A stretch of DNA of 64,000 nucleotides from Aquisediminimonas profunda. GTDB taxonomy: Bacteria > Pseudomonadota > Alphaproteobacteria > Sphingomonadales > Sphingomonadaceae. The stretch lies in the NCBI RefSeq assembly GCF_019443285.1, contig NZ_CP080327.1, positions 1,856,001 to 1,920,000 on the forward strand, given 5' to 3'. Of the stretch, positions 1-64,000 are shown piece after piece; the stretch's first letter is position 1, and each line of letters opens with the position of its first letter. Position numbers and translations under genes: made by a program. The notes under the pieces were generated by a model. It saw only the letters and a program-made list of their open reading frames with translations, searched no databases and was not told where the DNA came from.

Positions 1-305
1 ATCGCAGCCTGCAGCGCGTCCGGACCATAATCAGCCGGATTGAGCCCGCGAGTTCCGACGCCTTGAATGAATGCCAGCAGCGCAGAGGCGTTGCCGAGCG
101 TCCACGCTGGCGCAGGTTGCGCCGGAATTGCGGCCGGCGCCGCAACTGTGGGTGGCACTACCGGAGAAGCCGGCGCAGGAGTCTGCGTCTGCAAGGTTGG
201 TGGCAGAAGGTTGACTGGCGTGACCGGCTTTGGCGTTTCCGCAAGAGCAGGAGCCGCCAACGCCAATACAATACTCGTCCCAATCACAGCCTTGTTCACG
301 GCCAT
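1..305 (-). CDS. L,D-transpeptidase-like secreted protein, N-terminal part (cut by window edge)
   Basis: Only the first 101 codons are in the window; the gene continues beyond base 1. The start is fixed by a GGAGG ribosome-binding site about 9 bases upstream and lies 6 bases after the accC stop. The protein opens with a signal peptide (Met-Ala-Val-Asn-Lys, a hydrophobic core, then APALA-ET as likely cleavage site at about residue 22). A Pro/Ala/Thr-rich linker to about residue 70 follows, then a segment with the motifs LLAFIQGVGTRGL and NPADYGPDAL. That segment resembles the peptidoglycan-binding N-terminal region of YcbB/ErfK-type L,D-transpeptidases. The catalytic YkuD domain would lie outside the window, so the family call is an inference. 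Frame and start are secure. Confidence 0.6.
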   Translation of the reverse strand, partial: MAVNKAVIGTSIVLALAAPALAETPKPVTPVNLLPPTLQTQTPAPASPVVPPTVAAPAAIPAQPAPAWTLGNASALLAFIQGVGTRGLNPADYGPDALQAA

Positions 306-311
306 CAAGCA

Positions 312-1664
312 TCAACCTCCGGCTTTTTCTGCAAGCCAATCCTCAAGCCACTTGATCGAATAGTTGCCGTCAATAACATCGGGCGCTCGGAGAAGTTCCT
401 GATGCAACGGGATGTTTGTCTTGATCCCGTCAACAACCATTTCTTCAAGCGCACGGCGCATCCGCATCATGCAGCTTTCACGTGTGCGACCATATACGAT
501 GAGCTTCGCAATCATCGAGTCATAATATGGGGGAACACGATACCCTGCGTAAAGCCCGCTATCCACGCGGACATGCATGCCGCCCGGCGGATGATAATAG
601 TTCACTGGTCCAGGTGAGGGAGCAAAGGTGCGGGGATCTTCCGCATTGATCCTGCATTCGATGGCATGACCGCGAAATTCGAGAACATCCTGCGTGACCG
701 AAAGCCCCTTGCCCTCAGCGACGCGGATCTGCTCGCGAACCAGATCAAAGCCAGTGATCATTTCCGTTACGGGGTGCTCAACCTGGATGCGGGTATTCAT
801 TTCGATGAAGTAGAATTGGCCGTCTTCCCAAAGGAACTCGATCGTGCCGGCGCCCCTGTAGCCCATGTCTGCCATCGCCTTTGAGACGATCCCGCCCATG
901 CGCATGCGCTCTTCGGAGCTGATGACAGGTGAGGGGGCCTCTTCAAGAACCTTTTGGTGACGCCGCTGGAGCGAGCAATCGCGTTCCCCAAGATGAATGG
1001 CATTGCCATTGCCATCGCCGAATACCTGGAACTCGATATGCCTTGGATTGCCCAGATATTTTTCGAGATAGACCGTCGCATCGCCAAATGCGGCTTTGGC
1101 CTCTGTGCCCGCCTGCTGCATCTGGCTTTCAAGTTCGCTTTCCGAGTTCACGACCTTCATGCCGCGCCCGCCGCCGCCGGAAGCGGCTTTGATGATCACT
1201 GGATAGCCGATATCTTTAGCAATCCGCTTTGCTTCGCCCACGTCGTCGATTGCGCCGTCAGAGCCAGGGACAAGCGGCATGCCCAGTGCACCCGCCGTCT
1301 TCTTGGCCTGGACCTTGTCTCCCATGGTCCGAATATGTTCGGGCTTTGGGCCAACAAACGCAATCTTGTGTTCTTCCACAATCTCCGCAAAGCGCGCGTT
1401 TTCCGAGAGGAAACCATAGCCCGGGTGGATCGCATCGGCGTTGCTGATCTCGGCCGCAGAAATGATCGCCGGAATGTTGAGGTAACTGTCCTTGGCCGCT
1501 GGGGGGCCGATGCAAACAGCTTCATCGGCCAATCTGACGTGCATCGCGTCCACGTCTGCTGTCGAATGGACAGCGACCGTCTTGATCCCCATTTCATGTG
1601 CAGCGCGGTGAATGCGAAGCGCGATTTCACCGCGGTTTGCGATGAGCAGCTTTTCGATGGTCAT
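312..1664 (-). CDS. accC: Acetyl-CoA carboxylase, biotin carboxylase subunit
   Basis: Carboxylates the biotin on AccB using ATP and bicarbonate, the first half-reaction of malonyl-CoA synthesis for fatty acids. The 450 residues match the usual length. Visible landmarks are the N-terminal [22 protein letters not shown], the ATP-grasp glycine loop [14 protein letters not shown], and [13 protein letters not shown] with the catalytic Arg/Glu region. The start overlaps the accB stop by 4 bases (ATGA), so the two are translationally coupled, as is usual for accBC. An L,D-transpeptidase-like gene follows after 6 bases. Confidence 0.97.
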
Positions 1665-2131
1665 TCGATCACGACAAGTGGTTGGTCAAATTCAACGGGC
1701 TGGCCACTGCCAACGAAGATTTGGGTCACCTTGCCCCCACGTGGAGCAACGATGGGGTTCATGACCTTCATCGCTTCAATGATCAGGATCGTATCGCCTT
1801 CCTTGACCGAGCCACCGACCGTAATAAACGGCGCAGCATCAGGCTCTGGAGTCAGATAGGCAGTGCCTACCATGGGAGATTTGACGGTGCCTGGGTGATC
1901 CCCCGCTGTCGCGACCGGCGCTGGAGCAGGTGCGGAAGGCTGCTGGGCTGGCGCAGCAGCCTGCACGGGCGCAGGAGCCGCCACGACGGTCCCGGCAAGG
2001 GTCCTCGCAACGCGGATCTTGCGGCCACCATCTTCGACTTCGATTTCCGAGAGCGCAGTCTCGTCGAGCAGTTCCGCGAGTTGGCGGACCAGTTTCAGAT
2101 CGACTTGCATGGCGCCTGATTTTTCGGTCAT
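1661..2131 (-). CDS. accB: Biotin carboxyl carrier protein of acetyl-CoA carboxylase
   Basis: 156-residue carrier whose biotin shuttles carboxyl groups between AccC and the carboxyltransferase. The start is the ATG at 2131, preceded by a GGGGG ribosome-binding stretch. A longer in-frame extension upstream runs back into aroQ and is rejected. The N-terminal helical region has [16 protein letters not shown], then an Ala/Pro-rich linker (about residues 45-75), then the biotinyl domain with EAMKVMN, where Lys122 is the biotinylation site. The enzyme that attaches the biotin, BirA, is encoded at 24993-25700 in the same window. Confidence 0.96.
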
Positions 2132-2165
2132 TGAACCCCCAAAATTTTCTGTTGGCCTGCCATTG

Positions 2166-2606
2166 TCAGAGCTTGGCCGCCGCGTCCAGCGCCAGCGTGT
2201 AGGAATTCGCTCCATGGCCGGCAAAACTCGCGACGGCGGCCATGCCGATATAGCTGATGTGGCGAAAAGGCTCGCGCTTCATCGGGTCGGACAGGTGCAC
2301 CTCGATGACTGGGACCTTGATGGACTTGATCGCATCATGAAGGGCAATGGACGTGTGCGTATATCCGCCGGCGTTCAACAAGATCGCTTTTGCGCCGCGG
2401 GCATTGGCTTCATGCATCCAGTCAATCAAATGGCCTTCATGGTTCGACTGCCGCATATCGATTTCAAGCCCAAGCTGCCGGCCCTGATCTTCCAGCCGTC
2501 CGGCTATGTCATCCAGCGTGTCCGTTCCGTATATTTCCGGCTCGCGCAGACCAAGCAGATTCAAATTCGGCCCGTTGAGGACATAGATCACTGGCAATTC
2601 AGGCAT
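2166..2606 (-). CDS. aroQ: Type II 3-dehydroquinate dehydratase
   Basis: Third step of the shikimate pathway: dehydration of 3-dehydroquinate to 3-dehydroshikimate. 146 residues, normal for the type II dodecameric enzyme. Family motifs are [19 protein letters not shown] (the Tyr is the catalytic residue), [22 protein letters not shown] and [15 protein letters not shown]. The start is the ATG at 2606 with a purine-rich AGAGA just upstream. The open frame continues to 2801, but that part overlaps the divergent thiSG gene. aroQ leads a probable aroQ-accB-accC operon with a 34-base gap before accB. Confidence 0.95.
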
Positions 2607-2688
2607 TTCTCTGCAGTTCCGGTTGCGGGGCCTTTGCGGCCTTCTATATGGGCTGCATTGCAAAAGGCCAAGGACGAGTCTCCAACCC

Positions 2689-3660
2689 ATGCTTTCCATT
2701 ACGCTGAATGGTGAACCGCGCACTGTTGCGCCAGAGAGCACGATTGCTGATCTGGCCAGAGAACTCGGGCTTGATCCGGCGAAGATTGCCGTTGAACGCA
2801 ATCTGGAGATCGTGCCGCGCTCGACGCTGGCGGAGGTGCAACTCGAGCAGGGCGATCAGGTGGAAATCGTTCATTTTGTAGGCGGTGGTCAGGCTGACTC
2901 CTGGACGGTCGCAGGCAAGACCTTCAATTCGCGGCTGATTGTGGGGACCGGGAAATACAAGGATTTTGCCCAGAATGCAGCCGCCCTTGAAGCCTCGGGC
3001 GCAGAAATCATCACGGTTGCGGTTCGTCGCGTCAACATATCCGATCCGAAGGCTCCGATGCTGACGGATTTCATTGATCCCAGGAAATACACCTACCTTC
3101 CGAACACCGCCGGTTGCTTCACCGCCGACGATGCGATCCGGACCTTGCGGCTCGCCCGCGAAGCCGGTGGGTGGGATCTGGTCAAGCTTGAGGTGCTTGG
3201 CGAAGCGCGGACGCTCTATCCGGACATGCGCGAAACCCTGAAGGCGACAGAAGTGCTTGTAAGTGAAGGCTTCAAGCCGATGGTCTATTGTGTCGATGAT
3301 CCGATCGCCGCGAAACAGCTTGAAGAGGCCGGCGCTGTTGCCATCATGCCCTTGGGCGCACCGATCGGGTCCGGCCTTGGAATCCAGAACCGTGTGACGA
3401 TCCGCTTGATCGTCGAGGGCGCGAAGGTCCCCGTGCTGGTTGATGCAGGCGTCGGAACGGCATCCGATGCCGCTGTCGCCATGGAGCTGGGTTGTGACGG
3501 TGTCTTGATGAACACTGCGATTGCAGAAGCAAAAGACCCTGTGACTATGGCGAAGGCCATGAAGCTTGCAGTTGAGAGCGGCCGATTGGCTTATCTGGCC
3601 GGTCGCATGGGCCGCCGAATGTATGCCGATCCGTCCAGCCCCTTGGCGGGACTGATCTGA
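2689..3660 (+). CDS. thiG: ThiS-ThiG fusion: sulfur carrier plus thiazole synthase
   Basis: 323-residue fusion for the thiazole half of thiamine. Residues 1-67 are a ThiS-type beta-grasp carrier ([10 protein letters not shown], then the end FVGGG at 63-67). From about residue 71 a full ThiG barrel follows ([29 protein letters not shown] with Lys166 as the predicted Schiff-base lysine; [30 protein letters not shown]). In stand-alone ThiS the last glycine is free and becomes a thiocarboxylate; here it is internal, so cleavage or another mechanism would be needed. The start at 2689 is chosen because it is where ThiS homology begins. I looked upstream for a THI-box (TPP) riboswitch and did not see one. 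No other thi gene is in the window. Confidence 0.93.
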
Positions 3661-3702
3661 CACCTCTTGTGCATTGCACAAAAGCAATGCAGTCTGCCGC
3701 AA

Positions 3703-5142
3703 ATGGGGCGGCCCTTTGACGAGATTCGAGGCTTTTCGGAAGGGGCAGGTGCGCGCCCGGAGTTTGCAGCTCTTGGCCAATGGCTCGATGAAACGCCAGC
3801 CACCGAACTCCAGCGGCGCCAGGAAGCGGCCGAAGCCACATTCCGCCAGCTCGGCATCACATTTGCTGTCTACGGTGACGAAGCGGCTGCCGAACGGATC
3901 ATTCCTTTCGACATTGTACCGCGCATTTTCACGGCATCCGAATGGTCTTCTCTCTCCGCCGGACTCGTTCAGCGAGTCGAGGCCATCAACGCATTCCTGA
4001 CTGACATTTATGGACCGCGCAAAATCCTTGCAGACGGGATCATTCCCGAGGACCTGATCCTGCGCAATCCACAGTTCCGGCCCGAAATTGTCGGGTCCCG
4101 GCCTCCGCATGATGTCTGGTCGCACATTTGCGGCATTGATCTGGTGCGGACTGGTCCTGACGATTTCTGGGTTCTGGAAGACAATGCCCGAACGCCATCC
4201 GGTGTGTCGTACATGCTCGAAAACCGGGAAGCGATGATCCGGCTGTGCCCCGAACTCTTCCAGATGTACCAGGTGGAGCCTGTCGACAGTTATACCGACC
4301 TGCTCCACGAAACGATGCAGTCAGTGGCGCCGCGCGGATGTGGCAGCGATCCGGTCTGCGTGATCTTGACGCCGGGTCATTACAACTCGGCCTATTACGA
4401 ACACAGCTTCCTCGCAGACACGATCGGCATAGAATTGGTCGAAGCAGCGGATCTGGAAGTCGATGACGACAAGGTCTGGATGCGTACAATCACGGGGCGC
4501 GTGCAGGTCCACGTGATCTATCGACGAATTGACGATGATTTTCTCGATCCGCTGATCTTTCGCCCGGACTCGCTCCTCGGTGTGCCCGGGCTGATTTCGG
4601 CCTATCGTGCCGGGAATGTGACGATCGTGAATGCGCCTGGCACCGGCATTGCCGATGACAAGGCTGTATATTCGTACATGCCGGAAATCGTGCGCTATTA
4701 TTCCGGGGGCGATCCCCTGCTTCCCAATGTCGAAACCTATCGGTGCCGTGAGCCGGAAATGCTGTCCTACGTGCTCGACAATCTTGAAAAGCTGGTGGTC
4801 AAGCTGGTGGACGGTTCAGGCGGTTATGGCATGCTGGTTGGCCCGATGGCCAGCAAGACGCAGGTCGAGGACTTTCGTGCCGCCTTGAAGGCTGAGCCGC
4901 ATCGCTACATTGCCCAGCCGACGCTCGCTCTGTCGACGGTCCCGACCCTCACCGAAAAGGGAATCGCGCCGCGCCACGTGGACTTCCGTCCCTTTGTCCT
5001 GAGCCAGCCGGGCAGGGTGAAGATCGTGCCGGGCGGCCTCACGCGCGTCGCTCTCAAGGAAGGCTCGCTGGTCGTGAATTCGAGCCAGGGGGGCGGCACG
5101 AAGGACAGCTTCATTCTGGCAAATAACGGAGGCCGAGGCTGA
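3703..5142 (+). CDS. Circularly permuted type 2 ATP-grasp protein
   Basis: 479 residues of the circularly permuted ATP-grasp family (formerly DUF404/DUF407), predicted to make an amide or peptide bond using ATP; the substrate is unknown. The start FDEIRGF, the stretch ITFAVYGDEAAAERIIPFDIVPRI, FWVLEDNARTPSGVSYMLENREAM and the nucleotide-loop region VKLVDGSGGYGMLVGP match the family. ATG at 3703 is preferred over an in-frame TTG at 3667 because it sits where homologues begin, although no clear ribosome-binding site precedes it. It is the first gene of a tight four-gene set with an alpha-E protein, a transglutaminase and Anbu. Its stop overlaps the next start by one base. Confidence 0.92.
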   Translation: MGRPFDEIRGFSEGAGARPEFAALGQWLDETPATELQRRQEAAEATFRQLGITFAVYGDEAAAERIIPFDIVPRIFTASEWSSLSAGLVQRVEAINAFLTDIYGPRKILADGIIPEDLILRNPQFRPEIVGSRPPHDVWSHICGIDLVRTGPDDFWVLEDNARTPSGVSYMLENREAMIRLCPELFQMYQVEPVDSYTDLLHETMQSVAPRGCGSDPVCVILTPGHYNSAYYEHSFLADTIGIELVEAADLEVDDDKVWMRTITGRVQVHVIYRRIDDDFLDPLIFRPDSLLGVPGLISAYRAGNVTIVNAPGTGIADDKAVYSYMPEIVRYYSGGDPLLPNVETYRCREPEMLSYVLDNLEKLVVKLVDGSGGYGMLVGPMASKTQVEDFRAALKAEPHRYIAQPTLALSTVPTLTEKGIAPRHVDFRPFVLSQPGRVKIVPGGLTRVALKEGSLVVNSSQGGGTKDSFILANNGGRG

Positions 5143-6077
5143 TGCTGTCCCGCACTGCGTCCTGCCTCTACTGGCTTGGCCGCTACGTCGAGCGGGCAGA
5201 ATTCACTGCGCGGCTTGTTGAAGCGACCTTGCGCCTCGATGCACTTTCCACGCGGCCAGCCGGGGACGCGGCATGGCTGAGTGCAATGAAGGTTCTGGAC
5301 GCAGACTTAGCCTTTGCAGCGACGGGTCAGGCTTTGACTCCCAGGAATGTCACGCGGTTTCTGACTGTCTCGGTAGGCCACCCCGGGTCAGTACTGTTCT
5401 GCCTCAATGCTGCGCGAGACAATGCAAAGGCGGTGCGCACTGCACTTTCACGAGAGGCGTGGAGCGCGATCAATCGAGCCTGGCTTCTGTTTCATGGCAA
5501 GACCAGCCCCGGCGATACGGAACAGGTGCTCAACCTTGTTGCGCAGGCGGAAGCGGAAACGCGTGGCTTTGAGGGTGCAATAGGGCGAATGCTCCGAAAT
5601 CCGTCGTCCCGGTTCATTCGTCTTGGGGCAGCGGTCGAGCGGGCAGACAACACGGCTCGCTTGCTTGACGTCAAATATCATATCCTTTTGCCTGAAGGTG
5701 AGGCGGTTGGAGGAACAGTCGATCGGGACCAGTGGACCACGATTTTGCAGACGGTCTCCGCGGTCAACGCGTATCGCTGGCTCTATCGCGAAGGGTTGAA
5801 GCCCTGGCTGGTCACCGAGTTGCTGATCCTAAGACGTGAATTGCCCCGTTCTCTTGCGGCTTGCGGCGAGGAGGTCGTTCAGCACCTCGCTGGAATTGGG
5901 AAGGAAACCGGCAACCAGGGTGAAGCCGATCGCCTCGCGCGAGACCGGCACGCAGAGTTCGGCAGCGCCAGGATTGAGCAGATCATCGCGACGGGCCTCC
6001 ACGAGTATCTGGAGGACTATCTGGAGGCGAATGCGGCGCTCGACGCCGCGATCGCGCGGCAGTTCAGGTTCTATTGA
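5142..6077 (+). CDS. Alpha-E domain protein (DUF403)
   Basis: 311-residue, largely alpha-helical protein of the alpha-E family. It begins with the family hallmark MLSRTASCLYWLGRYVERAEFTARLV. Alpha-E proteins almost always sit beside the circularly permuted ATP-grasp enzyme, as here, and are thought to be its partner; their biochemical role is not established. Other family-like patches are NAARDNAKAVRTALSREAWSAIN and RLGAAVERADNTARLLDVKYHILLP. The start overlaps the upstream stop by one base (TGATG), and the stop overlaps the transglutaminase start in the same way, so translation is coupled. Confidence 0.92.
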   Translation: MLSRTASCLYWLGRYVERAEFTARLVEATLRLDALSTRPAGDAAWLSAMKVLDADLAFAATGQALTPRNVTRFLTVSVGHPGSVLFCLNAARDNAKAVRTALSREAWSAINRAWLLFHGKTSPGDTEQVLNLVAQAEAETRGFEGAIGRMLRNPSSRFIRLGAAVERADNTARLLDVKYHILLPEGEAVGGTVDRDQWTTILQTVSAVNAYRWLYREGLKPWLVTELLILRRELPRSLAACGEEVVQHLAGIGKETGNQGEADRLARDRHAEFGSARIEQIIATGLHEYLEDYLEANAALDAAIARQFRFY

Positions 6078-6883
6078 TGCGGCTGACGATCGATCATCGG
6101 ACGCGTTATCAATTCAGCGAACCGCAGGCTCGGGTCGTTCAGCTTCTCAGGATGACGCCGCTTGATTTCGGCGGGCAAACCGTGATCGACTGGAGCATTG
6201 ATGTCGATTGCGATGCCCGTTTGCGCGAGGGGCGTGACGGCTATGGCAACATCACCACAATGCTCTACATCGACGGCCCGATTAATGCTGTCTCGATCAT
6301 GGTACGCGGAGACGTGTTGACCGACGACCTTGGCGGCCATGTGCGCGGTACTCTGGAGCCCCTGCCGCCGCTCTTCTTCACGCGCTCGACGCCGTTGACG
6401 GAGGCAAGCGAGGCAATATCAGGCCTAATACCCTCACGACCGATGGGACTTGATCAGGCGATGGCCCTTAACTTTGCTGTCAAGGCAGCGTTGGCTGTCG
6501 AGCCGGGACGTACACCCAAGACCCGCACTGCAGCCGAAGCCCTGGCAGAAGGCCGCGGGAGCGTGCGCGACTGCACCCATGTCATGCTCGCGGCTGCCAG
6601 GAGCGCAGGTTATCCGGCCAGGCTTGTATCGGGTCATTGCCTCGATGGCCCAAACGCTGGGGGCCACAAAAGCGCACATTGTTGGGCAGAGCTTTTTATC
6701 GATGGCGAGGGCTGGATTGCGTTCGATCCTTCGACAGGGCGCCTGCCGGGCGACACATATGTCAGGGTGGCAGTCGGGCTTGATGCCGGAGATTCAACAC
6801 CTCTGTCCGGTACGCGCCGAGGTGGTGGCATTGAGGAAATGGATGTCGAAGTTCGGGTTGCGATGAGTCAATCGCAGGAATAG
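6077..6883 (+). CDS. Transglutaminase-like cysteine peptidase of the ATP-grasp/alpha-E cassette
   Basis: 268 residues. An N-terminal beta domain (LTIDHRTRYQFSEPQARVVQLLRMTP, the bacterial transglutaminase-like N-terminal region) is followed by a transglutaminase core with a complete Cys-His-Asp triad: Cys166 in GSVRDCTHVMLAAARSAGYPAR, His201 in SAHCWAELF and Asp217 in WIAFDPSTG. No signal peptide is seen, so a cytoplasmic protease or transferase role is inferred. ATG at 6077 overlaps the alpha-E stop by one base; a TTG one codon earlier is also possible. Together with Anbu 8 bases downstream, it gives the cassette one ligase-type enzyme and two peptidase-type enzymes. Confidence 0.92.
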   Translation: MRLTIDHRTRYQFSEPQARVVQLLRMTPLDFGGQTVIDWSIDVDCDARLREGRDGYGNITTMLYIDGPINAVSIMVRGDVLTDDLGGHVRGTLEPLPPLFFTRSTPLTEASEAISGLIPSRPMGLDQAMALNFAVKAALAVEPGRTPKTRTAAEALAEGRGSVRDCTHVMLAAARSAGYPARLVSGHCLDGPNAGGHKSAHCWAELFIDGEGWIAFDPSTGRLPGDTYVRVAVGLDAGDSTPLSGTRRGGGIEEMDVEVRVAMSQSQE

Positions 6884-6891
6884 GCTGAGCC

Positions 6892-7641
6892 ATGACATAT
6901 TGCGTTGGCATGCGACCAAAGGCGGGTCTGGTCATCATTTCTGACACGCGCACCAATGCTGGTATCGATAATATTTCGACCTTTTCCAAATTGCATATTC
7001 TGGCAGAAGATGCGGAACGGCTGATAGTTTGCGCGTCCGCCGGGAGCCTCTCGGTAACGCAGTCCATGCTTGCCATGCTGGCCGAAGGCCTGGAGCCGGA
7101 CGAGGAAGATGGCCCTCGTAGGACTGTTGCGACAATGCCCTCCATGTTCCGCGTTGCGCAACTTGTGGGCGAGGCTTTGGTCAGCGCCAGACATGACATC
7201 ATGCGAACGCTTTACGGCACCGACATTAGCACTGACGTTTCGCTCCTGCTGGGTGGCCGGATCGGCGACGGTCCGCTGGCTCTTTATCTGGTCTATTCCG
7301 AAGGCAATTTCATCGAATGCCAGCCGGACAGCCCCTTCGTCCAGATCGGTGAACTCAAATACGGCAAGCCCATTCTAGACAGAGCCCTGCAGTGGGAGTC
7401 AACTCTTGATGAAGCCGTCAAGGTCGGACTGATTTCGTTTGATTCGACCATGCGTTCAAATCTTTCCGTTGGATTGCCGTTCGATCTTATTGTCATCCCC
7501 GCTGATCGCTCGAAGCCAGTCATCCGGCGCCGCATTCTTGAGAACGATGCCTATTTCAAACAGCTTTCCGCTGATTGGGCGAGGCTCATGAATGAGTCCC
7601 GCCAGCAGATCGCGGACCCTCCATTCATGAGCCCCCAATAA
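6892..7641 (+). CDS. Anbu: proteasome-type peptidase (ancestral beta subunit)
   Basis: 249 residues. The protein begins Met-Thr-Tyr-Cys-Val-Gly, so removal of Met would expose Thr2 as the Ntn-hydrolase nucleophile. The supporting acid and base are visible as Asp18 (IISDTRTNAG) and Lys33 (TFSKLH), the usual proteasomal Thr-Asp-Lys arrangement. Other matches are the long GEALVSARHDIMRTLYG helix and the LLLGGRIGDGPLALYLVYSEGNFIE strand pair. It is the last gene of the ATP-grasp/alpha-E/transglutaminase cassette, the known genomic setting of Anbu. Physiological substrates are unknown. The end of the operon is inferred from the 186-base gap before efp. Confidence 0.93.
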   Translation: MTYCVGMRPKAGLVIISDTRTNAGIDNISTFSKLHILAEDAERLIVCASAGSLSVTQSMLAMLAEGLEPDEEDGPRRTVATMPSMFRVAQLVGEALVSARHDIMRTLYGTDISTDVSLLLGGRIGDGPLALYLVYSEGNFIECQPDSPFVQIGELKYGKPILDRALQWESTLDEAVKVGLISFDSTMRSNLSVGLPFDLIVIPADRSKPVIRRRILENDAYFKQLSADWARLMNESRQQIADPPFMSPQ

Positions 7642-7827
7642 GCCTACGCTGCCACCAACGTCGGGTCGGCAAAGGTCTTGCAGCAATCGGGTCGCGTTTG
7701 CGCTGTCCAATGGCAATTTTGTGCGAATGATGGCTTCTGCGCGCGTCTAACCGAATCCCTCCGCTTGCCCCAATTGCGCGCAGCGGCTAAGGGCGCGCCC
7801 GGCTCTTTCAATACCATCAGGTGAAAC

Positions 7828-8391
7828 ATGAAAATCAACGCGGTCGAGATTCGTCCCGGTAACATCCTCGAATATGAAGGCGGGCTGTGGCGCGCGGTGA
7901 AAATCCAGCACACGCAACCCGGCAAGGGCGGCGCCTATATGCAGGTGGAAATGAAGAACCTGATCGACGGCCGGAAGAACAATGTCCGTTTTCGTTCGGC
8001 CGAGACCCTCGAAAAGGTCCGTCTCGACACGAAGGATTTTCAGTTCCTCTTCGCTGAAGGCGATACGCTGACCTTCATGGACAAGGAAACCTATGAGCAA
8101 GTCTCGCTCGATTCAGGCATATTGGGGGATGCGGCGGCGTTTCTACAGGACGGCATGGATGTCGTGATGGAACTTTGGGAAGACCGACCGATTTCGGTAC
8201 AGCTCCCGGATACCATCGAAGCACTGATTGTAGAGGCGGATGCTGTGGTGAAGGGGCAGACGGCGTCTTCGTCCTACAAACCGGCCATACTCGACAACGG
8301 GGTACGCATCATGGTCCCGCCGCATATTGGCGCCGGGACTCGGATTGTCGTCGATGTCTATGAACAGGCCTATGTAAAGCGGGCGGAATAG
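7828..8391 (+). CDS. efp: Elongation factor P
   Basis: 187 residues, normal for EF-P, which binds the ribosome between P and E sites and relieves stalling at consecutive prolines. Visible parts are the KOW-like N-terminal domain ([21 protein letters not shown]), the tip loop [10 protein letters not shown] with Lys33 as the residue modified in EF-P of the EpmA type, and two OB domains ending in [17 protein letters not shown]. No epmA or epmB candidate is in the window. The 186 bases upstream contain no recognisable gene and probably hold the promoter. A 4-base gap separates it from suhB, so co-transcription is likely. Confidence 0.97.
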
Positions 8392-8395
8392 CCAA

Positions 8396-9208
8396 ATGGT
8401 CTCGCATTCCGGCCTGTTGACCGTCATGGATCGCGCCGCCCGCAAAGCAGGCGCAAAGTTGCGCCGGGATTTCAGCGAGGTCCAGCATTTGCAAGTCAGC
8501 CGCAAGGGACCTGCAGATTTCGTGTCAAAGGCCGATCAGCGCGCCGAGCGCACTCTTTACGACGAATTGCTCCACGCTCGGCCGGATTGGGGGTTCCTGC
8601 TCGAGGAAGCGGGAGAGATTCCTGGCGATCCGAACAAGCCACGCTGGATCATCGACCCGCTTGATGGCACATCGAACTTTCTTCATGGCCTTCCCCATTT
8701 TGCGATCTCGATTGCCGTTGAGGAACCTCTTGCTAACGGAAAGCGCGAAATAACCACGGGCCTGGTCTATCAGCCACTGACGGATGAGAGCTTCTGGGCG
8801 GAAAAGGGAAGGGGGGCCTGGCTGCAGGACCAGAGGTTGCGCGTTTCGGCGCGTCGTGACCTGACCGAAGCCCTGATCGCGACGGGAATTCCCTTTCATG
8901 GCCAGGGTGATTTTGCGCGCTGGTCGCGCATTTTGGGAGCGGTGGCGCCCCAAGTGGCGGGCATCCGGCGTTATGGTGCAGCCTCCCTTGATTTTGCTTG
9001 GGTCGCGGCCGGTCGGTTCGACGGCTATTGGGAGGCAGACCTTCAGCCTTGGGACGTGGCCGCCGGTATGCTTCTCGTCCGGGAAGCTGGTGGTTTTGTG
9101 ACGGACTTCCGGGGCGGAGACAAGGCAATGGAACGCAGCGAATTCCTTGCCGGGAACGATGCCATGCACTCAAAGCTCCACAAGCTGGTGGCTGGCGCGC
9201 TCCGGTGA
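8396..9208 (+). CDS. suhB: Inositol monophosphatase family protein (SuhB-like)
   Basis: 270-residue Mg2+/Li+-dependent phosphatase of the inositol monophosphatase superfamily. The metal-binding motif WIIDPLDGTSNFLHG and the second family motif WEADLQPWDVAAGMLLVREAGG are intact, as is the FLLEEAGE acid region in place of the usual EE motif. SuhB in proteobacteria can act on inositol phosphates and also takes part in rRNA antitermination; which applies here cannot be told from sequence. It follows efp by 4 bases and overlaps the next gene by 4 bases (GTGA). Confidence 0.92.
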   Translation: MVSHSGLLTVMDRAARKAGAKLRRDFSEVQHLQVSRKGPADFVSKADQRAERTLYDELLHARPDWGFLLEEAGEIPGDPNKPRWIIDPLDGTSNFLHGLPHFAISIAVEEPLANGKREITTGLVYQPLTDESFWAEKGRGAWLQDQRLRVSARRDLTEALIATGIPFHGQGDFARWSRILGAVAPQVAGIRRYGAASLDFAWVAAGRFDGYWEADLQPWDVAAGMLLVREAGGFVTDFRGGDKAMERSEFLAGNDAMHSKLHKLVAGALR

Positions 9209-10122
9209 GGCTCATCGCGGCGCTCGCGCTGCTTGCTCTTGTGGCTGCCGATGTTCCGGACTTGTCAGTTCCCGCCGAATTCGGGCTGGTCGAAGGTGTC
9301 GCCTGGGATGCGCGAAGCCGGCAATTGTTTGCGGGCAGTGTGGAAGACGGTGCGCTCCTCGTCCGAGAAGGCGATCATTGGCGAAGAGCAGTCCTGCCCG
9401 TGCCAACAGCTGGTCTGTTCGGCATGGCTGTCGATCAACGGCGTGGCATCTTGTGGATGTCGAGTGGCGTAGCAGGGCCGACGCGCCGCAAGGACGGCTT
9501 TCGCGGCCTGATCGGGGTTTCGGCATTGGGTTTTGAAGCAGTAGGGCTCGCACCCGTTCCCGCGGGGGATACTGTGACACAACCCGGTGATGTGGCGGTT
9601 GCGCCAGACGGCTCGGTCTATGTCAGCGATGGAACCGCCGGCGGCGTCTTTGTCTGCAAGCCAGATTGCACCCAGCTTGAATTACTGGTGCCCGTTGGTA
9701 CGTTTCGGAGTGCGCAGGGAATGGCGGTCTCGCGCGATGGGCGCTTCCTCTTTGTTGCCGATTACGCCAGCGGTTTGTTCAAGATCGATCTCAAGAAGCC
9801 GAAGGTCGTTGTGGCGGTATCACAGCAAAAAGGCATCGACGGGCTGATGCGTTACGGTGACACGCTCATTGCCATTATCAATGGAGATGGCCGAAAGGTA
9901 ATCCGCCTGTCCTTTGATCCAAATGGATCGCCGTCCGAAGAACTGCTTGAGACTCCGCCGGGGCCGGGGGATCCGACCCTTGGCACGATCGCAGACCGCA
10001 AGCTCATTTACGTGGCCGATGCCCAATGGGACCGGTTCAATGCAGCGGGAACATCGCAAGGTCGGCCACGTGAGACGCGTATCCGCACACTCGACTTGCC
10101 GGCCTTGCCGATGCCTCGGTGA
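9205..10122 (+). CDS. Secreted beta-propeller protein, SMP-30/NHL-like
   Basis: 305 residues starting at a GTG that overlaps the suhB stop by 4 bases. A longer open frame upstream only shadows suhB. The protein starts with a signal peptide (MRLIAALALLALVAADV). Repeated beta-propeller blades follow, with patterns such as GLVEGVAWDARSRQLFAGS, GDVAVAPDGSVYVSDG and GMAVSRDGRFLFVADY, typical of SMP-30/gluconolactonase/NHL folds. A periplasmic location is inferred. No catalytic metal-site motif specific to lactonases was identified, so the substrate is unknown. It converges on a YbjN-like gene 23 bases downstream. Confidence 0.8.
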   Translation: MRLIAALALLALVAADVPDLSVPAEFGLVEGVAWDARSRQLFAGSVEDGALLVREGDHWRRAVLPVPTAGLFGMAVDQRRGILWMSSGVAGPTRRKDGFRGLIGVSALGFEAVGLAPVPAGDTVTQPGDVAVAPDGSVYVSDGTAGGVFVCKPDCTQLELLVPVGTFRSAQGMAVSRDGRFLFVADYASGLFKIDLKKPKVVVAVSQQKGIDGLMRYGDTLIAIINGDGRKVIRLSFDPNGSPSEELLETPPGPGDPTLGTIADRKLIYVADAQWDRFNAAGTSQGRPRETRIRTLDLPALPMPR

Positions 10123-10145
10123 CAATTCCGCCGGAATTGGCGACC

Positions 10146-10610
10146 TCAACTGTCAATGTGCTTTTCGAACTGCGCCATCAGCAGGACCCAGAATTCAAGA
10201 TTGTCCTCGAAAAGTTTGGTGCTGATCCCACCGTCATCGAGATCGACGTCCATTTCGATCCGAGCCGCGCCCTTGTCCGAGATATAAGCCCGGCCAAATC
10301 GCTTCCTGCTGTTCCAATCGTTCATCTGACTGAGCGACGGCGACTTGTCGCGATCATAGCCAGCAAAGAACTGGATCGTGCGGCAGTCGACATTCTTGGT
10401 GCAGCCGAAAAAGAAGATCGCAAAATTGGAGCCGGATGACGTGCTGCGGATCAGGGGATCGCCGCTCTCATCCTTGGTCATCTCTGCCTTGTAGCCAGCG
10501 CCCTGAAGTGCTCGGACCACCGAGGACGGATCCTGGGCGCGAACCATTTGGGCATGCGCGGTGCCGGAAAAGCTGAACAACGCCGCGACCAAAATGGCAA
10601 TTCTTCTCAT
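10146..10610 (-). CDS. YbjN-domain secreted protein
   Basis: 154 residues with a clear signal peptide (MRRIAILVAALFSFSGTAHA, cleavage before QMV). The mature part fits the small YbjN fold: VVRALQGAGYKAEMTKDESGDPLI, a central strand FAIFFFGCTKNVDCRTIQFFAGY holding two cysteines, and an acidic strand IEMDVDLDDGGIS. The cysteine pair could form a disulfide in the periplasm (inference). The function of YbjN proteins is not settled. The gene is transcribed away from nuoA; the 226 bases between them must carry both promoters. Confidence 0.75.
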   Translation of the reverse strand: MRRIAILVAALFSFSGTAHAQMVRAQDPSSVVRALQGAGYKAEMTKDESGDPLIRSTSSGSNFAIFFFGCTKNVDCRTIQFFAGYDRDKSPSLSQMNDWNSRKRFGRAYISDKGAARIEMDVDLDDGGISTKLFEDNLEFWVLLMAQFEKHIDS

Positions 10611-10836
10611 GGTCTTTCCCCCGTTTCTTTGGCGGCTATCCCCGCTGTTTTCAGAACACCTCTTTGCGATGCTAGCGCGATTCTGTCTTGTAAGGAATCT
10701 ACATCTTCTGGGCGTTGCATTTTCATTGCAACCACACCGCCAAATTGCATTTCTCGCGCTTGCGAACGGCTTCCGCCTCGCCTAAAGCCGCCACGAATCT
10801 GGACCGTTCGGCCCGGAAATAGGAAAGCCAATAGCC

Positions 10837-11214
10837 ATGTCTTCGGTTGCTGCCGGATATTTGCCGATCCTGTTGTTCCTTGCCGTTGCACTGATCCTGT
10901 CTTCTGCCTTTGTTTTCCTGCCGATGATCGTGGCTCGCTTGACAGGTGCACATAATCCGACGCCCGAGAAGCTGGCGGAATATGAATGCGGATTTCCGGC
11001 GTTCGAAGGCAGTCGCGCGCAGTTTGACGTTCGTTTCTACCTTGTCGCGATCCTCTTCATCATTTTCGACCTCGAGGCTGCGTTCCTCTTCCCTTGGGCA
11101 GTCAGCCTCAAGCACATTGGCTGGGCGGGTTGGGCCGCGATGATGATTTTCCTCGCCGAACTGGTACTTGGCCTTGTCTACGCGTGGAAGAAGGGAGCGC
11201 TCGAATGGGAGTAG
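10837..11214 (+). CDS. nuoA: NADH-quinone oxidoreductase subunit A
   Basis: 125-residue membrane subunit of respiratory complex I with three predicted membrane helices: residues about 8-30, then two after the family motif [40 protein letters not shown]. That motif holds the conserved loop cysteine near the quinone site. It is the first gene of the uninterrupted nuoA-N operon. Upstream (10611-10836) there is no gene; an inverted repeat GTTGCA-N7-TGCAAC lies there, but I cannot assign it a role. The nuoB start lies inside the last codons of nuoA. Confidence 0.96.
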
Positions 11215-11741
11215 AACTCGCAGCACCCCCTCCGGGCACTTTGCCCGAGGCGAGCTTCTTCAACGGCCTGAACGATGAGCTGTCCAACAAGGGATTTCTG
11301 GTCGTCGGCACTGAAGAGCTGTTCCAATGGGCCCGCACAGGGTCGCTGTGGTGGATGACGTTCGGCCTAGCCTGCTGTGCGGTCGAAATGATCCATGTGA
11401 ACATGCCGCGTTATGATCTCGAACGCTTTGGCGCGGCTCCGCGGGCATCGCCGCGGCAGTCGGACGTGATGATCGTCGCTGGCACATTGTGCAACAAGAT
11501 GGCTCCAGCGCTGCGACGTGTCTACGACCAGATGTCCGACCCCAAATATGTGATCTCGATGGGCAGCTGCGCCAATGGCGGCGGCTATTACCACTACAGC
11601 TACAGCGTCGTGCGCGGTTGTGACCGTATCGTGCCGGTGGATATCTACGTGCCCGGCTGCCCGCCAACGGCCGAGGCGCTGCTCTATGGCATCATGCAGT
11701 TGCAGCGGAAGATCCGCCGCGTGGGGACGATCGAACGGTGA
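11205..11741 (+). CDS. nuoB: NADH-quinone oxidoreductase subunit B
   Basis: 178 residues; carries the terminal [4Fe-4S] cluster N2, which passes electrons to quinone. The ligands are visible as the tandem cysteines in GLACCAVEM, the cysteine in [16 protein letters not shown] and the one in [14 protein letters not shown]. The start ATG at 11205 overlaps the 3' end of nuoA by 10 bases; the frame stays open further upstream but only shadows nuoA. The stop overlaps the nuoC GTG start by 4 bases. Confidence 0.97.
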
Positions 11742-12355
11742 GCCATTCCGCCCCCCGCTATGCCTCGAATGATGGCGTGATTGATGCAGCGCGCGAGGCG
11801 CTTGGCGTTGATTTGCTTGATGCTGTCGAAGCGAATGGCGAAATCGCGCTGACCGTGCGGCGCGAAGAACTCCTCGGCTGCATGATGCAGCTGCGTGATA
11901 CGCTCGACTATCAGCAGCTGATGGAAATCGCCGGCGTGGACTGGCCCGATCACGAACCGCGCTTCGAAGTGGTCTATTGTCTGCTGAGTGTCACGAAGAA
12001 CCACCGCATTCGCGTCCATGTCTGGACGAACGAGGATCAGCCAGTGCCATCGGTGACGGGCATCTGGCCGGTTGCAGGCTGGCTCGAGCGTGAAGTGTTC
12101 GACATGTATGGCGTCCTGTTCGAGGGCAATACCGATCTGCGGCGCATCCTGACCGACTATGGCTTTACCGGCCATCCACAGCGCAAGGATTTTCCGCTGA
12201 CCGGCTATGTCGAACTCCGCTATTCCGAAGAACACAAGCGCGTGATGTATGAGCCTGTCCAGCTGGCTCAGGACTTCCGCAACTTTGATTTCATGAGCCC
12301 CTGGGAAGGCGCCGACTATATCCTTCCCGGCGATGAGAAGGGGGACGCGAAATGA
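11738..12355 (+). CDS. nuoC: NADH-quinone oxidoreductase subunit C
   Basis: 205-residue peripheral-arm subunit (30 kDa family). The diagnostic segment is [48 protein letters not shown]. It begins with GTG in a 4-base overlap with nuoB and ends in an ATGA overlap with nuoD, so nuoB-C-D are translationally coupled. NuoC and NuoD are separate here, unlike the NuoCD fusion of enterobacteria. Confidence 0.97.
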
Positions 12356-13563
12356 GCCTCGTGCAGGATGTCGCCCCGACCACCGGCGATGAACAGATCC
12401 ACAATTACACGATCAATTTCGGCCCACAGCATCCTGCGGCGCACGGGGTGTTGCGCCTCGTCATGGAACTGGATGGCGAGATCGTGGAGCGGCTCGATCC
12501 GCACGTTGGGCTGCTTCATCGCGGCACTGAAAAGCTGATCGAATACAAGACCTATCTTCAGGCGCTGCCCTATTTCGATCGGCTCGACTATTGCTCGCCG
12601 CTCTGCATGGAGCATAGCTATGTCCTCGCGGTCGAGAAGTTGCTCGATCTCGAAGTTCCACTCCGCGCGCAATATCTTCGCGTCCTGTTCGCCGAACTGA
12701 CGCGAATCTGCAACCACATGCTCAACCTCGGGTCGCACGTGATGGATGTTGGTGCCATGACGCCAAACTTGTGGATGTTCGAAATCCGCGAAGACTGTCT
12801 CAATTTCTTTGAGCGGGCATCCGGCGCGCGCATGCATGCGGCGTGGTTCCGCCCCGGCGGGGTGCATCAGGACGTGCCGCTGAAGCTGTTGACCGACATT
12901 GCCGACTGGCTCGACACACGCCTGCCGCAACTGTTCGAGGATGCAATCAGCCTTGTCGCGGACAATCGCATCTTCAAGCAGCGCAATGTCGATATTGCGA
13001 CGGTCTCGAAGGAAGACGCCCTCAAATGGGGTTTTTCCGGCCCGATGATCCGTGCTGCCGGTATCCCATGGGATATCCGTCGTTCGCAGCCCTACGACGT
13101 GTACGACCGGATGGAATTCGACATTCCTGTCGGCACCAAGGGCGATTGCTATGATCGCTTCATGGTCCGCGTGGAAGAAGTCCGCCAGTCCGCCCGCATC
13201 ATGAAGCAGTGCCTGAAGGACATGCCCGAAGGCCCGATCGCCAGCGACGACCGCAAGGTGGTGCCGCCCAAGCGGGCGGAGATGAAACAGTCGATGGAAG
13301 CGCTGATCCACCACTTCAAGCTCTACACCGAAGGCTTCAAGGTCCCGGCAGGCAGCGTCTATGTCGCGACCGAAAGCCCAAAGGGAGAATTCGGCGTCTA
13401 TCTCGTCTCGGACGGCACGAACAAGCCATATCGCTGCAAGATCAGGCCGACCGCTTTCTCGCACTTGCAGGCGATGGATATGATGAGCCGGGGGCACATG
13501 CTCGCAGACACAACCGCCATTCTCGGCGCGATGGACATCGTTTTCGGGGAGTGTGACCGGTAA
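12352..13563 (+). CDS. nuoD: NADH-quinone oxidoreductase subunit D
   Basis: 403 residues of the 49 kDa family, derived from the hydrogenase large subunit, which shapes the quinone pocket. Landmarks are [22 protein letters not shown] (quinone-site His), [18 protein letters not shown], the near-universal [19 protein letters not shown], and the C-terminal [22 protein letters not shown]. The start overlaps the nuoC stop by 4 bases, and the stop overlaps the nuoE start by one base. Confidence 0.98.
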
Positions 13564-14231
13564 TGGCAGACGCACCGCACATTCCCGACGAAGCCGAAAC
13601 CCGCGCCAAGTGGGGCGATTTCGCTTGGACGCCGGAAAACGCCAAGACAGCGGCCATGTATATTGCCCGCTATCCGGCTGGGCGGCAGGCGTCTGCGGTC
13701 ATGGCGTTGCTTGATCTTGCTCAGCGGCAGGTGGGGGAAGAGACAAAGACACAGGGCTGGCTGCCTGTGCCGGTGATCGAATATGTCGCCGCACAACTCG
13801 GCATGCCCTATATGCGCGCCTATGAGGTCGCGACCTTCTACACCATGTACAATCTTGCGCCGGTCGGCCGCTTCCATGTGCAGGTCTGCGGCACGACGCC
13901 ATGCATGCTCCGCGGCTCGGATGACGTGCTTGCTGCCTGCAAGAACCGCGGGCTGGTGAAGGGCGGAACCACGCCCGATGGCCTCTTCACGCTGACCGAA
14001 GTCGAATGCCTCGGCGCCTGTGCCAATGCACCGATGGTCCAGATCAACGACGACAATTTCGAAGACCTGACCTATGACAGCATGTCCGCGATCCTTGAAG
14101 CGCTGGCAACTGACAAGCCGTTGAAGATCGGACCGCAGATCAAGAGGCAGACAAGCTGCCCCGAAGGCGGGCCGACAACGCTCAAGGAAATGGTCAAGGC
14201 CAATCACGACTATCGCGGGGAATGGAAATGA
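13563..14231 (+). CDS. nuoE: NADH-quinone oxidoreductase subunit E
   Basis: 222 residues of the 24 kDa thioredoxin-like subunit carrying the [2Fe-2S] cluster N1a. The four ligands are in [11 protein letters not shown] and [17 protein letters not shown]. The N-terminal region, [21 protein letters not shown], is the helical part that contacts NuoF. The C-terminal tail (about residues 185-222), with a charged and Pro/Cys-containing segment, is typical of alphaproteobacterial and mitochondrial-type homologues. Translation starts in a TAATG overlap with nuoD. Confidence 0.97.
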
Positions 14232-15520
14232 GCCTCGCCAACAAGGACCGCATCTTCACAAACCTTTACGGCTTTCAGTCGCCAGGTCTTGCCGAAGCCA
14301 AGAAGCGCGGGGACTGGGACAAGACGAAGAAGCTGCTCGATATCGGCGCGGACGAGATCATCGAGCGCATCAAGGCATCCGGCCTGCGCGGGCGCGGCGG
14401 TGCCGGCTTCCCGACAGGCATGAAGTGGAGCTTCATGCCCAAGGCGCCGACCGAGAACCGGCCCAATTTCCTCGTCATCAACGCAGACGAATCCGAGCCC
14501 GGAAGCTGCAAGGATCGCGAGATCATCCGCCACGATCCGCACAAGCTCATTGAAGGAGCGCTGGTTGCGGGCTTCGCGATGCGCGCGCGGGCGGCTTACA
14601 TCTATATTCGCGGCGAATTCATCTTCGAGGCCAAGGTGCTCGAAGCGGCGGTGGCCGAAGCTTATGCCGCGGGCCTCATCGGCAAGAATGCCTGCAAGTC
14701 CGGTTATGATTTCGACGTGTTCGTCCACCGGGGCGCGGGGGCCTATATCTGCGGCGAAGAAACCGCCATGCTCGAAAGCCTTGAAGGCAAGAAGGGCCAG
14801 CCGCGCCTGAAACCGCCGTTTCCCGCAGGTGCGGGTCTCTATGGCTGCCCGACAACGGTCAACAATGTTGAAAGCATTGCTGTCGCGCCGACGATCCTGC
14901 GGCGCGGGCCGGACTGGTTCAAGAGCTTCGGTAATCCGGGCAATGCAGGCACGAAACTGTTCCAGATTTCGGGCCATGTGAACAAGCCCTGCGTCGTTGA
15001 GGAAGCCATGAGCATCCCGTTCAGCGAGCTGATCGAAAAGCATTGTGGCGGCATTCGCGGCGGGCGCGACAATCTTCTGGCTGTGATCCCCGGCGGGTCC
15101 TCTGTGCCGCTTGTGCCCGCCGATCAGATCTGGGATGCCCCGATGGATTTTGACGGGCTTAAGGCGCTCGGTTCCGGTCTTGGCACAGCCGCGGTGATCG
15201 TGATGGACAAGTCAACCGACATCGTCCGCGCCATTTCGCGGCTCAGCTATTTCTACAAGCACGAAAGCTGCGGCCAGTGCACGCCTTGCCGCGAAGGCAC
15301 CGGCTGGATGTGGCGCGTGATGGAGCGGCTGCGCGAAGGCAATGCCGATGTGTCGGAAATTGACATGCTCTTTGATGTGACGAAGCAGGTCGAAGGCCAC
15401 ACCATCTGCGCGCTCGGCGACGCAGCCGCCTGGCCGATCCAGGGCCTGATCCGCCATTTCCGGCCGGAGCTGGAACGGCGGATTGCGGAACACGGCGGAA
15501 TGCTGGAGGCGGCGGAATAA
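14228..15520 (+). CDS. nuoF: NADH-quinone oxidoreductase subunit F (NADH-binding)
   Basis: 430 residues; binds NADH and FMN and carries [4Fe-4S] cluster N3. Visible motifs are [16 protein letters not shown] (NADH), [15 protein letters not shown] (FMN), the glycine-rich [22 protein letters not shown], and the cluster ligands in [12 protein letters not shown] plus [14 protein letters not shown] start at 14228 (ATGA overlap with the nuoE stop, GGGGA five to six bases ahead) rather than at the ATG two codons earlier, which would sit on that ribosome-binding site. Confidence 0.96.
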
Positions 15521-15522
15521 AC

Positions 15523-17541
15523 ATGCCCAAACTGACCGTAGATGGCATCGAACTCGAAGTCCCGCAGGGCGCGACTGTCCTTCAGGCGTGCGAGCTGGCC
15601 GGCAAGGAAATTCCGCGCTTCTGCTATCACGAACGGCTGTCCATTGCGGGCAATTGTCGGATGTGCCTTGTCGAGGTCGCACCGGGGCCGCCCAAGCCGC
15701 AGGCGTCGTGTGCGCTCCCTGCGGCTGAGGGCCAGGTGATCCGCACCGACAGCCCGATGGTCCGCAAGGCGCGCGAAGGCGTGATGGAATTCCTGCTGAT
15801 CAATCACCCGCTCGATTGCCCGATCTGCGATCAGGGCGGTGAGTGTGACCTGCAGGACCAGGCTATGGCCTATGGCCGAGGGGCGTCGCGTTTTGACGAG
15901 AACAAGCGCGCCGTCACAGAAAAATACATGGGCCCGATCGTCAAGACGGCGATGACCCGTTGCATCCAGTGCACACGCTGCATCCGCTTTGCGGAAGAAG
16001 TGGCCGGCATTGAGGAAATCGGCGCGATCGGCCGCGGCGAGAATATGCAGATCACGTCCTACCTCGAGCGCGCGGTGACGAGCGAACTTTCGGGCAATGT
16101 CGTCGATCTCTGCCCGGTGGGTGCGTTGACGTCCAAGCCTTACGCTTTCGAAGCACGGCCCTGGGAATTGAAGAAGACGCCGTCGATTGACGTGATGGAC
16201 GCTGTCGGCACCAACATCCGGCTCGACAGTCGCGGACGCCAGGTGCTGCGCGCGCTTCCGCGGATCAATGAGGATGTCAACGAAGAATGGGCGCACGACA
16301 AGACGCGCCACGCGGTTGACGGCCTGATGCACCGCAGGCTCGACAAGCCCTTCGTGCGCAAGGGTGGCAAGCTGGTCGAGGCAAGCTGGGAAGAGGCGCT
16401 GAAGGCGGTTGGCAAGGGCCTGAAGGACGCTGGCAAGTCGATTGCGGCGATTGCGGGTGACCAGGTCGATTGCGAAACCATGTTTGCCGCGCGCGAACTC
16501 GTCAAGAAGCTTGGCGGTTCTATGCTCGAGGGGCGGCAGACCGGACTGGCCTATGACGTCTCGTCGCTGGCGGCGGTGGCGTTCAATACCGGCATTGCCA
16601 ATCTCGAGACCGCCGATGTGATCCTGCTGGTCGGCAGTGACCTTCGGCATGAAGCGCCGCTGATCAACACGCGCGTCCAGAAGGCGATCCGCAAGCGGCA
16701 GGCCAAGGTCTTCGCCATCGGCCCCGAAACGGACCTGACCTACAAGGCCGAATGGCTTGGCACGTCGCTCAAGCTGCTTGGCAAGCTGCCGAAGCATGTC
16801 GCGGATGCGCTCAAGGCCGCCGAACGTCCGGCCCTGATTCTTGGTGGCGGGGCGCTTCGCTATGAGGGCGCGCACGGCGCGGCACTGGCGCTTGCTGCCA
16901 AGTACAAGCTGGTCCGTGAAGGTTGGAACGGGTTCAACGTCACCCATTTCGCGGCTGCGCGGATGGGCGGGATGATGCTCGGCTATGCCTACAAGGGCGG
17001 CATCAAGGCGCTGGCGGCCAAGAAGCCGAAGCTGGCCTTCTTCCTTGGCGCGGACGAAGTGAATTACGATCTCTTTGTCGATACGTTCAAAGTTTATGTC
17101 GGCCATCATGGTGATGCCGGCGCACATGCTGCGGACATCATCCTGCCGGGTGCGGCCTATACCGAGAAATCCGGCACCTATGTTAACAACGAGGGCCGCG
17201 TGCAGCGCGGTCAGCGCGCGGTCTTCCCGCCGGGCGATGCCCGCGAGGACTGGGCGATCTTCCGGGCGCTTTCGGACGTTGTTGATGCAACCCTGCCGTT
17301 CGACAGTCTCGATGATCTCCGTGCAGTAATGGCAAAGGCCGTGCCAGCGCTCGGTCGCGAAGGACTGGCTGGTTACGACTGGAACCCGCCGGCTCTGCCC
17401 GACAAGCCGGTGGACGATATTGCCGATTATCCGATCAAGGATTTCTACCTGACCAACGCCATCTGCCGCGCATCGCCGACAATGGAACGTTGCTCCAACG
17501 AACTCATCCACGGGATCGAGTGGCTGGAGGCAGCGGAATGA
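15523..17541 (+). CDS. nuoG: NADH-quinone oxidoreductase subunit G
   Basis: 672 residues of the 75 kDa subunit. The N-terminal ferredoxin part ([19 protein letters not shown], then cysteines for N1b), the His-Cys motif [19 protein letters not shown] (N5) and [18 protein letters not shown] followed by [16 protein letters not shown] (N4) are all intact. The rest is a molybdopterin-oxidoreductase-like domain without a recognisable metal ligand. The length is of the short mitochondrial/alphaproteobacterial type. The antisense strand has a very long open frame here, which is a codon-bias shadow. Confidence 0.97.
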
Positions 17542-18590
17542 CCTATACTGAATGGTTCCAGTCCTGGGCTGGTTTCGGTTTCGGCTGGTTTCTGAGCAAT
17601 CTCACACTCGTTCTGCTGATTGCATTCCCGCTGATGCTTGCGGTGGCGCTGATAATCTATGCCGATCGCAAGATCTGGGCGGCGATGGCGCTTCGGCGGG
17701 GCCCGAACGTGGTCGGACCGCTCGGGATCCTGCAGAGCTTCGCGGACGGCATAAAGGTCTTCCTGCAGGAAACGATCATACCGTCCGCTGCCAATCGCGG
17801 ACTCTTCCTGATGGCGCCGATCATCACCTTCACGGTCGCGCAGATCGTTTGGGCGGTGATCCCGTTCGGGCCGAAAATGGTGCTGGCCGATATCAATGTC
17901 GGCCTGCTCTATATCCTCGCGGCCTCGAGCCTTGGCGTTTACGGCGTGATCATTTCGGGCTGGGCCTCCAACTCGAAATACCCGTTTTACAGCGCCTTGC
18001 GTGCTGCAGCGCAGATGGTGTCCTATGAAGTCTCGATCGGTTTCGTGCTGATCTCGGTCGTGCTCTGGGCGGATTCTTTCAACCTGTCCAAGATCGTCGA
18101 AGCGCAGCAGGGGGCTGGCATCCTGCCATTCCTCAATGGCTTCGGCTTCAATCCATTGCTTTTCCCGATGGCAATTGTGTTCCTGATTTCGGCGCTTGCC
18201 GAAACCGCGCGCGCGCCGTTCGACCTGACCGAGGCGGAAAGCGAACTCGTCGCCGGGTATCAGACCGAATACAGCTCGATGAGCTTCGCGCTCTTCTGGC
18301 TTGGGGAATATGCCAACGTCATCCTGATGTGTGCCCTGAACGCGATCCTCTTCTGGGGCGGGTGGTTGCCGCCGGTCGATTGGGCACCCCTCTATGCTGT
18401 CCCGGGCATTCTCTGGTTCTTTGGCAAGATCCTCGTCTTCTTCTTCATCTTCTCCTGGATCAAGGCGACCGTGCCGCGCTTCCGCTATGACCAGTTGATG
18501 CGGCTCGGCTGGAAAGTCTTCCTGCCGATTTCGCTGCTCTGGGTGTTCCTGGTGAGCGGCTACCTGATGCTGACGAGGTATGGCGGATGA
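17538..18590 (+). CDS. nuoH: NADH-quinone oxidoreductase subunit H
   Basis: 350-residue membrane subunit joining the peripheral arm to the membrane arm and forming part of the quinone tunnel. It has about eight membrane helices and the family signatures [40 protein letters not shown] and [26 protein letters not shown]. The ATG at 17538 overlaps the nuoG stop by 4 bases. The stop overlaps nuoI by 4 bases. Confidence 0.97.
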
Positions 18591-19075
18591 GTTATGTTGT
18601 TCACCTCATCAAAACTTTCACCCTCTGGGAGTTTGTGAAGGCGCACGCCCTGACCTTGAAGTACTTCTTCAAGCCCAAGGCGACGATCAACTACCCCTAT
18701 GAAAAGAACCCGCTCTCGCCGCGGTTCCGGGGGGAGCACGCCTTGCGCCGCTATCCCAATGGCGAAGAGCGCTGCATTGCCTGCAAGCTGTGCGAGGCGG
18801 TTTGCCCGGCACAGGCCATCACCATCGAAGCCGAGCCGCGCGACGACGGTTCGCGGCGCACAACCCGCTACGACATCGACATGACCAAGTGCATCTATTG
18901 TGGCCTCTGCCAGGAAGCGTGCCCGGTCGATGCGATCGTCGAGGGGCCGAACTTCGAATATGCGACTGAAACCCGCGAGGAGCTGCTTTACGACAAGGCG
19001 AAGCTCCTTGAAAACGGCGATAAATGGGAACGCGCAATTGCCGCGAACCTTGCCGCCGATGCACCGTATCGATAG
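18587..19075 (+). CDS. nuoI: NADH-quinone oxidoreductase subunit I
   Basis: 162 residues of the 23 kDa (TYKY) subunit with two [4Fe-4S] clusters, N6a and N6b. The two ferredoxin motifs are [18 protein letters not shown] and [23 protein letters not shown], each with four cysteines. The preceding [16 protein letters not shown] is the usual lead-in. It is coupled to nuoH by a 4-base overlap. Confidence 0.97.
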
Positions 19076-19085
19076 GGGGCGGCGC

Positions 19086-19697
19086 GTGATCCAGGTCTTT
19101 GCTTTTTATCTTTTTGCGGCGTTGGTCATCCTCTCCGGCGCGCTCGTGATTTTGTCGCGCAACCCCGTGCATAGTGTGCTTTGGCTCATCCTTGCGTTTT
19201 TCAACGCAGCGGGGCTGATGGTTCTTGTCGGTGCGGAATTCATAGCGATGCTTCTCGTCATTGTTTACGTCGGGGCGGTCGCCGTGCTGTTCCTGTTCGT
19301 GGTGATGATGCTCGATATCGACTTCGCGGAATTGCGCAGTGGCCTTACGCGATACGGCCTGTTTGGCGCGCTGATCGCTTTGGTGCTGGTTGGCGAAATG
19401 ATCATAGCAGAGGGCGCCTGGAGCGCCGGTGCCATCCAGCTGGCGCAACGTGCCGCACCAGCGCCTGCGGATATGCCGAATATCGAAGCGATGGGTGCGC
19501 TCATCTACTCGCGTTATCTTTACGTCTTTGAAGCCGCAGGTCTTGTCCTGCTTGTGGCCATGATCGGTGCGATCGTTCTGACGCATCGCGAACGCCGCGA
19601 CACCCGGCCACAGAACATCTCGCAGCAGGTTCGCCGCCGTCCGCAGGATGCTGTCCGCAATACGAACCCGCCGGTCGGGCAGGGAGTGGAGCTATGA
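19086..19697 (+). CDS. nuoJ: NADH-quinone oxidoreductase subunit J
   Basis: 203-residue membrane subunit with five predicted helices, including the conserved [29 protein letters not shown] segment. I choose the GTG at 19086 because GGGG precedes it and the protein then begins directly with the first membrane helix ([17 protein letters not shown]). An in-frame ATG at 19059 overlaps nuoI and would add nine mostly charged residues. The C-terminal tail after about residue 165 is hydrophilic and Arg/Gln-rich. The stop overlaps nuoK by 4 bases. Confidence 0.94.
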
Positions 19698-19999
19698 TCG
19701 GCATCGAGCATTATCTTGTTGTCAGTGCGATCCTGTTCGTGATGGGCGTGATGGGCATCTTCATCAACCGGAAGAATGTGATCATCATCCTGATGGCGAT
19801 CGAGTTGATCCTGCTCGCGGTGAACCTCAATCTCGTTGCCTTCAGTGCCTATCTCGGCGACCTGGTAGGGCAGGTTTTCGCGATGTTCGTGCTGACGGTT
19901 GCAGCCGGCGAAGCGGCAATTGGCCTTGCAATCCTCGTCATCTACTTCCGTGGTCGCGGGACGATCGCGGTCGACGATATCAACCGGATGAAGGGGTGA
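19694..19999 (+). CDS. nuoK: NADH-quinone oxidoreductase subunit K
   Basis: 101 residues with three membrane helices, an MrpC-like proton-channel subunit. The conserved buried glutamates are seen in [19 protein letters not shown] and [20 protein letters not shown]. It starts in an ATGA overlap with nuoJ and is followed after 10 bases by nuoL. Confidence 0.97.
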
Positions 20000-20009
20000 G
20001 CCGGTAGCC

Positions 20010-22034
20010 ATGGAGACCATCAAGCTCATCGTTTTCCTGCCGCTGCTTGCTGCGATCGTGGCGGGTCTTGGCAATCGGATGCTTGGCAATTTTGCCGCCA
20101 AGCTGGTGACGACTGGCGCATTGTTCATTTCCTGCGCGCTGAGTTGGCCTATCTTTGCTTCTTTCCTGGCCGGCAGCGCCGAGGCGCATGTTGTGCCAGT
20201 GCTCGATTTCATCCGGTCGGGTTCACTGGACGTCCAATGGGCCTTGCGGGTTGATGCCTTGACGGCGGTCATGCTCGTTGTGGTGACGAGCGTATCGAGC
20301 CTCGTTCACCTCTATAGCTGGGGCTATATGGAGGAGGATCCGAGCCAGCCGCGCTTCTTTGCCTATCTCTCGCTGTTCACCTTCGCGATGCTGATGCTGG
20401 TCACGGCAGACAGCCTTGTCCAGATGTTCTTCGGCTGGGAAGGGGTGGGCCTTGCCTCCTATCTGCTGATCGGTTTCTGGTATCACAAGCCCAGCGCTAA
20501 CGCCGCGGCGATCAAGGCATTTGTCGTCAATCGCGTTGGCGATTTCGGTTTCTCGCTCGGGATTTTCGGCGTGTTTCTGGTCTTCGGCACAGTCTCGATC
20601 CCGGCCATATTGGAAGCGGCTCCGGGCTATGCCGGAAGCACGATCGGCTTCCTTGGCCACCGCGTCGATACATTGACCTTGCTCTGCATCCTGCTGTTCA
20701 TCGGTGCGTGCGGCAAATCCGCCCAGTTGGGGCTTCACACCTGGCTGCCGGACGCAATGGAGGGGCCGACGCCCGTTTCTGCGCTGATCCATGCCGCGAC
20801 CATGGTGACGGCAGGCGTCTTCATGGTTTGCCGCCTTTCACCCCTGTTCGAACAGAGCCACACGGCGACAACGGTCGTGACCTATGTCGGCGCGGCAACG
20901 GCCCTGTTTGCGGCCACGGTCGGGACGACGCAGACGGATATAAAACGCGTGATCGCCTATTCGACCTGCTCGCAGCTGGGCTACATGTTCTTTGCGGCAG
21001 GCGTGGGTGCCTATGGCGCGGCCATGTTCCATCTTTTCACGCACGCCTTCTTCAAGGCGCTGCTGTTCCTAGGTGCGGGTTCAGTCATCCATGCCATGCA
21101 TCATGAGCAGGACATGCGCTATTACGGGGCCTTGCGCAAACAGATCCCGCTGACCTTCTACGCGATGATGGCCGGCACGCTCGCGATCACCGGTGTCGGT
21201 ATTGCAGGGGTGTTCGGGTTCGCCGGCTTTTACTCGAAGGATGCAATTATCGAGGCTGCTTTTGCGAGCGGCACAGAGGCCGGCGGCGTAGCCTTTGCAG
21301 TTGCCGTGTTCTCGGCGCTCCTGACGAGCTTCTATTCCTGGCGGCTGATCTTCCTGACCTTCTATGGCAAGCCACGCTGGTCAGGGTCCGAACATATTCA
21401 GCACGCGTCTCATGGGCATGATCATGGCCACAGCCATGACGATCATCATCATGCGCATGACGACGGAACGGCGGGGTATCATCCGCATGAAAGCCCGGCG
21501 ACGATGCTCGTGCCGTTGGCACTCCTTGCGATTGGGGCCATCTTTGCAGGCTGGTATTTCCACGAATGGTTTATCGGCGCCGAAACCGGTGGCGGTTTCT
21601 GGAAGGGCAGTCTCGCCTTCAATGAACATCTGATGCACGCCATGCATGAAGTGCCGATCTGGGTGAAGTATTCGGCAACTGCCGTGATGCTTGCCGGTTT
21701 CGGCATTGCCTGGATGGCATACATCAGGGACACGACCATTCCCGCGCGGTTCACCGCCACATTCAGCGGCCTGTATCAGTTCCTGCTCAACAAATGGTAT
21801 TGGGACGAACTGTATGACCTGCTCTTTGTTCGCCCGGCACTCTGGATCGGTCGGCAGTTCTGGCAGCGGGGCGATATCGGGACGATTGATCGGTTCGGGC
21901 CACATGGAGCAGCTGAACTGGTCCAGCAGGGCAGCAAGCTCGCGGCGCGATTCCAGTCCGGCTATCTTTATTCCTATGCCTTTGTGATGCTGCTTGGCCT
22001 CGTCGGCCTCGCGACCTGGATGATCGTGCAATGA
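20010..22034 (+). CDS. nuoL: NADH-quinone oxidoreductase subunit L
   Basis: 674-residue antiporter-like proton-pumping subunit at the tip of the membrane arm. Family segments include [53 protein letters not shown] and [21 protein letters not shown]. About residues 460-492 form an unusual loop with 13 histidines interspersed with Asp, Gly and Ser (for example [19 protein letters not shown]). It lies before the last membrane helices and the lateral helix, and looks like a metal-binding or spacer loop rather than part of the pump. The stop overlaps nuoM by 4 bases. Confidence 0.97.
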
Positions 22035-23551
22035 GCGGCTTTCCCATTCTGTCCCTGATGATCCTGCTGCCGATAGCGGCTGCCGCGATGTGTCTATTTG
22101 TTTCTGCAAGTGGTGCTCGTTGGGTAGCGCTCGGCACGACTCTTGTTCTTTTCGTCTTCGGTATCCTGCTCTGGGCGAACTACGAAATTGGCGGCCCGCA
22201 GTGGCAGTTTGTCGAGAGTGCGCCAATATTCGGACGGTTCGCCTGGGCTTTGGGCATAGATGGCATCGCCCTGATGCTGATCATGCTTTCGGTCTTCTTG
22301 ATGCCGATCTGTGTTCTGGCAAGCTGGGATGCGATCGAGAAGCGCGTGCCGGAATATATGGCCGCGTTCCTGATGATGGAATCGTTCATGATCGGCGTCT
22401 TCGCGGCGCAAGACCTTTTCCTCTTTTACATCTTCTTCGAAGCTGGCCTGATCCCGATGTACCTGATTATCGGCATCTGGGGCGGTGTCGAACGGATCAA
22501 GGCGAGCTACAAATTCTTCCTTTATACGTTGCTCGGGTCAGTCCTGATGCTGGTCGCGATGATGTATATGGTGGCAACAGCCGGCACGACCGACATCCCG
22601 ACGCTGATGCAGTTCAACTTTGATCCGGCGGTGCAGAATTGGCTCTGGCTGGCCTTCTTCGCGAGCTTTGCGGTCAAGATGCCGATGTGGCCGGTCCATA
22701 CCTGGTTGCCGGACGCGCACGTTCAGGCGCCGACGGCGGGGTCCGTCATCCTAGCAGGCGTCCTTCTGAAAATGGGCGGTTACGGCTTTGTCCGTTTCTC
22801 CTTGCCGATGTTTCCGGACGCATCTGCTGCGCTGGTCTGGGTCGTCTTCGGCCTTTCAATGATCGCAATCGTCTACACATCGCTTGTCGCGCTTGTGCAG
22901 CAGGACATGAAAAAGCTGATTGCCTATTCGTCGGTCGCCCACATGGGCTTCGTCACAATCGGCCTGTTCACCTTCAACCGCCAGGGCATTGAAGGTGGCC
23001 TCATTGTCATGCTGGCGCACGGGCTGGTTTCGGCTGCGCTCTTCCTGTGCGTGGGCGTGATCTATGATCGGCTCCATACGCGGGAAATCGATCGCTACGG
23101 CGGGCTGTCCAACAACATGCCCTATTACGCGCTGTTCTTCATGTTCTTCACAATGGCGAGTGTCGGCCTGCCCGGTACTGCAAACTTTGTTGGCGAATTC
23201 CTGGCGCTGGTGGGTGCCTATAATGCAAACAGCTGGGTCGCTGCGGTCGCGACAACCGGCATCATTCTCGGCGCGGCCTATATGCTTTGGCTTTATCGGC
23301 GCGTCGCCTTCGGGGAAAGCAAGAATGCCGATGCTGCGGCCATGCCAGACCTGAACGCTCGCGAATGGGCGATGCTTGCTCCGATTGCTGCGGCGACCCT
23401 GTGGATGGGCATCTATCCGGAAAGCTTCATCGCGCCGATGCGTGCCGATGTCGGCTCCTTGCTTGCACGCGTCGCGGACGCAACTCCAGCCAGCGATGCC
23501 CAACTGCAGATGGGCAAGCCAAAAGCTGTCGCGCATGGGGAGGCGCATTGA
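22031..23551 (+). CDS. nuoM: NADH-quinone oxidoreductase subunit M
   Basis: 506-residue antiporter-like proton-pumping membrane subunit. Diagnostic motifs are [21 protein letters not shown] (key Glu), [47 protein letters not shown] and [12 protein letters not shown]. It overlaps nuoL by 4 bases and nuoN by one base. Confidence 0.97.
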
Positions 23552-24987
23552 TGTTCGATACCGCGTCTCTTTTGCTCACTGCGCCTGAGCTTATCCTCTC
23601 GATCGGCGCAACTGCATTGATGCTTGTTGCCGCCTTTGCTGGTGACAGGTCCACACGGTTTGTCAGTGCTGCCGCCGTCGCGATCCTCGCCGGTGCAGGG
23701 CTCTCGCTTGCGGGTGTTGCGGGTTCGGGTGGCACCGCCTTCAACGGACTCTACAGCGCCGACGCGTTTGGCGCCTTTGCCAAAGTGCTCATTTATCTTG
23801 CGGCCGCGGTGGCCGTTCTGATTGCGCCGCACTGGTTCGAGCGGGAAGATCGTCTGCGCGCCGAATATCCGGTGCTGATCCTCTTCTCGGCCGTTGGCAT
23901 GGGCATGATGGTGTCCGCGACCAATTTGCTCACGCTCTATGTCGGGCTCGAACTGCAAAGCCTGGCAGCCTATGTGCTTGCGAGTTTCATGCGGCGGGAC
24001 ACCCGATCGGCAGAGGCCGGGCTCAAGTATTTCGTGCTTGGTGCGCTGGCATCAGGCATCCTGCTTTACGGCATTTCTTTGCTCTACGGATTTTCCGGCA
24101 CGACCGACTATGCGGGTGTCGCCAAAGCACTTGGCGATGGTGTGAGCCTCGGCGAACTGTTCGGCATTGTGTTCCTGCTTTCCGGCATGGCCTTCAAGGT
24201 CTCGGCCGTGCCATTCCACATGTGGACGCCCGATGTTTATGAAGGCGCTCCAACCCCTGTCACAACCTTCTTCGCAAGCGCGCCCAAGGTGGCAGCCATT
24301 GCAATGCTGGTCCGCGTGAGCGTGTCCGGCATGGGCACGGCAACGCATGACTGGCAGCAGATCATCATCTTCATGTCGCTGGCTTCCATCGTCCTTGGCG
24401 CGGCAGGAGCGATTGGCCAGACAAATATCAAGCGCCTGCTGGCCTATTCCTCGATCAACAATGTTGGTTTCGCTCTTGTCGGGTTAGCGGCTGGAACCGA
24501 AGCAGGTGTGGCCGCGATCATGAGCTATATGGCCATCTATGTCGTCATGACGCTCGGCAGCTTCCTGTGTGTGCTACAAATGCGGGACCAATCGGGCGCA
24601 CCGGTTGAGACAATTGCCAGCCTTTCCGGCCTTTCCCAGACCAACAAGGGTCTTGCCGCTGCATTTGCTGTTTTCATGTTCTCGCTGGCCGGTATTCCGC
24701 CGCTCTTCGGGTTCTGGGCAAAGTTCCTGGTTTTCGAAGCTGCAGTAAAGGCTGGGCTGTTCCCGCTGGCTGCGATTGGCATTGCGGCTTCCGTGATCGG
24801 CGCCTTTTATTATCTCAAGATCATCAAGACGATGTACTTTGATGAGCCCGCGACACCTTTTTCCAAGGGGGAATCCTTGCTTGAAAAGGGACTCATTGCC
24901 GCCTCTGCAGCCTTCATCGTGCTTGGCTATGGATTGATCCCTGTTCTTGGTTCAGCCTCAGCTGCTGCTGCAAAGGCCTTGTTCTGA
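23551..24987 (+). CDS. nuoN: NADH-quinone oxidoreductase subunit N
   Basis: 478-residue antiporter-like subunit, the last of the 14 complex I genes. Motifs are LYVGLELQSLAAYVLASF, SAEAGLKYFVLGALASGILLYGISLLYG, AFKVSAVPFHMWTPDVYEGAPTPVTTFFA and QTNIKRLLAYSSINNVGFAL. The start at 23551 (TGATG overlap with nuoM) is where the first membrane helix begins; the upstream open frame only shadows nuoM. birA follows after 5 bases. Confidence 0.97.
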   Translation: MFDTASLLLTAPELILSIGATALMLVAAFAGDRSTRFVSAAAVAILAGAGLSLAGVAGSGGTAFNGLYSADAFGAFAKVLIYLAAAVAVLIAPHWFEREDRLRAEYPVLILFSAVGMGMMVSATNLLTLYVGLELQSLAAYVLASFMRRDTRSAEAGLKYFVLGALASGILLYGISLLYGFSGTTDYAGVAKALGDGVSLGELFGIVFLLSGMAFKVSAVPFHMWTPDVYEGAPTPVTTFFASAPKVAAIAMLVRVSVSGMGTATHDWQQIIIFMSLASIVLGAAGAIGQTNIKRLLAYSSINNVGFALVGLAAGTEAGVAAIMSYMAIYVVMTLGSFLCVLQMRDQSGAPVETIASLSGLSQTNKGLAAAFAVFMFSLAGIPPLFGFWAKFLVFEAAVKAGLFPLAAIGIAASVIGAFYYLKIIKTMYFDEPATPFSKGESLLEKGLIAASAAFIVLGYGLIPVLGSASAAAAKALF

Positions 24988-24992
24988 CGAAC

Positions 24993-25700
24993 ATGATCAG
25001 AACGGTCGAAGAGACAACTTCGACCAATGCGGACATGCTGGCTCTGGCGAAGGCAGGTGAGCCCGAAGGCCTTTGGCTCCGCGCAGATGCGCAGAGCGGC
25101 GGGCGCGGGCGAATGGGACGTGCCTGGCATTCACCGATTGGCAATCTCTATGCGACGACACTGGTTCGCTTGCAGCCCCAAGATCCATCGGCCGCCACGC
25201 TTGCACTTGTCGCTGCGGTTGCGCTGCATGAAGTTCTGACTGCCTATGCAGCGAATATGTGCGAAATCGTTATCAAATGGCCAAATGACCTGCTCGCCAA
25301 TGGAGCAAAGCTCGCCGGAATTCTGCTCGAACGCGCAAATGACGTCGTTGTCATAGGAATCGGAGTCAATCTTGGCTTTCATCCGGTAGGATTGGATCGA
25401 CCGGTAACAAGCTTGGCAGCACTGGGGCTTGATGCGCCGGACCCGCATTATTTCTGCGAAGACCTGGCCCGGGCCTTTGCTCATTGGCTTGCCCAATGGC
25501 GAACAATGGGATTGGATTCGGTTCGTGCTGCCTGGCTTCGAGGGAGCCATGGGATTGGCGCAGCGCTGACTGCCAATTTGGGCGATGGCTCTTCTGTTGA
25601 CGGACTGTTCGACGGTCTTGAAGCCGATGGTGCATTGCGACTTCGCTTGGCGGATCGTTCGGTTCGTGTCATTCACGCCGCCGATGTTTTCTTGATCTGA
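24993..25700 (+). CDS. birA: Biotin--[acetyl-CoA-carboxylase] ligase (monofunctional)
   Basis: 235 residues; activates biotin with ATP and attaches it to the AccB lysine. The biotinyl-AMP loop SGGRGRMGRAWHSPIGNLYAT, the segment IKWPNDLLANGAKLAGILLE and GIGVNLGFHP are intact. The protein starts directly with the catalytic domain (VEETTSTNADML), so the DNA-binding helix-turn-helix that makes E. coli BirA a repressor is absent; this is the class I, non-regulatory form. It sits between nuoN and coaX, a position often seen in Sphingomonadales, and probably shares the nuo transcript. Confidence 0.96.
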   Translation: MIRTVEETTSTNADMLALAKAGEPEGLWLRADAQSGGRGRMGRAWHSPIGNLYATTLVRLQPQDPSAATLALVAAVALHEVLTAYAANMCEIVIKWPNDLLANGAKLAGILLERANDVVVIGIGVNLGFHPVGLDRPVTSLAALGLDAPDPHYFCEDLARAFAHWLAQWRTMGLDSVRAAWLRGSHGIGAALTANLGDGSSVDGLFDGLEADGALRLRLADRSVRVIHAADVFLI

Positions 25701-25712
25701 AGGGTTTTTCTG

Positions 25713-26486
25713 ATGCTGCTCGCGATTGATGTCGGCAATACGAATGTCAAATTCGCGTTGGTTCAAGGGCTGGAGATCAAGACGCGGTGGCGGGTGGCTA
25801 CGGATGCCCGCCGCACCGCCGACCAATATGCTGTCTGGCTGACGCAGCTGCTGGAGCTTGAAGGCTATCAACGCAGTGATGTCGAGGAAGTTGTCATATC
25901 CACCGTTGTGCCGCGCGCGCTGCATAATCTTCAATTGCTGGCGGATAAGTATTTCGGTGTCGACGCGAAGGTCGCCGGACGTGCGCCACTTGAATGGGGA
26001 ATCGCGCTGGATGTGCCACAGCCCAGTTCTGTTGGGGCCGACCGGGCCGTCAATGCCATTGCCGCGCATGCTGGACACGCTGGGGATCTGATCACCATCA
26101 GCTTTGGCACGGCAACCACGTTCGATCATATTGCCGCTAATGGCGCCTACAAGGGCGGAATCATTGCGCCCGGCCTCAATCTATCTCTCGATGCTCTTGT
26201 TTCGGCCGCGGCGAAGTTGCCGCGCATTGCCATAGAAGCGCCCGCCGACGAGAGCGTGATCGGCAACACGACCGAGGGCCAGATGCTGATCGGCATCTAT
26301 TGGGGCTATGTCGCCATGATCGAAGGACTGTTGACCCGCATGAAGGCAGAGATCGGTCGGCCCGTAACAGTCGTTGCGACAGGCGGCCTGGCGAGCCTTT
26401 TTCAGCAGCACGCCCATTTGTTTGATGTAATCGAGCCGGACCTGACCCTCAAAGGGCTTGCCCTGCTCCACGCGCGCGCCCAATAG
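25713..26486 (+). CDS. coaX: Type III pantothenate kinase
   Basis: 257 residues; phosphorylates pantothenate, the first step of coenzyme A synthesis. Family motifs are the N-terminal phosphate loop [57 protein letters not shown] and [11 protein letters not shown]. The type III enzyme is usually not inhibited by CoA. It lies 12 bases after birA. Confidence 0.96.
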
Positions 26487-26534
26487 GCGCCGTGCCCGAC
26501 CGTGCGGGCAGAGATTGAACTGGAAATTCCCCAA

Positions 26535-28178
26535 GTGACAACCCCGGGTAACGAACTCCTATTTCTCGCGCTTGGCGGGTCGGACGAGATTGGCATGAAC
26601 GTCAATCTCTATGGCTGCCAAGGCAAGTGGATCATGGTCGATCTGGGGCTGACCTTCGGCGGTTCTGATTATGCAGGATGTGATCTTGTTCTGCCCGATC
26701 TTGAGTTCATCGAGGCACGCAGGGAAGATCTGCTCGGAATCGTGCTCACGCATGGCCATGAGGATCACATCGGGGCTATACCCTACCTTGCAGCAGATCT
26801 TGATGTTCCTCTCTACGCGACGCCGTTCACAGCAACGCTGATAGCAGGCAAGCTTGCGGAAGAGGGGCTCACCGACCAGGTCGAACTTCGCGTGATCGAC
26901 AACGGCGGGAGTTTCGAGCTTGGGCCGTTCGGTCTACGCTATGTCACGCTTGCGCATTCGATCCCGGATATGAATGCAGTCGTTATCGACACGCCCTATG
27001 GCCGCGTTTTCCACACAGGCGACTGGAAGCTTGATGACGAGCCGGTCATCGGAACGGCTATTAATGCGGACGATATCCGCAGCATTGGTGACGAAGGTGT
27101 TCTTGCGCTTGTCTGCGATTCAACCAATGCCTTCAATCCGGAGTATAGCGGCACCGAAGGCAGCGTTCGCGACGGCCTTATGGAGAGCGTCAAGGCAGCA
27201 AAGGGCAGGGTCCTCGTTACCAGCTTTGCATCCAATGCCGCACGACTGGAAACCTTGCATCAGGTCGCTGTCGCTTCGGGGCGCCAGCTCTGTATTGCCG
27301 GTCGCTCGCTTGATCGAATTGTGCGCGCGGCACAGGCGAACGGCATGCTGCCAAAGTTTCCGCAGATTATGGACTTTGATGCCGCAATGCGTTTGCCACC
27401 GCGGGAATTGATGATTGTTGCAACGGGCGGGCAGGGGGAAGCTCGCGCAGCATTGGCGCGCATTGCAGGTGACAGCCATCCGCTGAAACTCGACGCGGGA
27501 GACACGGTGATTTTCTCATCGCGGCAAATTCCCGGCAATGAAACGGCCATCGGGCGCATCCAGAATGCGCTTGCTCGGAAGAACGTGATCATGATCACGG
27601 AAAAGCAGGCCCATGTGCACGTTTCGGGCCATCCCGGCCGCCCTGAACTTCAGATCATGTACGACTGGATTCGGCCTGAATTGCTTGTCCCCGTCCATGG
27701 CGAGCGCCGCCACATGGCGGAACAGGCGCGGTTCGGCTTGGCATGCGGCATCCCGAATACACTGGTCCAGTCAAATGGGGATGTGGTCCGCCTGGCTCCG
27801 GGTGAACCAAAGATTCTCGGCCATGAGCGGACGGGCAGGCTGGTCCTTGATGGCGACGTGATCCTGCCCGCCGATGGCGGCACGATCACCGAGCGGCGAC
27901 GGATCGGACTTCATGGAGTTATTGCAGTTGCGGTGGTCCTTGACGCGCTGGGCAAACTAGCAGTCGATCCGGAGTTTCGTCTGCAGGGCGTTCCGGTTGA
28001 AGAGGACCGGAACGATTTCCTGAAAGATGCGGAAGCGGCGGTGGAGCGTGTGATCGAAAAGGGTGCCGCGAATGAAGACGCGTTGCGCGAGGCGCTTCGC
28101 CTTGGCGTGCGACGTGTCGCGACCGAATGGACGGGCAAAAAGCCCATTGTCGAAATCATGTTGATGCGATTGGGGTAA
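26535..28178 (+). CDS. rnj: Ribonuclease J
   Basis: About 547 residues of the beta-CASP metallo-beta-lactamase family; an endonuclease and 5'-to-3' exonuclease in RNA maturation and decay. The zinc site is seen in THGHEDHIGAIPYL and HSIPDMNAVVIDTPYGRVFHTGDWK. The beta-CASP part has VLVTSFASNAARLE and DTVIFSSRQIPGNE, and VHVSGHPGRPELQIMYDWIRPELLVPVHGERRHM contains the C-terminal metal ligand. I prefer the GTG at 26535, which leads straight into TTPGNELLFLALGGSDEIGMN and has GGAA 9 bases ahead. A GTG at 26502 is in frame but has no ribosome-binding site. Confidence 0.93.
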   Translation: MTTPGNELLFLALGGSDEIGMNVNLYGCQGKWIMVDLGLTFGGSDYAGCDLVLPDLEFIEARREDLLGIVLTHGHEDHIGAIPYLAADLDVPLYATPFTATLIAGKLAEEGLTDQVELRVIDNGGSFELGPFGLRYVTLAHSIPDMNAVVIDTPYGRVFHTGDWKLDDEPVIGTAINADDIRSIGDEGVLALVCDSTNAFNPEYSGTEGSVRDGLMESVKAAKGRVLVTSFASNAARLETLHQVAVASGRQLCIAGRSLDRIVRAAQANGMLPKFPQIMDFDAAMRLPPRELMIVATGGQGEARAALARIAGDSHPLKLDAGDTVIFSSRQIPGNETAIGRIQNALARKNVIMITEKQAHVHVSGHPGRPELQIMYDWIRPELLVPVHGERRHMAEQARFGLACGIPNTLVQSNGDVVRLAPGEPKILGHERTGRLVLDGDVILPADGGTITERRRIGLHGVIAVAVVLDALGKLAVDPEFRLQGVPVEEDRNDFLKDAEAAVERVIEKGAANEDALREALRLGVRRVATEWTGKKPIVEIMLMRLG

Positions 28179-28182
28179 GGCA

Positions 28183-28452
28183 ATGCAGTGGACATCTGCG
28201 CTGGCAATCTATGTGTTGTTCTGGGTCATGTCGGCGTTTCTGGTGATGCCATTTGGCGTCAAGACGGCGGACGAACTGGGCGCGGAGAAAGTGCCCGGTC
28301 AGGCGGAAAGTGCCCCTGCCAATTTCAAGCCCCGTCGCGTTGTAATCATCACCACGATTGTGGCAACACTGCTCTTTGGCCTTTACTATGCCAATTATGT
28401 CAAAGGTTGGGTGACCACAGACATGGTCAATTTCGCACCTTTTAGCGGTTAG
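28183..28452 (+). CDS. DUF1467 family small membrane protein
   Basis: 89 residues with two membrane helices (about residues 5-27 and 53-72) joined by a soluble loop containing FGVKTADELGAEKVPGQAESAPANFKPRR, the hallmark of DUF1467. The family has no known function. It is usually found, as here, directly downstream of RNase J in alphaproteobacteria; the gap is 4 bases, so it is probably co-transcribed. It converges on the coiled-coil gene; the 38 bases between hold a GCAGCC/GGCTGC hairpin without a T-run. Confidence 0.88.
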   Translation: MQWTSALAIYVLFWVMSAFLVMPFGVKTADELGAEKVPGQAESAPANFKPRRVVIITTIVATLLFGLYYANYVKGWVTTDMVNFAPFSG

Positions 28453-28490
28453 CTTGTCAGCAGCCGCCCGGGGCTGCCCAAGAGTGTCCA

Positions 28491-30797
28491 TTACATGCGC
28501 AAGCGTTCGATCGCCTGCGCCAGTGCTACATAAAGCTTGCCCGTATCCGAAGAGAGCAATGTCACGCTTAACGGGGTTCCGTCACGCGTGGCGAGGATGT
28601 TGCGAAGCATTGCTTCGAAATCATGGACATACCTGTTCACTTGTTCGCGGAATTCAGGCTCATTTTCATAATGCCGCGCGATCTCGCGCACTTCCCCAGC
28701 ACTGAGCAGCTTTACAGCGCGCCGCGTGAAAATGCCGCGGTCGCCGCGCAGATAGGCAGCCCAAGCGGTGTCGGTCACTTCATTGGAGAGTATCTTGTTG
28801 ATATCGATGGCCGTTGAATTGAGCGATTCAATCAGCAACGCCACCCGTCGTGCAAAGTTGGCCTGATCACTCTGCTCGACCTGTTCCTTGGCTTCATTAA
28901 TCCTGGCTTCCAATCCGGCGCTCGTTTCGGAAATTGTAAGCATCTGGCGCATGAGCCGTTCGGTCGCCTTTTGGGCAGCTGAAACTGCCGTTTCGGTCGT
29001 ACGGGCGATTTCCGACATCTGCGCTTCAACTTGCGCTGTAAGCGCCTCGGCAAGCGCCTGCTTGCTCATTGTTCCAAGCGTTTCGGCCGATTGCGGGATG
29101 ATTTCAGCCAGCGCGGCCTTGGCCTGTGCGCTTGCTTGGGTCGCGGTTTCGTTGATCTGGCGAAGCGCTTCGGCAAGCTGCGGTGCCGCGCCCTGCGCCA
29201 GCTGCTCGGCATCGGCGGTGGCCTTGGCGATCGATTCGCTCAAATCCTCGGCAGTCTTTCGCGCGTCTGCCAATTGCGTCTCACTCATTGAGGTGAGGCC
29301 TGCAATGGCCTCTCTTTGCACGGTCAGGGCAGCGCCAGCCTGGGCCAGCCGTTCCAATGCCAAGGCTGCTGCTTCGGACAGTTCTGAAACGACCGGAGTT
29401 GCAGCCCGAATGGTCTCCATGCTTTCGGCTGCGCGCGCATCGAGCCGCGCATAGGCTTCTGGCAGCGCTTCATCGATGCCCTGCGTAGCCGCATCAAGCG
29501 CTGCAGTCAGCGCCTCCACGCGTTCAATCAGGGCCACTGCCGTCGTGCCGCCGTCAGACAGGGCATTTTTGAGGTCGTCTGTGTTGTTGCTGAGAGACTT
29601 GATTGCGGTGGCAAGCCGTTCAGTACGCGTGAGACCACCACTTTCAAGCAGCGCGAACCTCTGTTCCACAGAGTCGAGATCTGTGTTGAGACGCGACACA
29701 AGTGATTGGCCAATATCATCCTGAGCCGCAAAGCTCCTTGAAATGGCATCAACTTGTTCGCCAATCTCGGCCACGCGGCGAGCCAGTTGATCCGTGGAAT
29801 CGTCGCCAGCCTGAACAAGTGCGGCCTGGCTCTGATTGACCAGTGCCATCATAGCAGCACCTTGTGCTTCCATACCCTGCCGCGCGCTTTCAAGAGCCTG
29901 CGCCGCACGCTCGAGAGCATCGTCAACCGCCCCCGTCATCTGCTCCGCAGCATGTTCAAGCCGCGCCCCGGCAGACTCGCTTACGCCTTCCATTCGAGCA
30001 AGATGTTCAGCAAGTTTTTGCGCAGCAGTGCCGGCCACCTCCTGCGCTTCCTGTCCACGTGCTGTAAGCTGTGACAGCTTCTCGTCCAATGCTCCTGCAT
30101 GGTCCTGTGCGAAGCGACCTGCCTCTTGCAGCGAAGCAGTAATTTGGCGCGTCTGCACATTGGCCTTGGGCAGGTTGGCAAGTAGCACAGCAAGGTCTGC
30201 TCGCGCCGATACCGCCGATCCTGACAGGGACTGCGTGTGCCGAGTCACTGTTTCGACTTCGCTCTCGATTGAGCGCGCAAGGCTGCCCAGCCGGTTCGCA
30301 GCCAGATCTCCCAAACCAAGCAGCATATTGCCTTGTTCTGCCAGTTCGGCCCGGCTCGCATTCAGACGGGTCGTTACCAGGGCGAGTAAATGCTCCAGCC
30401 GCGCCGTCTCGCGCTGGATTGAGTCTGACGTCCTTTGAAAGCGACGTTCTTCTCCCATTCCAGACCGTGTGACAATAAGCCAGAGCGCTGCAATCAGGGC
30501 CAGCGGTGCACTGGCCGTTGCAATGAAATCCAGGCCTTCATCCAAGGTCGGAAGTCTGTTGGTCAGGCCTGCAAAGCGCTGGTAGCCGAGGGTTGCCAGC
30601 CACATTGCCGCCAAAGTCAATGCTCCGGCAATCGCCAGCCGCCTTCGCCAAAGGCCTGTAGCCGGAGCCTCATCGTCACCGGTTTCAGCCGCGAATTGCG
30701 GTTCGTTTTCAATCAGGGCTTCGTTCGGATCTTCGACCCGTTCCTCCCCCAGTTCCCGGTCGCGCCAGAGCCCGACAACAGAATTTCCTCCACTCAT
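28491..30797 (-). CDS. Large membrane-anchored coiled-coil protein (TipN-like architecture)
   Basis: 768 residues. The N-terminal 50 are acidic and cytoplasmic. Two membrane helices follow (about residues 52-70 and 91-110), then roughly 600 residues of Ala/Glu/Gln/Leu-rich heptad-like helix with almost no proline or cysteine. A short C-terminal globular part has AAYLRGDRGIFTRRAVKLLSAGEVREIARHYENEPEFREQVNRYVHDFEAML. Two N-terminal membrane segments plus a long coiled coil is the layout of the Caulobacter polarity protein TipN, but I cannot show homology by eye; low-complexity coiled coil can mislead. No methyl-accepting signalling hairpin was recognised. It is transcribed away from an Hpt gene. 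Confidence 0.7.
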   Translation of the reverse strand: MSGGNSVVGLWRDRELGEERVEDPNEALIENEPQFAAETGDDEAPATGLWRRRLAIAGALTLAAMWLATLGYQRFAGLTNRLPTLDEGLDFIATASAPLALIAALWLIVTRSGMGEERRFQRTSDSIQRETARLEHLLALVTTRLNASRAELAEQGNMLLGLGDLAANRLGSLARSIESEVETVTRHTQSLSGSAVSARADLAVLLANLPKANVQTRQITASLQEAGRFAQDHAGALDEKLSQLTARGQEAQEVAGTAAQKLAEHLARMEGVSESAGARLEHAAEQMTGAVDDALERAAQALESARQGMEAQGAAMMALVNQSQAALVQAGDDSTDQLARRVAEIGEQVDAISRSFAAQDDIGQSLVSRLNTDLDSVEQRFALLESGGLTRTERLATAIKSLSNNTDDLKNALSDGGTTAVALIERVEALTAALDAATQGIDEALPEAYARLDARAAESMETIRAATPVVSELSEAAALALERLAQAGAALTVQREAIAGLTSMSETQLADARKTAEDLSESIAKATADAEQLAQGAAPQLAEALRQINETATQASAQAKAALAEIIPQSAETLGTMSKQALAEALTAQVEAQMSEIARTTETAVSAAQKATERLMRQMLTISETSAGLEARINEAKEQVEQSDQANFARRVALLIESLNSTAIDINKILSNEVTDTAWAAYLRGDRGIFTRRAVKLLSAGEVREIARHYENEPEFREQVNRYVHDFEAMLRNILATRDGTPLSVTLLSSDTGKLYVALAQAIERLRM

Positions 30798-30879
30798 GTC
30801 CCGATTCGTAACACGGAATTAAAAATTCGCGAAACATTTCTGAAACGAGTCGTTAAGCATGCGGCTTTAAGCTTAGGGA

Positions 30880-31179
30880 ATGGCTTATGAAATTGGTGCA
30901 CTTGATGCGTCGCTTGCAGCAGCGGTCGGAAATGATCCGTCGCTTGTCCTGGAATTGCGCGCTGCCCTGATCGATGGCGCGCTTCACTACCGAGACCTTT
31001 TGGCTCGGTCACGCTGCGACGCAAACTGGACGGCAGCAGCGCATCGCCTGAAGGGGCTTGCGGCGAGTTTCGGCGCAGTCACATTGATCGAGGCCGCGGA
31101 TCTTGCGCTCCAGTCCGCGCCCGGCGATCCGGTGGCACTCCGGAAGATCCAGCGCGCTGTCGATATCATCGCGGCCTGA
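30880..31179 (+). CDS. Stand-alone Hpt (histidine phosphotransfer) protein
   Basis: 99 residues forming a single four-helix Hpt domain. The phosphoacceptor is His55 in WTAAAHRLKGLAASFGAVTL, which matches the Hpt consensus AHxLKGxAxxxGA. It lacks any kinase or receiver domain and would pass phosphate between separate proteins. It sits between the divergent coiled-coil protein gene and a histidine-kinase-like gene 1.2 kb downstream. The cognate kinase and receiver are not identified; the neighbouring kinase-like protein has no phosphoacceptor histidine and cannot be a simple donor. Confidence 0.85.
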   Translation: MAYEIGALDASLAAAVGNDPSLVLELRAALIDGALHYRDLLARSRCDANWTAAAHRLKGLAASFGAVTLIEAADLALQSAPGDPVALRKIQRAVDIIAA

Positions 31180-31251
31180 AAGCCGCGGCTTTTCAAAGCG
31201 TCGCGAACATCCTATCGCGCCTCTCGAATTCCTTCGAGGAAAGGCGAATTT

Positions 31252-32409
31252 TTGCCACTTGCCGGCCTCATATTGACCGATGATGATACCCTTGCGCCAG
31301 ACGTAGGCGGGCGGGCGCTCATGCCGATTGCTGGCCAGACTCTGATTGAATATCAGGTGCGGATCGCCCGGGCCTGCGGAGCCGCACATATCGTGGTTCT
31401 TGTGGATCGCATCCCGGCACCTTTGGAAGCCGCGTTTGAGAGGCTTCGCCTGGACGGAATCACGTTTGAAGTCGTGCGCAGCGCGAGCGAGGCTGCAGAT
31501 TGCATTCACCCGGAGGAGCAACTGCTGGTCATGGCCGCAGGTGTGGTGGCAGCAAGGGGTATCGTGGACCACCTCGCTTCCAAGACGGTGCCAACCCTCC
31601 TGACCCTCCGTGACGCGGATACGGTTTCCCATTATGAGCGGATCGACGCTGTGGATCGCTGGGCTGGCCTCGCCTTGCTGAATGGCAAGCTTTTGCGCGA
31701 AACGGCAGCGATGCTTGGCGATTGGACACTTGGTCCGACCTTGTTGCGTATGGCACTGCAAAGTGGGGTTGAGCGGTTGCCAACGGATGGCTCGGGGCTA
31801 TCCCTCGTTCGCAATGAGCAAGAGGCCATGTTTGTGGCGCAGGAACTGGCCGGGCGCAGCCGGTTCGGCGGAAGCGGATTCTGGCAGACGCAAATTGTCG
31901 ATCCTGTTGTCCGTCAGTTCCTGCCTCAACTTCTGGGGCAGAAGGTTACATTGGAGCTTTTGACTGCATTCCCCGCCACGTTGATGGCTGCGGCCATGCT
32001 TGCTGGCGCGTTGGGCTGGATTTCGGCAAGCTTCGGACTGTTTCTTCTTGCAGGCTTTCCCATGGCTGCGGCCGGGGTTCTGGGCGATATTGCAGCGCGC
32101 TCCGATCGCGTGTTGCGTTGGATGGCAGAAGCCAAGTTGCCGCTGCTCCTAGCACTCCTGGGCTTTGCGGGCTGGGCGCTCGATGGCCCGGGGCTTGGTT
32201 GGGGGCCGCTCGTCCTGGCTCTCTGGGCGGGAATCGCCTTGATCCTTCAGCCGCGAACCGGCGTTCGCGAGGCGTGGATTGCCGATGCGGATATCATTGC
32301 GGTTGAGGTTTTCATGGCAAGCCTGATCGGCCAGCCGGTGCTTGGCCTCATGATCGCCGTTTTTCATAGCGTTCTGTCGCAATTCTGGCTTGTGCGCCGC
32401 CAAAGCTGA
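31252..32409 (+). CDS. Degenerate nucleotidyltransferase fused to a membrane domain
   Basis: 385 residues from a TTG start with GGAAAGG upstream. Residues 1 to about 215 have the order of a sugar-phosphate/inositol-phosphate nucleotidyltransferase (MPLAGLILTDDDTLAPDVGGRALMPIAGQTLIEYQV). The glycine-rich GxGxR phosphate loop is gone: DDDTLAPD stands where AAGxGxRxG is expected. Residues about 230-385 form five or six membrane helices and lack the DGxxAR-G-D metal motif of CDP-alcohol phosphotransferases. The layout recalls the bifunctional enzyme that makes di-inositol-phosphate, with both active sites eroded. A non-catalytic role is inferred. Placement between an Hpt gene and a pseudokinase gene suggests a linked function. 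Confidence 0.7.
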   Translation: MPLAGLILTDDDTLAPDVGGRALMPIAGQTLIEYQVRIARACGAAHIVVLVDRIPAPLEAAFERLRLDGITFEVVRSASEAADCIHPEEQLLVMAAGVVAARGIVDHLASKTVPTLLTLRDADTVSHYERIDAVDRWAGLALLNGKLLRETAAMLGDWTLGPTLLRMALQSGVERLPTDGSGLSLVRNEQEAMFVAQELAGRSRFGGSGFWQTQIVDPVVRQFLPQLLGQKVTLELLTAFPATLMAAAMLAGALGWISASFGLFLLAGFPMAAAGVLGDIAARSDRVLRWMAEAKLPLLLALLGFAGWALDGPGLGWGPLVLALWAGIALILQPRTGVREAWIADADIIAVEVFMASLIGQPVLGLMIAVFHSVLSQFWLVRRQS

Positions 32410-32425
32410 TTTAGCACCTCTTAAC
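32410..32425 (+). promoter_or_regulatory. Candidate CtrA-like box (TTTA-N7-TTAAC)
   Basis: The sequence TTTA, seven bases, then TTAAC is one mismatch from the CtrA consensus TTAA-N7-TTAAC and ends two bases before the ATG at 32427. If it is a promoter element, transcription would begin downstream of that ATG and the in-frame ATG at 32487 would be the true start. This is a short motif and may be chance. Confidence 0.25.
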
Positions 32426-32426
32426 C

Positions 32427-33875
32427 ATGATTGATCTAGACTGTCTGAATGGCAGTGCACGCCCTTCGTTCGGCCCGCATTCTCCAATGACGGAGAGTGA
32501 GGAGGTTGTCGTCAATGGCACGGTCGATCGGCAGGGCCGGTTGATCGCAGCGGATCCGCGCCTTCTCGCCCTCCATCTCGGTGCCGGTGGCGAGGAAGGC
32601 GGGATTTTGGCCATTCCGCAAATCGCATCCCTGGCCCGCTTGGCCCGGACACTTGGTGTCCTGGTCTCGCGAGGGGTCGTTGCTGCAGATGGATCACGCG
32701 ATCTCGATCTGTGGGTTCGGGCAAGGCCCGATGGCGAACGCGTTGAGCTTGCGATTGCAGGCTGGGAAGAACTGCCTGCGCCAGCCCATGATCCAATCTT
32801 CCTGCAGAACCGTGCCCGGGATTTCGCGAAGCTTGAAAGCGACGGAAACTGGGCTTGCGATGATCAACTCAGGCTGACAGACGTCGAACCGGAACTGATT
32901 TCGCTGTCCGGCGTCGATGCCCTGGATGCGCTTGGCCAGCCCTTGACCCGATTTTTCCGACTGACCGAAGATGAACAGGGCGATCTGCCTTTGCTTGTTG
33001 CTGTTGCAGGGCGCCACGAATTCTTCATGCAGCTGGCAGAGTTGCGCAGCTTGCCGAATGCGCGTCTCTGGCTTCATGGTGAAGCAAGGCTTGCAGAGGA
33101 TGGCAGCTTTGCAGGCTTTTCCGGCGGATATCGGTTGATCGAGCGCTCGCTTGCCCCTTCGAGGACAGATATCGTCCCGCGCTCGCCAGTGGATGACGGA
33201 TTTTCCCAACGACTTGAGACAGCATTGCGCACACCGCTGGCGCGCATCATCGACAACGCCGAAGCGATCAGCGGCCAAGGTGAAGGTCCGCTGCGCCATG
33301 ACTATGTCGATTACGCCGGAGATATTTCTGCTGCCGGTCGGCACCTTCTGGGCTTGGTGGATGACCTTGTCGATTTGCAGGCGGTCGAACAGCCAGGCTT
33401 CCGGATTGAAACGGAAATTATCGATCTTGCCGACATTGCCCGGCGTGCAGCAGGGCTTCTCGGTGTAAGGGCGGCAGACAGGGGCGTGCGGATCGACCTG
33501 CCTCCCCGGGACGAAGTACTTGAAGCGCACGGAGAATTTCGCCGTGTCCTTCAGATCCTGGTCAATCTGATTGGCAATGCCGTGCGCTATTCACCCAAAG
33601 ACTCAAGCGTCTGGCTGCGCACCGAGCAGGAGGGAGACCTCGCGGCGATCATTGTCGCGGATCAGGGCAAGGGCATTGCGCTGGACGATCAGGCACGGAT
33701 CTTCGATAAATTCGAACGGGTCGATCCGTCAGAACCCGGTGGCAGCGGGCTTGGCCTCTTCATTTCACGCAAGCTTGCGCGTGCCATGGGCGGGGATATC
33801 ACGCTCGACAGCGCACCCGGCCAAGGCGCGCGTTTTGTACTCACCCTGCCAATGGCGAAGTTGCCCGACGCCTAG
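32427..33875 (+). CDS. Histidine-kinase-like protein without the phosphoacceptor histidine
   Basis: 482 residues. A PAS-like N-terminal part (about 25-120) and an intermediate sensor-like part lead to a DHp/ATPase core. The H-box reads [23 protein letters not shown]: Thr265 is exactly where the phosphorylated His stands in the consensus (HELRTPL becomes TALRTPL). The ATP-binding lid region looks complete: [10 protein letters not shown] (381-390 region), DQGKGI (412-417), FDKFER and [13 protein letters not shown] (438-450). ATP binding without autophosphorylation is therefore predicted. No membrane segment is seen. ATG 32427 is taken as start; ATG 32487 is possible, and neither has a strong ribosome-binding site. 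It ends convergent with gltA, overlapping by 4 bases. Confidence 0.85.
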
Positions 33876-35158
33876 CGTTTGTCGACGGGAACGTAGTCCC
33901 GTTGGGCAGGGCCGGTATAAAGCTGACGCGGCCGCCCGATCTTCTGTTCAGGATCCGAAATCATCTCGTTCCATTGCGCGACCCAACCAACGGTGCGGGC
34001 AAGCGCAAACAGCGCCGTGAACATGGTTGTCGGGAAGCCGATCGCGGACAGGATCACGCCCGAATAAAAGTCCACATTCGGGAACAGCTTCTTCTCGATG
34101 AAATAGGGGTCGTTCAGCGCCATGTGCTCGAGCTGCAAGGCAACTTCAAAGACCGGGTCTGAGACGTTCAGAGCCTCGAACACTTCGCGCACAGTGCTTT
34201 GCATCACCGTCGCCCGCGGATCGTAATTCTTGTAGACCCTGTGGCCAAATCCCATCAGTCGGAAGGGGTCGTCCTTGTTCTTCGCACGTTCGATATAGTG
34301 CGGAATCCGGTCAGGCGTGCCTATTTCGCGGAGCATGTTGAGGGCTGCTTCGTTCGCACCGCCGTGCGCTGGGCCCCAGAGGCACGCAATGCCGGCGGCT
34401 ATGCAGGCAAAGGGGTTCGCGCCGGAGGAACCGGCCAAACGAACTGTCGAGGTCGACGCATTCTGTTCATGGTCGGCATGAAGGATGAAAATGCGATCGA
34501 GCGCGCGCTCGACGACCGGGTTCACATAGTAATCTTCAGCCGGCACGCCAAAGGTCATTCGCAGGAAGTTGCCCGTGTAGCTCAGATCATTGCGCGGATA
34601 TAGGAATGGCTGGCCGACGGAATATTTGTAAGCCATGGCGGCAATCGTCGGCATCTTCGCAATGAGGCGATGGCTTGCAACCATGCGCTGATGCGGATCG
34701 GTGATGTCGGTCGAATCATGATAAAAGGCAGAAAGCGCGCCAACGACGCCGCACATGATTGCCATCGGGTGCGCATCGCGCCGGAAGCCGCGATAGAAAG
34801 TCGCCAACTGTTCATGGAGCATCGTGTGGCGGGAAATTGTGCCGGAAAACTTGTCGAGCACATCCTTGCTCGGCAATTCGCCGTTCAGCAGCAGATAGGA
34901 CACTTCCATGAAGCTGGAATGCTCCGCAAGCTGTCCGATCGGATATCCGCGGTGCAGCAGAACGCCTTCATCGCCATCGATATAAGTGATGGCCGAATCG
35001 CAGCTGGCCGTCGACGTGAACCCGGGGTCGAACGTAAACGCGCCCGTCTGCGCATAAAGTTTGCGAATGTCGATGACATCCGGACCAACACTGCCGGAGC
35101 GCACCGGGCAGGATACCTGATTGCCGTTGAGGGTTACCGTCGCGCTGGAGCCGCCCAT
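33872..35158 (-). CDS. gltA: Citrate synthase
   Basis: 428 residues of the hexameric type II citrate synthase; condenses acetyl-CoA and oxaloacetate at the entry to the TCA cycle. The catalytic regions are [45 protein letters not shown] (two catalytic histidines) and [31 protein letters not shown] (Asp region). It ends in [21 protein letters not shown]. It lies 17 bases downstream of gltX in the same orientation. Confidence 0.97.
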
Positions 35159-35175
35159 GTGTCTTCCTTCCTCAC

Positions 35176-36609
35176 TCAGGCCGCAAGGGCCACTGCTTCA
35201 TCAATACGTGCCAGAGACTCTTCTCGCCCGAGAAGCATCAGCACGTCAAATATTCCTGGCGAGGTCGTTCGACCGGTGAGCGCAGCCCGCAAAGGCTGAG
35301 CAACCTTGCCAAGGCCCAGTCCGGCATCCTCTGCGACCCGACGTACCGCAGACTCCAGCGCGGTTTCGTCCCATTCCGAACTGCCACCAAGTGCACTCGA
35401 GACAGACTCGAGCAAATCTCCGGCTCCCCCTTCTAGCAGAGCCTTCGCGCCCTCGTCGAGTGTCAAAGGCCTTGCCTCAAACAGGAACATTGCACCTTCT
35501 GCAAGTCCCAGCGTCGATTTTGCCCGGGGCTTGAGTGAAGTCATTGCTCTGACAAGTGTTTGGACCTCGGGCTCGCTGAGTGTCCGGCCCAATTTTCTTT
35601 CGATCATTGGTTGCGCAATTGCAGCAAGGCGCGAATCCTCTGCCTCGCGAAGGTAGTGGCCGTTCAAATTCTCCAGCTTCTTGAAATCGAATCGGGACGG
35701 AGAGCGGCCGACGCCATCCAGGTCGAACCAGGCAATTGCCTGTTCCCTGCTGAAAATCTCGTCATCCCCATGCCCCCAGCCAAGGCGCATCAGGTAATTG
35801 TTGATGGCTTCCGGCAGGTATCCAAGCTCGTCGCGATAGGCGTCGACACCCATCGCACCATGTCGTTTCGAAAGTTTGGCTCCGTCCGGGCCATGGATAA
35901 GCGGCACATGTGCGTAGATCGGTTCCTGCCAGCCCATCGCACGAATCAGCGCCAGTTGGCGAAACGCGTTGTTGAGATGATCGTCACCGCGGATCACATG
36001 GGTTATTCCCATGTCGTAATCATCAACGACCACGGAGAGCATGTACGTCGGTGTTCCGTCCGATCGCAGCAGCACGAAATCGTCCAGCTCTTCGTTGTTG
36101 ACTGTAACCGGGCCCTGGACCCGATCGTTGATCGTGACACTGCCTTCTCGTGGTGCTTTGAGCCGGATCACAAAGGGCGCGCCGTTCGGAGCCTCTGACG
36201 GATCGCGGTCGCGCCAACGGCCATCGTAACGCATGGGAAGCTTGGCGGCGCGCTGCGCTTCCCGCATGGCCTCAAGCTCTGCCGACGTCGCATAGCAGCG
36301 GTAAGCATGTCCGCTTTCGAGCAGTTGATTGGCCACTTCAGCGTGCCGGGCCGCCCGCGCAAACTGAAAGACAACGTCGCCGTCCCAATCAAGGCCCAAC
36401 CACTGCAACCCGTCGATAATGGCATCAATGGCTGCATCCGTTGATCGCGCCCGATCCGTATCTTCGATGCGCAGCAGGAATTTTCCCCCATGGTGACGGG
36501 CATACAGCCAGTTGAAAAGAGCCGTCCGCGCACCGCCGATATGCAGGAATCCGGTAGGCGAAGGGGCGAAACGCGTAACGATGCCCGCTTCTGACTGTCC
36601 TGCGCTCAC
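35176..36609 (-). CDS. gltX: Glutamyl-tRNA synthetase
   Basis: 477 residues; charges tRNA-Glu (in many alphaproteobacteria also tRNA-Gln, followed by amidation). Class I signatures are [25 protein letters not shown] (HIGH motif as HIGG), LLRIEDTD and [12 protein letters not shown] (KMSKS motif as KLSKR). The GTG at 36609 is preferred: GGAG lies about 9 bases ahead and the protein then reads [24 protein letters not shown] at 36633 is in frame. It is divergent from comEC, 44 bases away. Confidence 0.95.
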
Positions 36610-36653
36610 CCTGTCTGTCTCCGTGCCTGCCAATTCAGGCTGGAGCCCCTAGC

Positions 36654-38876
36654 ATGGCAATTGCGCACCTTCAAAGGGGGCTGGGCAAATGGCTTGACCG
36701 CATTGAAAACTGGCTGGATCGCGAGCGCGATCAGTTTGCGCTCTGGTTGCCCGTGATGCTCGGTTCGGGAGTCGGGCTCTGGTTTGTCCTTGAGACACGC
36801 TTTTTGTGGATCGCGGTGATTGCGGCCGGCCTCGCTTTGGCACTTGCAGCATCTGTCTGCGACCTTGGCCGCCGCGTTGCCACCGCGATGCTTTGGGCCG
36901 GTCTCAGCATTGCGGGCGGTTGCGCCCTTGTATGGCTGAGAAGCGGAGAGGTTGCGGCACCTCGTATCGAGCGACCTTTAGTCGTAAGGTTCGGCTCCCG
37001 AATTCTCGCAATCGACGCACTTCAAGGCAAGGACGGGAGCCGGCTGCTGCTTGCCCCTTTCTCCGGTCAAAGGCTCCCTCCCAGAGTCAGGGTATCTGCT
37101 GATGCCGACAAGCTCGCATCAGACCTTGTTGTGGGTGAGGATGTCAGTGTGCGCGCCAGGCTGGTGCCGCCGCCCGATCCGGCGATTCCTGGCGGCTATG
37201 ACTTTGCCCGTGCGGCATGGTTTCAACAGATTGGCGGCACAGGCAAGGCACTTGATCCAGTGAAACGGCTCGGCCTTCTTCCGCGGAGCGAAGTCTCGTT
37301 GAGGCAACGCATCACTGCGCACATCCATGAACGCCTGAGCAGCAGCGCTGGTGGAATTGCTGCTGCTTTTGCCACAGGTGATCGCGGCGGAATTTCCGAA
37401 GACGATGAGGATGCAATGCGCGCAAGTGGCCTCACACATCTTCTGTCGATAAGCGGGCTTCACATTACGGCCGTTGTAGCAGCGACAATGTTTGTGACGC
37501 TCCGGCTGCTGGCGCTCAGCCCCTGGCTGGCGCTGCGCGCCCCGCTTGTGCTGGTTTCCGCTGCCTTTGGGGCCCTTGCGGGGATTGGCTATACGCTTCT
37601 CACAGGCGCGGAGGTCCCGACAATACGGTCTTGCATTGCCGCATTGCTCGTCCTCGCCGGACTTGCCATCGGGCGAGAAGCCATGACACTCAGGCTTGTG
37701 GCAACAGGTGCCCTGATTGTCCTTCTGATCTGGCCCGAATCGCTTGTCGGTGCGAGCTTCCAGCTCAGTTTCGCTGCCATAACCGCGATTGTTGCTCTGC
37801 ATGAGCATCCACGCGTCCGCGCAGCCACGATGCGCCGCGAAGAAGGCATGTTGGCGCGGCTGGTGAGGGAAATGCTGTCCTTGCTGCTGACTGGTCTCGT
37901 CGTCGAACTGGTTCTCGCGCCGATTGCCCTTTTTCATTTTCACAAATCGGGCCTGTATGGCGCCCTCGCCAACATTGTCGCAATTCCCATGACAACCTTT
38001 GTCGTGATGCCGCTGGAGGCTCTTGCCCTGCTCTTTGACGCTGCAGGGCTCGGCGCCCCGTTCTGGTGGGCAACAGGATTGAGCATTGACGCCCTGCTAT
38101 GGATAGCGCGCACCGTGGCGACGTTTCCCGGGGCGGTGGCAACCTTGCCTGCAATTTCCGATCCGGCTTTTGGTGCAATGCTGTTTGGCGGCCTCTGGAT
38201 ACTGCTTTGGCGGACGGGACCCCGCTGGCTGGGGCTGCTGCCGTTCCTGGGCGGCGCGCTGCTCTCCGCCATTCGACCTGGGCCCGACCTGCTGATCAGC
38301 GGGGATGGCCGCCATCTTGCTGTCCGCAGCGATGATGGTCGCGTTGCCCTGCTCCGGGCGCGGACAGGCGATTATATGAAGGACCTGCTTGCAGATCGCT
38401 CCGGCGAGCTTGATCCTCTTGTCGACCTGGATAACGTGTCCGGGGCGCGGTGCAGTCGCGATATCTGCGTCGTTTCGCTGCTCCGCGACGGACGTCCCTG
38501 GCGCATTGCCGCGACCAGAAGTTCCTACGCCGTTTCGCGAGCAGGCCTTGTCGATCTCTGCAGGGTCACAGACATATTCGTGAGCGATCGCGCCTTGCCG
38601 AAGGCCTGCAATCCACGCTGGCTGAAGCTGGACAAACCAGTTTTCCGGAAGACCGGGGGGCTGGCCATCAACCTCTCAACCTCGCAGGTCGAGAGCGTGC
38701 TGAAGCCAGTCGACGATCACCCTTGGCGTCTTTCCCGTCGGTCGTTCAATAACGGCGGAGAAGTCCGGCCAAAAGCCCTTGCACGCGAACCTGGTTCGGT
38801 GCGTAGCGTTGCGGCTGATAGGCCCGGTTTGCAGGGTCAAGCCGAACCATCGAACCTTCCCGGCGGAAATATTTAA
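36654..38876 (+). CDS. comEC: ComEC/Rec2 family DNA-uptake membrane protein
   Basis: 740 residues. An N-terminal membrane-anchored beta domain (about 30-230) is followed by the Competence core, with [44 protein letters not shown] and around ten membrane helices. A C-terminal metallo-beta-lactamase-like region (about 540-700) lacks the HxHxDH zinc motif, so it is probably not a nuclease. The family forms the channel for transforming DNA. The reading frame continues past the usual end (DDHPW) by about 50 residues into the 3' end of lexA, giving a 131-base convergent overlap. No other competence gene is in the window. Confidence 0.9.
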
Positions 38877-39432
38877 GAGTGGCCTCGGAGTCGTCCACAA
38901 GTGCGACCACAATCTCGCCCTCGCGGGCCGTGTCTGCCTTCCGGATCAGGGCAAAATCCCCGTCCAGAATTCCAGCCTCGACCATCGAATCTCCCGACAC
39001 TTCGAGTGCATAATGTTCGCCCGAACCCAGCAACGCTGCCGGAACAGCAAGCATCGACTGACCCTCGAGGGCCTCGATCGGCATGCCTGCGGCAATTCTG
39101 CCATGGAGCGGAATTTCATAAACATCATTGGCCGCAATGGGCTTGCCCTTGGGAGCCATTGTCTTGGGTGCCAGATTGACGACATTGGTGGTCGAAACGG
39201 GTCGCGTATCCCCGCCACGATCCGGCATCCGCACGACTTCCAGAGCCCGGGCTCGATTGGCCAGACGTCGGATAAAGCCACGTTCTTCAAGAGCGGAAAT
39301 CAGTCGATGCACTCCGGACTTGGACTTGAGATCGAGGGCTTCCTTCATTTCCTCGAACGACGGCGAGACACCAGTGTCAGAGAGCCGGTCATGAATGAAA
39401 CACAGCAGCTCATGTTGTTTGCGGGTCAGCAT
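38746..39432 (-). CDS. lexA: LexA repressor
   Basis: 228 residues; SOS repressor that self-cleaves when RecA is activated. The winged-helix domain is [45 protein letters not shown]. The scissile Ala115-Gly116 lies in [11 protein letters not shown], the nucleophile is Ser149 in [12 protein letters not shown], and the base is Lys187 in [10 protein letters not shown]. The start at 39432 has GGAGG seven bases ahead, better than the ATG five codons earlier. Two GTTC-N7-GTTC boxes lie upstream, so autoregulation is expected. Its 3' end overlaps that of comEC. Confidence 0.97.
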
Positions 39433-39451
39433 CTCGGGTGCCTCCAATAGG

Positions 39452-39466
39452 GAACGAACGAGGAAC
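39452..39466 (-). promoter_or_regulatory. SOS box (LexA operator), proximal to lexA
   Basis: On the lexA strand this reads GTTCCTCGTTCGTTC, an exact match to the alphaproteobacterial LexA consensus GTTC-N7-GTTC. It starts 20 bases from the lexA ATG and touches the predicted -10 element, so bound LexA would block transcription start. Confidence 0.85.
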
Positions 39467-39494
39467 TTCTACTAAGGAGATTCCAACACGTCAA
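39466..39494 (-). promoter_or_regulatory. Predicted lexA promoter
   Basis: On the minus strand a TTGACG -35 (39489-39494) and a TAGAAG -10 (39466-39471) are separated by 17 bases. The -10 is a weak match, but the placement between two SOS boxes and 34 bases ahead of the start codon fits an autoregulated lexA promoter. Confidence 0.5.
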
Positions 39495-39501
39495 GCAGAA
39501 T

Positions 39502-39516
39502 GTTCTCTAAAGGTTC
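39502..39516 (+). promoter_or_regulatory. Second SOS box, distal to lexA
   Basis: Reads GTTCTCTAAAGGTTC on the plus strand, again an exact GTTC-N7-GTTC. It lies 7 bases beyond the predicted -35 of lexA and 9 bases from the moeA stop codon. It faces opposite to the proximal box, so two LexA dimers could flank the promoter. Confidence 0.75.
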
Positions 39517-39524
39517 GCGCTTCT

Positions 39525-40697
39525 TCAGTCCAGAATATAGATCGGGACTGTATCCCCGATGTCTGCGGCGGGCGCATTCGGTGGTCGAACGATCAGGCAA
39601 TCGGCACCGGCAAGCCCGCCCAGCGAAGCGCTGTCGTTGGGTCCGACAGGCACGACTCCGGCAGCCGTGTTGCGGGCGCGAAGATGGTCGATGCGTTCGC
39701 CATTGGCGGGCAGGGGGGCGGCAACCCGGACGGTGAATTGTCGCGCAAGGGGTGCGTTGGCGCCGGCCAGCGCAGCAGCAACAGGCTTCGCAAACAGCAG
39801 GGCCGTAACGAAGGCAGACACGGGATTGCCAGGCAGACCAAGGACGAGCATGTTGCCAAGTTGTCCGGCCATGACCGGTTTGCCGGGCCGCATTGCAACC
39901 TTCCAGAAGTCGAGCTTAGCGCCGCAAGCCTCCAGTGCCGGCCTGACCAGATCATGATCCCCGACAGACGCACCGCCCAGCGTGATCAAAAGGTCTGCAT
40001 CGGCCGCCCGTATCGCTGCGACAATTTCAGATAGATTGTCAGGAATGATTCCTATTCTTTTGATATCACACTTCAATTCATCAAGAAGTCCGGCAAGCAT
40101 CGTGGTATTGGATTCTGGTAGGAAGTCATCGCCGGCGTCCACCCCTGGCGCGACCAGCTCGTCACCCGTAGCAATCAAGGCGACCCTTGGCCGGCGGCGG
40201 ACGGTCAATTGGTCATAACCCCCGCCTGCGGCCAGCGCGACCTGCGCAGGCATCAGCCGGTCGCCGCTCTTGATCAACAGATCACCTGCGCGAAAGTCCG
40301 AACCCTGCTGACGGATGTGTCGACCCGTGATGGGAACGTCCGCAGGCGCTACCCGGATGATGTTGCCGTCTCTGACAATATTCTCCTGAATCACGACGGC
40401 ATCTGCCCCGTGCGGCACGGCAGCGCCCGTAAAGATACGCGCCGCTTCACCGTCTCCGACCCGGCCTGCGAAGGGACGCCCCGCGGCTGACTCCCCGATG
40501 ACGCGCCAGGGGCCGACGCTTCCCCCAGCCATCGCATAACCATCCATCGCTGACAGGGCCCGCGCCGGCTGCGTCCGCTTCGAATAAACGTCATCTGCCG
40601 ACCAGCGCCCGGTCGCGTCCGCGAGCGAGACGGTCTGCAGCGGCAGGGGGCTTGCAAGCGCGACCAGCCGTGCTTGGGCGGCTTCAAGCGAGATCAT
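39525..40697 (-). CDS. moeA: Molybdopterin molybdenumtransferase MoeA
   Basis: 390 residues; inserts molybdate into adenylylated molybdopterin. Motifs are the N-terminal helix [47 protein letters not shown], and the MoCF domain [14 protein letters not shown] with [20 protein letters not shown] and [29 protein letters not shown]. The ATG at 40697 gives a 4-base overlap with the moaC stop. The stop at 39525 leaves a 92-base gap that contains the lexA control region. Confidence 0.95.
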
Positions 40698-41164
40698 GGC
40701 GCGCGCCACTCCCCCGACTTTCCCCCGCTTTTGGAAAGCAGGCGGATTTCGCCAATAATCATGGCCTTGTCGATGGCCTTTGCCATGTCATAAATGGTCA
40801 GGAGCGCCACAGAAGTTGCTGTCATCGCCTCCATTTCGACCCCGGTCTGACCGGATGTACGCGCCGTTGCAGTTGCTCGCAGGCCATTGCTGAGCCGTTC
40901 GAAGTCAACTGCAATACTCGAAAGCCCCAAGGGATGACAAAGGGGGATCAGGTCACTTGTGCGCTTCGCAGCCTGGATTCCGGCAATCCGGGCAACGGCA
41001 AGCACATCGCCTTTGGCAATGCCCCCTTCGTGGATCGCTGCCAGCGCCTCGGCGCTCATCGTGATGATCCCGGTTGCGACTGCTTCCCGCGCCGTAATCG
41101 CCTTGGCAGAAACATCGACCATGCGCGCGGCGCCGTTTTCATCAAGATGTGTGAGCCGTGTCAT
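40694..41164 (-). CDS. moaC: Cyclic pyranopterin monophosphate synthase MoaC
   Basis: 156 residues; with MoaA converts GTP to cyclic pyranopterin monophosphate, the first step of molybdenum cofactor synthesis. Motifs are [79 protein letters not shown] and the C-terminal [10 protein letters not shown]. The start at 41164 overlaps the trpC stop by 4 bases, linking molybdenum cofactor genes to the trp operon. Confidence 0.96.
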
Positions 41165-41952
41165 GCGTTCCCCAGCAGTTTGCGCGTAGCCAGCCCCACA
41201 TCGTCTGCACGCATCAGGCTTTCGCCAACAAGAAAGCATCTTACGCCATGGCTCGCCATGGCGGCAAGGTCGGCATGTGAAGTGAGGCCGCTTTCTGCAA
41301 CAAATGTGCAACCATCCGGGGCCCTGTCGATCAATTCGTAAGTTCTGGCGAAATCGACTGTAAAATCCTTGAGATTCCGGTTGTTCACGCCAATCAGTCG
41401 TGATTGGAGTCGCAGCGCGCGGTCCAGTTCGGCAGCGTCGTGCGTTTCCACCAGCACATCCATTCCGCGCTCGATTGCTGCTGCTTCGATCTCCCGCATC
41501 TGGCCATCGTCGAGCGCCGCCACAATGATCAGAATGGCATCGGCACCGATCGCGCGGGCCTCGGCGACCTGCCAGGGATCGACCATGAAATCCTTCCGCA
41601 GCACGGGAAGCGAACAGGCTGCGCGCGCGGCCACCAGATAATCCTCATGGCCCTGAAAATAAGGCGCGTCGGTCAGCACCGAAAGGCAAGCGGCACCGCC
41701 TGCCTCATAGGCTGCGGCGTGTTCTGTCGGCCGGAAATCGGCGCGGATCAGGCCTTTTGAAGGGCTCGCCTTCTTGATTTCCGCGATAAGGCCAAACCCT
41801 TCAGCCGCCTTGACGTCAAGTGCGGCCCGGAATCCGCGCGGCGCGGTTTGCGTGGCCGCCAGTCGATCAAGATCCCCGATCGACTGCAGCATCTTCCGGT
41901 TCGCCACTTCAACGCGCTTGGTTGCGCAGATTTCGTCGAGCTTGTTCGCCAT
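41161..41952 (-). CDS. trpC: Indole-3-glycerol phosphate synthase
   Basis: 263 residues, monofunctional (no TrpF domain). Closes the indole ring in tryptophan synthesis. The barrel motifs are [19 protein letters not shown] (catalytic Lys), [56 protein letters not shown] and [13 protein letters not shown]. It starts immediately after the trpD stop. Confidence 0.97.
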
Positions 41953-42945
41953 CTAGAACGCAATCCAGCAATCGAGCAGAGTGTTGGCGAGGCCATTGTC
42001 CAGGACTTCCGCCGCTTCCTCCACGCCGTCCCGCCAGTTTGCGGCTCTACCGGCAACGATGAGCGCTGCCGAAGCATTGAGCAGAACGGCATCGCGGTAA
42101 GGGCCTCGCTCGCCCAGAAGAAGCCGCCGGAGCGCTGCGGCATTGTGGGCCGCATCACCCCCGCGAATGGCGCTGGTCGGCGCGGCAGCAAGGCCTGCAT
42201 CACTCGGCTGCACTGTTTCGCCAACCGGCAAATGACCGATCCTGAAAATCCTGCTTGGCCCAGCGCCTGACAATTCGTCCAGCCCTTCGTCACCGGAAAC
42301 GATCATGGCCGCTTCTGCGCCGAGGCTTTCCAACGCCCGGCCATAGACCTGCACATAATCCGGCCGGGCAATGCCAATCAGCTGCCGTGAAACCCGCGCC
42401 GGATTGGCAAGCGGCCCCATCAGGTTGAAAATCGTCCGCTTCCCGATCGCCTTGCGGATCGGCTGGATGCGCTTCATCGCGGGGTGATGGTTCGTCGCGA
42501 ACAGGAAGCAGATGCCAAGCTCATGAAGTGTCGCTTCTGCCGTTTCGCCGACGCGCTGCATATCCAGCCCAAGCGCCTCCAGCGTGTCCGCCGCGCCGGC
42601 CTTGCTTGATGCCGCGCGGTTGCCGTGCTTTGCGACCGGCACTCCGCAGGCCGCGACGATGATTGCGACAGCGGTTGAAACGTTTAGGCTGTGATGGCCG
42701 TCTCCCCCTGTGCCGCACACATCGATTGTCCCGGGCGGGGCATTGATCGGTATCATGCGCGCGCGCAATTCACGCGCTGCAGCCGCAATCTCGACGCTGG
42801 TTTCGCCGCGTTCGCTCAGCCTCGTGAGGAAGCCTGCAATGTCCTCATCCGACACGCGGAGGTCCAGAATGGCGGAGAACGCTAGCCGGGCAGCGTCCTC
42901 TTCAAGCGCTTCGCTCGGGTTGGGCAGCTGGAGCGTGGCGTTCAC
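41953..42945 (-). CDS. trpD: Anthranilate phosphoribosyltransferase
   Basis: 330 residues; transfers phosphoribose from PRPP to anthranilate. Signatures are [54 protein letters not shown] (PRPP and anthranilate site), [12 protein letters not shown] and [13 protein letters not shown]. It begins with GTG in a 4-base overlap with trpG and abuts trpC. Confidence 0.97.
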
Positions 42946-43526
42946 GCCCGTTCCTTCACACGCATCCCGGCCAGGGCCATGAAATTGGCGAGCATTGCGT
43001 GGCCATGCTCAGTGGCAATGCTTTCGGGATGGAACTGGACACCGTGGATCGGCAATGTAGCGTGACGGAAGCCCATCACATGCCCGTCCTCACTGCGCGC
43101 GTTGACGATCAGGTCGGCCGGAATGTCCTCGACAACAAGACTGTGGTAGCGTGTCGCGTTGAACGGCGAGGGGAGGCCTGCGAAGAGCCCGGACCCGTCG
43201 TGTGTCACTTGCGACGTCTTTCCGTGCATCAAACCGCCGCGCACTACGTGCCCCCCGAAATGCTGGCCAATTGACTGGTGGCCAAGGCATACCCCGAGCA
43301 AGGGGCGCCCGGCTTCTGCGCAGGCCGCCACGAGATCAAGGCTCACGCCTGCCTCATTGGGCGTGCAGGGTCCCGGCGAAATGAGGAACGCCTCCGCGCC
43401 GGACGTGATGGCTTGGCCTGCTGAAATGGCGTCGTTCCGAACAACCTCCACCTCTGCCCCCAATTCCATCAGGTAATGGACAAGGTTCCAGGTGAAACTG
43501 TCGTAATTGTCGATGACGAGGATCAT
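42942..43526 (-). CDS. trpG: Anthranilate synthase, glutamine amidotransferase component
   Basis: 194 residues; releases ammonia from glutamine for TrpE. Landmarks are [30 protein letters not shown], the nucleophile cysteine in [17 protein letters not shown] and the His-Glu pair in [14 protein letters not shown]. It heads trpGDC-moaC-moeA; two unrelated genes separate it from trpE. Confidence 0.96.
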
Positions 43527-43634
43527 GGGGCAGCCCCTAACGACTGATCGTTGGCTGTTGAAGCAAATTGTGCGGGCGGCCAGGAAGGCAACGGGATGTC
43601 AAAGAGGCCGCCGCAATTGTGTTGATGCTTCGCC

Positions 43635-44024
43635 CTACTGCGGGACTGATCCCTTGTTGGCCTGCAGCAGCGCGCCCAGCACGATCGTCACCAGCAGCAA
43701 CGCTGGCACGTCGCCTAGTAAATGGCCGCGATGCATGTCGTTATTGAGAGACTGCAACGCCATGATGCCGGCATGCACTGCGCTCGACCAAACTGTAAAC
43801 CAAATCAGGGACCGATGTGCAGATGGATTGCTGGCTGCACGGATGAGGAAAATGCCAAGCGTTGCATAGACGCCGACAATCATCATGAAATATTGGGAAT
43901 CTGCTGGCGATCCCTCATGCCATGCCCAGCCCGATGGCCAGACGATCGCCAAGGGATAGACGAGACAAAAGACCGCGCCGAAAGCCACAAGTGCAAATTT
44001 CAGAAGTTTTTCGCTTTGTAACAT
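43635..44024 (-). CDS. Small four-helix membrane protein (DUF6632-like)
   Basis: 129 residues with four predicted membrane helices: about 8-28 (LLKFALVAFGAVFCLVYPLAIVW), 46-64, 73-93 and 103-121. Conserved-looking polar positions are SQYFMMIVGVYATLGIFLIRAASNPSAHRSLIWFTVWSSAVHA and NDMHRGHLLGDVPALLL, a pattern seen in uncharacterised small bacterial membrane proteins. The start has GGAGGGG six bases ahead. It lies between trpE and trpG with a secreted hydrolase gene; no function can be assigned. Confidence 0.7.
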   Translation of the reverse strand: MLQSEKLLKFALVAFGAVFCLVYPLAIVWPSGWAWHEGSPADSQYFMMIVGVYATLGIFLIRAASNPSAHRSLIWFTVWSSAVHAGIMALQSLNNDMHRGHLLGDVPALLLVTIVLGALLQANKGSVPQ

Positions 44025-44148
44025 GATGCCCCTCCATGTTCGGGATCTGACGGCTTGCTCCACCTGCGTCCCGATAGCCGCCAGTAACGCACTTTCACGC
44101 AGCCAATGCAATGGGCTCAGCAGATTGGCCTCCAATCGGCGGCCAGGT

Positions 44149-45213
44149 TTACTCGGCCATCAGCCTTGCCAGATCGGCCTTCCAGAACTTGGCCCAGGTG
44201 TGGGTGCCGTGACCCTTAGTGTCCGCGCTTTCAGGGATCAGGATGAAGCGCGCCCGCGGCATACGCTTGACGGCCTTTTCGGCCATTCCCAACCCTGGCG
44301 GGTTGATGAAGTCGTCAGCAGAATTGATCCAGAGGACCGGCACTGTAATCTTTTCGAGACCGGGTTCAGGATTGTAATTCCGCGAGGAGTCCAGTTGGTA
44401 GATCGCGTTGTTCGCATCCACGCCTTTGCCGCGCGCTGCGAAACCCGTTTCCAACGCCGCTTCCGCGAGCACGCGCGTCGGGAATTGCGCCTGAAGCGCG
44501 ACAGGGTTCCCGCCCGCAATCATGCTCAAATCCGTATAGGTTCTGAGGCCCGAGGCGGGCTGTTCGATATAATTTCCGCCGTTCCAGGCCGGGTCGGCCT
44601 TGATCGCGTCGATCGACATCTTGCGCCACATGCGGTTTCGGCCAGCAATTTCGGACGCGTTGCAAGCGAAGGGCGCGAGCCGTTCGGCAAAGCCCGGATA
44701 TGTCTCGCCCCAGACAAAGGTGTGCATGCAACCCATTGAGGTGCCCAGCAACAGTGTGAGCTTCCGGACGCCGAGGCCTTCGGTCAACAACCGGTATTGG
44801 GCTTTGACCATATCGTCATAGTCATATTTCGGAAAAGCCATGCGCATCCCGTCGCTCGGCTTGGACGAGCCGCCATGGCCGATGTTGTCGGGCAGGATGA
44901 TGTAATACTTCGCGATGTCGAGCGGCTGGCCGGGGCCATATAGTTCATCGGCGAATTGCGGCTGAAGGAACTGTTTGCCAGAGCCGCCAGTGCCGTGAAG
45001 GACCATGATTGCATTGTCGATCTGGCCCTTTTTGTCCTTATGCGGGGTTCCAAGCGTCGTGTAATGCATCCTCACTTCTGGGAGCTTTTCGCCGGAAACG
45101 AAAGTGAAATCCTTGAGGACTGCCTCTCCGTCCTTTGCGGGCCAGGTTTCGGCAAGGGATGGGGTGGCAAAGAGTGTGAAAGCCGCAATCAGGGGCAGGA
45201 AGATGGTGCGCAT
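44149..45213 (-). CDS. Secreted alpha/beta hydrolase (MetX-like fold)
   Basis: 354 residues with a signal peptide (MRTIFLPLIAAFTLFATPSLA, cleavage before ETW). The core resembles the homoserine-acetyltransferase branch of alpha/beta hydrolases: oxyanion region IMVLHGTGGSGKQF, YIILPDNIGHGGSSKP, nucleophile Ser159 in LLLGTSMGCMHTFVWGETYP, acid region PVLWINSADDFINPP and catalytic His near TKGHGTHTWAKFW. Periplasmic location makes methionine synthesis unlikely; an ester or amide substrate is inferred. It interrupts the trp gene cluster. Confidence 0.82.
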   Translation of the reverse strand: MRTIFLPLIAAFTLFATPSLAETWPAKDGEAVLKDFTFVSGEKLPEVRMHYTTLGTPHKDKKGQIDNAIMVLHGTGGSGKQFLQPQFADELYGPGQPLDIAKYYIILPDNIGHGGSSKPSDGMRMAFPKYDYDDMVKAQYRLLTEGLGVRKLTLLLGTSMGCMHTFVWGETYPGFAERLAPFACNASEIAGRNRMWRKMSIDAIKADPAWNGGNYIEQPASGLRTYTDLSMIAGGNPVALQAQFPTRVLAEAALETGFAARGKGVDANNAIYQLDSSRNYNPEPGLEKITVPVLWINSADDFINPPGLGMAEKAVKRMPRARFILIPESADTKGHGTHTWAKFWKADLARLMAE

Positions 45214-45282
45214 GTTGCTATGCTATCTGGTGTCGGGTTGAAAGGAAACCACTCGTCGCGCCGGTGCAAGGGCGGCGAGGCA

Positions 45283-46791
45283 TTATTGTCCGAACCCGGC
45301 CTCGCTCGCGACTTTCAATGCCTCTTTTGCCGCTGCCATCAGGGCGCCGGCTTTGGCTTCACATTCGCGCTGCTCGTAATCGGGGTTGCTGTCGGTGACG
45401 ATTCCGGCACCGGCTTGCACGTGCATGACCCCGTCTTTGACAACAGCTGTCCTGAGGACGATACAACTGTCCATATTGCCGTTCGGGCTGAAATAGCCAA
45501 CTCCTCCGGCATAGGCACCACGTGTTTCGGGCTCAAGTTCCGCAATGATTTCACAGGCTCGAACCTTTGGTGCGCCGGATACCGTTCCTGCAGGGAAGCC
45601 CGCAAACAATGCGTCAAGTGCGTCTTTCCCGGGCGCCAACTGTCCGACGACGTTCGAGACTATGTGCATGACGTGGCTGTAGAATTCGACGGTATAGCTG
45701 TCCGTCACGGTCACGCTGCCGGCAGCTGCAACGCGACCCACATCGTTCCGGCCGAGATCCAGCAGCATCAGGTGCTCGGCGCGCTCTTTTGGATCGGCAA
45801 GCAGCGACGCACGGTTTTCAGCATCTTCGACTGAATTCCTGCCGCGTGGCCGGGTTCCGGCAATCGGGCGTATCGTCACTTCTCCGTCCCGCGCCCGAAC
45901 GAGGATTTCCGGGCTGGACCCGGTCAACGCAAAACCGGGCAGATCAAGATGGTAAAGAAACGGCGAGGGGTTGATCCGCCGGAGGGCGCGATAGAGATCG
46001 AACGGAGGCAGGGGGAAGGGCTGTGTAAATCGCTGGGCCAGGACAACCTGAAATATGTCTCCTGCCGCGATATAGTCCTTCGCCTTCAGCACCATCTCTT
46101 CATACTTGCCGGGTGGCAGGACCGACGATGCGGGCTCAAGTGTCGCAAGGTCCGGATGCCCGGACTGCACCGGCAAGGGGCGGGCCAAGCGGGCCGCAGC
46201 GGCCTCTATGCTGTCCAGAGCCAGCGCAACCTGACGTTCCGCATTTCCATTTTCCGGCCATATGGGCGCAACAAGGTACAATTGGTCGGAAAGCCGGTCG
46301 AACACCAAAACGAGTGTTGGTCTGACGAAAAGCATATCCGGCAAGTCGAGGGGATTGGGTGCAGGCCGAGGCAGATCTTCGACAAGACCGATCGTCTCAT
46401 AGGCAAAATAACCCACCAGGCAGGCGAGTGCACTCGGCAGTCCTTGTGGGACATCGATGCGGCAGGAATTCACCAGCTTGCGCAATGCAGGAAGCGTTGG
46501 CTCTTCGAGTTCCTGGAAGGCGCTTCGATCGGTCAGCCATGTCGAATTGATTTCCGCATGCTGGCCGCGAGCACGAAAGACGAGGTCTGGCGCAAGCCCC
46601 AAGAGGCTATATCGTCCACGCACGGATCCGCCTTCAACCGATTCAAGCAGAAAATCGCCGCGTTCCGCTTCAAAGAGCTTCAGAGCCGCGGATACCGGTG
46701 TTTCGGTGTCAGCAATCAGCGCGCGCCAGACCAGCGCAGGCTTGCCTTGGGCAAGCTGCGTCCGGGCAAGTCCGTCGGCCTCCGGGTTCAC
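45283..46791 (-). CDS. trpE: Anthranilate synthase component I
   Basis: 502 residues; makes anthranilate from chorismate with ammonia from TrpG. The chorismate-binding core shows FQVVLAQRFTQPFPLPPFDLYRALRRINPSPFLYHLDLPGFALTGSSPEILVR, TIRPIAGTRPRG, RAEHLMLLDLGRNDVGRVAAAGSV and FPAGTVSGAPKVRACEII. The LLES motif (FLLESVEGG) of the tryptophan feedback site is present. It starts at GTG in a 4-base overlap with the ppiD-like gene. No leader peptide or attenuator was recognised. Confidence 0.96.
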   Translation of the reverse strand: MNPEADGLARTQLAQGKPALVWRALIADTETPVSAALKLFEAERGDFLLESVEGGSVRGRYSLLGLAPDLVFRARGQHAEINSTWLTDRSAFQELEEPTLPALRKLVNSCRIDVPQGLPSALACLVGYFAYETIGLVEDLPRPAPNPLDLPDMLFVRPTLVLVFDRLSDQLYLVAPIWPENGNAERQVALALDSIEAAAARLARPLPVQSGHPDLATLEPASSVLPPGKYEEMVLKAKDYIAAGDIFQVVLAQRFTQPFPLPPFDLYRALRRINPSPFLYHLDLPGFALTGSSPEILVRARDGEVTIRPIAGTRPRGRNSVEDAENRASLLADPKERAEHLMLLDLGRNDVGRVAAAGSVTVTDSYTVEFYSHVMHIVSNVVGQLAPGKDALDALFAGFPAGTVSGAPKVRACEIIAELEPETRGAYAGGVGYFSPNGNMDSCIVLRTAVVKDGVMHVQAGAGIVTDSNPDYEQRECEAKAGALMAAAKEALKVASEAGFGQ

Positions 46792-48728
46792 TGGCTCGTC
46801 GCGGCACCCGTCAAGCTGCGCTTGAGGGCGGCAATGGTCGAGTCGTTCTTCTTGACGCCGACATCGACCTTGATCGCAGCGGCAAATTGCTGGGCATATT
46901 CGTCGCCCAATGATCGGGAAAGCTCGCCCTGCATCACTTTCACCAGATTCGGCTCGCTGGCGATATTGCCGGGTTCGATCTTGTCGAGCCAGATTACATA
47001 CCAGCCCTTCTTGTCTTCCGCCTCAAGAACCCGCGCATGACGGGCGGGGATGCTGAACAGCAAGGCAAGCTCCGGCGGCACTTTCTGCTGGCTCCGCGAA
47101 AAATCGATCCTGCGCGCGCCAATTGGCCTTGGGGCTGGCAAAGCTGCACCTGCGCCAGCCATGGCGGTTGCCAAAGGTGCACCCTGATTGGCCTTGAGCG
47201 CGATGGCATCCGCAATGCGCTTTGCTTCCCTTGATGCCCGATCCTGCAGGAAATCGGCCTGCACTTGAGCTCGAATGCTGGCGAGCGGCTTGGGTGCGGC
47301 AGGATTGATCCGGTCAAGATCATAAAAACCATAGCTCTGGCCGGGGGTGATGGTCAGCACGGCCGCATCGTCATTGACTTCGGCCTGAAAGGCATCGCGC
47401 AAAATGGGCTGCAGTTCCGGCGGTGCCTTGAAACCAGGCGCATCGGGAGCAATGCCGCTACCCGTCAGCGCAGGCGTCGTCACCACCGTCAGACCTTCGG
47501 CCTTGACCACATCGTCAAATGTGGAACCGTCGGCGACTTCATCTTCAATCTTCGTCACAAAATCTGCAATGGCGATATCGACCTTTTGCTTCACGATTTG
47601 TGCTGCCAAAGTTGCACGGACATCTGCGAGCGTTTTTCCGCCAGTCCGGTTGATCGCGTCAACACGGATGACCAGCCAGCCAAGCGGAGATTTTTGGGGG
47701 TCAAGTATGGCGCCCTTTGCCGCAGCAAAGGCTGCCTTGGAAATCGCGGGAGATGCAGCCAATCCAGCGTATGCAGCCTCATCCTGCGCGGCAAGCGTGG
47801 TTGCCTCTGTACCGGCAGCCTTGGCTGCGGATGCCAGCGGCGTCCCTGCGCGCGCCTTTGCCGCAATTTGAGCAGCCACAGCTTGGTTCGGCGCCACAAC
47901 CTGACTGAAGACCCGCGTTTCCTTTGCTGCATATTGGGCGGCGTTGGCCTTGTAGGCTTGGGCGATTTCGGCCTCGGTCGGTACGATCTTGCCTTCGAAC
48001 CTGCTGCGATCAAACAAGGCGTAGCGGACAATGCGGGTTTCCGGAACAGTATAGCGGGACACCTGACGCTGGTAGAATTTTTGCAACTCCGCATCGCTTG
48101 GTGGCGCACCGTTGCTCATTGCCGATGTCGGCACCATTGCAATTTGCCCCATCCGTGCCTCAAGCAACAGTGCGGCCACGGGCGTTGCCAGCCCGACGGG
48201 CGCACGCGCAGCGCCTGCAGCAGGAAGGATCAAGGCATTGGTCATCTTGTCGCGGGCGAAATCTTCCCGGACGACGCGTTCGGTCAGCTTCCGCTGGGCA
48301 AGCACGCCCAGGAACGTGTTTCTGTCAAACGATCCTGCAGGCCCGCGAAATGCTGGAATACTTGCAATTTCTCCGTCCACAAGGCGACTGCTTACTGTCA
48401 TTCCATATTTCAGACCAAATTGTTCGAACGCGCGGCCATTGATCATCTGGTCCACCACTTGGTCGACACCGCCAGACCGAACAAAAGTCCCGATATCGAG
48501 CCCCGGGTTTTGCTGGCGGGCGCCGTCGAGTTGGGCTTGAACGCGAGAAGCCGCTTCGGTCGACGTAATTTTGCTGCTCCCAACTTTCGCCACGTTGGAG
48601 CCGCCGCCCGAGAGGTTGTCCAACCCTGAAGGCGTGCCGACACCCGTCACGATAAAGGCAATCATGATCAGCCCGAGCAGACCGAGGAGTACCCATGATG
48701 AGAGCGCACGGCGAAAAAAGGAAATCAT
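46788..48728 (-). CDS. ppiD: PpiD-like periplasmic peptidyl-prolyl isomerase / chaperone
   Basis: 646 residues anchored by one N-terminal membrane helix (MISFFRRALSSWVLLGLLGLIMIAFIVTGVG). The periplasmic part begins with a SurA-type N-terminal chaperone domain (KVGSSKITSTEAASRVQAQLD to about residue 190). It continues into a parvulin-like region (about 240-370), where SPLGWLVIRVDAI resembles the end of a parvulin domain, and a C-terminal domain. The start at 48728 is set by the membrane helix; an open frame continuing to 48980 overlaps tpiA. Whether the parvulin active site is functional cannot be judged. It leads the operon ppiD-trpE and is divergent from tpiA. Confidence 0.88.
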   Translation of the reverse strand: MISFFRRALSSWVLLGLLGLIMIAFIVTGVGTPSGLDNLSGGGSNVAKVGSSKITSTEAASRVQAQLDGARQQNPGLDIGTFVRSGGVDQVVDQMINGRAFEQFGLKYGMTVSSRLVDGEIASIPAFRGPAGSFDRNTFLGVLAQRKLTERVVREDFARDKMTNALILPAAGAARAPVGLATPVAALLLEARMGQIAMVPTSAMSNGAPPSDAELQKFYQRQVSRYTVPETRIVRYALFDRSRFEGKIVPTEAEIAQAYKANAAQYAAKETRVFSQVVAPNQAVAAQIAAKARAGTPLASAAKAAGTEATTLAAQDEAAYAGLAASPAISKAAFAAAKGAILDPQKSPLGWLVIRVDAINRTGGKTLADVRATLAAQIVKQKVDIAIADFVTKIEDEVADGSTFDDVVKAEGLTVVTTPALTGSGIAPDAPGFKAPPELQPILRDAFQAEVNDDAAVLTITPGQSYGFYDLDRINPAAPKPLASIRAQVQADFLQDRASREAKRIADAIALKANQGAPLATAMAGAGAALPAPRPIGARRIDFSRSQQKVPPELALLFSIPARHARVLEAEDKKGWYVIWLDKIEPGNIASEPNLVKVMQGELSRSLGDEYAQQFAAAIKVDVGVKKNDSTIAALKRSLTGAATSQ

Positions 48729-48819
48729 GTACAGGCTTCCGGCTTGAAGTTGGTTGCGGCTCGCCATAGGGCGGCGCGGGTTCCGCTTCAAGCGGGCTTT
48801 GGGAAAGGGCTTAGGGGCT

Positions 48820-49554
48820 ATGGCATTGCGCAAACTGGTCGCCGGGAACTGGAAAATGAACGGGTCGTTGGCGGCGCTCGCTGAGCTTGACGCAATTGCT
48901 GCGGCAGCATCGGACAATCTGGATATCGCAATTTGCCCGCCGGCAACATTGATTGCGGCGGCCGCAGCCCGCCAGCCCACGCTGCCAATCGGAGCGCAGG
49001 ACTGTCACTGGAATGCATCCGGAGCGCACACCGGCTGTCTTTCTGTCAACATGCTGAGGGAAGCCGGAGCGCAGCTGGTTATCGTCGGGCACAGCGAGCG
49101 GCGCACAGACAATCACGAAACCGATGCCGAAGTAAAGGCAAAGGCCACTGCCGCTATCGCCGGCGGTCTGATCGCGATCGTGTGCGTGGGGGAGACTGAA
49201 GCTCAACGTGACGCCGGCCAGGCCGTTGCAGTCGTGACAAGTCAATTGCGGGGCTCTGTTCCGGAGGCGGGAACGGGTGAATCATTGGTCATTGCCTATG
49301 AACCGGTATGGGCAATCGGAACTGGTCGAACCCCAACTATCGCAGACGTCGCAGACATGCATGCTGCCATTCGCAAATGTCTGAGTGAACTTCTCGGCAA
49401 TGAAGGGGCCAAGGTGCGCATCCTTTATGGCGGTTCCGTGAAGCCTTCGAACGCGGCCGAACTGCTCCATATCCCCGACGTGGATGGCGCTCTTGTTGGC
49501 GGCGCAAGCCTGAAAGCGACGGACTTCGTGCCGATTATCGACGCAGCAAAATAA
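48820..49554 (+). CDS. tpiA: Triosephosphate isomerase
   Basis: 244 residues; interconverts dihydroxyacetone phosphate and glyceraldehyde 3-phosphate. The active-site residues are in VAGNWKMNG (Lys), VIVGHSERR (His), [15 protein letters not shown] (Glu and the flexible loop) and [13 protein letters not shown] (phosphate). The start at 48820 gives the usual [14 protein letters not shown] beginning. Divergent from ppiD, with 91 bases between them for the two promoters. Confidence 0.97.
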
Positions 49555-49683
49555 TCACAGCCAAGTGTGCATCCAAATCGGATGCCTCGCCAATATAGCA
49601 GATAACTCCGGCGCATTTGCTCGGGGCATTCACGCTTGCACCTGTGGCAGGGGCAACAAACTATTTTGAAATGAGGCTACCGC

Positions 49684-50334
49684 ATGAAGAAGACTGTCGT
49701 CAAAACGCTCATGATCGCTGCTGCTGCAATGGCCATGACTGCATGTTCCAAGAAGCCTGCCGAAGACGGCAATGCCATGATGGCAGACAATGAAGCCATG
49801 ATGGACAATAGCGCGATGGCAGACGGCGCAATGGCAGGAGGCGATATGCCGATGGTCGGCGGCGCGCCGATGGATCCTGCGAATGACGTTGTGACGAATG
49901 CGTCAAAAGCTGGCAATCTCAAGACGCTGGTCGCTGCCGTAGGCGCGGCTGGTCTGGTTGATACCCTGAAAGGTGCTGGACCGTTCACCGTGTTTGCTCC
50001 GAATGATGACGCTTTCAAGAAGCTGCCTGCTGGCACGGTCGAGACGCTGTTGAAGCCGGAAAACAAGCAGAAGCTGGCAGGTATCCTGACTTACCATGTT
50101 GTTTCGGGCAAGCTGGACACTGCAGAACTCGACAAGGAAATCGCTGCAGGCGGCGGCAAGGCGAAGCTCAAGACAGTCGCAGGCGGCTCGCTTACGGTTT
50201 CGAAGGACGGGGATAACTACACGCTCACGGACGCAACCGGCAACAAATCCCAAATCTCGGCCGAAGAACGCAACGTTTATCAGTCGAACGGCGTTGCCCA
50301 TGTGATCGACACGGTTCTCTTGCCTTCAACGTAA
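49684..50334 (+). CDS. Fasciclin-domain lipoprotein with Met-rich linker
   Basis: 216 residues. The signal peptide ends in a lipobox (MAMTAC, Cys21 lipidated). Residues 29-63 are a linker with nine methionines among Asn, Asp, Ala and Gly (for example NAMMADNEAMMD). From about residue 67 a fasciclin (FAS1) domain follows: LVDTLKGAGPFTVFAPNDDAFKKLP, ILTYHVVSGKLDTAEL and GVAHVIDTVLLPS. FAS1 domains mediate adhesion or protein contacts. The Met-rich stretch could bind Cu(I) or simply be a flexible linker. A strong terminator lies 55 bases after the stop. Confidence 0.88.
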   Translation: MKKTVVKTLMIAAAAMAMTACSKKPAEDGNAMMADNEAMMDNSAMADGAMAGGDMPMVGGAPMDPANDVVTNASKAGNLKTLVAAVGAAGLVDTLKGAGPFTVFAPNDDAFKKLPAGTVETLLKPENKQKLAGILTYHVVSGKLDTAELDKEIAAGGGKAKLKTVAGGSLTVSKDGDNYTLTDATGNKSQISAEERNVYQSNGVAHVIDTVLLPST

Positions 50335-50388
50335 CTTCTTATGCGATCTCGGTGATCCAGGCCGGTCAACACCTGGTCACCAAGATGC

Positions 50389-50425
50389 GGCCCTGGCCGG
50401 GACCCCTCCCCGCCAGGGCCGTTTT
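50389..50425 (+). terminator. Rho-independent terminator after the fasciclin lipoprotein gene
   Basis: A perfect 9-base stem, GGCCCTGGC (50389-50397) pairing with GCCAGGGCC (50412-50420), with a 14-base loop is followed by GTTTTC. It lies 55 bases after the fasciclin stop and about 150 bases before secG, separating the two transcripts. Confidence 0.85.
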
Positions 50426-50572
50426 CTATTCGGATAGAGGAGGGCCTGATGCCTCGCTTCCTGCCATCAAAAGGTTTGTTCTCACGCCAAAGGTTGCAAC
50501 GAGTGGTCGGTTTTCCGGGGCCACGCCAATGCCGGTTGATCCGCTGCCCTCGCTCCGCTAAGGGCCGCGCCC

Positions 50573-51103
50573 ATGTATAAATTCCTTCTTGTCGTTCACG
50601 CGATCATTGCCGCAGCCATGGTCGGGACTATTCTCATGCAGCGCTCTGAAGGCGGCGGGCTTGCTGGTGGTGGAAGCCCCTCAGGTCTCATGACAGCACG
50701 AGGCGCAGCGGATTTCCTGACGCGCGCGACAACGATTCTAGCAAGCCTCTTCGTGTTGCTTTCTATCGGACTGGCCGGTCTCGCGACATTCAACCGCGCG
50801 CCTGCAGAACTGGATACATCGCTTGCCAGACAGCCCGTTTCGGCGCCTGCTGCCCCTGCCTCTGACGTTCCCCTTGCCGGAACTGAAACTGGCGGCGCGG
50901 TTTCGACACCGGCACCTGCCGCCGTATCAACGAAGGCACCGCCCGCAGTGCAGACCAAGCAAGTCGCATCGACTCCCCCTGCCAAACCCAAGTCAAATCC
51001 AGCTTCTGCGCCAGTTTCTCAGAAGTCGGGCACAGTCACACCGCCTCCCGTAACGGTAGCCCCGTCTGCGCCTGCATCGGCTCCCGCCGACAAACCACAA
51101 TAA
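50573..51103 (+). CDS. secG: Preprotein translocase subunit SecG
   Basis: 176 residues. The first 75 are SecG proper: two membrane helices (about 3-22 and 52-73) flanking the conserved loop LMQRSEGGGLAGGGSPSGLMTARGAADFLTRATTIL. Residues 80-176 form a long low-complexity tail rich in Ala, Pro, Ser, Thr and Lys, probably disordered. SecG assists SecYE in protein export. pyrG begins 67 bases downstream in the same orientation, a common pairing in alphaproteobacteria. Confidence 0.95.
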   Translation: MYKFLLVVHAIIAAAMVGTILMQRSEGGGLAGGGSPSGLMTARGAADFLTRATTILASLFVLLSIGLAGLATFNRAPAELDTSLARQPVSAPAAPASDVPLAGTETGGAVSTPAPAAVSTKAPPAVQTKQVASTPPAKPKSNPASAPVSQKSGTVTPPPVTVAPSAPASAPADKPQ

Positions 51104-51170
51104 TATTTCCTGCTCAAAGGGGTTCTGCCCCTTGCCGAATCTGCATAGAGGTGTCTAAGCCTCTCCTCCC

Positions 51171-52805
51171 ATGGCGCGGTTTATATTCATTACCGGCGGC
51201 GTGGTTTCCTCGCTTGGCAAAGGGCTTATGGCAGCGTCGCTTGCCGCGCTCCTGCAGGCGCGTGGTTACCGTGTCCGCATTCGGAAATTCGATCCCTATC
51301 TCAACGTCGATCCCGGGACGATGTCGCCCTATCAGCATGGCGAAGTTTATGTAACGGATGACGGTGCCGAGACGGATCTCGATCTTGGGCATTACGAGCG
51401 CTTTACCGGAGTCGCGGCGCGCCAATCCGACAATGTCACGTCCGGTCGCATATATCAGCAGATCATTACACGTGAACGTCGAGGCGACTATCTGGGGGCG
51501 ACGGTTCAGGTGATTCCCCATGTCACTGATGCCATCAAGGCCTTTGCGATGACTGACGTTGATGACCTCGATTTCGTCTTGTGCGAAATTGGTGGAACTG
51601 TCGGCGACATTGAGTCGCTGCCGTTCATCGAAGCCATCCGGCAGCTGCGCAATGATGTCGGGCGCACCAATACGGTGTTCATTCATGTCACGCTTGTCCC
51701 CTATATCGCAGCCGCGGGAGAGCTGAAGACCAAGCCGACCCAGCACAGCGTGCGCGAATTGACGAGCCTCGGCATTCAGCCGGATATCCTCCTCTGTCGC
51801 ACCGAGCACCCGCTTCCGGAAGGTGAACGGGCAAAAATTGCCTTGTTCTGCAACGTTCGCAAGGAGGCGGTGATCCAGGCACTCGATGCCAGCAGCATCT
51901 ATGCGGTACCGCTTCAATATCATGCAGAAGGTCTCGATAACGAAGTCCTTCGTGCATTCGGAATGGAGCCGGGTTCTCCTCCTGACCTTGGTCGATGGGA
52001 TGACATCATTGACCGGCAGAAGAATATCGAGGGCGAAGTCACCATTGGTGTCGTTGGCAAGTATGTTGGCCTTCCGGATGCTTACAAGTCGCTTCATGAG
52101 GCACTCATCCACGGCGGTCTGGCAAACCGTGTCAAGGTCCGGATCAACTGGATCGATGCCGAACTCTTCGAACAGCCCGAAAGCGATGTGGCTGCAGCAT
52201 TGGAGCCGATGCATGCTATCCTTGTTCCCGGAGGCTTTGGAGAGCGCGGCAGCGAAGGCAAGATTGCGAGTGTCAAATTCGCGCGCGAACGCAAGGTGCC
52301 ATTCTTCGGCATTTGCCTTGGTATGCAAATGGCGTGCATCGAAGGTGCGCGGAATACGGCTGGTATCGCTGATGCGACCAGCAGTGAATTCGGCTCTGGC
52401 GGCTCACCCATTGTCGGCATCATCACCGAATGGATGAGTGAGGAGGGACTGCAGAAGCGTGAGGCTGGCGGTGATCTCGGGGGTACAATGCGCCTGGGCG
52501 CCTATGAGGCAACGCTTTCAGGCAACAGCCATGTCGCCAGCATTTATGGGACGACCTCGATTTCGGAGCGGCACAGGCATCGATACGAGGTCAACGCGCA
52601 TTACAAGGCACCACTTGAAGCGGGTGGATTGGTTTTCAGCGGCATGTCGCCCGATGGCGAATTGCCCGAAATTGTCGAGCGCCCCGATCATCCATGGTTT
52701 GTTGGTGTCCAGTTTCACCCGGAACTGAAATCCAAACCATTTGACCCGCACCCGCTCTTTGCAAGCTTCATTGAGGCTGCGGTCAAGCAAAGCCGCTTGG
52801 TCTGA
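51171..52805 (+). CDS. pyrG: CTP synthase
   Basis: 544 residues; converts UTP to CTP with glutamine-derived ammonia. The synthetase domain begins [78 protein letters not shown]. The class I glutaminase domain has the nucleophile cysteine in [20 protein letters not shown] and the His/Glu pair in [20 protein letters not shown]. Length and motifs are fully normal. The TetR-type gene converges on it with an 11-base gap. Confidence 0.98.
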
Positions 52806-52816
52806 TCAGCGCAGGT

Positions 52817-53392
52817 TCAGGCAGATTGCGGGGTTCCGCCGGCTGATGTCAGAATTGCAAGCGCGCGAACGGCACGCGCCATTGGCTGTTCGCCGACACA
52901 GATTTCAATCAGCGCCAGACCATCGATAAGGGCAATGATCGCCAGTGCAACTCCGGCGCGGTCGACCCCATCAGGCAGGTCAAGGCGGGATTCTACCCAA
53001 GCTTGAAATCCGAAAATGATCTGGTTGGAAATTGCTGCGAATGGCACTTCGTTGCGGGCTGCTGCTGCAATGACTTCGACCCAGAGTCTCATGAAACCGC
53101 GCATTTCCGGTTGACCAGCGACGCCTGCGGCACGCGAAACAAAGTCAGCAACGTGAAAAACCTGCCCCTCTGGCAAGGCACGTTCAAGAGACGCCATCAT
53201 TTGCCCGGCGATGCGTTCCAATGATGCGGACAGCACTTCCGCCTTGTCCTCGAAATAGTAGAGCAGCATGCGATCGCTGACGCCCGCGGCGGCGGCAAGC
53301 TGGCGTAGGCTCATTTTCGCAAGACCGTTCGCGAGCAAATGGGCAGAGAGTTTTTCGACAACACGTTCGCGCTGTTCGTCCCGGATGCTCAT
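52817..53392 (-). CDS. TetR-family transcriptional regulator
   Basis: 191 residues. The N-terminal helix-turn-helix (about 28-54) reads MSLRQLAAAAGVSDRMLLYYFEDKAEVLSASL, the usual TetR DNA-binding pattern; the C-terminal ligand domain shows no close relation to a named member. Directly upstream lie two near-identical 16-base palindromes. They span the promoter gap to two divergent membrane-protein genes, so it most likely represses itself and those genes. The inducer is unknown. Confidence 0.9.
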   Translation of the reverse strand: MSIRDEQRERVVEKLSAHLLANGLAKMSLRQLAAAAGVSDRMLLYYFEDKAEVLSASLERIAGQMMASLERALPEGQVFHVADFVSRAAGVAGQPEMRGFMRLWVEVIAAAARNEVPFAAISNQIIFGFQAWVESRLDLPDGVDRAGVALAIIALIDGLALIEICVGEQPMARAVRALAILTSAGGTPQSA

Positions 53393-53401
53393 ATTTCCTC
53401 T

Positions 53402-53417
53402 TGTAGCATATGCTACA
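53402..53417. promoter_or_regulatory. TetR-type operator 1
   Basis: TGTAGCATATGCTACA is a perfect 16-base palindrome starting 10 bases from the TetR-gene start codon. The same palindrome recurs, with one base changed, 27 bases away. Confidence 0.8.
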
Positions 53418-53428
53418 TTATTTTAGTG

Positions 53429-53444
53429 TGTAGCAAATGCTACA
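53429..53444. promoter_or_regulatory. TetR-type operator 2
   Basis: TGTAGCAAATGCTACA, the same 16-base palindrome with one central mismatch. It lies 27 bases centre-to-centre from operator 1, about two and a half helical turns. It ends 10 bases before the ATG at 53455, so the in-frame ATG at 53437, inside the operator, is unlikely to be the start. Confidence 0.8.
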
Positions 53445-53454
53445 GGATTCTCAC

Positions 53455-53868
53455 ATGTACGAGCCTCTATATGAGTTCCTTCCCATAGGCGCACTTGCAA
53501 TCTTTCTCGTAACTGCAGTGATGGCGGCGAACGGAAGGCAAGCAGCGAAACCGGCTGGATGGAGAATTCCGGCTGCATTTTCAGTCCTCTTTCTTGGCTG
53601 GTCGCTCTTTGCCTTGGCACAAGGGGGACTTGGCGGAGTGTGGGTCGAACACACGCGCAACGCTTGGGGCAATCAGATCTGGTTTGACCTGTTGCTGGCT
53701 CTTGGGATCGGATGGTCCTTGCTCCTGCCTCGCACGAGAGCCGTTGGCATGCGGCCTTGGCCGTGGCTGGCTCTGCTTCTCGCCACAGGAAGTGTGGGGC
53801 TGCTCGCCATGCTGGCACGCTGCTTCTTCCTGGAAGAACGCGTTGCGCAACAATCGAGGAGGCAATGA
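53455..53868 (+). CDS. Four-helix membrane protein controlled by the TetR gene
   Basis: 137 residues with four predicted membrane helices: about 11-27, 42-62, 80-95 and 103-122. It begins MYEPLYEFLPIGALAIFLVT; the loop AQGGLGGVWVEHTRNAWGNQIWFDLLLALGIGWSLLLPRTRAVG between helices 2 and 3 is the most distinctive part. The pattern resembles uncharacterised TetR-linked membrane proteins; no function can be assigned. The start at 53455 is chosen because the earlier ATG lies inside operator 2. Its stop overlaps the next gene by one base. Confidence 0.75.
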   Translation: MYEPLYEFLPIGALAIFLVTAVMAANGRQAAKPAGWRIPAAFSVLFLGWSLFALAQGGLGGVWVEHTRNAWGNQIWFDLLLALGIGWSLLLPRTRAVGMRPWPWLALLLATGSVGLLAMLARCFFLEERVAQQSRRQ

Positions 53869-54215
53869 TGCAACTCTTCAGACTTTTCCTGACTGCCTGC
53901 CTGATTGCGATCATTGGATATACGTCAGTAACAATCGCCAATCACGGGCTGAACCTGATGCCGGTTTTCTTCGGAGACATGGCTGAAATGGCATGGCCAG
54001 GCCAATTCAACCTCGATTTCATGACATTTCTCGGGCTTTCGGCGATCTGGGTATCCTGGCGCCATCAGTTCAGCCTCGCTGGCATAGGTCTGGGATTGGT
54101 GGCATTCTTTGGCGGGATGTTGTTCCTCTCTACCTATCTCCTGTTCCATAGCTTCAGGACAGGGGGAGATGTCAGCAAACTGCTGCTGGGTGAGGGGCGC
54201 GCGGCCGGCCGTTGA
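53868..54215 (+). CDS. Three-helix membrane protein, second gene of the TetR-controlled pair
   Basis: 115 residues with three predicted membrane helices (about 4-25, 51-66 and 70-95). The loop NHGLNLMPVFFGDMAEMAWPGQFNLDF has several acidic and aromatic residues and lies outside or at the membrane surface. AGGAGG at 53857-53862 is spaced 5 bases from the ATG at 53868, favouring it over the ATG three bases earlier. It is translationally coupled to the preceding gene. No family was recognised. Confidence 0.72.
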   Translation: MQLFRLFLTACLIAIIGYTSVTIANHGLNLMPVFFGDMAEMAWPGQFNLDFMTFLGLSAIWVSWRHQFSLAGIGLGLVAFFGGMLFLSTYLLFHSFRTGGDVSKLLLGEGRAAGR

Positions 54216-54258
54216 GCGAGCGCCGGGAGTTCCGCGGGACTGCTTGCTGCCAAAGCAG

Positions 54259-56328
54259 TCAGGATTTCTCACCGGTTATGAGGCCGACGCCAAAGCGCAG
54301 TGTAAAATAGGACCAGATCCAGTTCGTTACGACGGCAATCCGGTTTCTGACGCCTGAAAGGAAGCCGACGTGGACGGCGCCCCAAAGGAACCAGGCCAGC
54401 GCGCCGGCGATCTTCAGCCGACCGATTTCGACGACTGCGGATTTCCGCCCGATTGTCGCGAGGTTGCCTTGATGACGATAGACAAACGCAGGAGGCTTTG
54501 GCCGGCCGGAGAGTTTGTCCCGGATCAGGTCGGCAACATAACGGCCCTGCTGTTTTGCCGCAGGGGCCAGTCCTGGTACAGGCTGGCCGTTCCAGCCCAA
54601 GCTCGACGCGACGTCGCCAATCACGAAGATTTCGGGATGGCCCGGCACGGAAAGATCGCCGTCCACCGAGACGCGCCCCGCAGGACCGGGTTCGATGCCC
54701 AGCCAGTGTGCAGCGGGTGAGGCGGTTACGCCTGCAGCCCAAATCACGGTTTCCGTTTCGATCTGTTCGTCACCCATGAACACTGACTGCGGGCCAATTT
54801 CAGTCACGCGCGCATCTAGGCGGACTTCGACGCCAAGTCGCTCAAGCGCCTTTTGGGCCTCTACAGACATTTCCGGGGCAAAGGTCGGCAGCAAACGGTC
54901 TCCAGCATGAATGAGGATGACGCGTGCCGTGGCAGGATCAATTGCGCGAAAATCGTCTCTAAGGCCATTGAGTGCCATCTCGGCAATGGCTCCGGCCATT
55001 TCAACGCCTGTCGGACCTCCACCGATGATGACGAAGTTGAGCAGCCTTGCGCGCTGCTCCTCGCTCGCAGCAGCTTCGGCATGCTCGAAAGCGCGCAGGA
55101 CGCGGCCCCGGATTTGAACGCCATCTTCGATGCGCTTGAGGCCCGGCGCATAGGGCGTCCATTCGTCGCGCCCGAAATAGCTGTGCTGGGCACCCGTCGC
55201 GATAACAAGCATATCATATGGCACGGCTTTTGTTGCCGTCATGACCTGCTTCTTCTGCTTGTCGATAGCAGTAACTTCCCCGAGCAGCACGTTCACATTG
55301 TGGTCTGACCGGAACAGCCCACGGATCGTGATTGCAATATCCGCGGGGGAGAGGCTGGCCGTGGCAATCTGGTAGAGCAGCGGCTGGAAAAGATGGTAAT
55401 TCTGGCGATCAATAACGGTTAGCTTCACCGGCAGACGAGCGAGCCTTGCAGCGCAGGCAAGTCCTGCGAAACCTGCTCCCACAACAACAACGCGCGGCCA
55501 ATTGTCGGGGATGTGGTCATTGCGCCGTTCAAACAGGACGTGGCTCTGCAGCCAATTCGAAATAAATCCATCAATCGAAAGCCAGCCACCGCCATAAAAG
55601 CCCATGAGGCCGCACAAGAGAAGGGCCATCGGGTCGACGCCGGTCATTTCGAGGCCAGCCATGACGTTCATTGCCTGCTGCCCAAGGATGCCCAGAACGA
55701 GCAGCCCAAGTTGCACGGGCATGGCAATCCCGAGCAGCGCCAGTGGCAAGCCGATCATGGCAAAGCTGGGCGGCGTGTTCGAAAAGGTGTTCACGGGCAA
55801 AAATGCAGCAGCTTGCTGGGATGTCTCCGGCAGGAAGCCGAGGTAAAACCAGGTGGCAGCCAGCCAAAGGCGGAGCAATAGAAGCAAGACCGGTTGCCCG
55901 TGGCGATCCAGAGATCTTGCGAGCTTGATCACGCTCGGGAATATGGGAAGGGCGCCTTGACGAAGGCCGGAGACAAACAACGCATCAAGGGAAAAGGCCC
56001 CGGCCCCGTGCGTGACAAACCACATCAGAAAGACAATCTGAAACAATGTGCTATCGAATGGATCGCCGCTGAATTGGGCAATCAGGGCTGGCAAAAGCAG
56101 GATCAAAGCAGACCCTCGCCCGGCAAGGCCAATCAAGAGCAAGGTTGCCGCTGCGATCTTGATCAGCAAGCTGCCGTCGAGACCGTCCATCGCTGGCATC
56201 ACGGTTGCCTGGAAAATCCAGAAACGCCCTCCAAGATCAATGAGCGGCCGGACCGTGGTCATGATGGAAGCATAGATTTTCAACCAGATACGCAGGCTTA
56301 CTGTCAAAGACTTGTTAAAGCTGAACAT
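54259..56328 (-). CDS. Type II NADH dehydrogenase fused to an N-terminal DoxX-like membrane domain
   Basis: 689 residues. Residues about 20-265 form seven or eight membrane helices in what look like two DoxX/TQO-like halves (FWIFQATVMPAMDGLDGSLLIKIAAATLLLIGLAGRGSALILLLPALIAQF; LLLLRLWLAATWFYLGFLPE). From about 278 a full NDH-2 follows: FAD loop VVVVGAGFAGLACAARL (284-289), PLLYQIATASLSPADIA, NAD loop NFVIIGGGPTGVEMAGAIAEM, and VIWAAGVTASPAAHWLG with IFVIGDVASS. It would pass electrons from NADH to quinone without pumping protons, beside the complete NDH-1 of this window. The start at 56328 is preferred over 56349 by spacing to GGAAAGAG. Confidence 0.88.
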   Translation of the reverse strand: MFSFNKSLTVSLRIWLKIYASIMTTVRPLIDLGGRFWIFQATVMPAMDGLDGSLLIKIAAATLLLIGLAGRGSALILLLPALIAQFSGDPFDSTLFQIVFLMWFVTHGAGAFSLDALFVSGLRQGALPIFPSVIKLARSLDRHGQPVLLLLLRLWLAATWFYLGFLPETSQQAAAFLPVNTFSNTPPSFAMIGLPLALLGIAMPVQLGLLVLGILGQQAMNVMAGLEMTGVDPMALLLCGLMGFYGGGWLSIDGFISNWLQSHVLFERRNDHIPDNWPRVVVVGAGFAGLACAARLARLPVKLTVIDRQNYHLFQPLLYQIATASLSPADIAITIRGLFRSDHNVNVLLGEVTAIDKQKKQVMTATKAVPYDMLVIATGAQHSYFGRDEWTPYAPGLKRIEDGVQIRGRVLRAFEHAEAAASEEQRARLLNFVIIGGGPTGVEMAGAIAEMALNGLRDDFRAIDPATARVILIHAGDRLLPTFAPEMSVEAQKALERLGVEVRLDARVTEIGPQSVFMGDEQIETETVIWAAGVTASPAAHWLGIEPGPAGRVSVDGDLSVPGHPEIFVIGDVASSLGWNGQPVPGLAPAAKQQGRYVADLIRDKLSGRPKPPAFVYRHQGNLATIGRKSAVVEIGRLKIAGALAWFLWGAVHVGFLSGVRNRIAVVTNWIWSYFTLRFGVGLITGEKS

Positions 56329-56486
56329 GGCGGCGTCTCTTTCCGGCATCTGCCGGATTGGCGACCGCTTGTCGCTCCGGCACTCTTAATACGCTGCCTG
56401 GAAGCAATCGGATACAATGGCCCGAAATTTTGATTACCCAGCGATCAAAGGCTCGCCGAACTGCAACCTGCTGTGAGCAGGGGCAA

Positions 56487-57842
56487 CTATCCGTCCGCGA
56501 GATAGGCTGCAAGCGTCTGGCGCATGTGGCGTATCCGGACTTCCTGATAGGTGCCCAATGTCTGGCCGGGCTTGCGGCTCGCCCGGATGCCGCGGGTCAA
56601 TCTGGCAAGATTATCGACATCCTGATCATAGATATAGGCGAGCTTGGGGTCGAGCCCGGGCGCAGACGCGAATGGCTCGTCCAGCGCGAGGTCAATGGTC
56701 TCTGGCGGGGGAGGCGGCCGTTCTCCCGGCCGGGTTGGGGCCAAGAACCAGAGATCGAAAAAGCAACGGTGAACCGAGTCCGGGTCCGGGCTAAACCGGT
56801 AAACCATTGGAAGCGATATGCCCGGAAAGAAGACGAAATTGGGGAAGCAGAAATACTCGATGGAATCCATCATTTGAGTGGATGAGACTGCGCTCAGGTC
56901 GACCCCGGTCTGCTCAGCCATCACTGTTCTCAGATGAGCGGCAAAAACATCGCGTGCGCGTTCTCCCGGCTGAAGTTTCAAACGTGCGCGGCCGCGGTCA
57001 AGACGTTCAAGCATCTCTTCCTCGGTCGGCGCACTCTTGAGGTGCGGGCTCTGAAATCCGATGGTGTGGATGAAGCGGCTGACATGGGGCCCCAAGAGAT
57101 CATATTGGCAATTGGCGTCGCCCGCGCTCTGAAGTCCTTCGGGATGGGTTGCGATCACGTGATAGGCTTCGAGAAATGCCTCGACAGAAAGCTTCCAGTT
57201 CGCCGGCAGATGCTTGCGGACGTGCGTGACGATATGCCGTTCGTCCATTGGCACGGGCAGATCAAGCGCGGTCACGGGATCGAGAAAGTCCGCTAGTGGC
57301 GGAGGGTCGCGCCCCAGGAATACGAAAACGAAGCCACCCCAGCGCTCAACAGAGACTTCGTCCAGGCCGCTGTTCGCGCGGTCGACATGGTCGAAGTCCC
57401 ACGCGCAGGGCAGGGACTTCAGTGCGCCATCGGACCCGTATGTCCAGCCGTGAAAAGGGCAACGAAGTAAAGCGGTTCGCCCACGTGCACCTGATGGCAA
57501 AAGCTGCATGCCACGATGGACGCAGCTATTTATGAAAGCGCGGATCGATCCATCCTCTTGTCGAACGAGGATCACGCTTTCGTCTGCAATATCGAAGACG
57601 ACATAATCCCGGGGCTCCGGCAATTCCTCTTCGCGGCACGCCATTTGCCAAGTTCGTGGCCATAACCGTTCGCGTTCGAGGCGCGCGATGTCCTCACTCG
57701 AATAAGCATCGTACGAAAGATCCTCATCGCCAAGATAGGTGTAAGCCTCTGCAATGAAGGTTTCGGGCGGGGGCGCGGCATCGGCCAGAACAATGTCCTG
57801 CGTCGAAGGACCGGGGCAACGTGCGATTTTCTTCTCGGTCAT
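56487..57842 (-). CDS. Rieske non-heme iron oxygenase, large subunit
   Basis: 451 residues of the aromatic-ring-hydroxylating oxygenase alpha subunit. The Rieske [2Fe-2S] ligands are Cys107, His109, Cys128 and His131 (SCVHRGMQLLPSGARG then LLRCPFHGWTYG). The catalytic iron site shows His228 and His233 in EAFLEAYHVIATHPEG, where the usual bridging Asp is replaced by a Glu/Ala context. The substrate cannot be deduced. The start at 57842 overlaps the upstream NTF2-like gene by 4 bases. Those two NTF2-like genes are too short on family features to call them its beta subunit with certainty. No ferredoxin or reductase gene is adjacent. Confidence 0.88.
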   Translation of the reverse strand: MTEKKIARCPGPSTQDIVLADAAPPPETFIAEAYTYLGDEDLSYDAYSSEDIARLERERLWPRTWQMACREEELPEPRDYVVFDIADESVILVRQEDGSIRAFINSCVHRGMQLLPSGARGRTALLRCPFHGWTYGSDGALKSLPCAWDFDHVDRANSGLDEVSVERWGGFVFVFLGRDPPPLADFLDPVTALDLPVPMDERHIVTHVRKHLPANWKLSVEAFLEAYHVIATHPEGLQSAGDANCQYDLLGPHVSRFIHTIGFQSPHLKSAPTEEEMLERLDRGRARLKLQPGERARDVFAAHLRTVMAEQTGVDLSAVSSTQMMDSIEYFCFPNFVFFPGISLPMVYRFSPDPDSVHRCFFDLWFLAPTRPGERPPPPPETIDLALDEPFASAPGLDPKLAYIYDQDVDNLARLTRGIRASRKPGQTLGTYQEVRIRHMRQTLAAYLADG

Positions 57843-58363
57843 CGGGTACGTACTTCTTGGCGTCGGGATGACAGGTCGTTGTCGCCACGCGCACCGCGCA
57901 GCGCCGACGGAGTCTCGCGCAGCCAATTGTCTGTGGCCGGCATGCTCCAGCAACTGTCGTTGAGCTCGCTTCGGTGCGCGATTTTCCAGATCCCGGCGCG
58001 CCTTTCGTAACGGTCGACATACCGACCAATCACGACAAAGTCCGTTTCGACGCCTTCCGCAACAATCCGATGGTAGGCATTGAAGTAGATCTCGCCGAAA
58101 GCGACATCGCCTTCGATTGAGATGTTCATTTGGCCAAGCATGTGATGATTGAATTTGTGGTCGCGCAGTATCTCAATGGCAAACTCGCAAAAATCGCTCC
58201 CCGATCCGGCGAAGAAACCTCGGTCGTCTGTGGCATCGGGATGATAGACCGAACGCAGCAGCTCAAGGTCAAGCCGGTCGAGGCCGCGCATATAGTCTAT
58301 CGACAATTGGCTAATCGCACGATGGTCAAGCAGTTCCTGTAGCGCGGGGTCGCGTTCGATCAT
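57839..58363 (-). CDS. SnoaL/NTF2-like protein (possible oxygenase beta subunit or dehydratase)
   Basis: 174 residues of the cone-shaped NTF2-like fold: DHRAISQLSIDYMRGLDRLDLELLRSVYHPDATDD, then GQMNISIEGDVAFGEIYFNAYHRIVAEGVETDFVVIGRYVDRYERRAGIWKIAHRSE. The Tyr/Asp and Asp/His positions resemble SnoaL-type dehydratases, and the fold is shared with ring-hydroxylating dioxygenase beta subunits. The start at 58363 gives an ATGA overlap with the upstream paralogue; the ATG four codons earlier is less likely. It is coupled to the Rieske gene by another 4-base overlap. Confidence 0.8.
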   Translation of the reverse strand: MIERDPALQELLDHRAISQLSIDYMRGLDRLDLELLRSVYHPDATDDRGFFAGSGSDFCEFAIEILRDHKFNHHMLGQMNISIEGDVAFGEIYFNAYHRIVAEGVETDFVVIGRYVDRYERRAGIWKIAHRSELNDSCWSMPATDNWLRETPSALRGARGDNDLSSRRQEVRTR

Positions 58364-58884
58364 CGCACATTCCATTCGTAGAGCGGATCATCCGGTTTGC
58401 GCGCGCCGTGTCTGCGCAAACTGTTGTAAAGTCCGCCAACGACCTGCATCGTTGTTGGCCCTTGGCGATTCCAGTCCATGACATAGAGACGCTCAGTGAT
58501 GCGCCACGCGCCGTCCCGTAGTTCGAGCGTATCCAGGTAACGACCCCCCACAGTCATTTCCACTTCGGCGCCGTGCTCACCCAAGATGTGCAGAGCCACG
58601 CAGCCGGTTTCGGCCCGTGCGCGGTTCCCAGAAAGTTCGACGATCGTATTGCAGATTCGGTGATGGGTGAGCCGCATTCCAGAGAGGGCCTGCAGCAGCG
58701 AGGCGCACGTCGATGCCTTATCCTGTGGACCGCTTCCATAATCCAGCGTGGCGTCGTCAGCGAAGACCCGATCCAGTTCTTCAGCATCACAGCGATCTAT
58801 CCCGCGACAATAACGTGCGAGCACTTCCGCAATCTCCTGCCGCGCAGCCACACTGCGGATTAGTTCAAGGTCGACCTGATCCAT
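58360..58884 (-). CDS. SnoaL/NTF2-like protein, paralogue of the adjacent gene
   Basis: 174 residues: ARQEIAEVLARYCRGIDRCDAEELDRVFADDATLDYG, LTHHRICNTIVELSGNRARAETGCVALHI and GGRYLDTLELRDGAWRITERLYVMDWN. Length and layout match the downstream gene (57839-58363), although the sequences have diverged. It is the first gene of the three-gene unit that ends with the Rieske oxygenase. Up to purB (59080) there are 195 bases without a gene, holding both promoters. Confidence 0.8.
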   Translation of the reverse strand: MDQVDLELIRSVAARQEIAEVLARYCRGIDRCDAEELDRVFADDATLDYGSGPQDKASTCASLLQALSGMRLTHHRICNTIVELSGNRARAETGCVALHILGEHGAEVEMTVGGRYLDTLELRDGAWRITERLYVMDWNRQGPTTMQVVGGLYNSLRRHGARKPDDPLYEWNVR

Positions 58885-59079
58885 CGGATCAGACTAGACT
58901 GCGGCATGCTTGAGTTGGGCCTGACGCAATTGCTAGTCCGAGTTCTTGTAAAGCGTCAGCCAAAAGCCGGTCCCGATGGCCCGCAGGAAAATCGCACAAG
59001 TTGGCCGACGCGATTTGAAGCCTGCGGTACCCTCTGTTAGAGGGCCTCCGCATTCCCCTTTTCGACACAAGGATGTTTC

Positions 59080-60384
59080 ATGGTCCCGCGCTATTCCCGT
59101 CCAGACATGGTCAAGATCTGGGAGCCCGAAACGAGGTTCCAGATCTGGTTCGAGATCGAGGCCCATGCGACCGATGCACTCGCAGAACTCGGTGTCGTTC
59201 CGAAGGAGGCTGCAAAGGCCATTTGGGAACGCGGCGGCTTCGATGTTGCGCGCATCGACGAGATCGAAGCGGAAGTGAAGCATGACGTCATCGCCTTCCT
59301 GACTTCGGTTGCCGAGCATGTGGGCGACGAAGCGCGTTTCATGCACCAGGGGATGACGAGCTCCGACGTTCTGGACACATGCCTCGCCGTTCAGCTGGCT
59401 CGCGCCACCGACATACTGATCGACGATCTCGACAAACTGCTTGCCGTCATCAAGCGCCGTGCTTTCGAACACAAGATGACGCCATGCATTGGCCGGAGTC
59501 ACGGCATCCACGCAGAACCGGTCACGTTCGGCCTGAAGATGGCAGAGGCATATGCCGAATTTTCTCGCGGCCGTGATCGCCTCATTGCGGCGCGCAAGGA
59601 CGTTGCAACCTGCGCGGTGTCTGGGGCGGTGGGGACATTCGCCAATATCGACCCTAGGGTCGAAGCGCATGTTGCCGAAAAACTGGGCCTCGCAGTCGAA
59701 CCGGTTTCGACCCAGATCATTCCCCGCGATCGCCACGCCATGTACTTCGCTACGCTGGGCGTGATTGCTTCATCGATTGAGCGGCTTGCGACCGAAATTC
59801 GCCATCTCCAGCGGACCGAGGTTCTTGAAGCGGAAGAATATTTCTCTCCGGGTCAGAAGGGCTCTTCGGCAATGCCGCACAAGCGCAATCCGGTCCTGAC
59901 TGAAAACCTGACCGGGCTCGCGCGCATGATCCGGGCCTATGCCATGCCGGCAATGGAAAACGTTGCTCTTTGGCATGAGCGCGACATCAGCCATTCCTCG
60001 GTCGAACGCTATATTGGCCCAGATGCAACGATAACGCTCGATTTCGCGCTCGCTCGTTTGACCGGTGTCGTTGACAAGTTGCTCGTCTATCCGGAGCGGA
60101 TGCAGAAGAATTTGGACAAGATGGGCGGGCTGGTCCATTCGCAGCGCGTGCTGCTGGCGCTTACCCAGGCTGGCGTCAGTCGGGAAGATGCTTATCGGCT
60201 TGTGCAACGCAATGCGATGAAGGTCTGGGACTCCGATGGCGCGCTGTCGCTGCTCGAGTTACTCAAATCCGATCCCGACGTGATTGCTGCCCTTTCCCCA
60301 GCGGAAATCGAAGAGAAGTTCGACCTTGCGTATCACTTGAAACATGTCGACACTATCTTCACGCGGGTCTTTGGCAGCGATTGA
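59080..60384 (+). CDS. purB: Adenylosuccinate lyase
   Basis: 434 residues; cleaves adenylosuccinate to AMP and SAICAR to AICAR in purine synthesis. Motifs are MVPRYSRPDMVKIWEPETRFQIWFEIEAHATDAL, HDVIAFLTSVAEHVGDEARFMHQGMTSSDVLDTCLAVQ, IGRSHGIHAEPVTFG and the fumarase-superfamily signature GQKGSSAMPHKRNPVLTENLTGLAR, with the catalytic serine. Normal length; ATG start with a purine-rich site (ACAAGGA) ahead. Confidence 0.97.
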   Translation: MVPRYSRPDMVKIWEPETRFQIWFEIEAHATDALAELGVVPKEAAKAIWERGGFDVARIDEIEAEVKHDVIAFLTSVAEHVGDEARFMHQGMTSSDVLDTCLAVQLARATDILIDDLDKLLAVIKRRAFEHKMTPCIGRSHGIHAEPVTFGLKMAEAYAEFSRGRDRLIAARKDVATCAVSGAVGTFANIDPRVEAHVAEKLGLAVEPVSTQIIPRDRHAMYFATLGVIASSIERLATEIRHLQRTEVLEAEEYFSPGQKGSSAMPHKRNPVLTENLTGLARMIRAYAMPAMENVALWHERDISHSSVERYIGPDATITLDFALARLTGVVDKLLVYPERMQKNLDKMGGLVHSQRVLLALTQAGVSREDAYRLVQRNAMKVWDSDGALSLLELLKSDPDVIAALSPAEIEEKFDLAYHLKHVDTIFTRVFGSD

Positions 60385-60440
60385 AATATTCGGGCCAGGT
60401 CGCGCGGCGCCGGATTCTGTTTTCGGGCTGGAGTAAGTGA

Positions 60441-61403
60441 ATGAAGCGCGCCTTGAAATGGATATTCCTGCTGTTTGCAACGGGATTGTTGGCGCTGTTG
60501 GCGTTCTGCTGGCAAAGCGACCTGGATCCGGCGGACTTGCAGGCAAAATATGCGAATGGCGCGTCGCAATTCATTGATGTCGGCGGGGGCCTGTTGGTCC
60601 ACGCGCGAGATCAGGGCCGAGGTGAAGCCCCCGTCCTCGTGCTGCTGCACGGTTCAAACGCTTCGCTCCAAACATGGGAGCCTTGGGTCAAGCGACTGCA
60701 AACCAAATATCGCATCATAACTCTTGACCAGATTGGTCATGGCCTGACCGGCCCGAACCCGTCCGACGACTATAGCCCAGCGGCATTTGTATCCACGCTC
60801 GACCGCACGCTTACCAAGTTGGGCGTCACACATTTTGCACTTGCCGGCAATTCGATGGGTGGAGCAGTCGCCTGGAATTATGCGCTTGCCCATCCGGAGA
60901 AAGTTGATGCCCTTATCCTGATCGATGCAGCGGGCGCTCCTGTTGCCGTTCCTGGTCAATTGCCTTTGGGTTTCCGCATAGCGAGGATGCCCGTTATCCG
61001 TCGCCTCGCAGAAGTCGTGACGCCCCGGCGTCTTGTCGAAAAGACCATACGCCAGACGATCTACAACCAGTCAATCATCGATGATCGCATGATTGATCGC
61101 TACTGGGAATTGTTGCTTTATCCCGGAAATCGCCGAGCTACAGCCCTGCGTTTCTCCGCGCAGCGCGTTGCTGCAGACGCGAAGGCGCTTTCCAGGTTGC
61201 ATATGCCGGTGCTCGTCATGTGGGGTCGGGAGGATCGGCTGATCCCGGTTGCCGCCGCTCGGTGGTTTGTGAAGGCACTGCCGCAAGCGCAGCAGATCGT
61301 TTATCCAGGAGTTGGGCATGTGCCGATGGAGGAGGCGCCAGAAAGGTCGGCGGATGACGTTGATGCATTTCTCTCGCGTCTTGCACGCCCGACACAAAAG
61401 TGA
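60441..61403 (+). CDS. Membrane-anchored alpha/beta hydrolase
   Basis: 320 residues. A single N-terminal hydrophobic segment (MKRALKWIFLLFATGLLALLAFCW) is a signal anchor. The hydrolase core has VLVLLHGSNASLQTWEPWV (oxyanion hole), LDQIGHGLTGPN, nucleophile Ser138 in FALAGNSMGGAVAWNYAL, acid in VMWGREDRLIPV and catalytic His in YPGVGHVPMEEAPE. The fold is shared by esterases, lipases and C-C hydrolases; the substrate is unknown. It follows purB by 56 bases. Confidence 0.85.
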   Translation: MKRALKWIFLLFATGLLALLAFCWQSDLDPADLQAKYANGASQFIDVGGGLLVHARDQGRGEAPVLVLLHGSNASLQTWEPWVKRLQTKYRIITLDQIGHGLTGPNPSDDYSPAAFVSTLDRTLTKLGVTHFALAGNSMGGAVAWNYALAHPEKVDALILIDAAGAPVAVPGQLPLGFRIARMPVIRRLAEVVTPRRLVEKTIRQTIYNQSIIDDRMIDRYWELLLYPGNRRATALRFSAQRVAADAKALSRLHMPVLVMWGREDRLIPVAAARWFVKALPQAQQIVYPGVGHVPMEEAPERSADDVDAFLSRLARPTQK

Positions 61404-61457
61404 AACGCTGCTGCTCCAATGGTTGAAAAAGGCAAATTGGGCGTGGCGAAATCGCGA

Positions 61458-62192
61458 ATGGCAGTCATTGCAGTGTATTCGCTAAAGGGAGGGGTGGGTA
61501 AAACGACACTCGCGGTCAACCTTGCCTGGTCGTCTGCGATCCAGTCTTCGCGGCGTACCCTTTTATGGGATCTCGACCCGCAGGCGAGCGCATCATTCCT
61601 GCTGGGGCATGAAGGTCGCGGCAAAGGATCGGCGCAAGCCGTTTTCGCAAAGGATGTTGCCCCGGATCAATTGGTGGTGACGACTGCCATTGAGCGACTT
61701 GACTTGCTTGCTGCTGACACATCGCTGCGCAGCCTTGACCGGCTGCTCTTCTCTATTGGCAAAAGGAAAAGGCTGTCCAAACTCCTTGCCGGACTTGAGA
61801 AATCCTATGACCGCATCATCCTCGATTGTCCTCCTGGACTTACGGAAACCAGCGAGCAGGTGATGTACGCGGCAGACGTGATTATCGTGCCACTGATCCC
61901 TTCGCCACTTTCGCGTCGTGCGTTGGACGAAATCGTGCAACACCTTGATCGCGAGCATAATGGGCACGGTCCCATCCTGCCGGTCTTCTCGATGGTCGAT
62001 CGCCGCCGGACCCTGCATCGTGCAGCTCTGGAGGCTCAGCCTGACTGGCCTGTCATCCCCATGGCGAGTGCCGTCGAACAAATGGCCGTCAATCGCGCGC
62101 CGGTAGGGGTTTTTGCCGGAGATTCACCTTCTGGGAAGGCCTTTTCCACCCTTTGGCGGGGTATCGAAGCACGGTTGGCTCGATTGAGGTAG
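61458..62192 (+). CDS. Orphan ParA-family ATPase
   Basis: 244 residues of the ParA/MinD P-loop family: deviant Walker A in VIAVYSLKGGVGKTTLAVNLAW, Walker A' WDLDPQASASFLLG and Walker B ILDCPPGLTETSEQV. The C-terminal part carries MVDRRRTLHRAALEAQ. No ParB gene or parS-like repeat is nearby, so it is more likely to position a cargo other than the chromosome, or to be a generic ATPase. Start 61458 is chosen because it begins at MAVIAVYS, as relatives do; ATG 61419 is also in frame. Confidence 0.85.
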   Translation: MAVIAVYSLKGGVGKTTLAVNLAWSSAIQSSRRTLLWDLDPQASASFLLGHEGRGKGSAQAVFAKDVAPDQLVVTTAIERLDLLAADTSLRSLDRLLFSIGKRKRLSKLLAGLEKSYDRIILDCPPGLTETSEQVMYAADVIIVPLIPSPLSRRALDEIVQHLDREHNGHGPILPVFSMVDRRRTLHRAALEAQPDWPVIPMASAVEQMAVNRAPVGVFAGDSPSGKAFSTLWRGIEARLARLR

Positions 62193-62219
62193 GGGCCGCG
62201 GCGGAATTTGCCGCGACCC
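62193..62219 (-). terminator. Hairpin between convergent ParA and metallothionein-like genes
   Basis: On the minus strand GGGTCGCGGC pairs with GCCGCGGCCC (ten pairs, one G-U) around the 7-base loop AAATTCC. It starts 7 bases past the stop of the Cys-rich gene and directly follows the ParA stop. There is no T-run, so it may act as a factor-dependent terminator or as 3'-end protection. Pairing is better in the minus-strand RNA. Confidence 0.5.
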
Positions 62220-62226
62220 GCTCGAT

Positions 62227-62349
62227 TCAGCACTTGCAGGGGTTGCAGGTACAGGGGTTGCACGAACAAGCACTGCAGGTGCACGGATTGCAGCGGCAAG
62301 TGCCTTTGTTTGGCGATGCAGCTGGATTGGTTTCGATGGTCTTCTTCAT
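62227..62349 (-). CDS. 40-residue Cys-rich metallothionein-like protein with five CxC repeats
   Basis: An open frame of 41 codons with a textbook ribosome-binding site (AAGGAG, 6 bases before the ATG). Residues 1-17 are MKKTIETNPAASPNKGT. Residues 18-40 are a repeat of period five, C-x-C-x-x, five times over: cysteines at 18, 20, 23, 25, 28, 30, 33, 35, 38 and 40, with NP or SA between units. Ten thiols in 23 residues, with no aromatic residue and no histidine, point to binding of soft metals such as Cu(I), Ag(I), Cd, Zn or Hg. I do not recognise the protein as a named bacterial metallothionein family (BmtA/SmtA or MymT). Its promoter carries a MerR-type operator, and the MerR-family gene is divergent at 62421. 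Confidence 0.85.
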   Translation of the reverse strand: MKKTIETNPAASPNKGTCRCNPCTCSACSCNPCTCNPCKC

Positions 62350-62384
62350 GGGGATCTCCTTGTTTTGCCAAATGGCGAATCAGT

Positions 62385-62415
62385 CTATAACCTCCGTACT
62401 GTGGTACGGAGTCAA
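62385..62415 (-). promoter_or_regulatory. MerR-type promoter/operator of the Cys-rich gene
   Basis: On the minus strand a TTGACT -35 (62410-62415) and a TTATAG -10 (62385-62390) are 19 bases apart, the over-long spacing typical of MerR-activated promoters. The spacer is filled by the perfect inverted repeat CTCCGTAC-N4-GTACGGAG (62392-62411). TTGACTCCGTAC followed by GTACGGA closely resembles the mer operator of Tn21/Tn501 as I recall it. On the plus strand TTTTGC-N17-TATAAC, overlapping the same -10, could drive the regulator gene. The start codon of the Cys-rich gene is 36 bases beyond the -10. Confidence 0.88.
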
Positions 62416-62420
62416 GCGGT

Positions 62421-62810
62421 ATGGGTGGAATGACAATTGGTCGGCTCGCAGAGGCGGCTAATGTGGGTGTCGAGACTGTGCGCTTCTATCAGAGGCGCGG
62501 ACTTCTGCCGGTTCCACGCAGCGCAGGTGCAGTGCGACGATACGATGAGGAGGATCTGCGGCGTCTGCGCTTTATCAGGAGAGCTGCGACGGCGGGCTTC
62601 ACCTTGGCCGACATTGCGGAGCTGATTCGCCTCGATACGACGGAAGATCGTCCTCGTGCGGCTGCGATGGCAGCAGACCGGCTGGCGGCACTGGACATAA
62701 AGATTGCAGAACTTGAGGCGTCCCGCGCCGCTCTCGCCCGATTGAGTGCCGCCTGCGGCAAAGGGGAGGAGGGTCCATGTCCGATTCTTGAAGCTTTCGA
62801 TCCTGATTGA
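62421..62810 (+). CDS. MerR-family metal-responsive regulator
   Basis: 129 residues. The winged helix-turn-helix reads MTIGRLAEAANVGVETVRFYQRRGLLPVP...RRYDEEDLRRLRFIRRAATAGFTLADIAELIRL, very like MerR. A dimerisation helix follows, then the metal loop Cys112-GKGEEGP-Cys120-Pro. That C-x7-C-P spacing equals CueR's, whereas MerR has C-x8-C. The first metal cysteine of MerR (Cys82) is replaced here by an Arg-containing stretch (EDRPRA). So a monovalent ion such as Cu(I) or Ag(I) is the better guess, although the operator is mer-like. ATG 62421 has GGAG nine bases ahead; ATG 62430 is an alternative. It is divergent from the Cys-rich gene. Confidence 0.9.
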   Translation: MGGMTIGRLAEAANVGVETVRFYQRRGLLPVPRSAGAVRRYDEEDLRRLRFIRRAATAGFTLADIAELIRLDTTEDRPRAAAMAADRLAALDIKIAELEASRAALARLSAACGKGEEGPCPILEAFDPD

Positions 62811-62864
62811 ATCCCGCCTGCTACCTTATCATTGCGCAATGCCGGACTAACGCTGGCTTAACGG

Positions 62865-63290
62865 CTAGCGTCGGCGCATTCTGCCAGACAAGGTCACGAA
62901 GAAGGCCGTTGACCAGCCAATCAGGACGATCCCGTTAATCCCTTCAATGGCGGCGACCAGGCGCCAACGATCAGCCATGGCCAGATCATCATAGCCAATC
63001 GCACCATAGGTTATGGTCGAGAAGTAGACTGCATTGCGCAGTCCTTCCACAGCCCCGATAAAGTCATAGACAAAGGCGTAGAGCCAGATTTCAACACCGT
63101 GCAGGCCAATGAGGGCAAGGATCACAGAGAGGGTCACACCAAAACCCCGCAAGGACATCGGATGAATATGCTCGATTGCTTCTTCAAGTTCTTCAAGCCG
63201 AAGCAGCCGCGCGACCGTGAATAGGCCGACGGCGTGAATTATCACGGTCAGAATGACCATGACCGTCGCCAGCGAGAGTTCTGCAAGCAT
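62865..63290 (-). CDS. Two-helix potassium-channel-like membrane protein with altered filter
   Basis: 141 residues. Predicted membrane helices are at about 7-28 and 51-75; then comes a pore-like segment VYFSTITYGAIGYDDLAMADRWRLVAAIEGINGIVLIGWSTAFFVTL, including a final helix. The order resembles the Ion_trans_2 (two-membrane-span K+ channel) pattern TxTTxGYGD followed by a gating helix with a glycine hinge. The filter reads GAIGYDDL, so GYGD has become GYDD. Ion selectivity is therefore uncertain. The 3' end overlaps a small hairpin (62850-62871) shared with the convergent MerR gene. Confidence 0.78.
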   Translation of the reverse strand: MLAELSLATVMVILTVIIHAVGLFTVARLLRLEELEEAIEHIHPMSLRGFGVTLSVILALIGLHGVEIWLYAFVYDFIGAVEGLRNAVYFSTITYGAIGYDDLAMADRWRLVAAIEGINGIVLIGWSTAFFVTLSGRMRRR

Positions 63291-63332
63291 TGCGACTCGA
63301 TAGGATCGGATTGCTCGGGACTCAAGCCACTG

Positions 63333-63776
63333 TTAGCGCAGGATGCCTTTCGCCCGCATTTGTCGCGCATAGATGAAGAGGCCGATTGCTGCAGCCCAAA
63401 GAACTGCGTTGAAGGCCCGACCACCAGCTGTGTTCAAACCCTCTGGAACATCGGCCAGAACGAATTGGTGGAACGACGAAACAGCCAATCCAGCCAAGGA
63501 AATCGCAAATGCGGGATACGCCAAGCCTTTCCTCGAGATCAGCAGGATTGAACCCGCGATTGCGCCCCAAACTCCCAATGCCCAGAAAAGGTTCGCCCAG
63601 AATGGAAAACTGTCGAGCCAGGAAATTTGCTCTGCCGTGAAATCCTTGAGCCACGCCGCATTGTGGGTTTTGGTCATGGTGTAATCAAGCCCGCCCATGC
63701 TGTTCCACAGGAGGCTACCAATACCGACCGCCCAAAGGTGCCATGGCGCTTTTTTTGCCTCGCCAATTCCTGGCAT
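63333..63776 (-). CDS. Four-helix membrane protein of unknown function
   Basis: 147 residues with four predicted membrane helices (about 12-28, 59-79, 85-107 and 118-137). The first part, WHLWAVGIGSLLWNSMGGLDYTMTKTHNAAWLKDFTAEQISWLDSFPFWANLFWALGVWGAIAGSILLI, is Trp-rich and resembles small proteins often labelled putative sugar transporter, without experimental basis known to me. It lies between the channel-like gene and a truncated NTF2-like gene, all on the minus strand. Confidence 0.72.
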   Translation of the reverse strand: MPGIGEAKKAPWHLWAVGIGSLLWNSMGGLDYTMTKTHNAAWLKDFTAEQISWLDSFPFWANLFWALGVWGAIAGSILLISRKGLAYPAFAISLAGLAVSSFHQFVLADVPEGLNTAGGRAFNAVLWAAAIGLFIYARQMRAKGILR

Positions 63777-63830
63777 AATCTCCCACCTCGTCTGGCGGCA
63801 TATCTTCCAATTACCGCACGGAGATTTGCG

Positions 63831-64000
63831 CTATTGCTCCGTCGCTTTCGCGGTGTTCGAGACCACATTCCAGGCAATCTTCCAGCTGCCATCGGCTTGT
63901 GTCTTGTACCCGATCAGCCAATTGCCGCGTTCGATGACGGGTTTTTTCGTTTCGCTGTCGGTCATTGTATAGGCGTATTCGGCCCGATAGACGGCCATCT
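63831..64000 (-). CDS. NTF2/DUF4440-like protein, C-terminal part (cut by window edge)
   Basis: About 56 codons up to the stop at 63831 are visible; the gene begins beyond base 64000. The C-terminal segment contains VYRAEYAYTMTDSETKKPVIERGNWLIGYK and ADGSWKIAWNVVSNT. This is the closing beta-sheet of SnoaL/DUF4440-type proteins, where the pattern G-x-W-K-I is common. An in-frame ATG at 63998 is probably internal. Function unknown. Confidence 0.65.
   Translation of the reverse strand, partial: MAVYRAEYAYTMTDSETKKPVIERGNWLIGYKTQADGSWKIAWNVVSNTAKATEQ

Follow-up and report, generated by a model that had tools for sequence, protein, structure and literature searches.

A putative metal-inducible mini-metallothionein unit beside a MerR-type regulator in Aquisediminimonas profunda

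A 40-residue cysteine-rich peptide and a divergently transcribed MerR-family regulator in A. profunda probably form an inducible mini-metallothionein unit, serving Cu(I) or another soft monovalent metal. We established the anatomy of the unit, the conservation of its operator, of the two-cysteine loop of the regulator and of the peptide core, and the copper company kept by related regulators. By the window we mean the whole stretch of 64,000 nucleotides that was analysed, and the elements lie in it as follows.

62421 to 62810, forward strand: MerR-family regulator of 129 residues, with cysteines only at 112 and 120
62410 to 62415, reverse strand: -35 element TTGACT, separated by a 19-nt spacer from TTATAG
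62392 to 62411, no strand assigned: perfect operator CTCCGTAC-N4-GTACGGAG, inside the 19-nt spacer
62385 to 62390, reverse strand: -10 element TTATAG, from a reading of the sequence
62367 to 62376, reverse strand: inverted repeat GCCATTTGGC in the 5' leader, immediately upstream of the Shine-Dalgarno
62356 to 62361, reverse strand: Shine-Dalgarno AAGGAG, 6 nt before the ATG
62227 to 62349, reverse strand: coding sequence of the putative mini-metallothionein (MT), MKKTIETNPAASPNKGTCRCNPCTCSACSCNPCTCNPCKC, 40 residues, from the list of open reading frames and the relatives
62193 to 62219, reverse strand: 10-bp G+C-rich hairpin past the stop codon, between the convergent MT and ParA-like genes

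These elements bear out a preliminary description of this DNA, which had claimed a 40-residue protein with ten cysteines in five CxC units, AAGGAG ahead of its start, a TTGACT/TTATAG promoter with 19-base spacing, a perfect operator and a MerR-family gene transcribed the other way. The translated reading frame has its cysteines at positions 18, 20, 23, 25, 28, 30, 33, 35, 38 and 40, in a CxCxx period, and with ten cysteines per 40 residues it is a metallothionein in the broad sense of a small, cysteine-rich protein with CxC or CxxC repeats. Reading the -10 element as TATAGA would lengthen the spacer to 20 nt. A generic sigma-70 scan of 62150-62480, which accepts only spacers of 16-18, returned no promoter. 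With up to three mismatches allowed, the window has no other match to the operator (chance mean 0.15, with one or more matches in 12 of 100 shuffles). The regulator starts at 62421 or possibly at 62430, and a GGAG in the right arm of the operator, 9 nt before the ATG at 62421, could be the Shine-Dalgarno of merR. Membership in the MerR family is given by the Pfam domains, the regulator passing the cut-offs of three MerR models (PF13411 at 69.6 bits and PF09278 at 48.8 bits among them), and by the position of the operator in an overlong 19-nt spacer.

The hairpin that had been described after the gene (62219-62193) holds up as a stable structure, at -25.2 kcal/mol (z -3.75, 1 of 200 shuffles equally good), but it has no T-run and was not among the results of a terminator scan. 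In the leader, the stem GCCATTTGGC of the window is weak by itself, a fraction of 0.103 of the shuffles being equally good. Across ten leaders the sequences vary and the pairing recurs (summed z = -3.5), with the stem mostly not significant when single leaders are taken one by one. An Rfam search of 61000-64000 gave none.

The cysteine ladder is far from what composition would give. CxC(xxCxC) motifs in the six frames of the window number three with 3 units, two with 4 and one with 5, overlaps included, whereas 100 dinucleotide-shuffled versions gave a mean of 0.0 for each of these classes. The 15-nt repeat units of the gene are pairwise identical at 8-12 of 15 positions, as tandem duplication would leave. 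Another cysteine-rich frame, at 62208-62390 on the forward strand, lies antisense to the gene because the MT codons are TGCA-rich. Consistent with the preliminary description, in which the repeat was not recognised as any named metallothionein family, the peptide matched no family at cut-off in Pfam and NCBIfam, and a PDB search gave one meaningless match only (E 0.41).

An initial protein search of 298 same-family genomes found three convincing relatives, each with a divergent MerR alongside, and three further matches (L004, L007, L008) with neither MT nor MerR features. With a four-row profile, 43 of 397 same-family genomes gave a match at E up to 0.05; the best 31 located matches were inspected and accepted as genuine where the core and a neighbouring MerR were both present. 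As a lower bound, at least ten of the 397 genomes hold the cysteine core with a MerR of the window type nearby: the window genome (G000), G197, G215, G238, G012, G200, G241, G081 and G274 at E 3.3e-6 or better, and G752 at E 0.0176. The shared core is C-x-C-[NKR]-P-C-T-C-[KRS]-x-C-x-C, with six cysteines in three CxC units. It forms the C-terminus of the protein in nine of the ten, whereas the window protein continues with two more units to reach ten cysteines and five CxC; G081 and G752 carry an additional CxC pair ahead of the core. Given ten cysteines versus six and a longer cluster-forming tail, the window version probably has a higher capacity per chain.

The preliminary description had named loss of the CxC frame in close relatives as the observation that would count against it; all ten genes compared keep the core in frame. 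In every one of them a GGAG or GGGAG lies ahead of the start, and since the N-termini vary among the ten but the core and the strong Shine-Dalgarno are kept, the genes bear the mark of selection at the protein level. Differences within the core, summed over all pairs, number 83, 101 and 153 at codon positions 1, 2 and 3. Another open reading frame separates merR from the MT gene in G012 and G238, and there each of the two genes has an operator copy to itself. The separate operators and the recurrence of the pair in these genomes support the earlier claim of a putative small metal-binding protein under the control of a neighbouring MerR.

Other approaches were less productive. When 385 genomes from across the class were searched with a profile, the window alone scored convincingly, and the six other matches (L010-L015) lacked the MerR pair. 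Searching the plasmids by tblastn with a 29-residue relative gave no match, a weak test with so short a query. Broad pattern scans returned at least 117 and at least 120 stretches, mostly cysteine-rich frames in G+C-rich or repetitive DNA. Among the loci listed from the first of these, 0 of 117 had the operator within 600 bases and no MerR-paired member was seen, and the family was therefore collected by profile. Three relatives of the window peptide had no match at cut-off in Pfam or NCBIfam, one of them reaching E 0.34 with PF02066 (11.5 bits, cut-off 27), and no Pfam, NCBIfam or PHROGs model fitted the peptides tested. Metallothioneins and MerR switches are themselves already known kinds. 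In a limited literature search we found no paper on this peptide or its MerR group.

Tiny reading frames with a CxCxPCTCxxCxC core were also seen in nine IMG/VR viral contigs (L152, L230, L214, L166, L235, L190, L199, L168, L257). By eye, the frame directly follows an IscU-like one in L152, L230 and L214, and a terminase-like frame is nearby in L152 and L230; five of the viral-contig peptides were run against PHROGs and NCBIfam and had no match. Two further side observations, again judged by eye, are a look-alike cysteine-rich frame of about 51 residues (CDCSPCTCAPCKC...) in Caulobacter sp. 17J65-9 (L055:1600-1800, forward strand), divergent from a P-type-ATPase-like frame, and CSCDPCTCENCTC at the N-terminus of a BlaI/CopY-type-looking repressor in an Acidimicrobiaceae MAG (L100:5913-6359, forward strand).

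To look at the regulator more widely we gathered homologues at E up to 1e-26, which gave 92 places in 83 of the 298 same-family genomes, and included G752 as the 93rd locus because it carries an MT. All 93 loci have the operator, matching it in 11 or more of the 14 letters of its half-sites (39 are perfect); of 1860 shuffled upstream stretches, only 11 reached this level. At 79 of the 93 loci the divergent partner is a glutaredoxin-MauE fusion, with PF00462 and PF07291 in the two such proteins tested by Pfam, and at ten it is an MT, G012 having both and being counted in both classes; without G752 the counts are 79/92 and 9/92. Five loci have neither. At L371 the partner is a P-type ATPase with YHS and heavy-metal-binding domains, at L322, L330 and L388 it is a His/Met-rich protein without a Pfam family, and at L392 nothing was recognised as divergent partner. 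That a glutaredoxin-MauE fusion, an MT, a P-type ATPase and a His/Met-rich protein are swapped under one switch suggests alternative handling of the same ion. Since glutaredoxin-MauE is the usual gene under this switch, this membrane fusion may likewise protect against copper. The same domain make-up is found in SmGrx3 of S. meliloti, according to the part of PMC6315971 available to us. Loci of this type share the kind of regulator, the operator and the divergent position with the MT loci, whereas the fusion is a protein unrelated to the MT peptide and would be the alternative effector of the unit. As a side observation, the His/Met-rich, Pfam-less proteins under or near the operator at L322, L330, L388 and L302 are candidates for new copper outer-membrane or periplasmic proteins.

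A homologue of the regulator is present in 33 plasmid records, and its company was examined in 15 opened stretches from these. In 12 of the 15 a gene divergent from it is annotated as glutaredoxin or MauE, and copper-named genes are present in eight (H1, H2, H6, H7, H9, H11, H14, H21). The remaining seven showed no copper-named gene (H4, H29, H5, H12, H13, H15, H19), H4 and H29 being nearly or wholly unannotated and H12 showing few genes. Two stretches additionally have Co/Ni (dmeF) genes, and a scan for a three-CxC ladder was negative in all 15. When eight MT loci were read by eye at about +/-5 kb, copper-type genes appeared at G241 only, where the MT is followed by a His/Met-rich and a TonB-receptor-like frame. 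No recognisable copper gene was found among the window neighbours scanned with Pfam and NCBIfam.

A quick tree of the regulators is poorly resolved, with 46 of its 89 forks unresolved. The window regulator clusters with those of G012 and G752, both MT-type (SH-aLRT 93). The MT label needs at least six changes on the tree, fewer than in any of 500 shuffles, and this suggests that the MT either spread or changed places repeatedly, though it may have had a single origin. When three reference sequences were added, their split from the 93 rows had weak support (65), and we therefore do not claim a clade from the tree.

For the sensor itself, the regulators were aligned with E. coli CueR, the CueR of the window genome and the mercury MerR of pSB102. 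Cys112 and Cys120 are invariant in all 93, 84 have exactly these two cysteines, and the loop C112-x7-C120 has the length found in both CueR proteins. Arg77, likewise present in 93 of 93, stands opposite Cys82 of MerR and Ser77 of CueR; in a pairwise BLAST with CueR it is R79, two residues away, that falls opposite Ser77. The loop departs from that of E. coli CueR at positions 113 (A in 54 of 93, G in 19) and 118 (G in 85). All NCBIfam scores stayed under their cut-offs, the best being mercury MerR (TIGR02051, 96.4 against 150.85 bits), followed by ZntR (87.9 against 167.95), CueR (TIGR02044, 77.2 against 147.4) and CadR-PbrR (64.3 against 151.45). The regulator thus resembles CueR in its MerR fold, overlong promoter spacer and two-cysteine loop, but differs in its score, in having Arg for Ser77, in its mercury-type operator and in its metallothionein target. 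Judged by sequence, the sensor loop and the DNA site together do not match any single known MerR type. CueR binds Cu(I) through two conserved cysteines (PMC7558416, in the part available), and the loop together with the neighbours of related regulators points to a Cu(I)-type metal over Hg, Zn or Cd.

Under this reading, a MerR dimer would sit on the operator in the overlong 19-nt promoter spacer, and Cys112 and Cys120 would bind a soft monovalent ion, with Cu(I) the likeliest and Ag(I) and Au(I) as possibilities. The ion-bound regulator would twist the promoter into a productive shape and so switch on the 40-residue peptide, which would wrap several such ions in a cytosolic thiolate cluster. 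The identity of the metal, the induction and the binding of metal by the peptide are what we infer from sequence.

The window genome (3.4 Mb in one contig) also has a true CueR (157.8 bits, cut-off 147.4). Its gene follows one of the three P-type ATPases of the genome, the one with YHS and heavy-metal-binding motifs, which makes the MT unit look like a further response running in parallel. The full glutaredoxin-MauE fusion is absent from this genome, in which one 32% match covers the glutaredoxin part. The operator occurs in one place at up to three mismatches with spacer letters counted, both mismatches of the window site being in the spacer, at a threshold near chance, as the reversed pattern also occurs in one place per strand. 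Within the genus, no MT was found among the genomes in the profile listing (nine without a match), and the weak match in G681 (L291) proved on inspection to have none. A close MerR homologue is present in G185 only, among 13, where it lies beside P-type-ATPase-like and multicopper-oxidase-like frames (by eye). Beyond the hairpin lies a convergent ParA-like gene (61419-62192, forward strand), and at eight same-genus loci with ParA homologues none of the other window neighbours was found within about 1.5 kb, which makes the arrangement specific to the window genome.

A second Cu(I) sensor in a genome already possessing CueR would be partly redundant, and another metal is therefore possible. The same unit could have Au(I) or Ag(I) as its natural inducer, which would make the regulator a second monovalent sensor of the GolS type next to the housekeeping CueR. 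The metal selectivity of GolS is set by its loop residues 113-118, as stated in the accessible part of PMC6337107, and the departures from E. coli CueR noted above fall at positions 113 and 118. However, copper is the metal in the gene names near related regulators, and annotations naming gold or silver were absent from the 15 plasmid stretches; we consider this alternative unlikely.

A mercury unit, with a MerR sensing Hg(II) and a peptide trapping it, is a considerably more doubtful proposition, although the DNA site itself is of the mercury kind. A mer stretch used as query matched 2202 plasmid records and was located between merR and merT of pSB102; the promoter TTGACTCCGTAC-N4-GTACGGA is common to pSB102 and the window unit, with identical half-sites in the operator TCCGTAC-N4-GTACGGA. 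The regulator is 41% identical to mercury MerR, which is also its best NCBIfam model and, as structure 5crl, its best PDB match. The NCBIfam score is nevertheless well below cut-off. Cys82 is a mercury ligand in MerR, and its place is taken by Arg, in ungapped alignments of the window regulator with MerR and in all 93 regulators; the loop is one residue shorter than that of MerR. No mer genes lie in the scanned window neighbourhood, and no mercury-named gene was found in any of the 15 plasmid stretches, of which H4, H29 and H12 show few genes. On the missing Cys82 and mer genes we rejected the mercury reading in spite of its operator.

Equally doubtful is a thiol or redox unit, in which the regulator would answer oxidants or electrophiles and the peptide would be a thiol reservoir. 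The prevalence of the glutaredoxin-MauE partner fits such a role, as do stretches from Shinella, Gemmobacter and Ensifer in which the pair has no copper-named neighbour; it is less easily reconciled with the CueR-type loop of two cysteines, the copper company and the direct pairing of the same regulator with a heavy-metal P-type ATPase and His/Met-rich proteins.

A divalent-metal (Zn/Cd) metallothionein of the SmtA/BmtA kind is very improbable. Ten cysteines in 40 residues would be expected on general chemical grounds to bind Zn or Cd in vitro, but His is absent from the peptide, and the regulator lacks the third cysteine of divalent-metal MerR sensors. SmtA and BmtA have a zinc-finger fold (PMC7558416, available part); like them, the window peptide is a small, cysteine-rich bacterial protein of a putative metal-binding class, but unlike them it has no Pfam match, and its 23-residue CxC ladder is without a counterpart in the zinc-finger fold. 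Finally, that the cysteine frame is accidental and MerR the sole gene is barely credible, for although the frame has no annotation as far as visible and the opposite strand is cysteine-rich too, not one 3-unit motif arose in 100 shuffles, and the core, Shine-Dalgarno and operator are conserved in nine other genomes. Two other candidates were rejected: a RiPP precursor of the methanobactin or bufferin kind, no modifying enzyme being present among the four flanking proteins scanned, and a leader peptide, since the next gene downstream is the convergent ParA-like one and there is nothing on that strand to attenuate.

The mini-metallothionein reading has a parallel in MymT, a tiny cysteine-rich mycobacterial Cu(I) metallothionein under the copper regulator RicR (PMC6337107, PMC10141476). 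CxC is described as the copper motif of metallothioneins, and MymT binds 4-6 Cu (PMC7558416, PMC6337107, in the parts available). The window peptide is likewise tiny, cysteine-rich and CxC-bearing, but has a MerR in place of RicR, a member of the CsoR family, and had no match in NCBIfam. The bacterial metallothioneins in the available parts of PMC7558416, PMC6337107 and PMC10141476 are under other regulator families (RicR/CsoR, SmtB).

We tentatively propose, with somewhat less confidence than would make it our expectation, an unnamed class of copper mini-metallothioneins (25-40 residues, three to five CxC) acting as a swap-in effector, under an undescribed MerR group that may combine a mercury-type operator with a Cu(I)-type sensor having two cysteines and Arg77, and with glutaredoxin-MauE as the alternative for copper protection. 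To our knowledge, characterised bacterial metallothioneins are few. If the proposal is true, there would be a MerR-driven metallothionein family small enough to evade gene callers and profile libraries, and a sensor could retain mercury-type DNA recognition while reading another metal. It would also suggest a copper role for glutaredoxin-MauE fusions, new to the literature searched, and the unit, being compact, may be of use in biosensors and for capturing metals.
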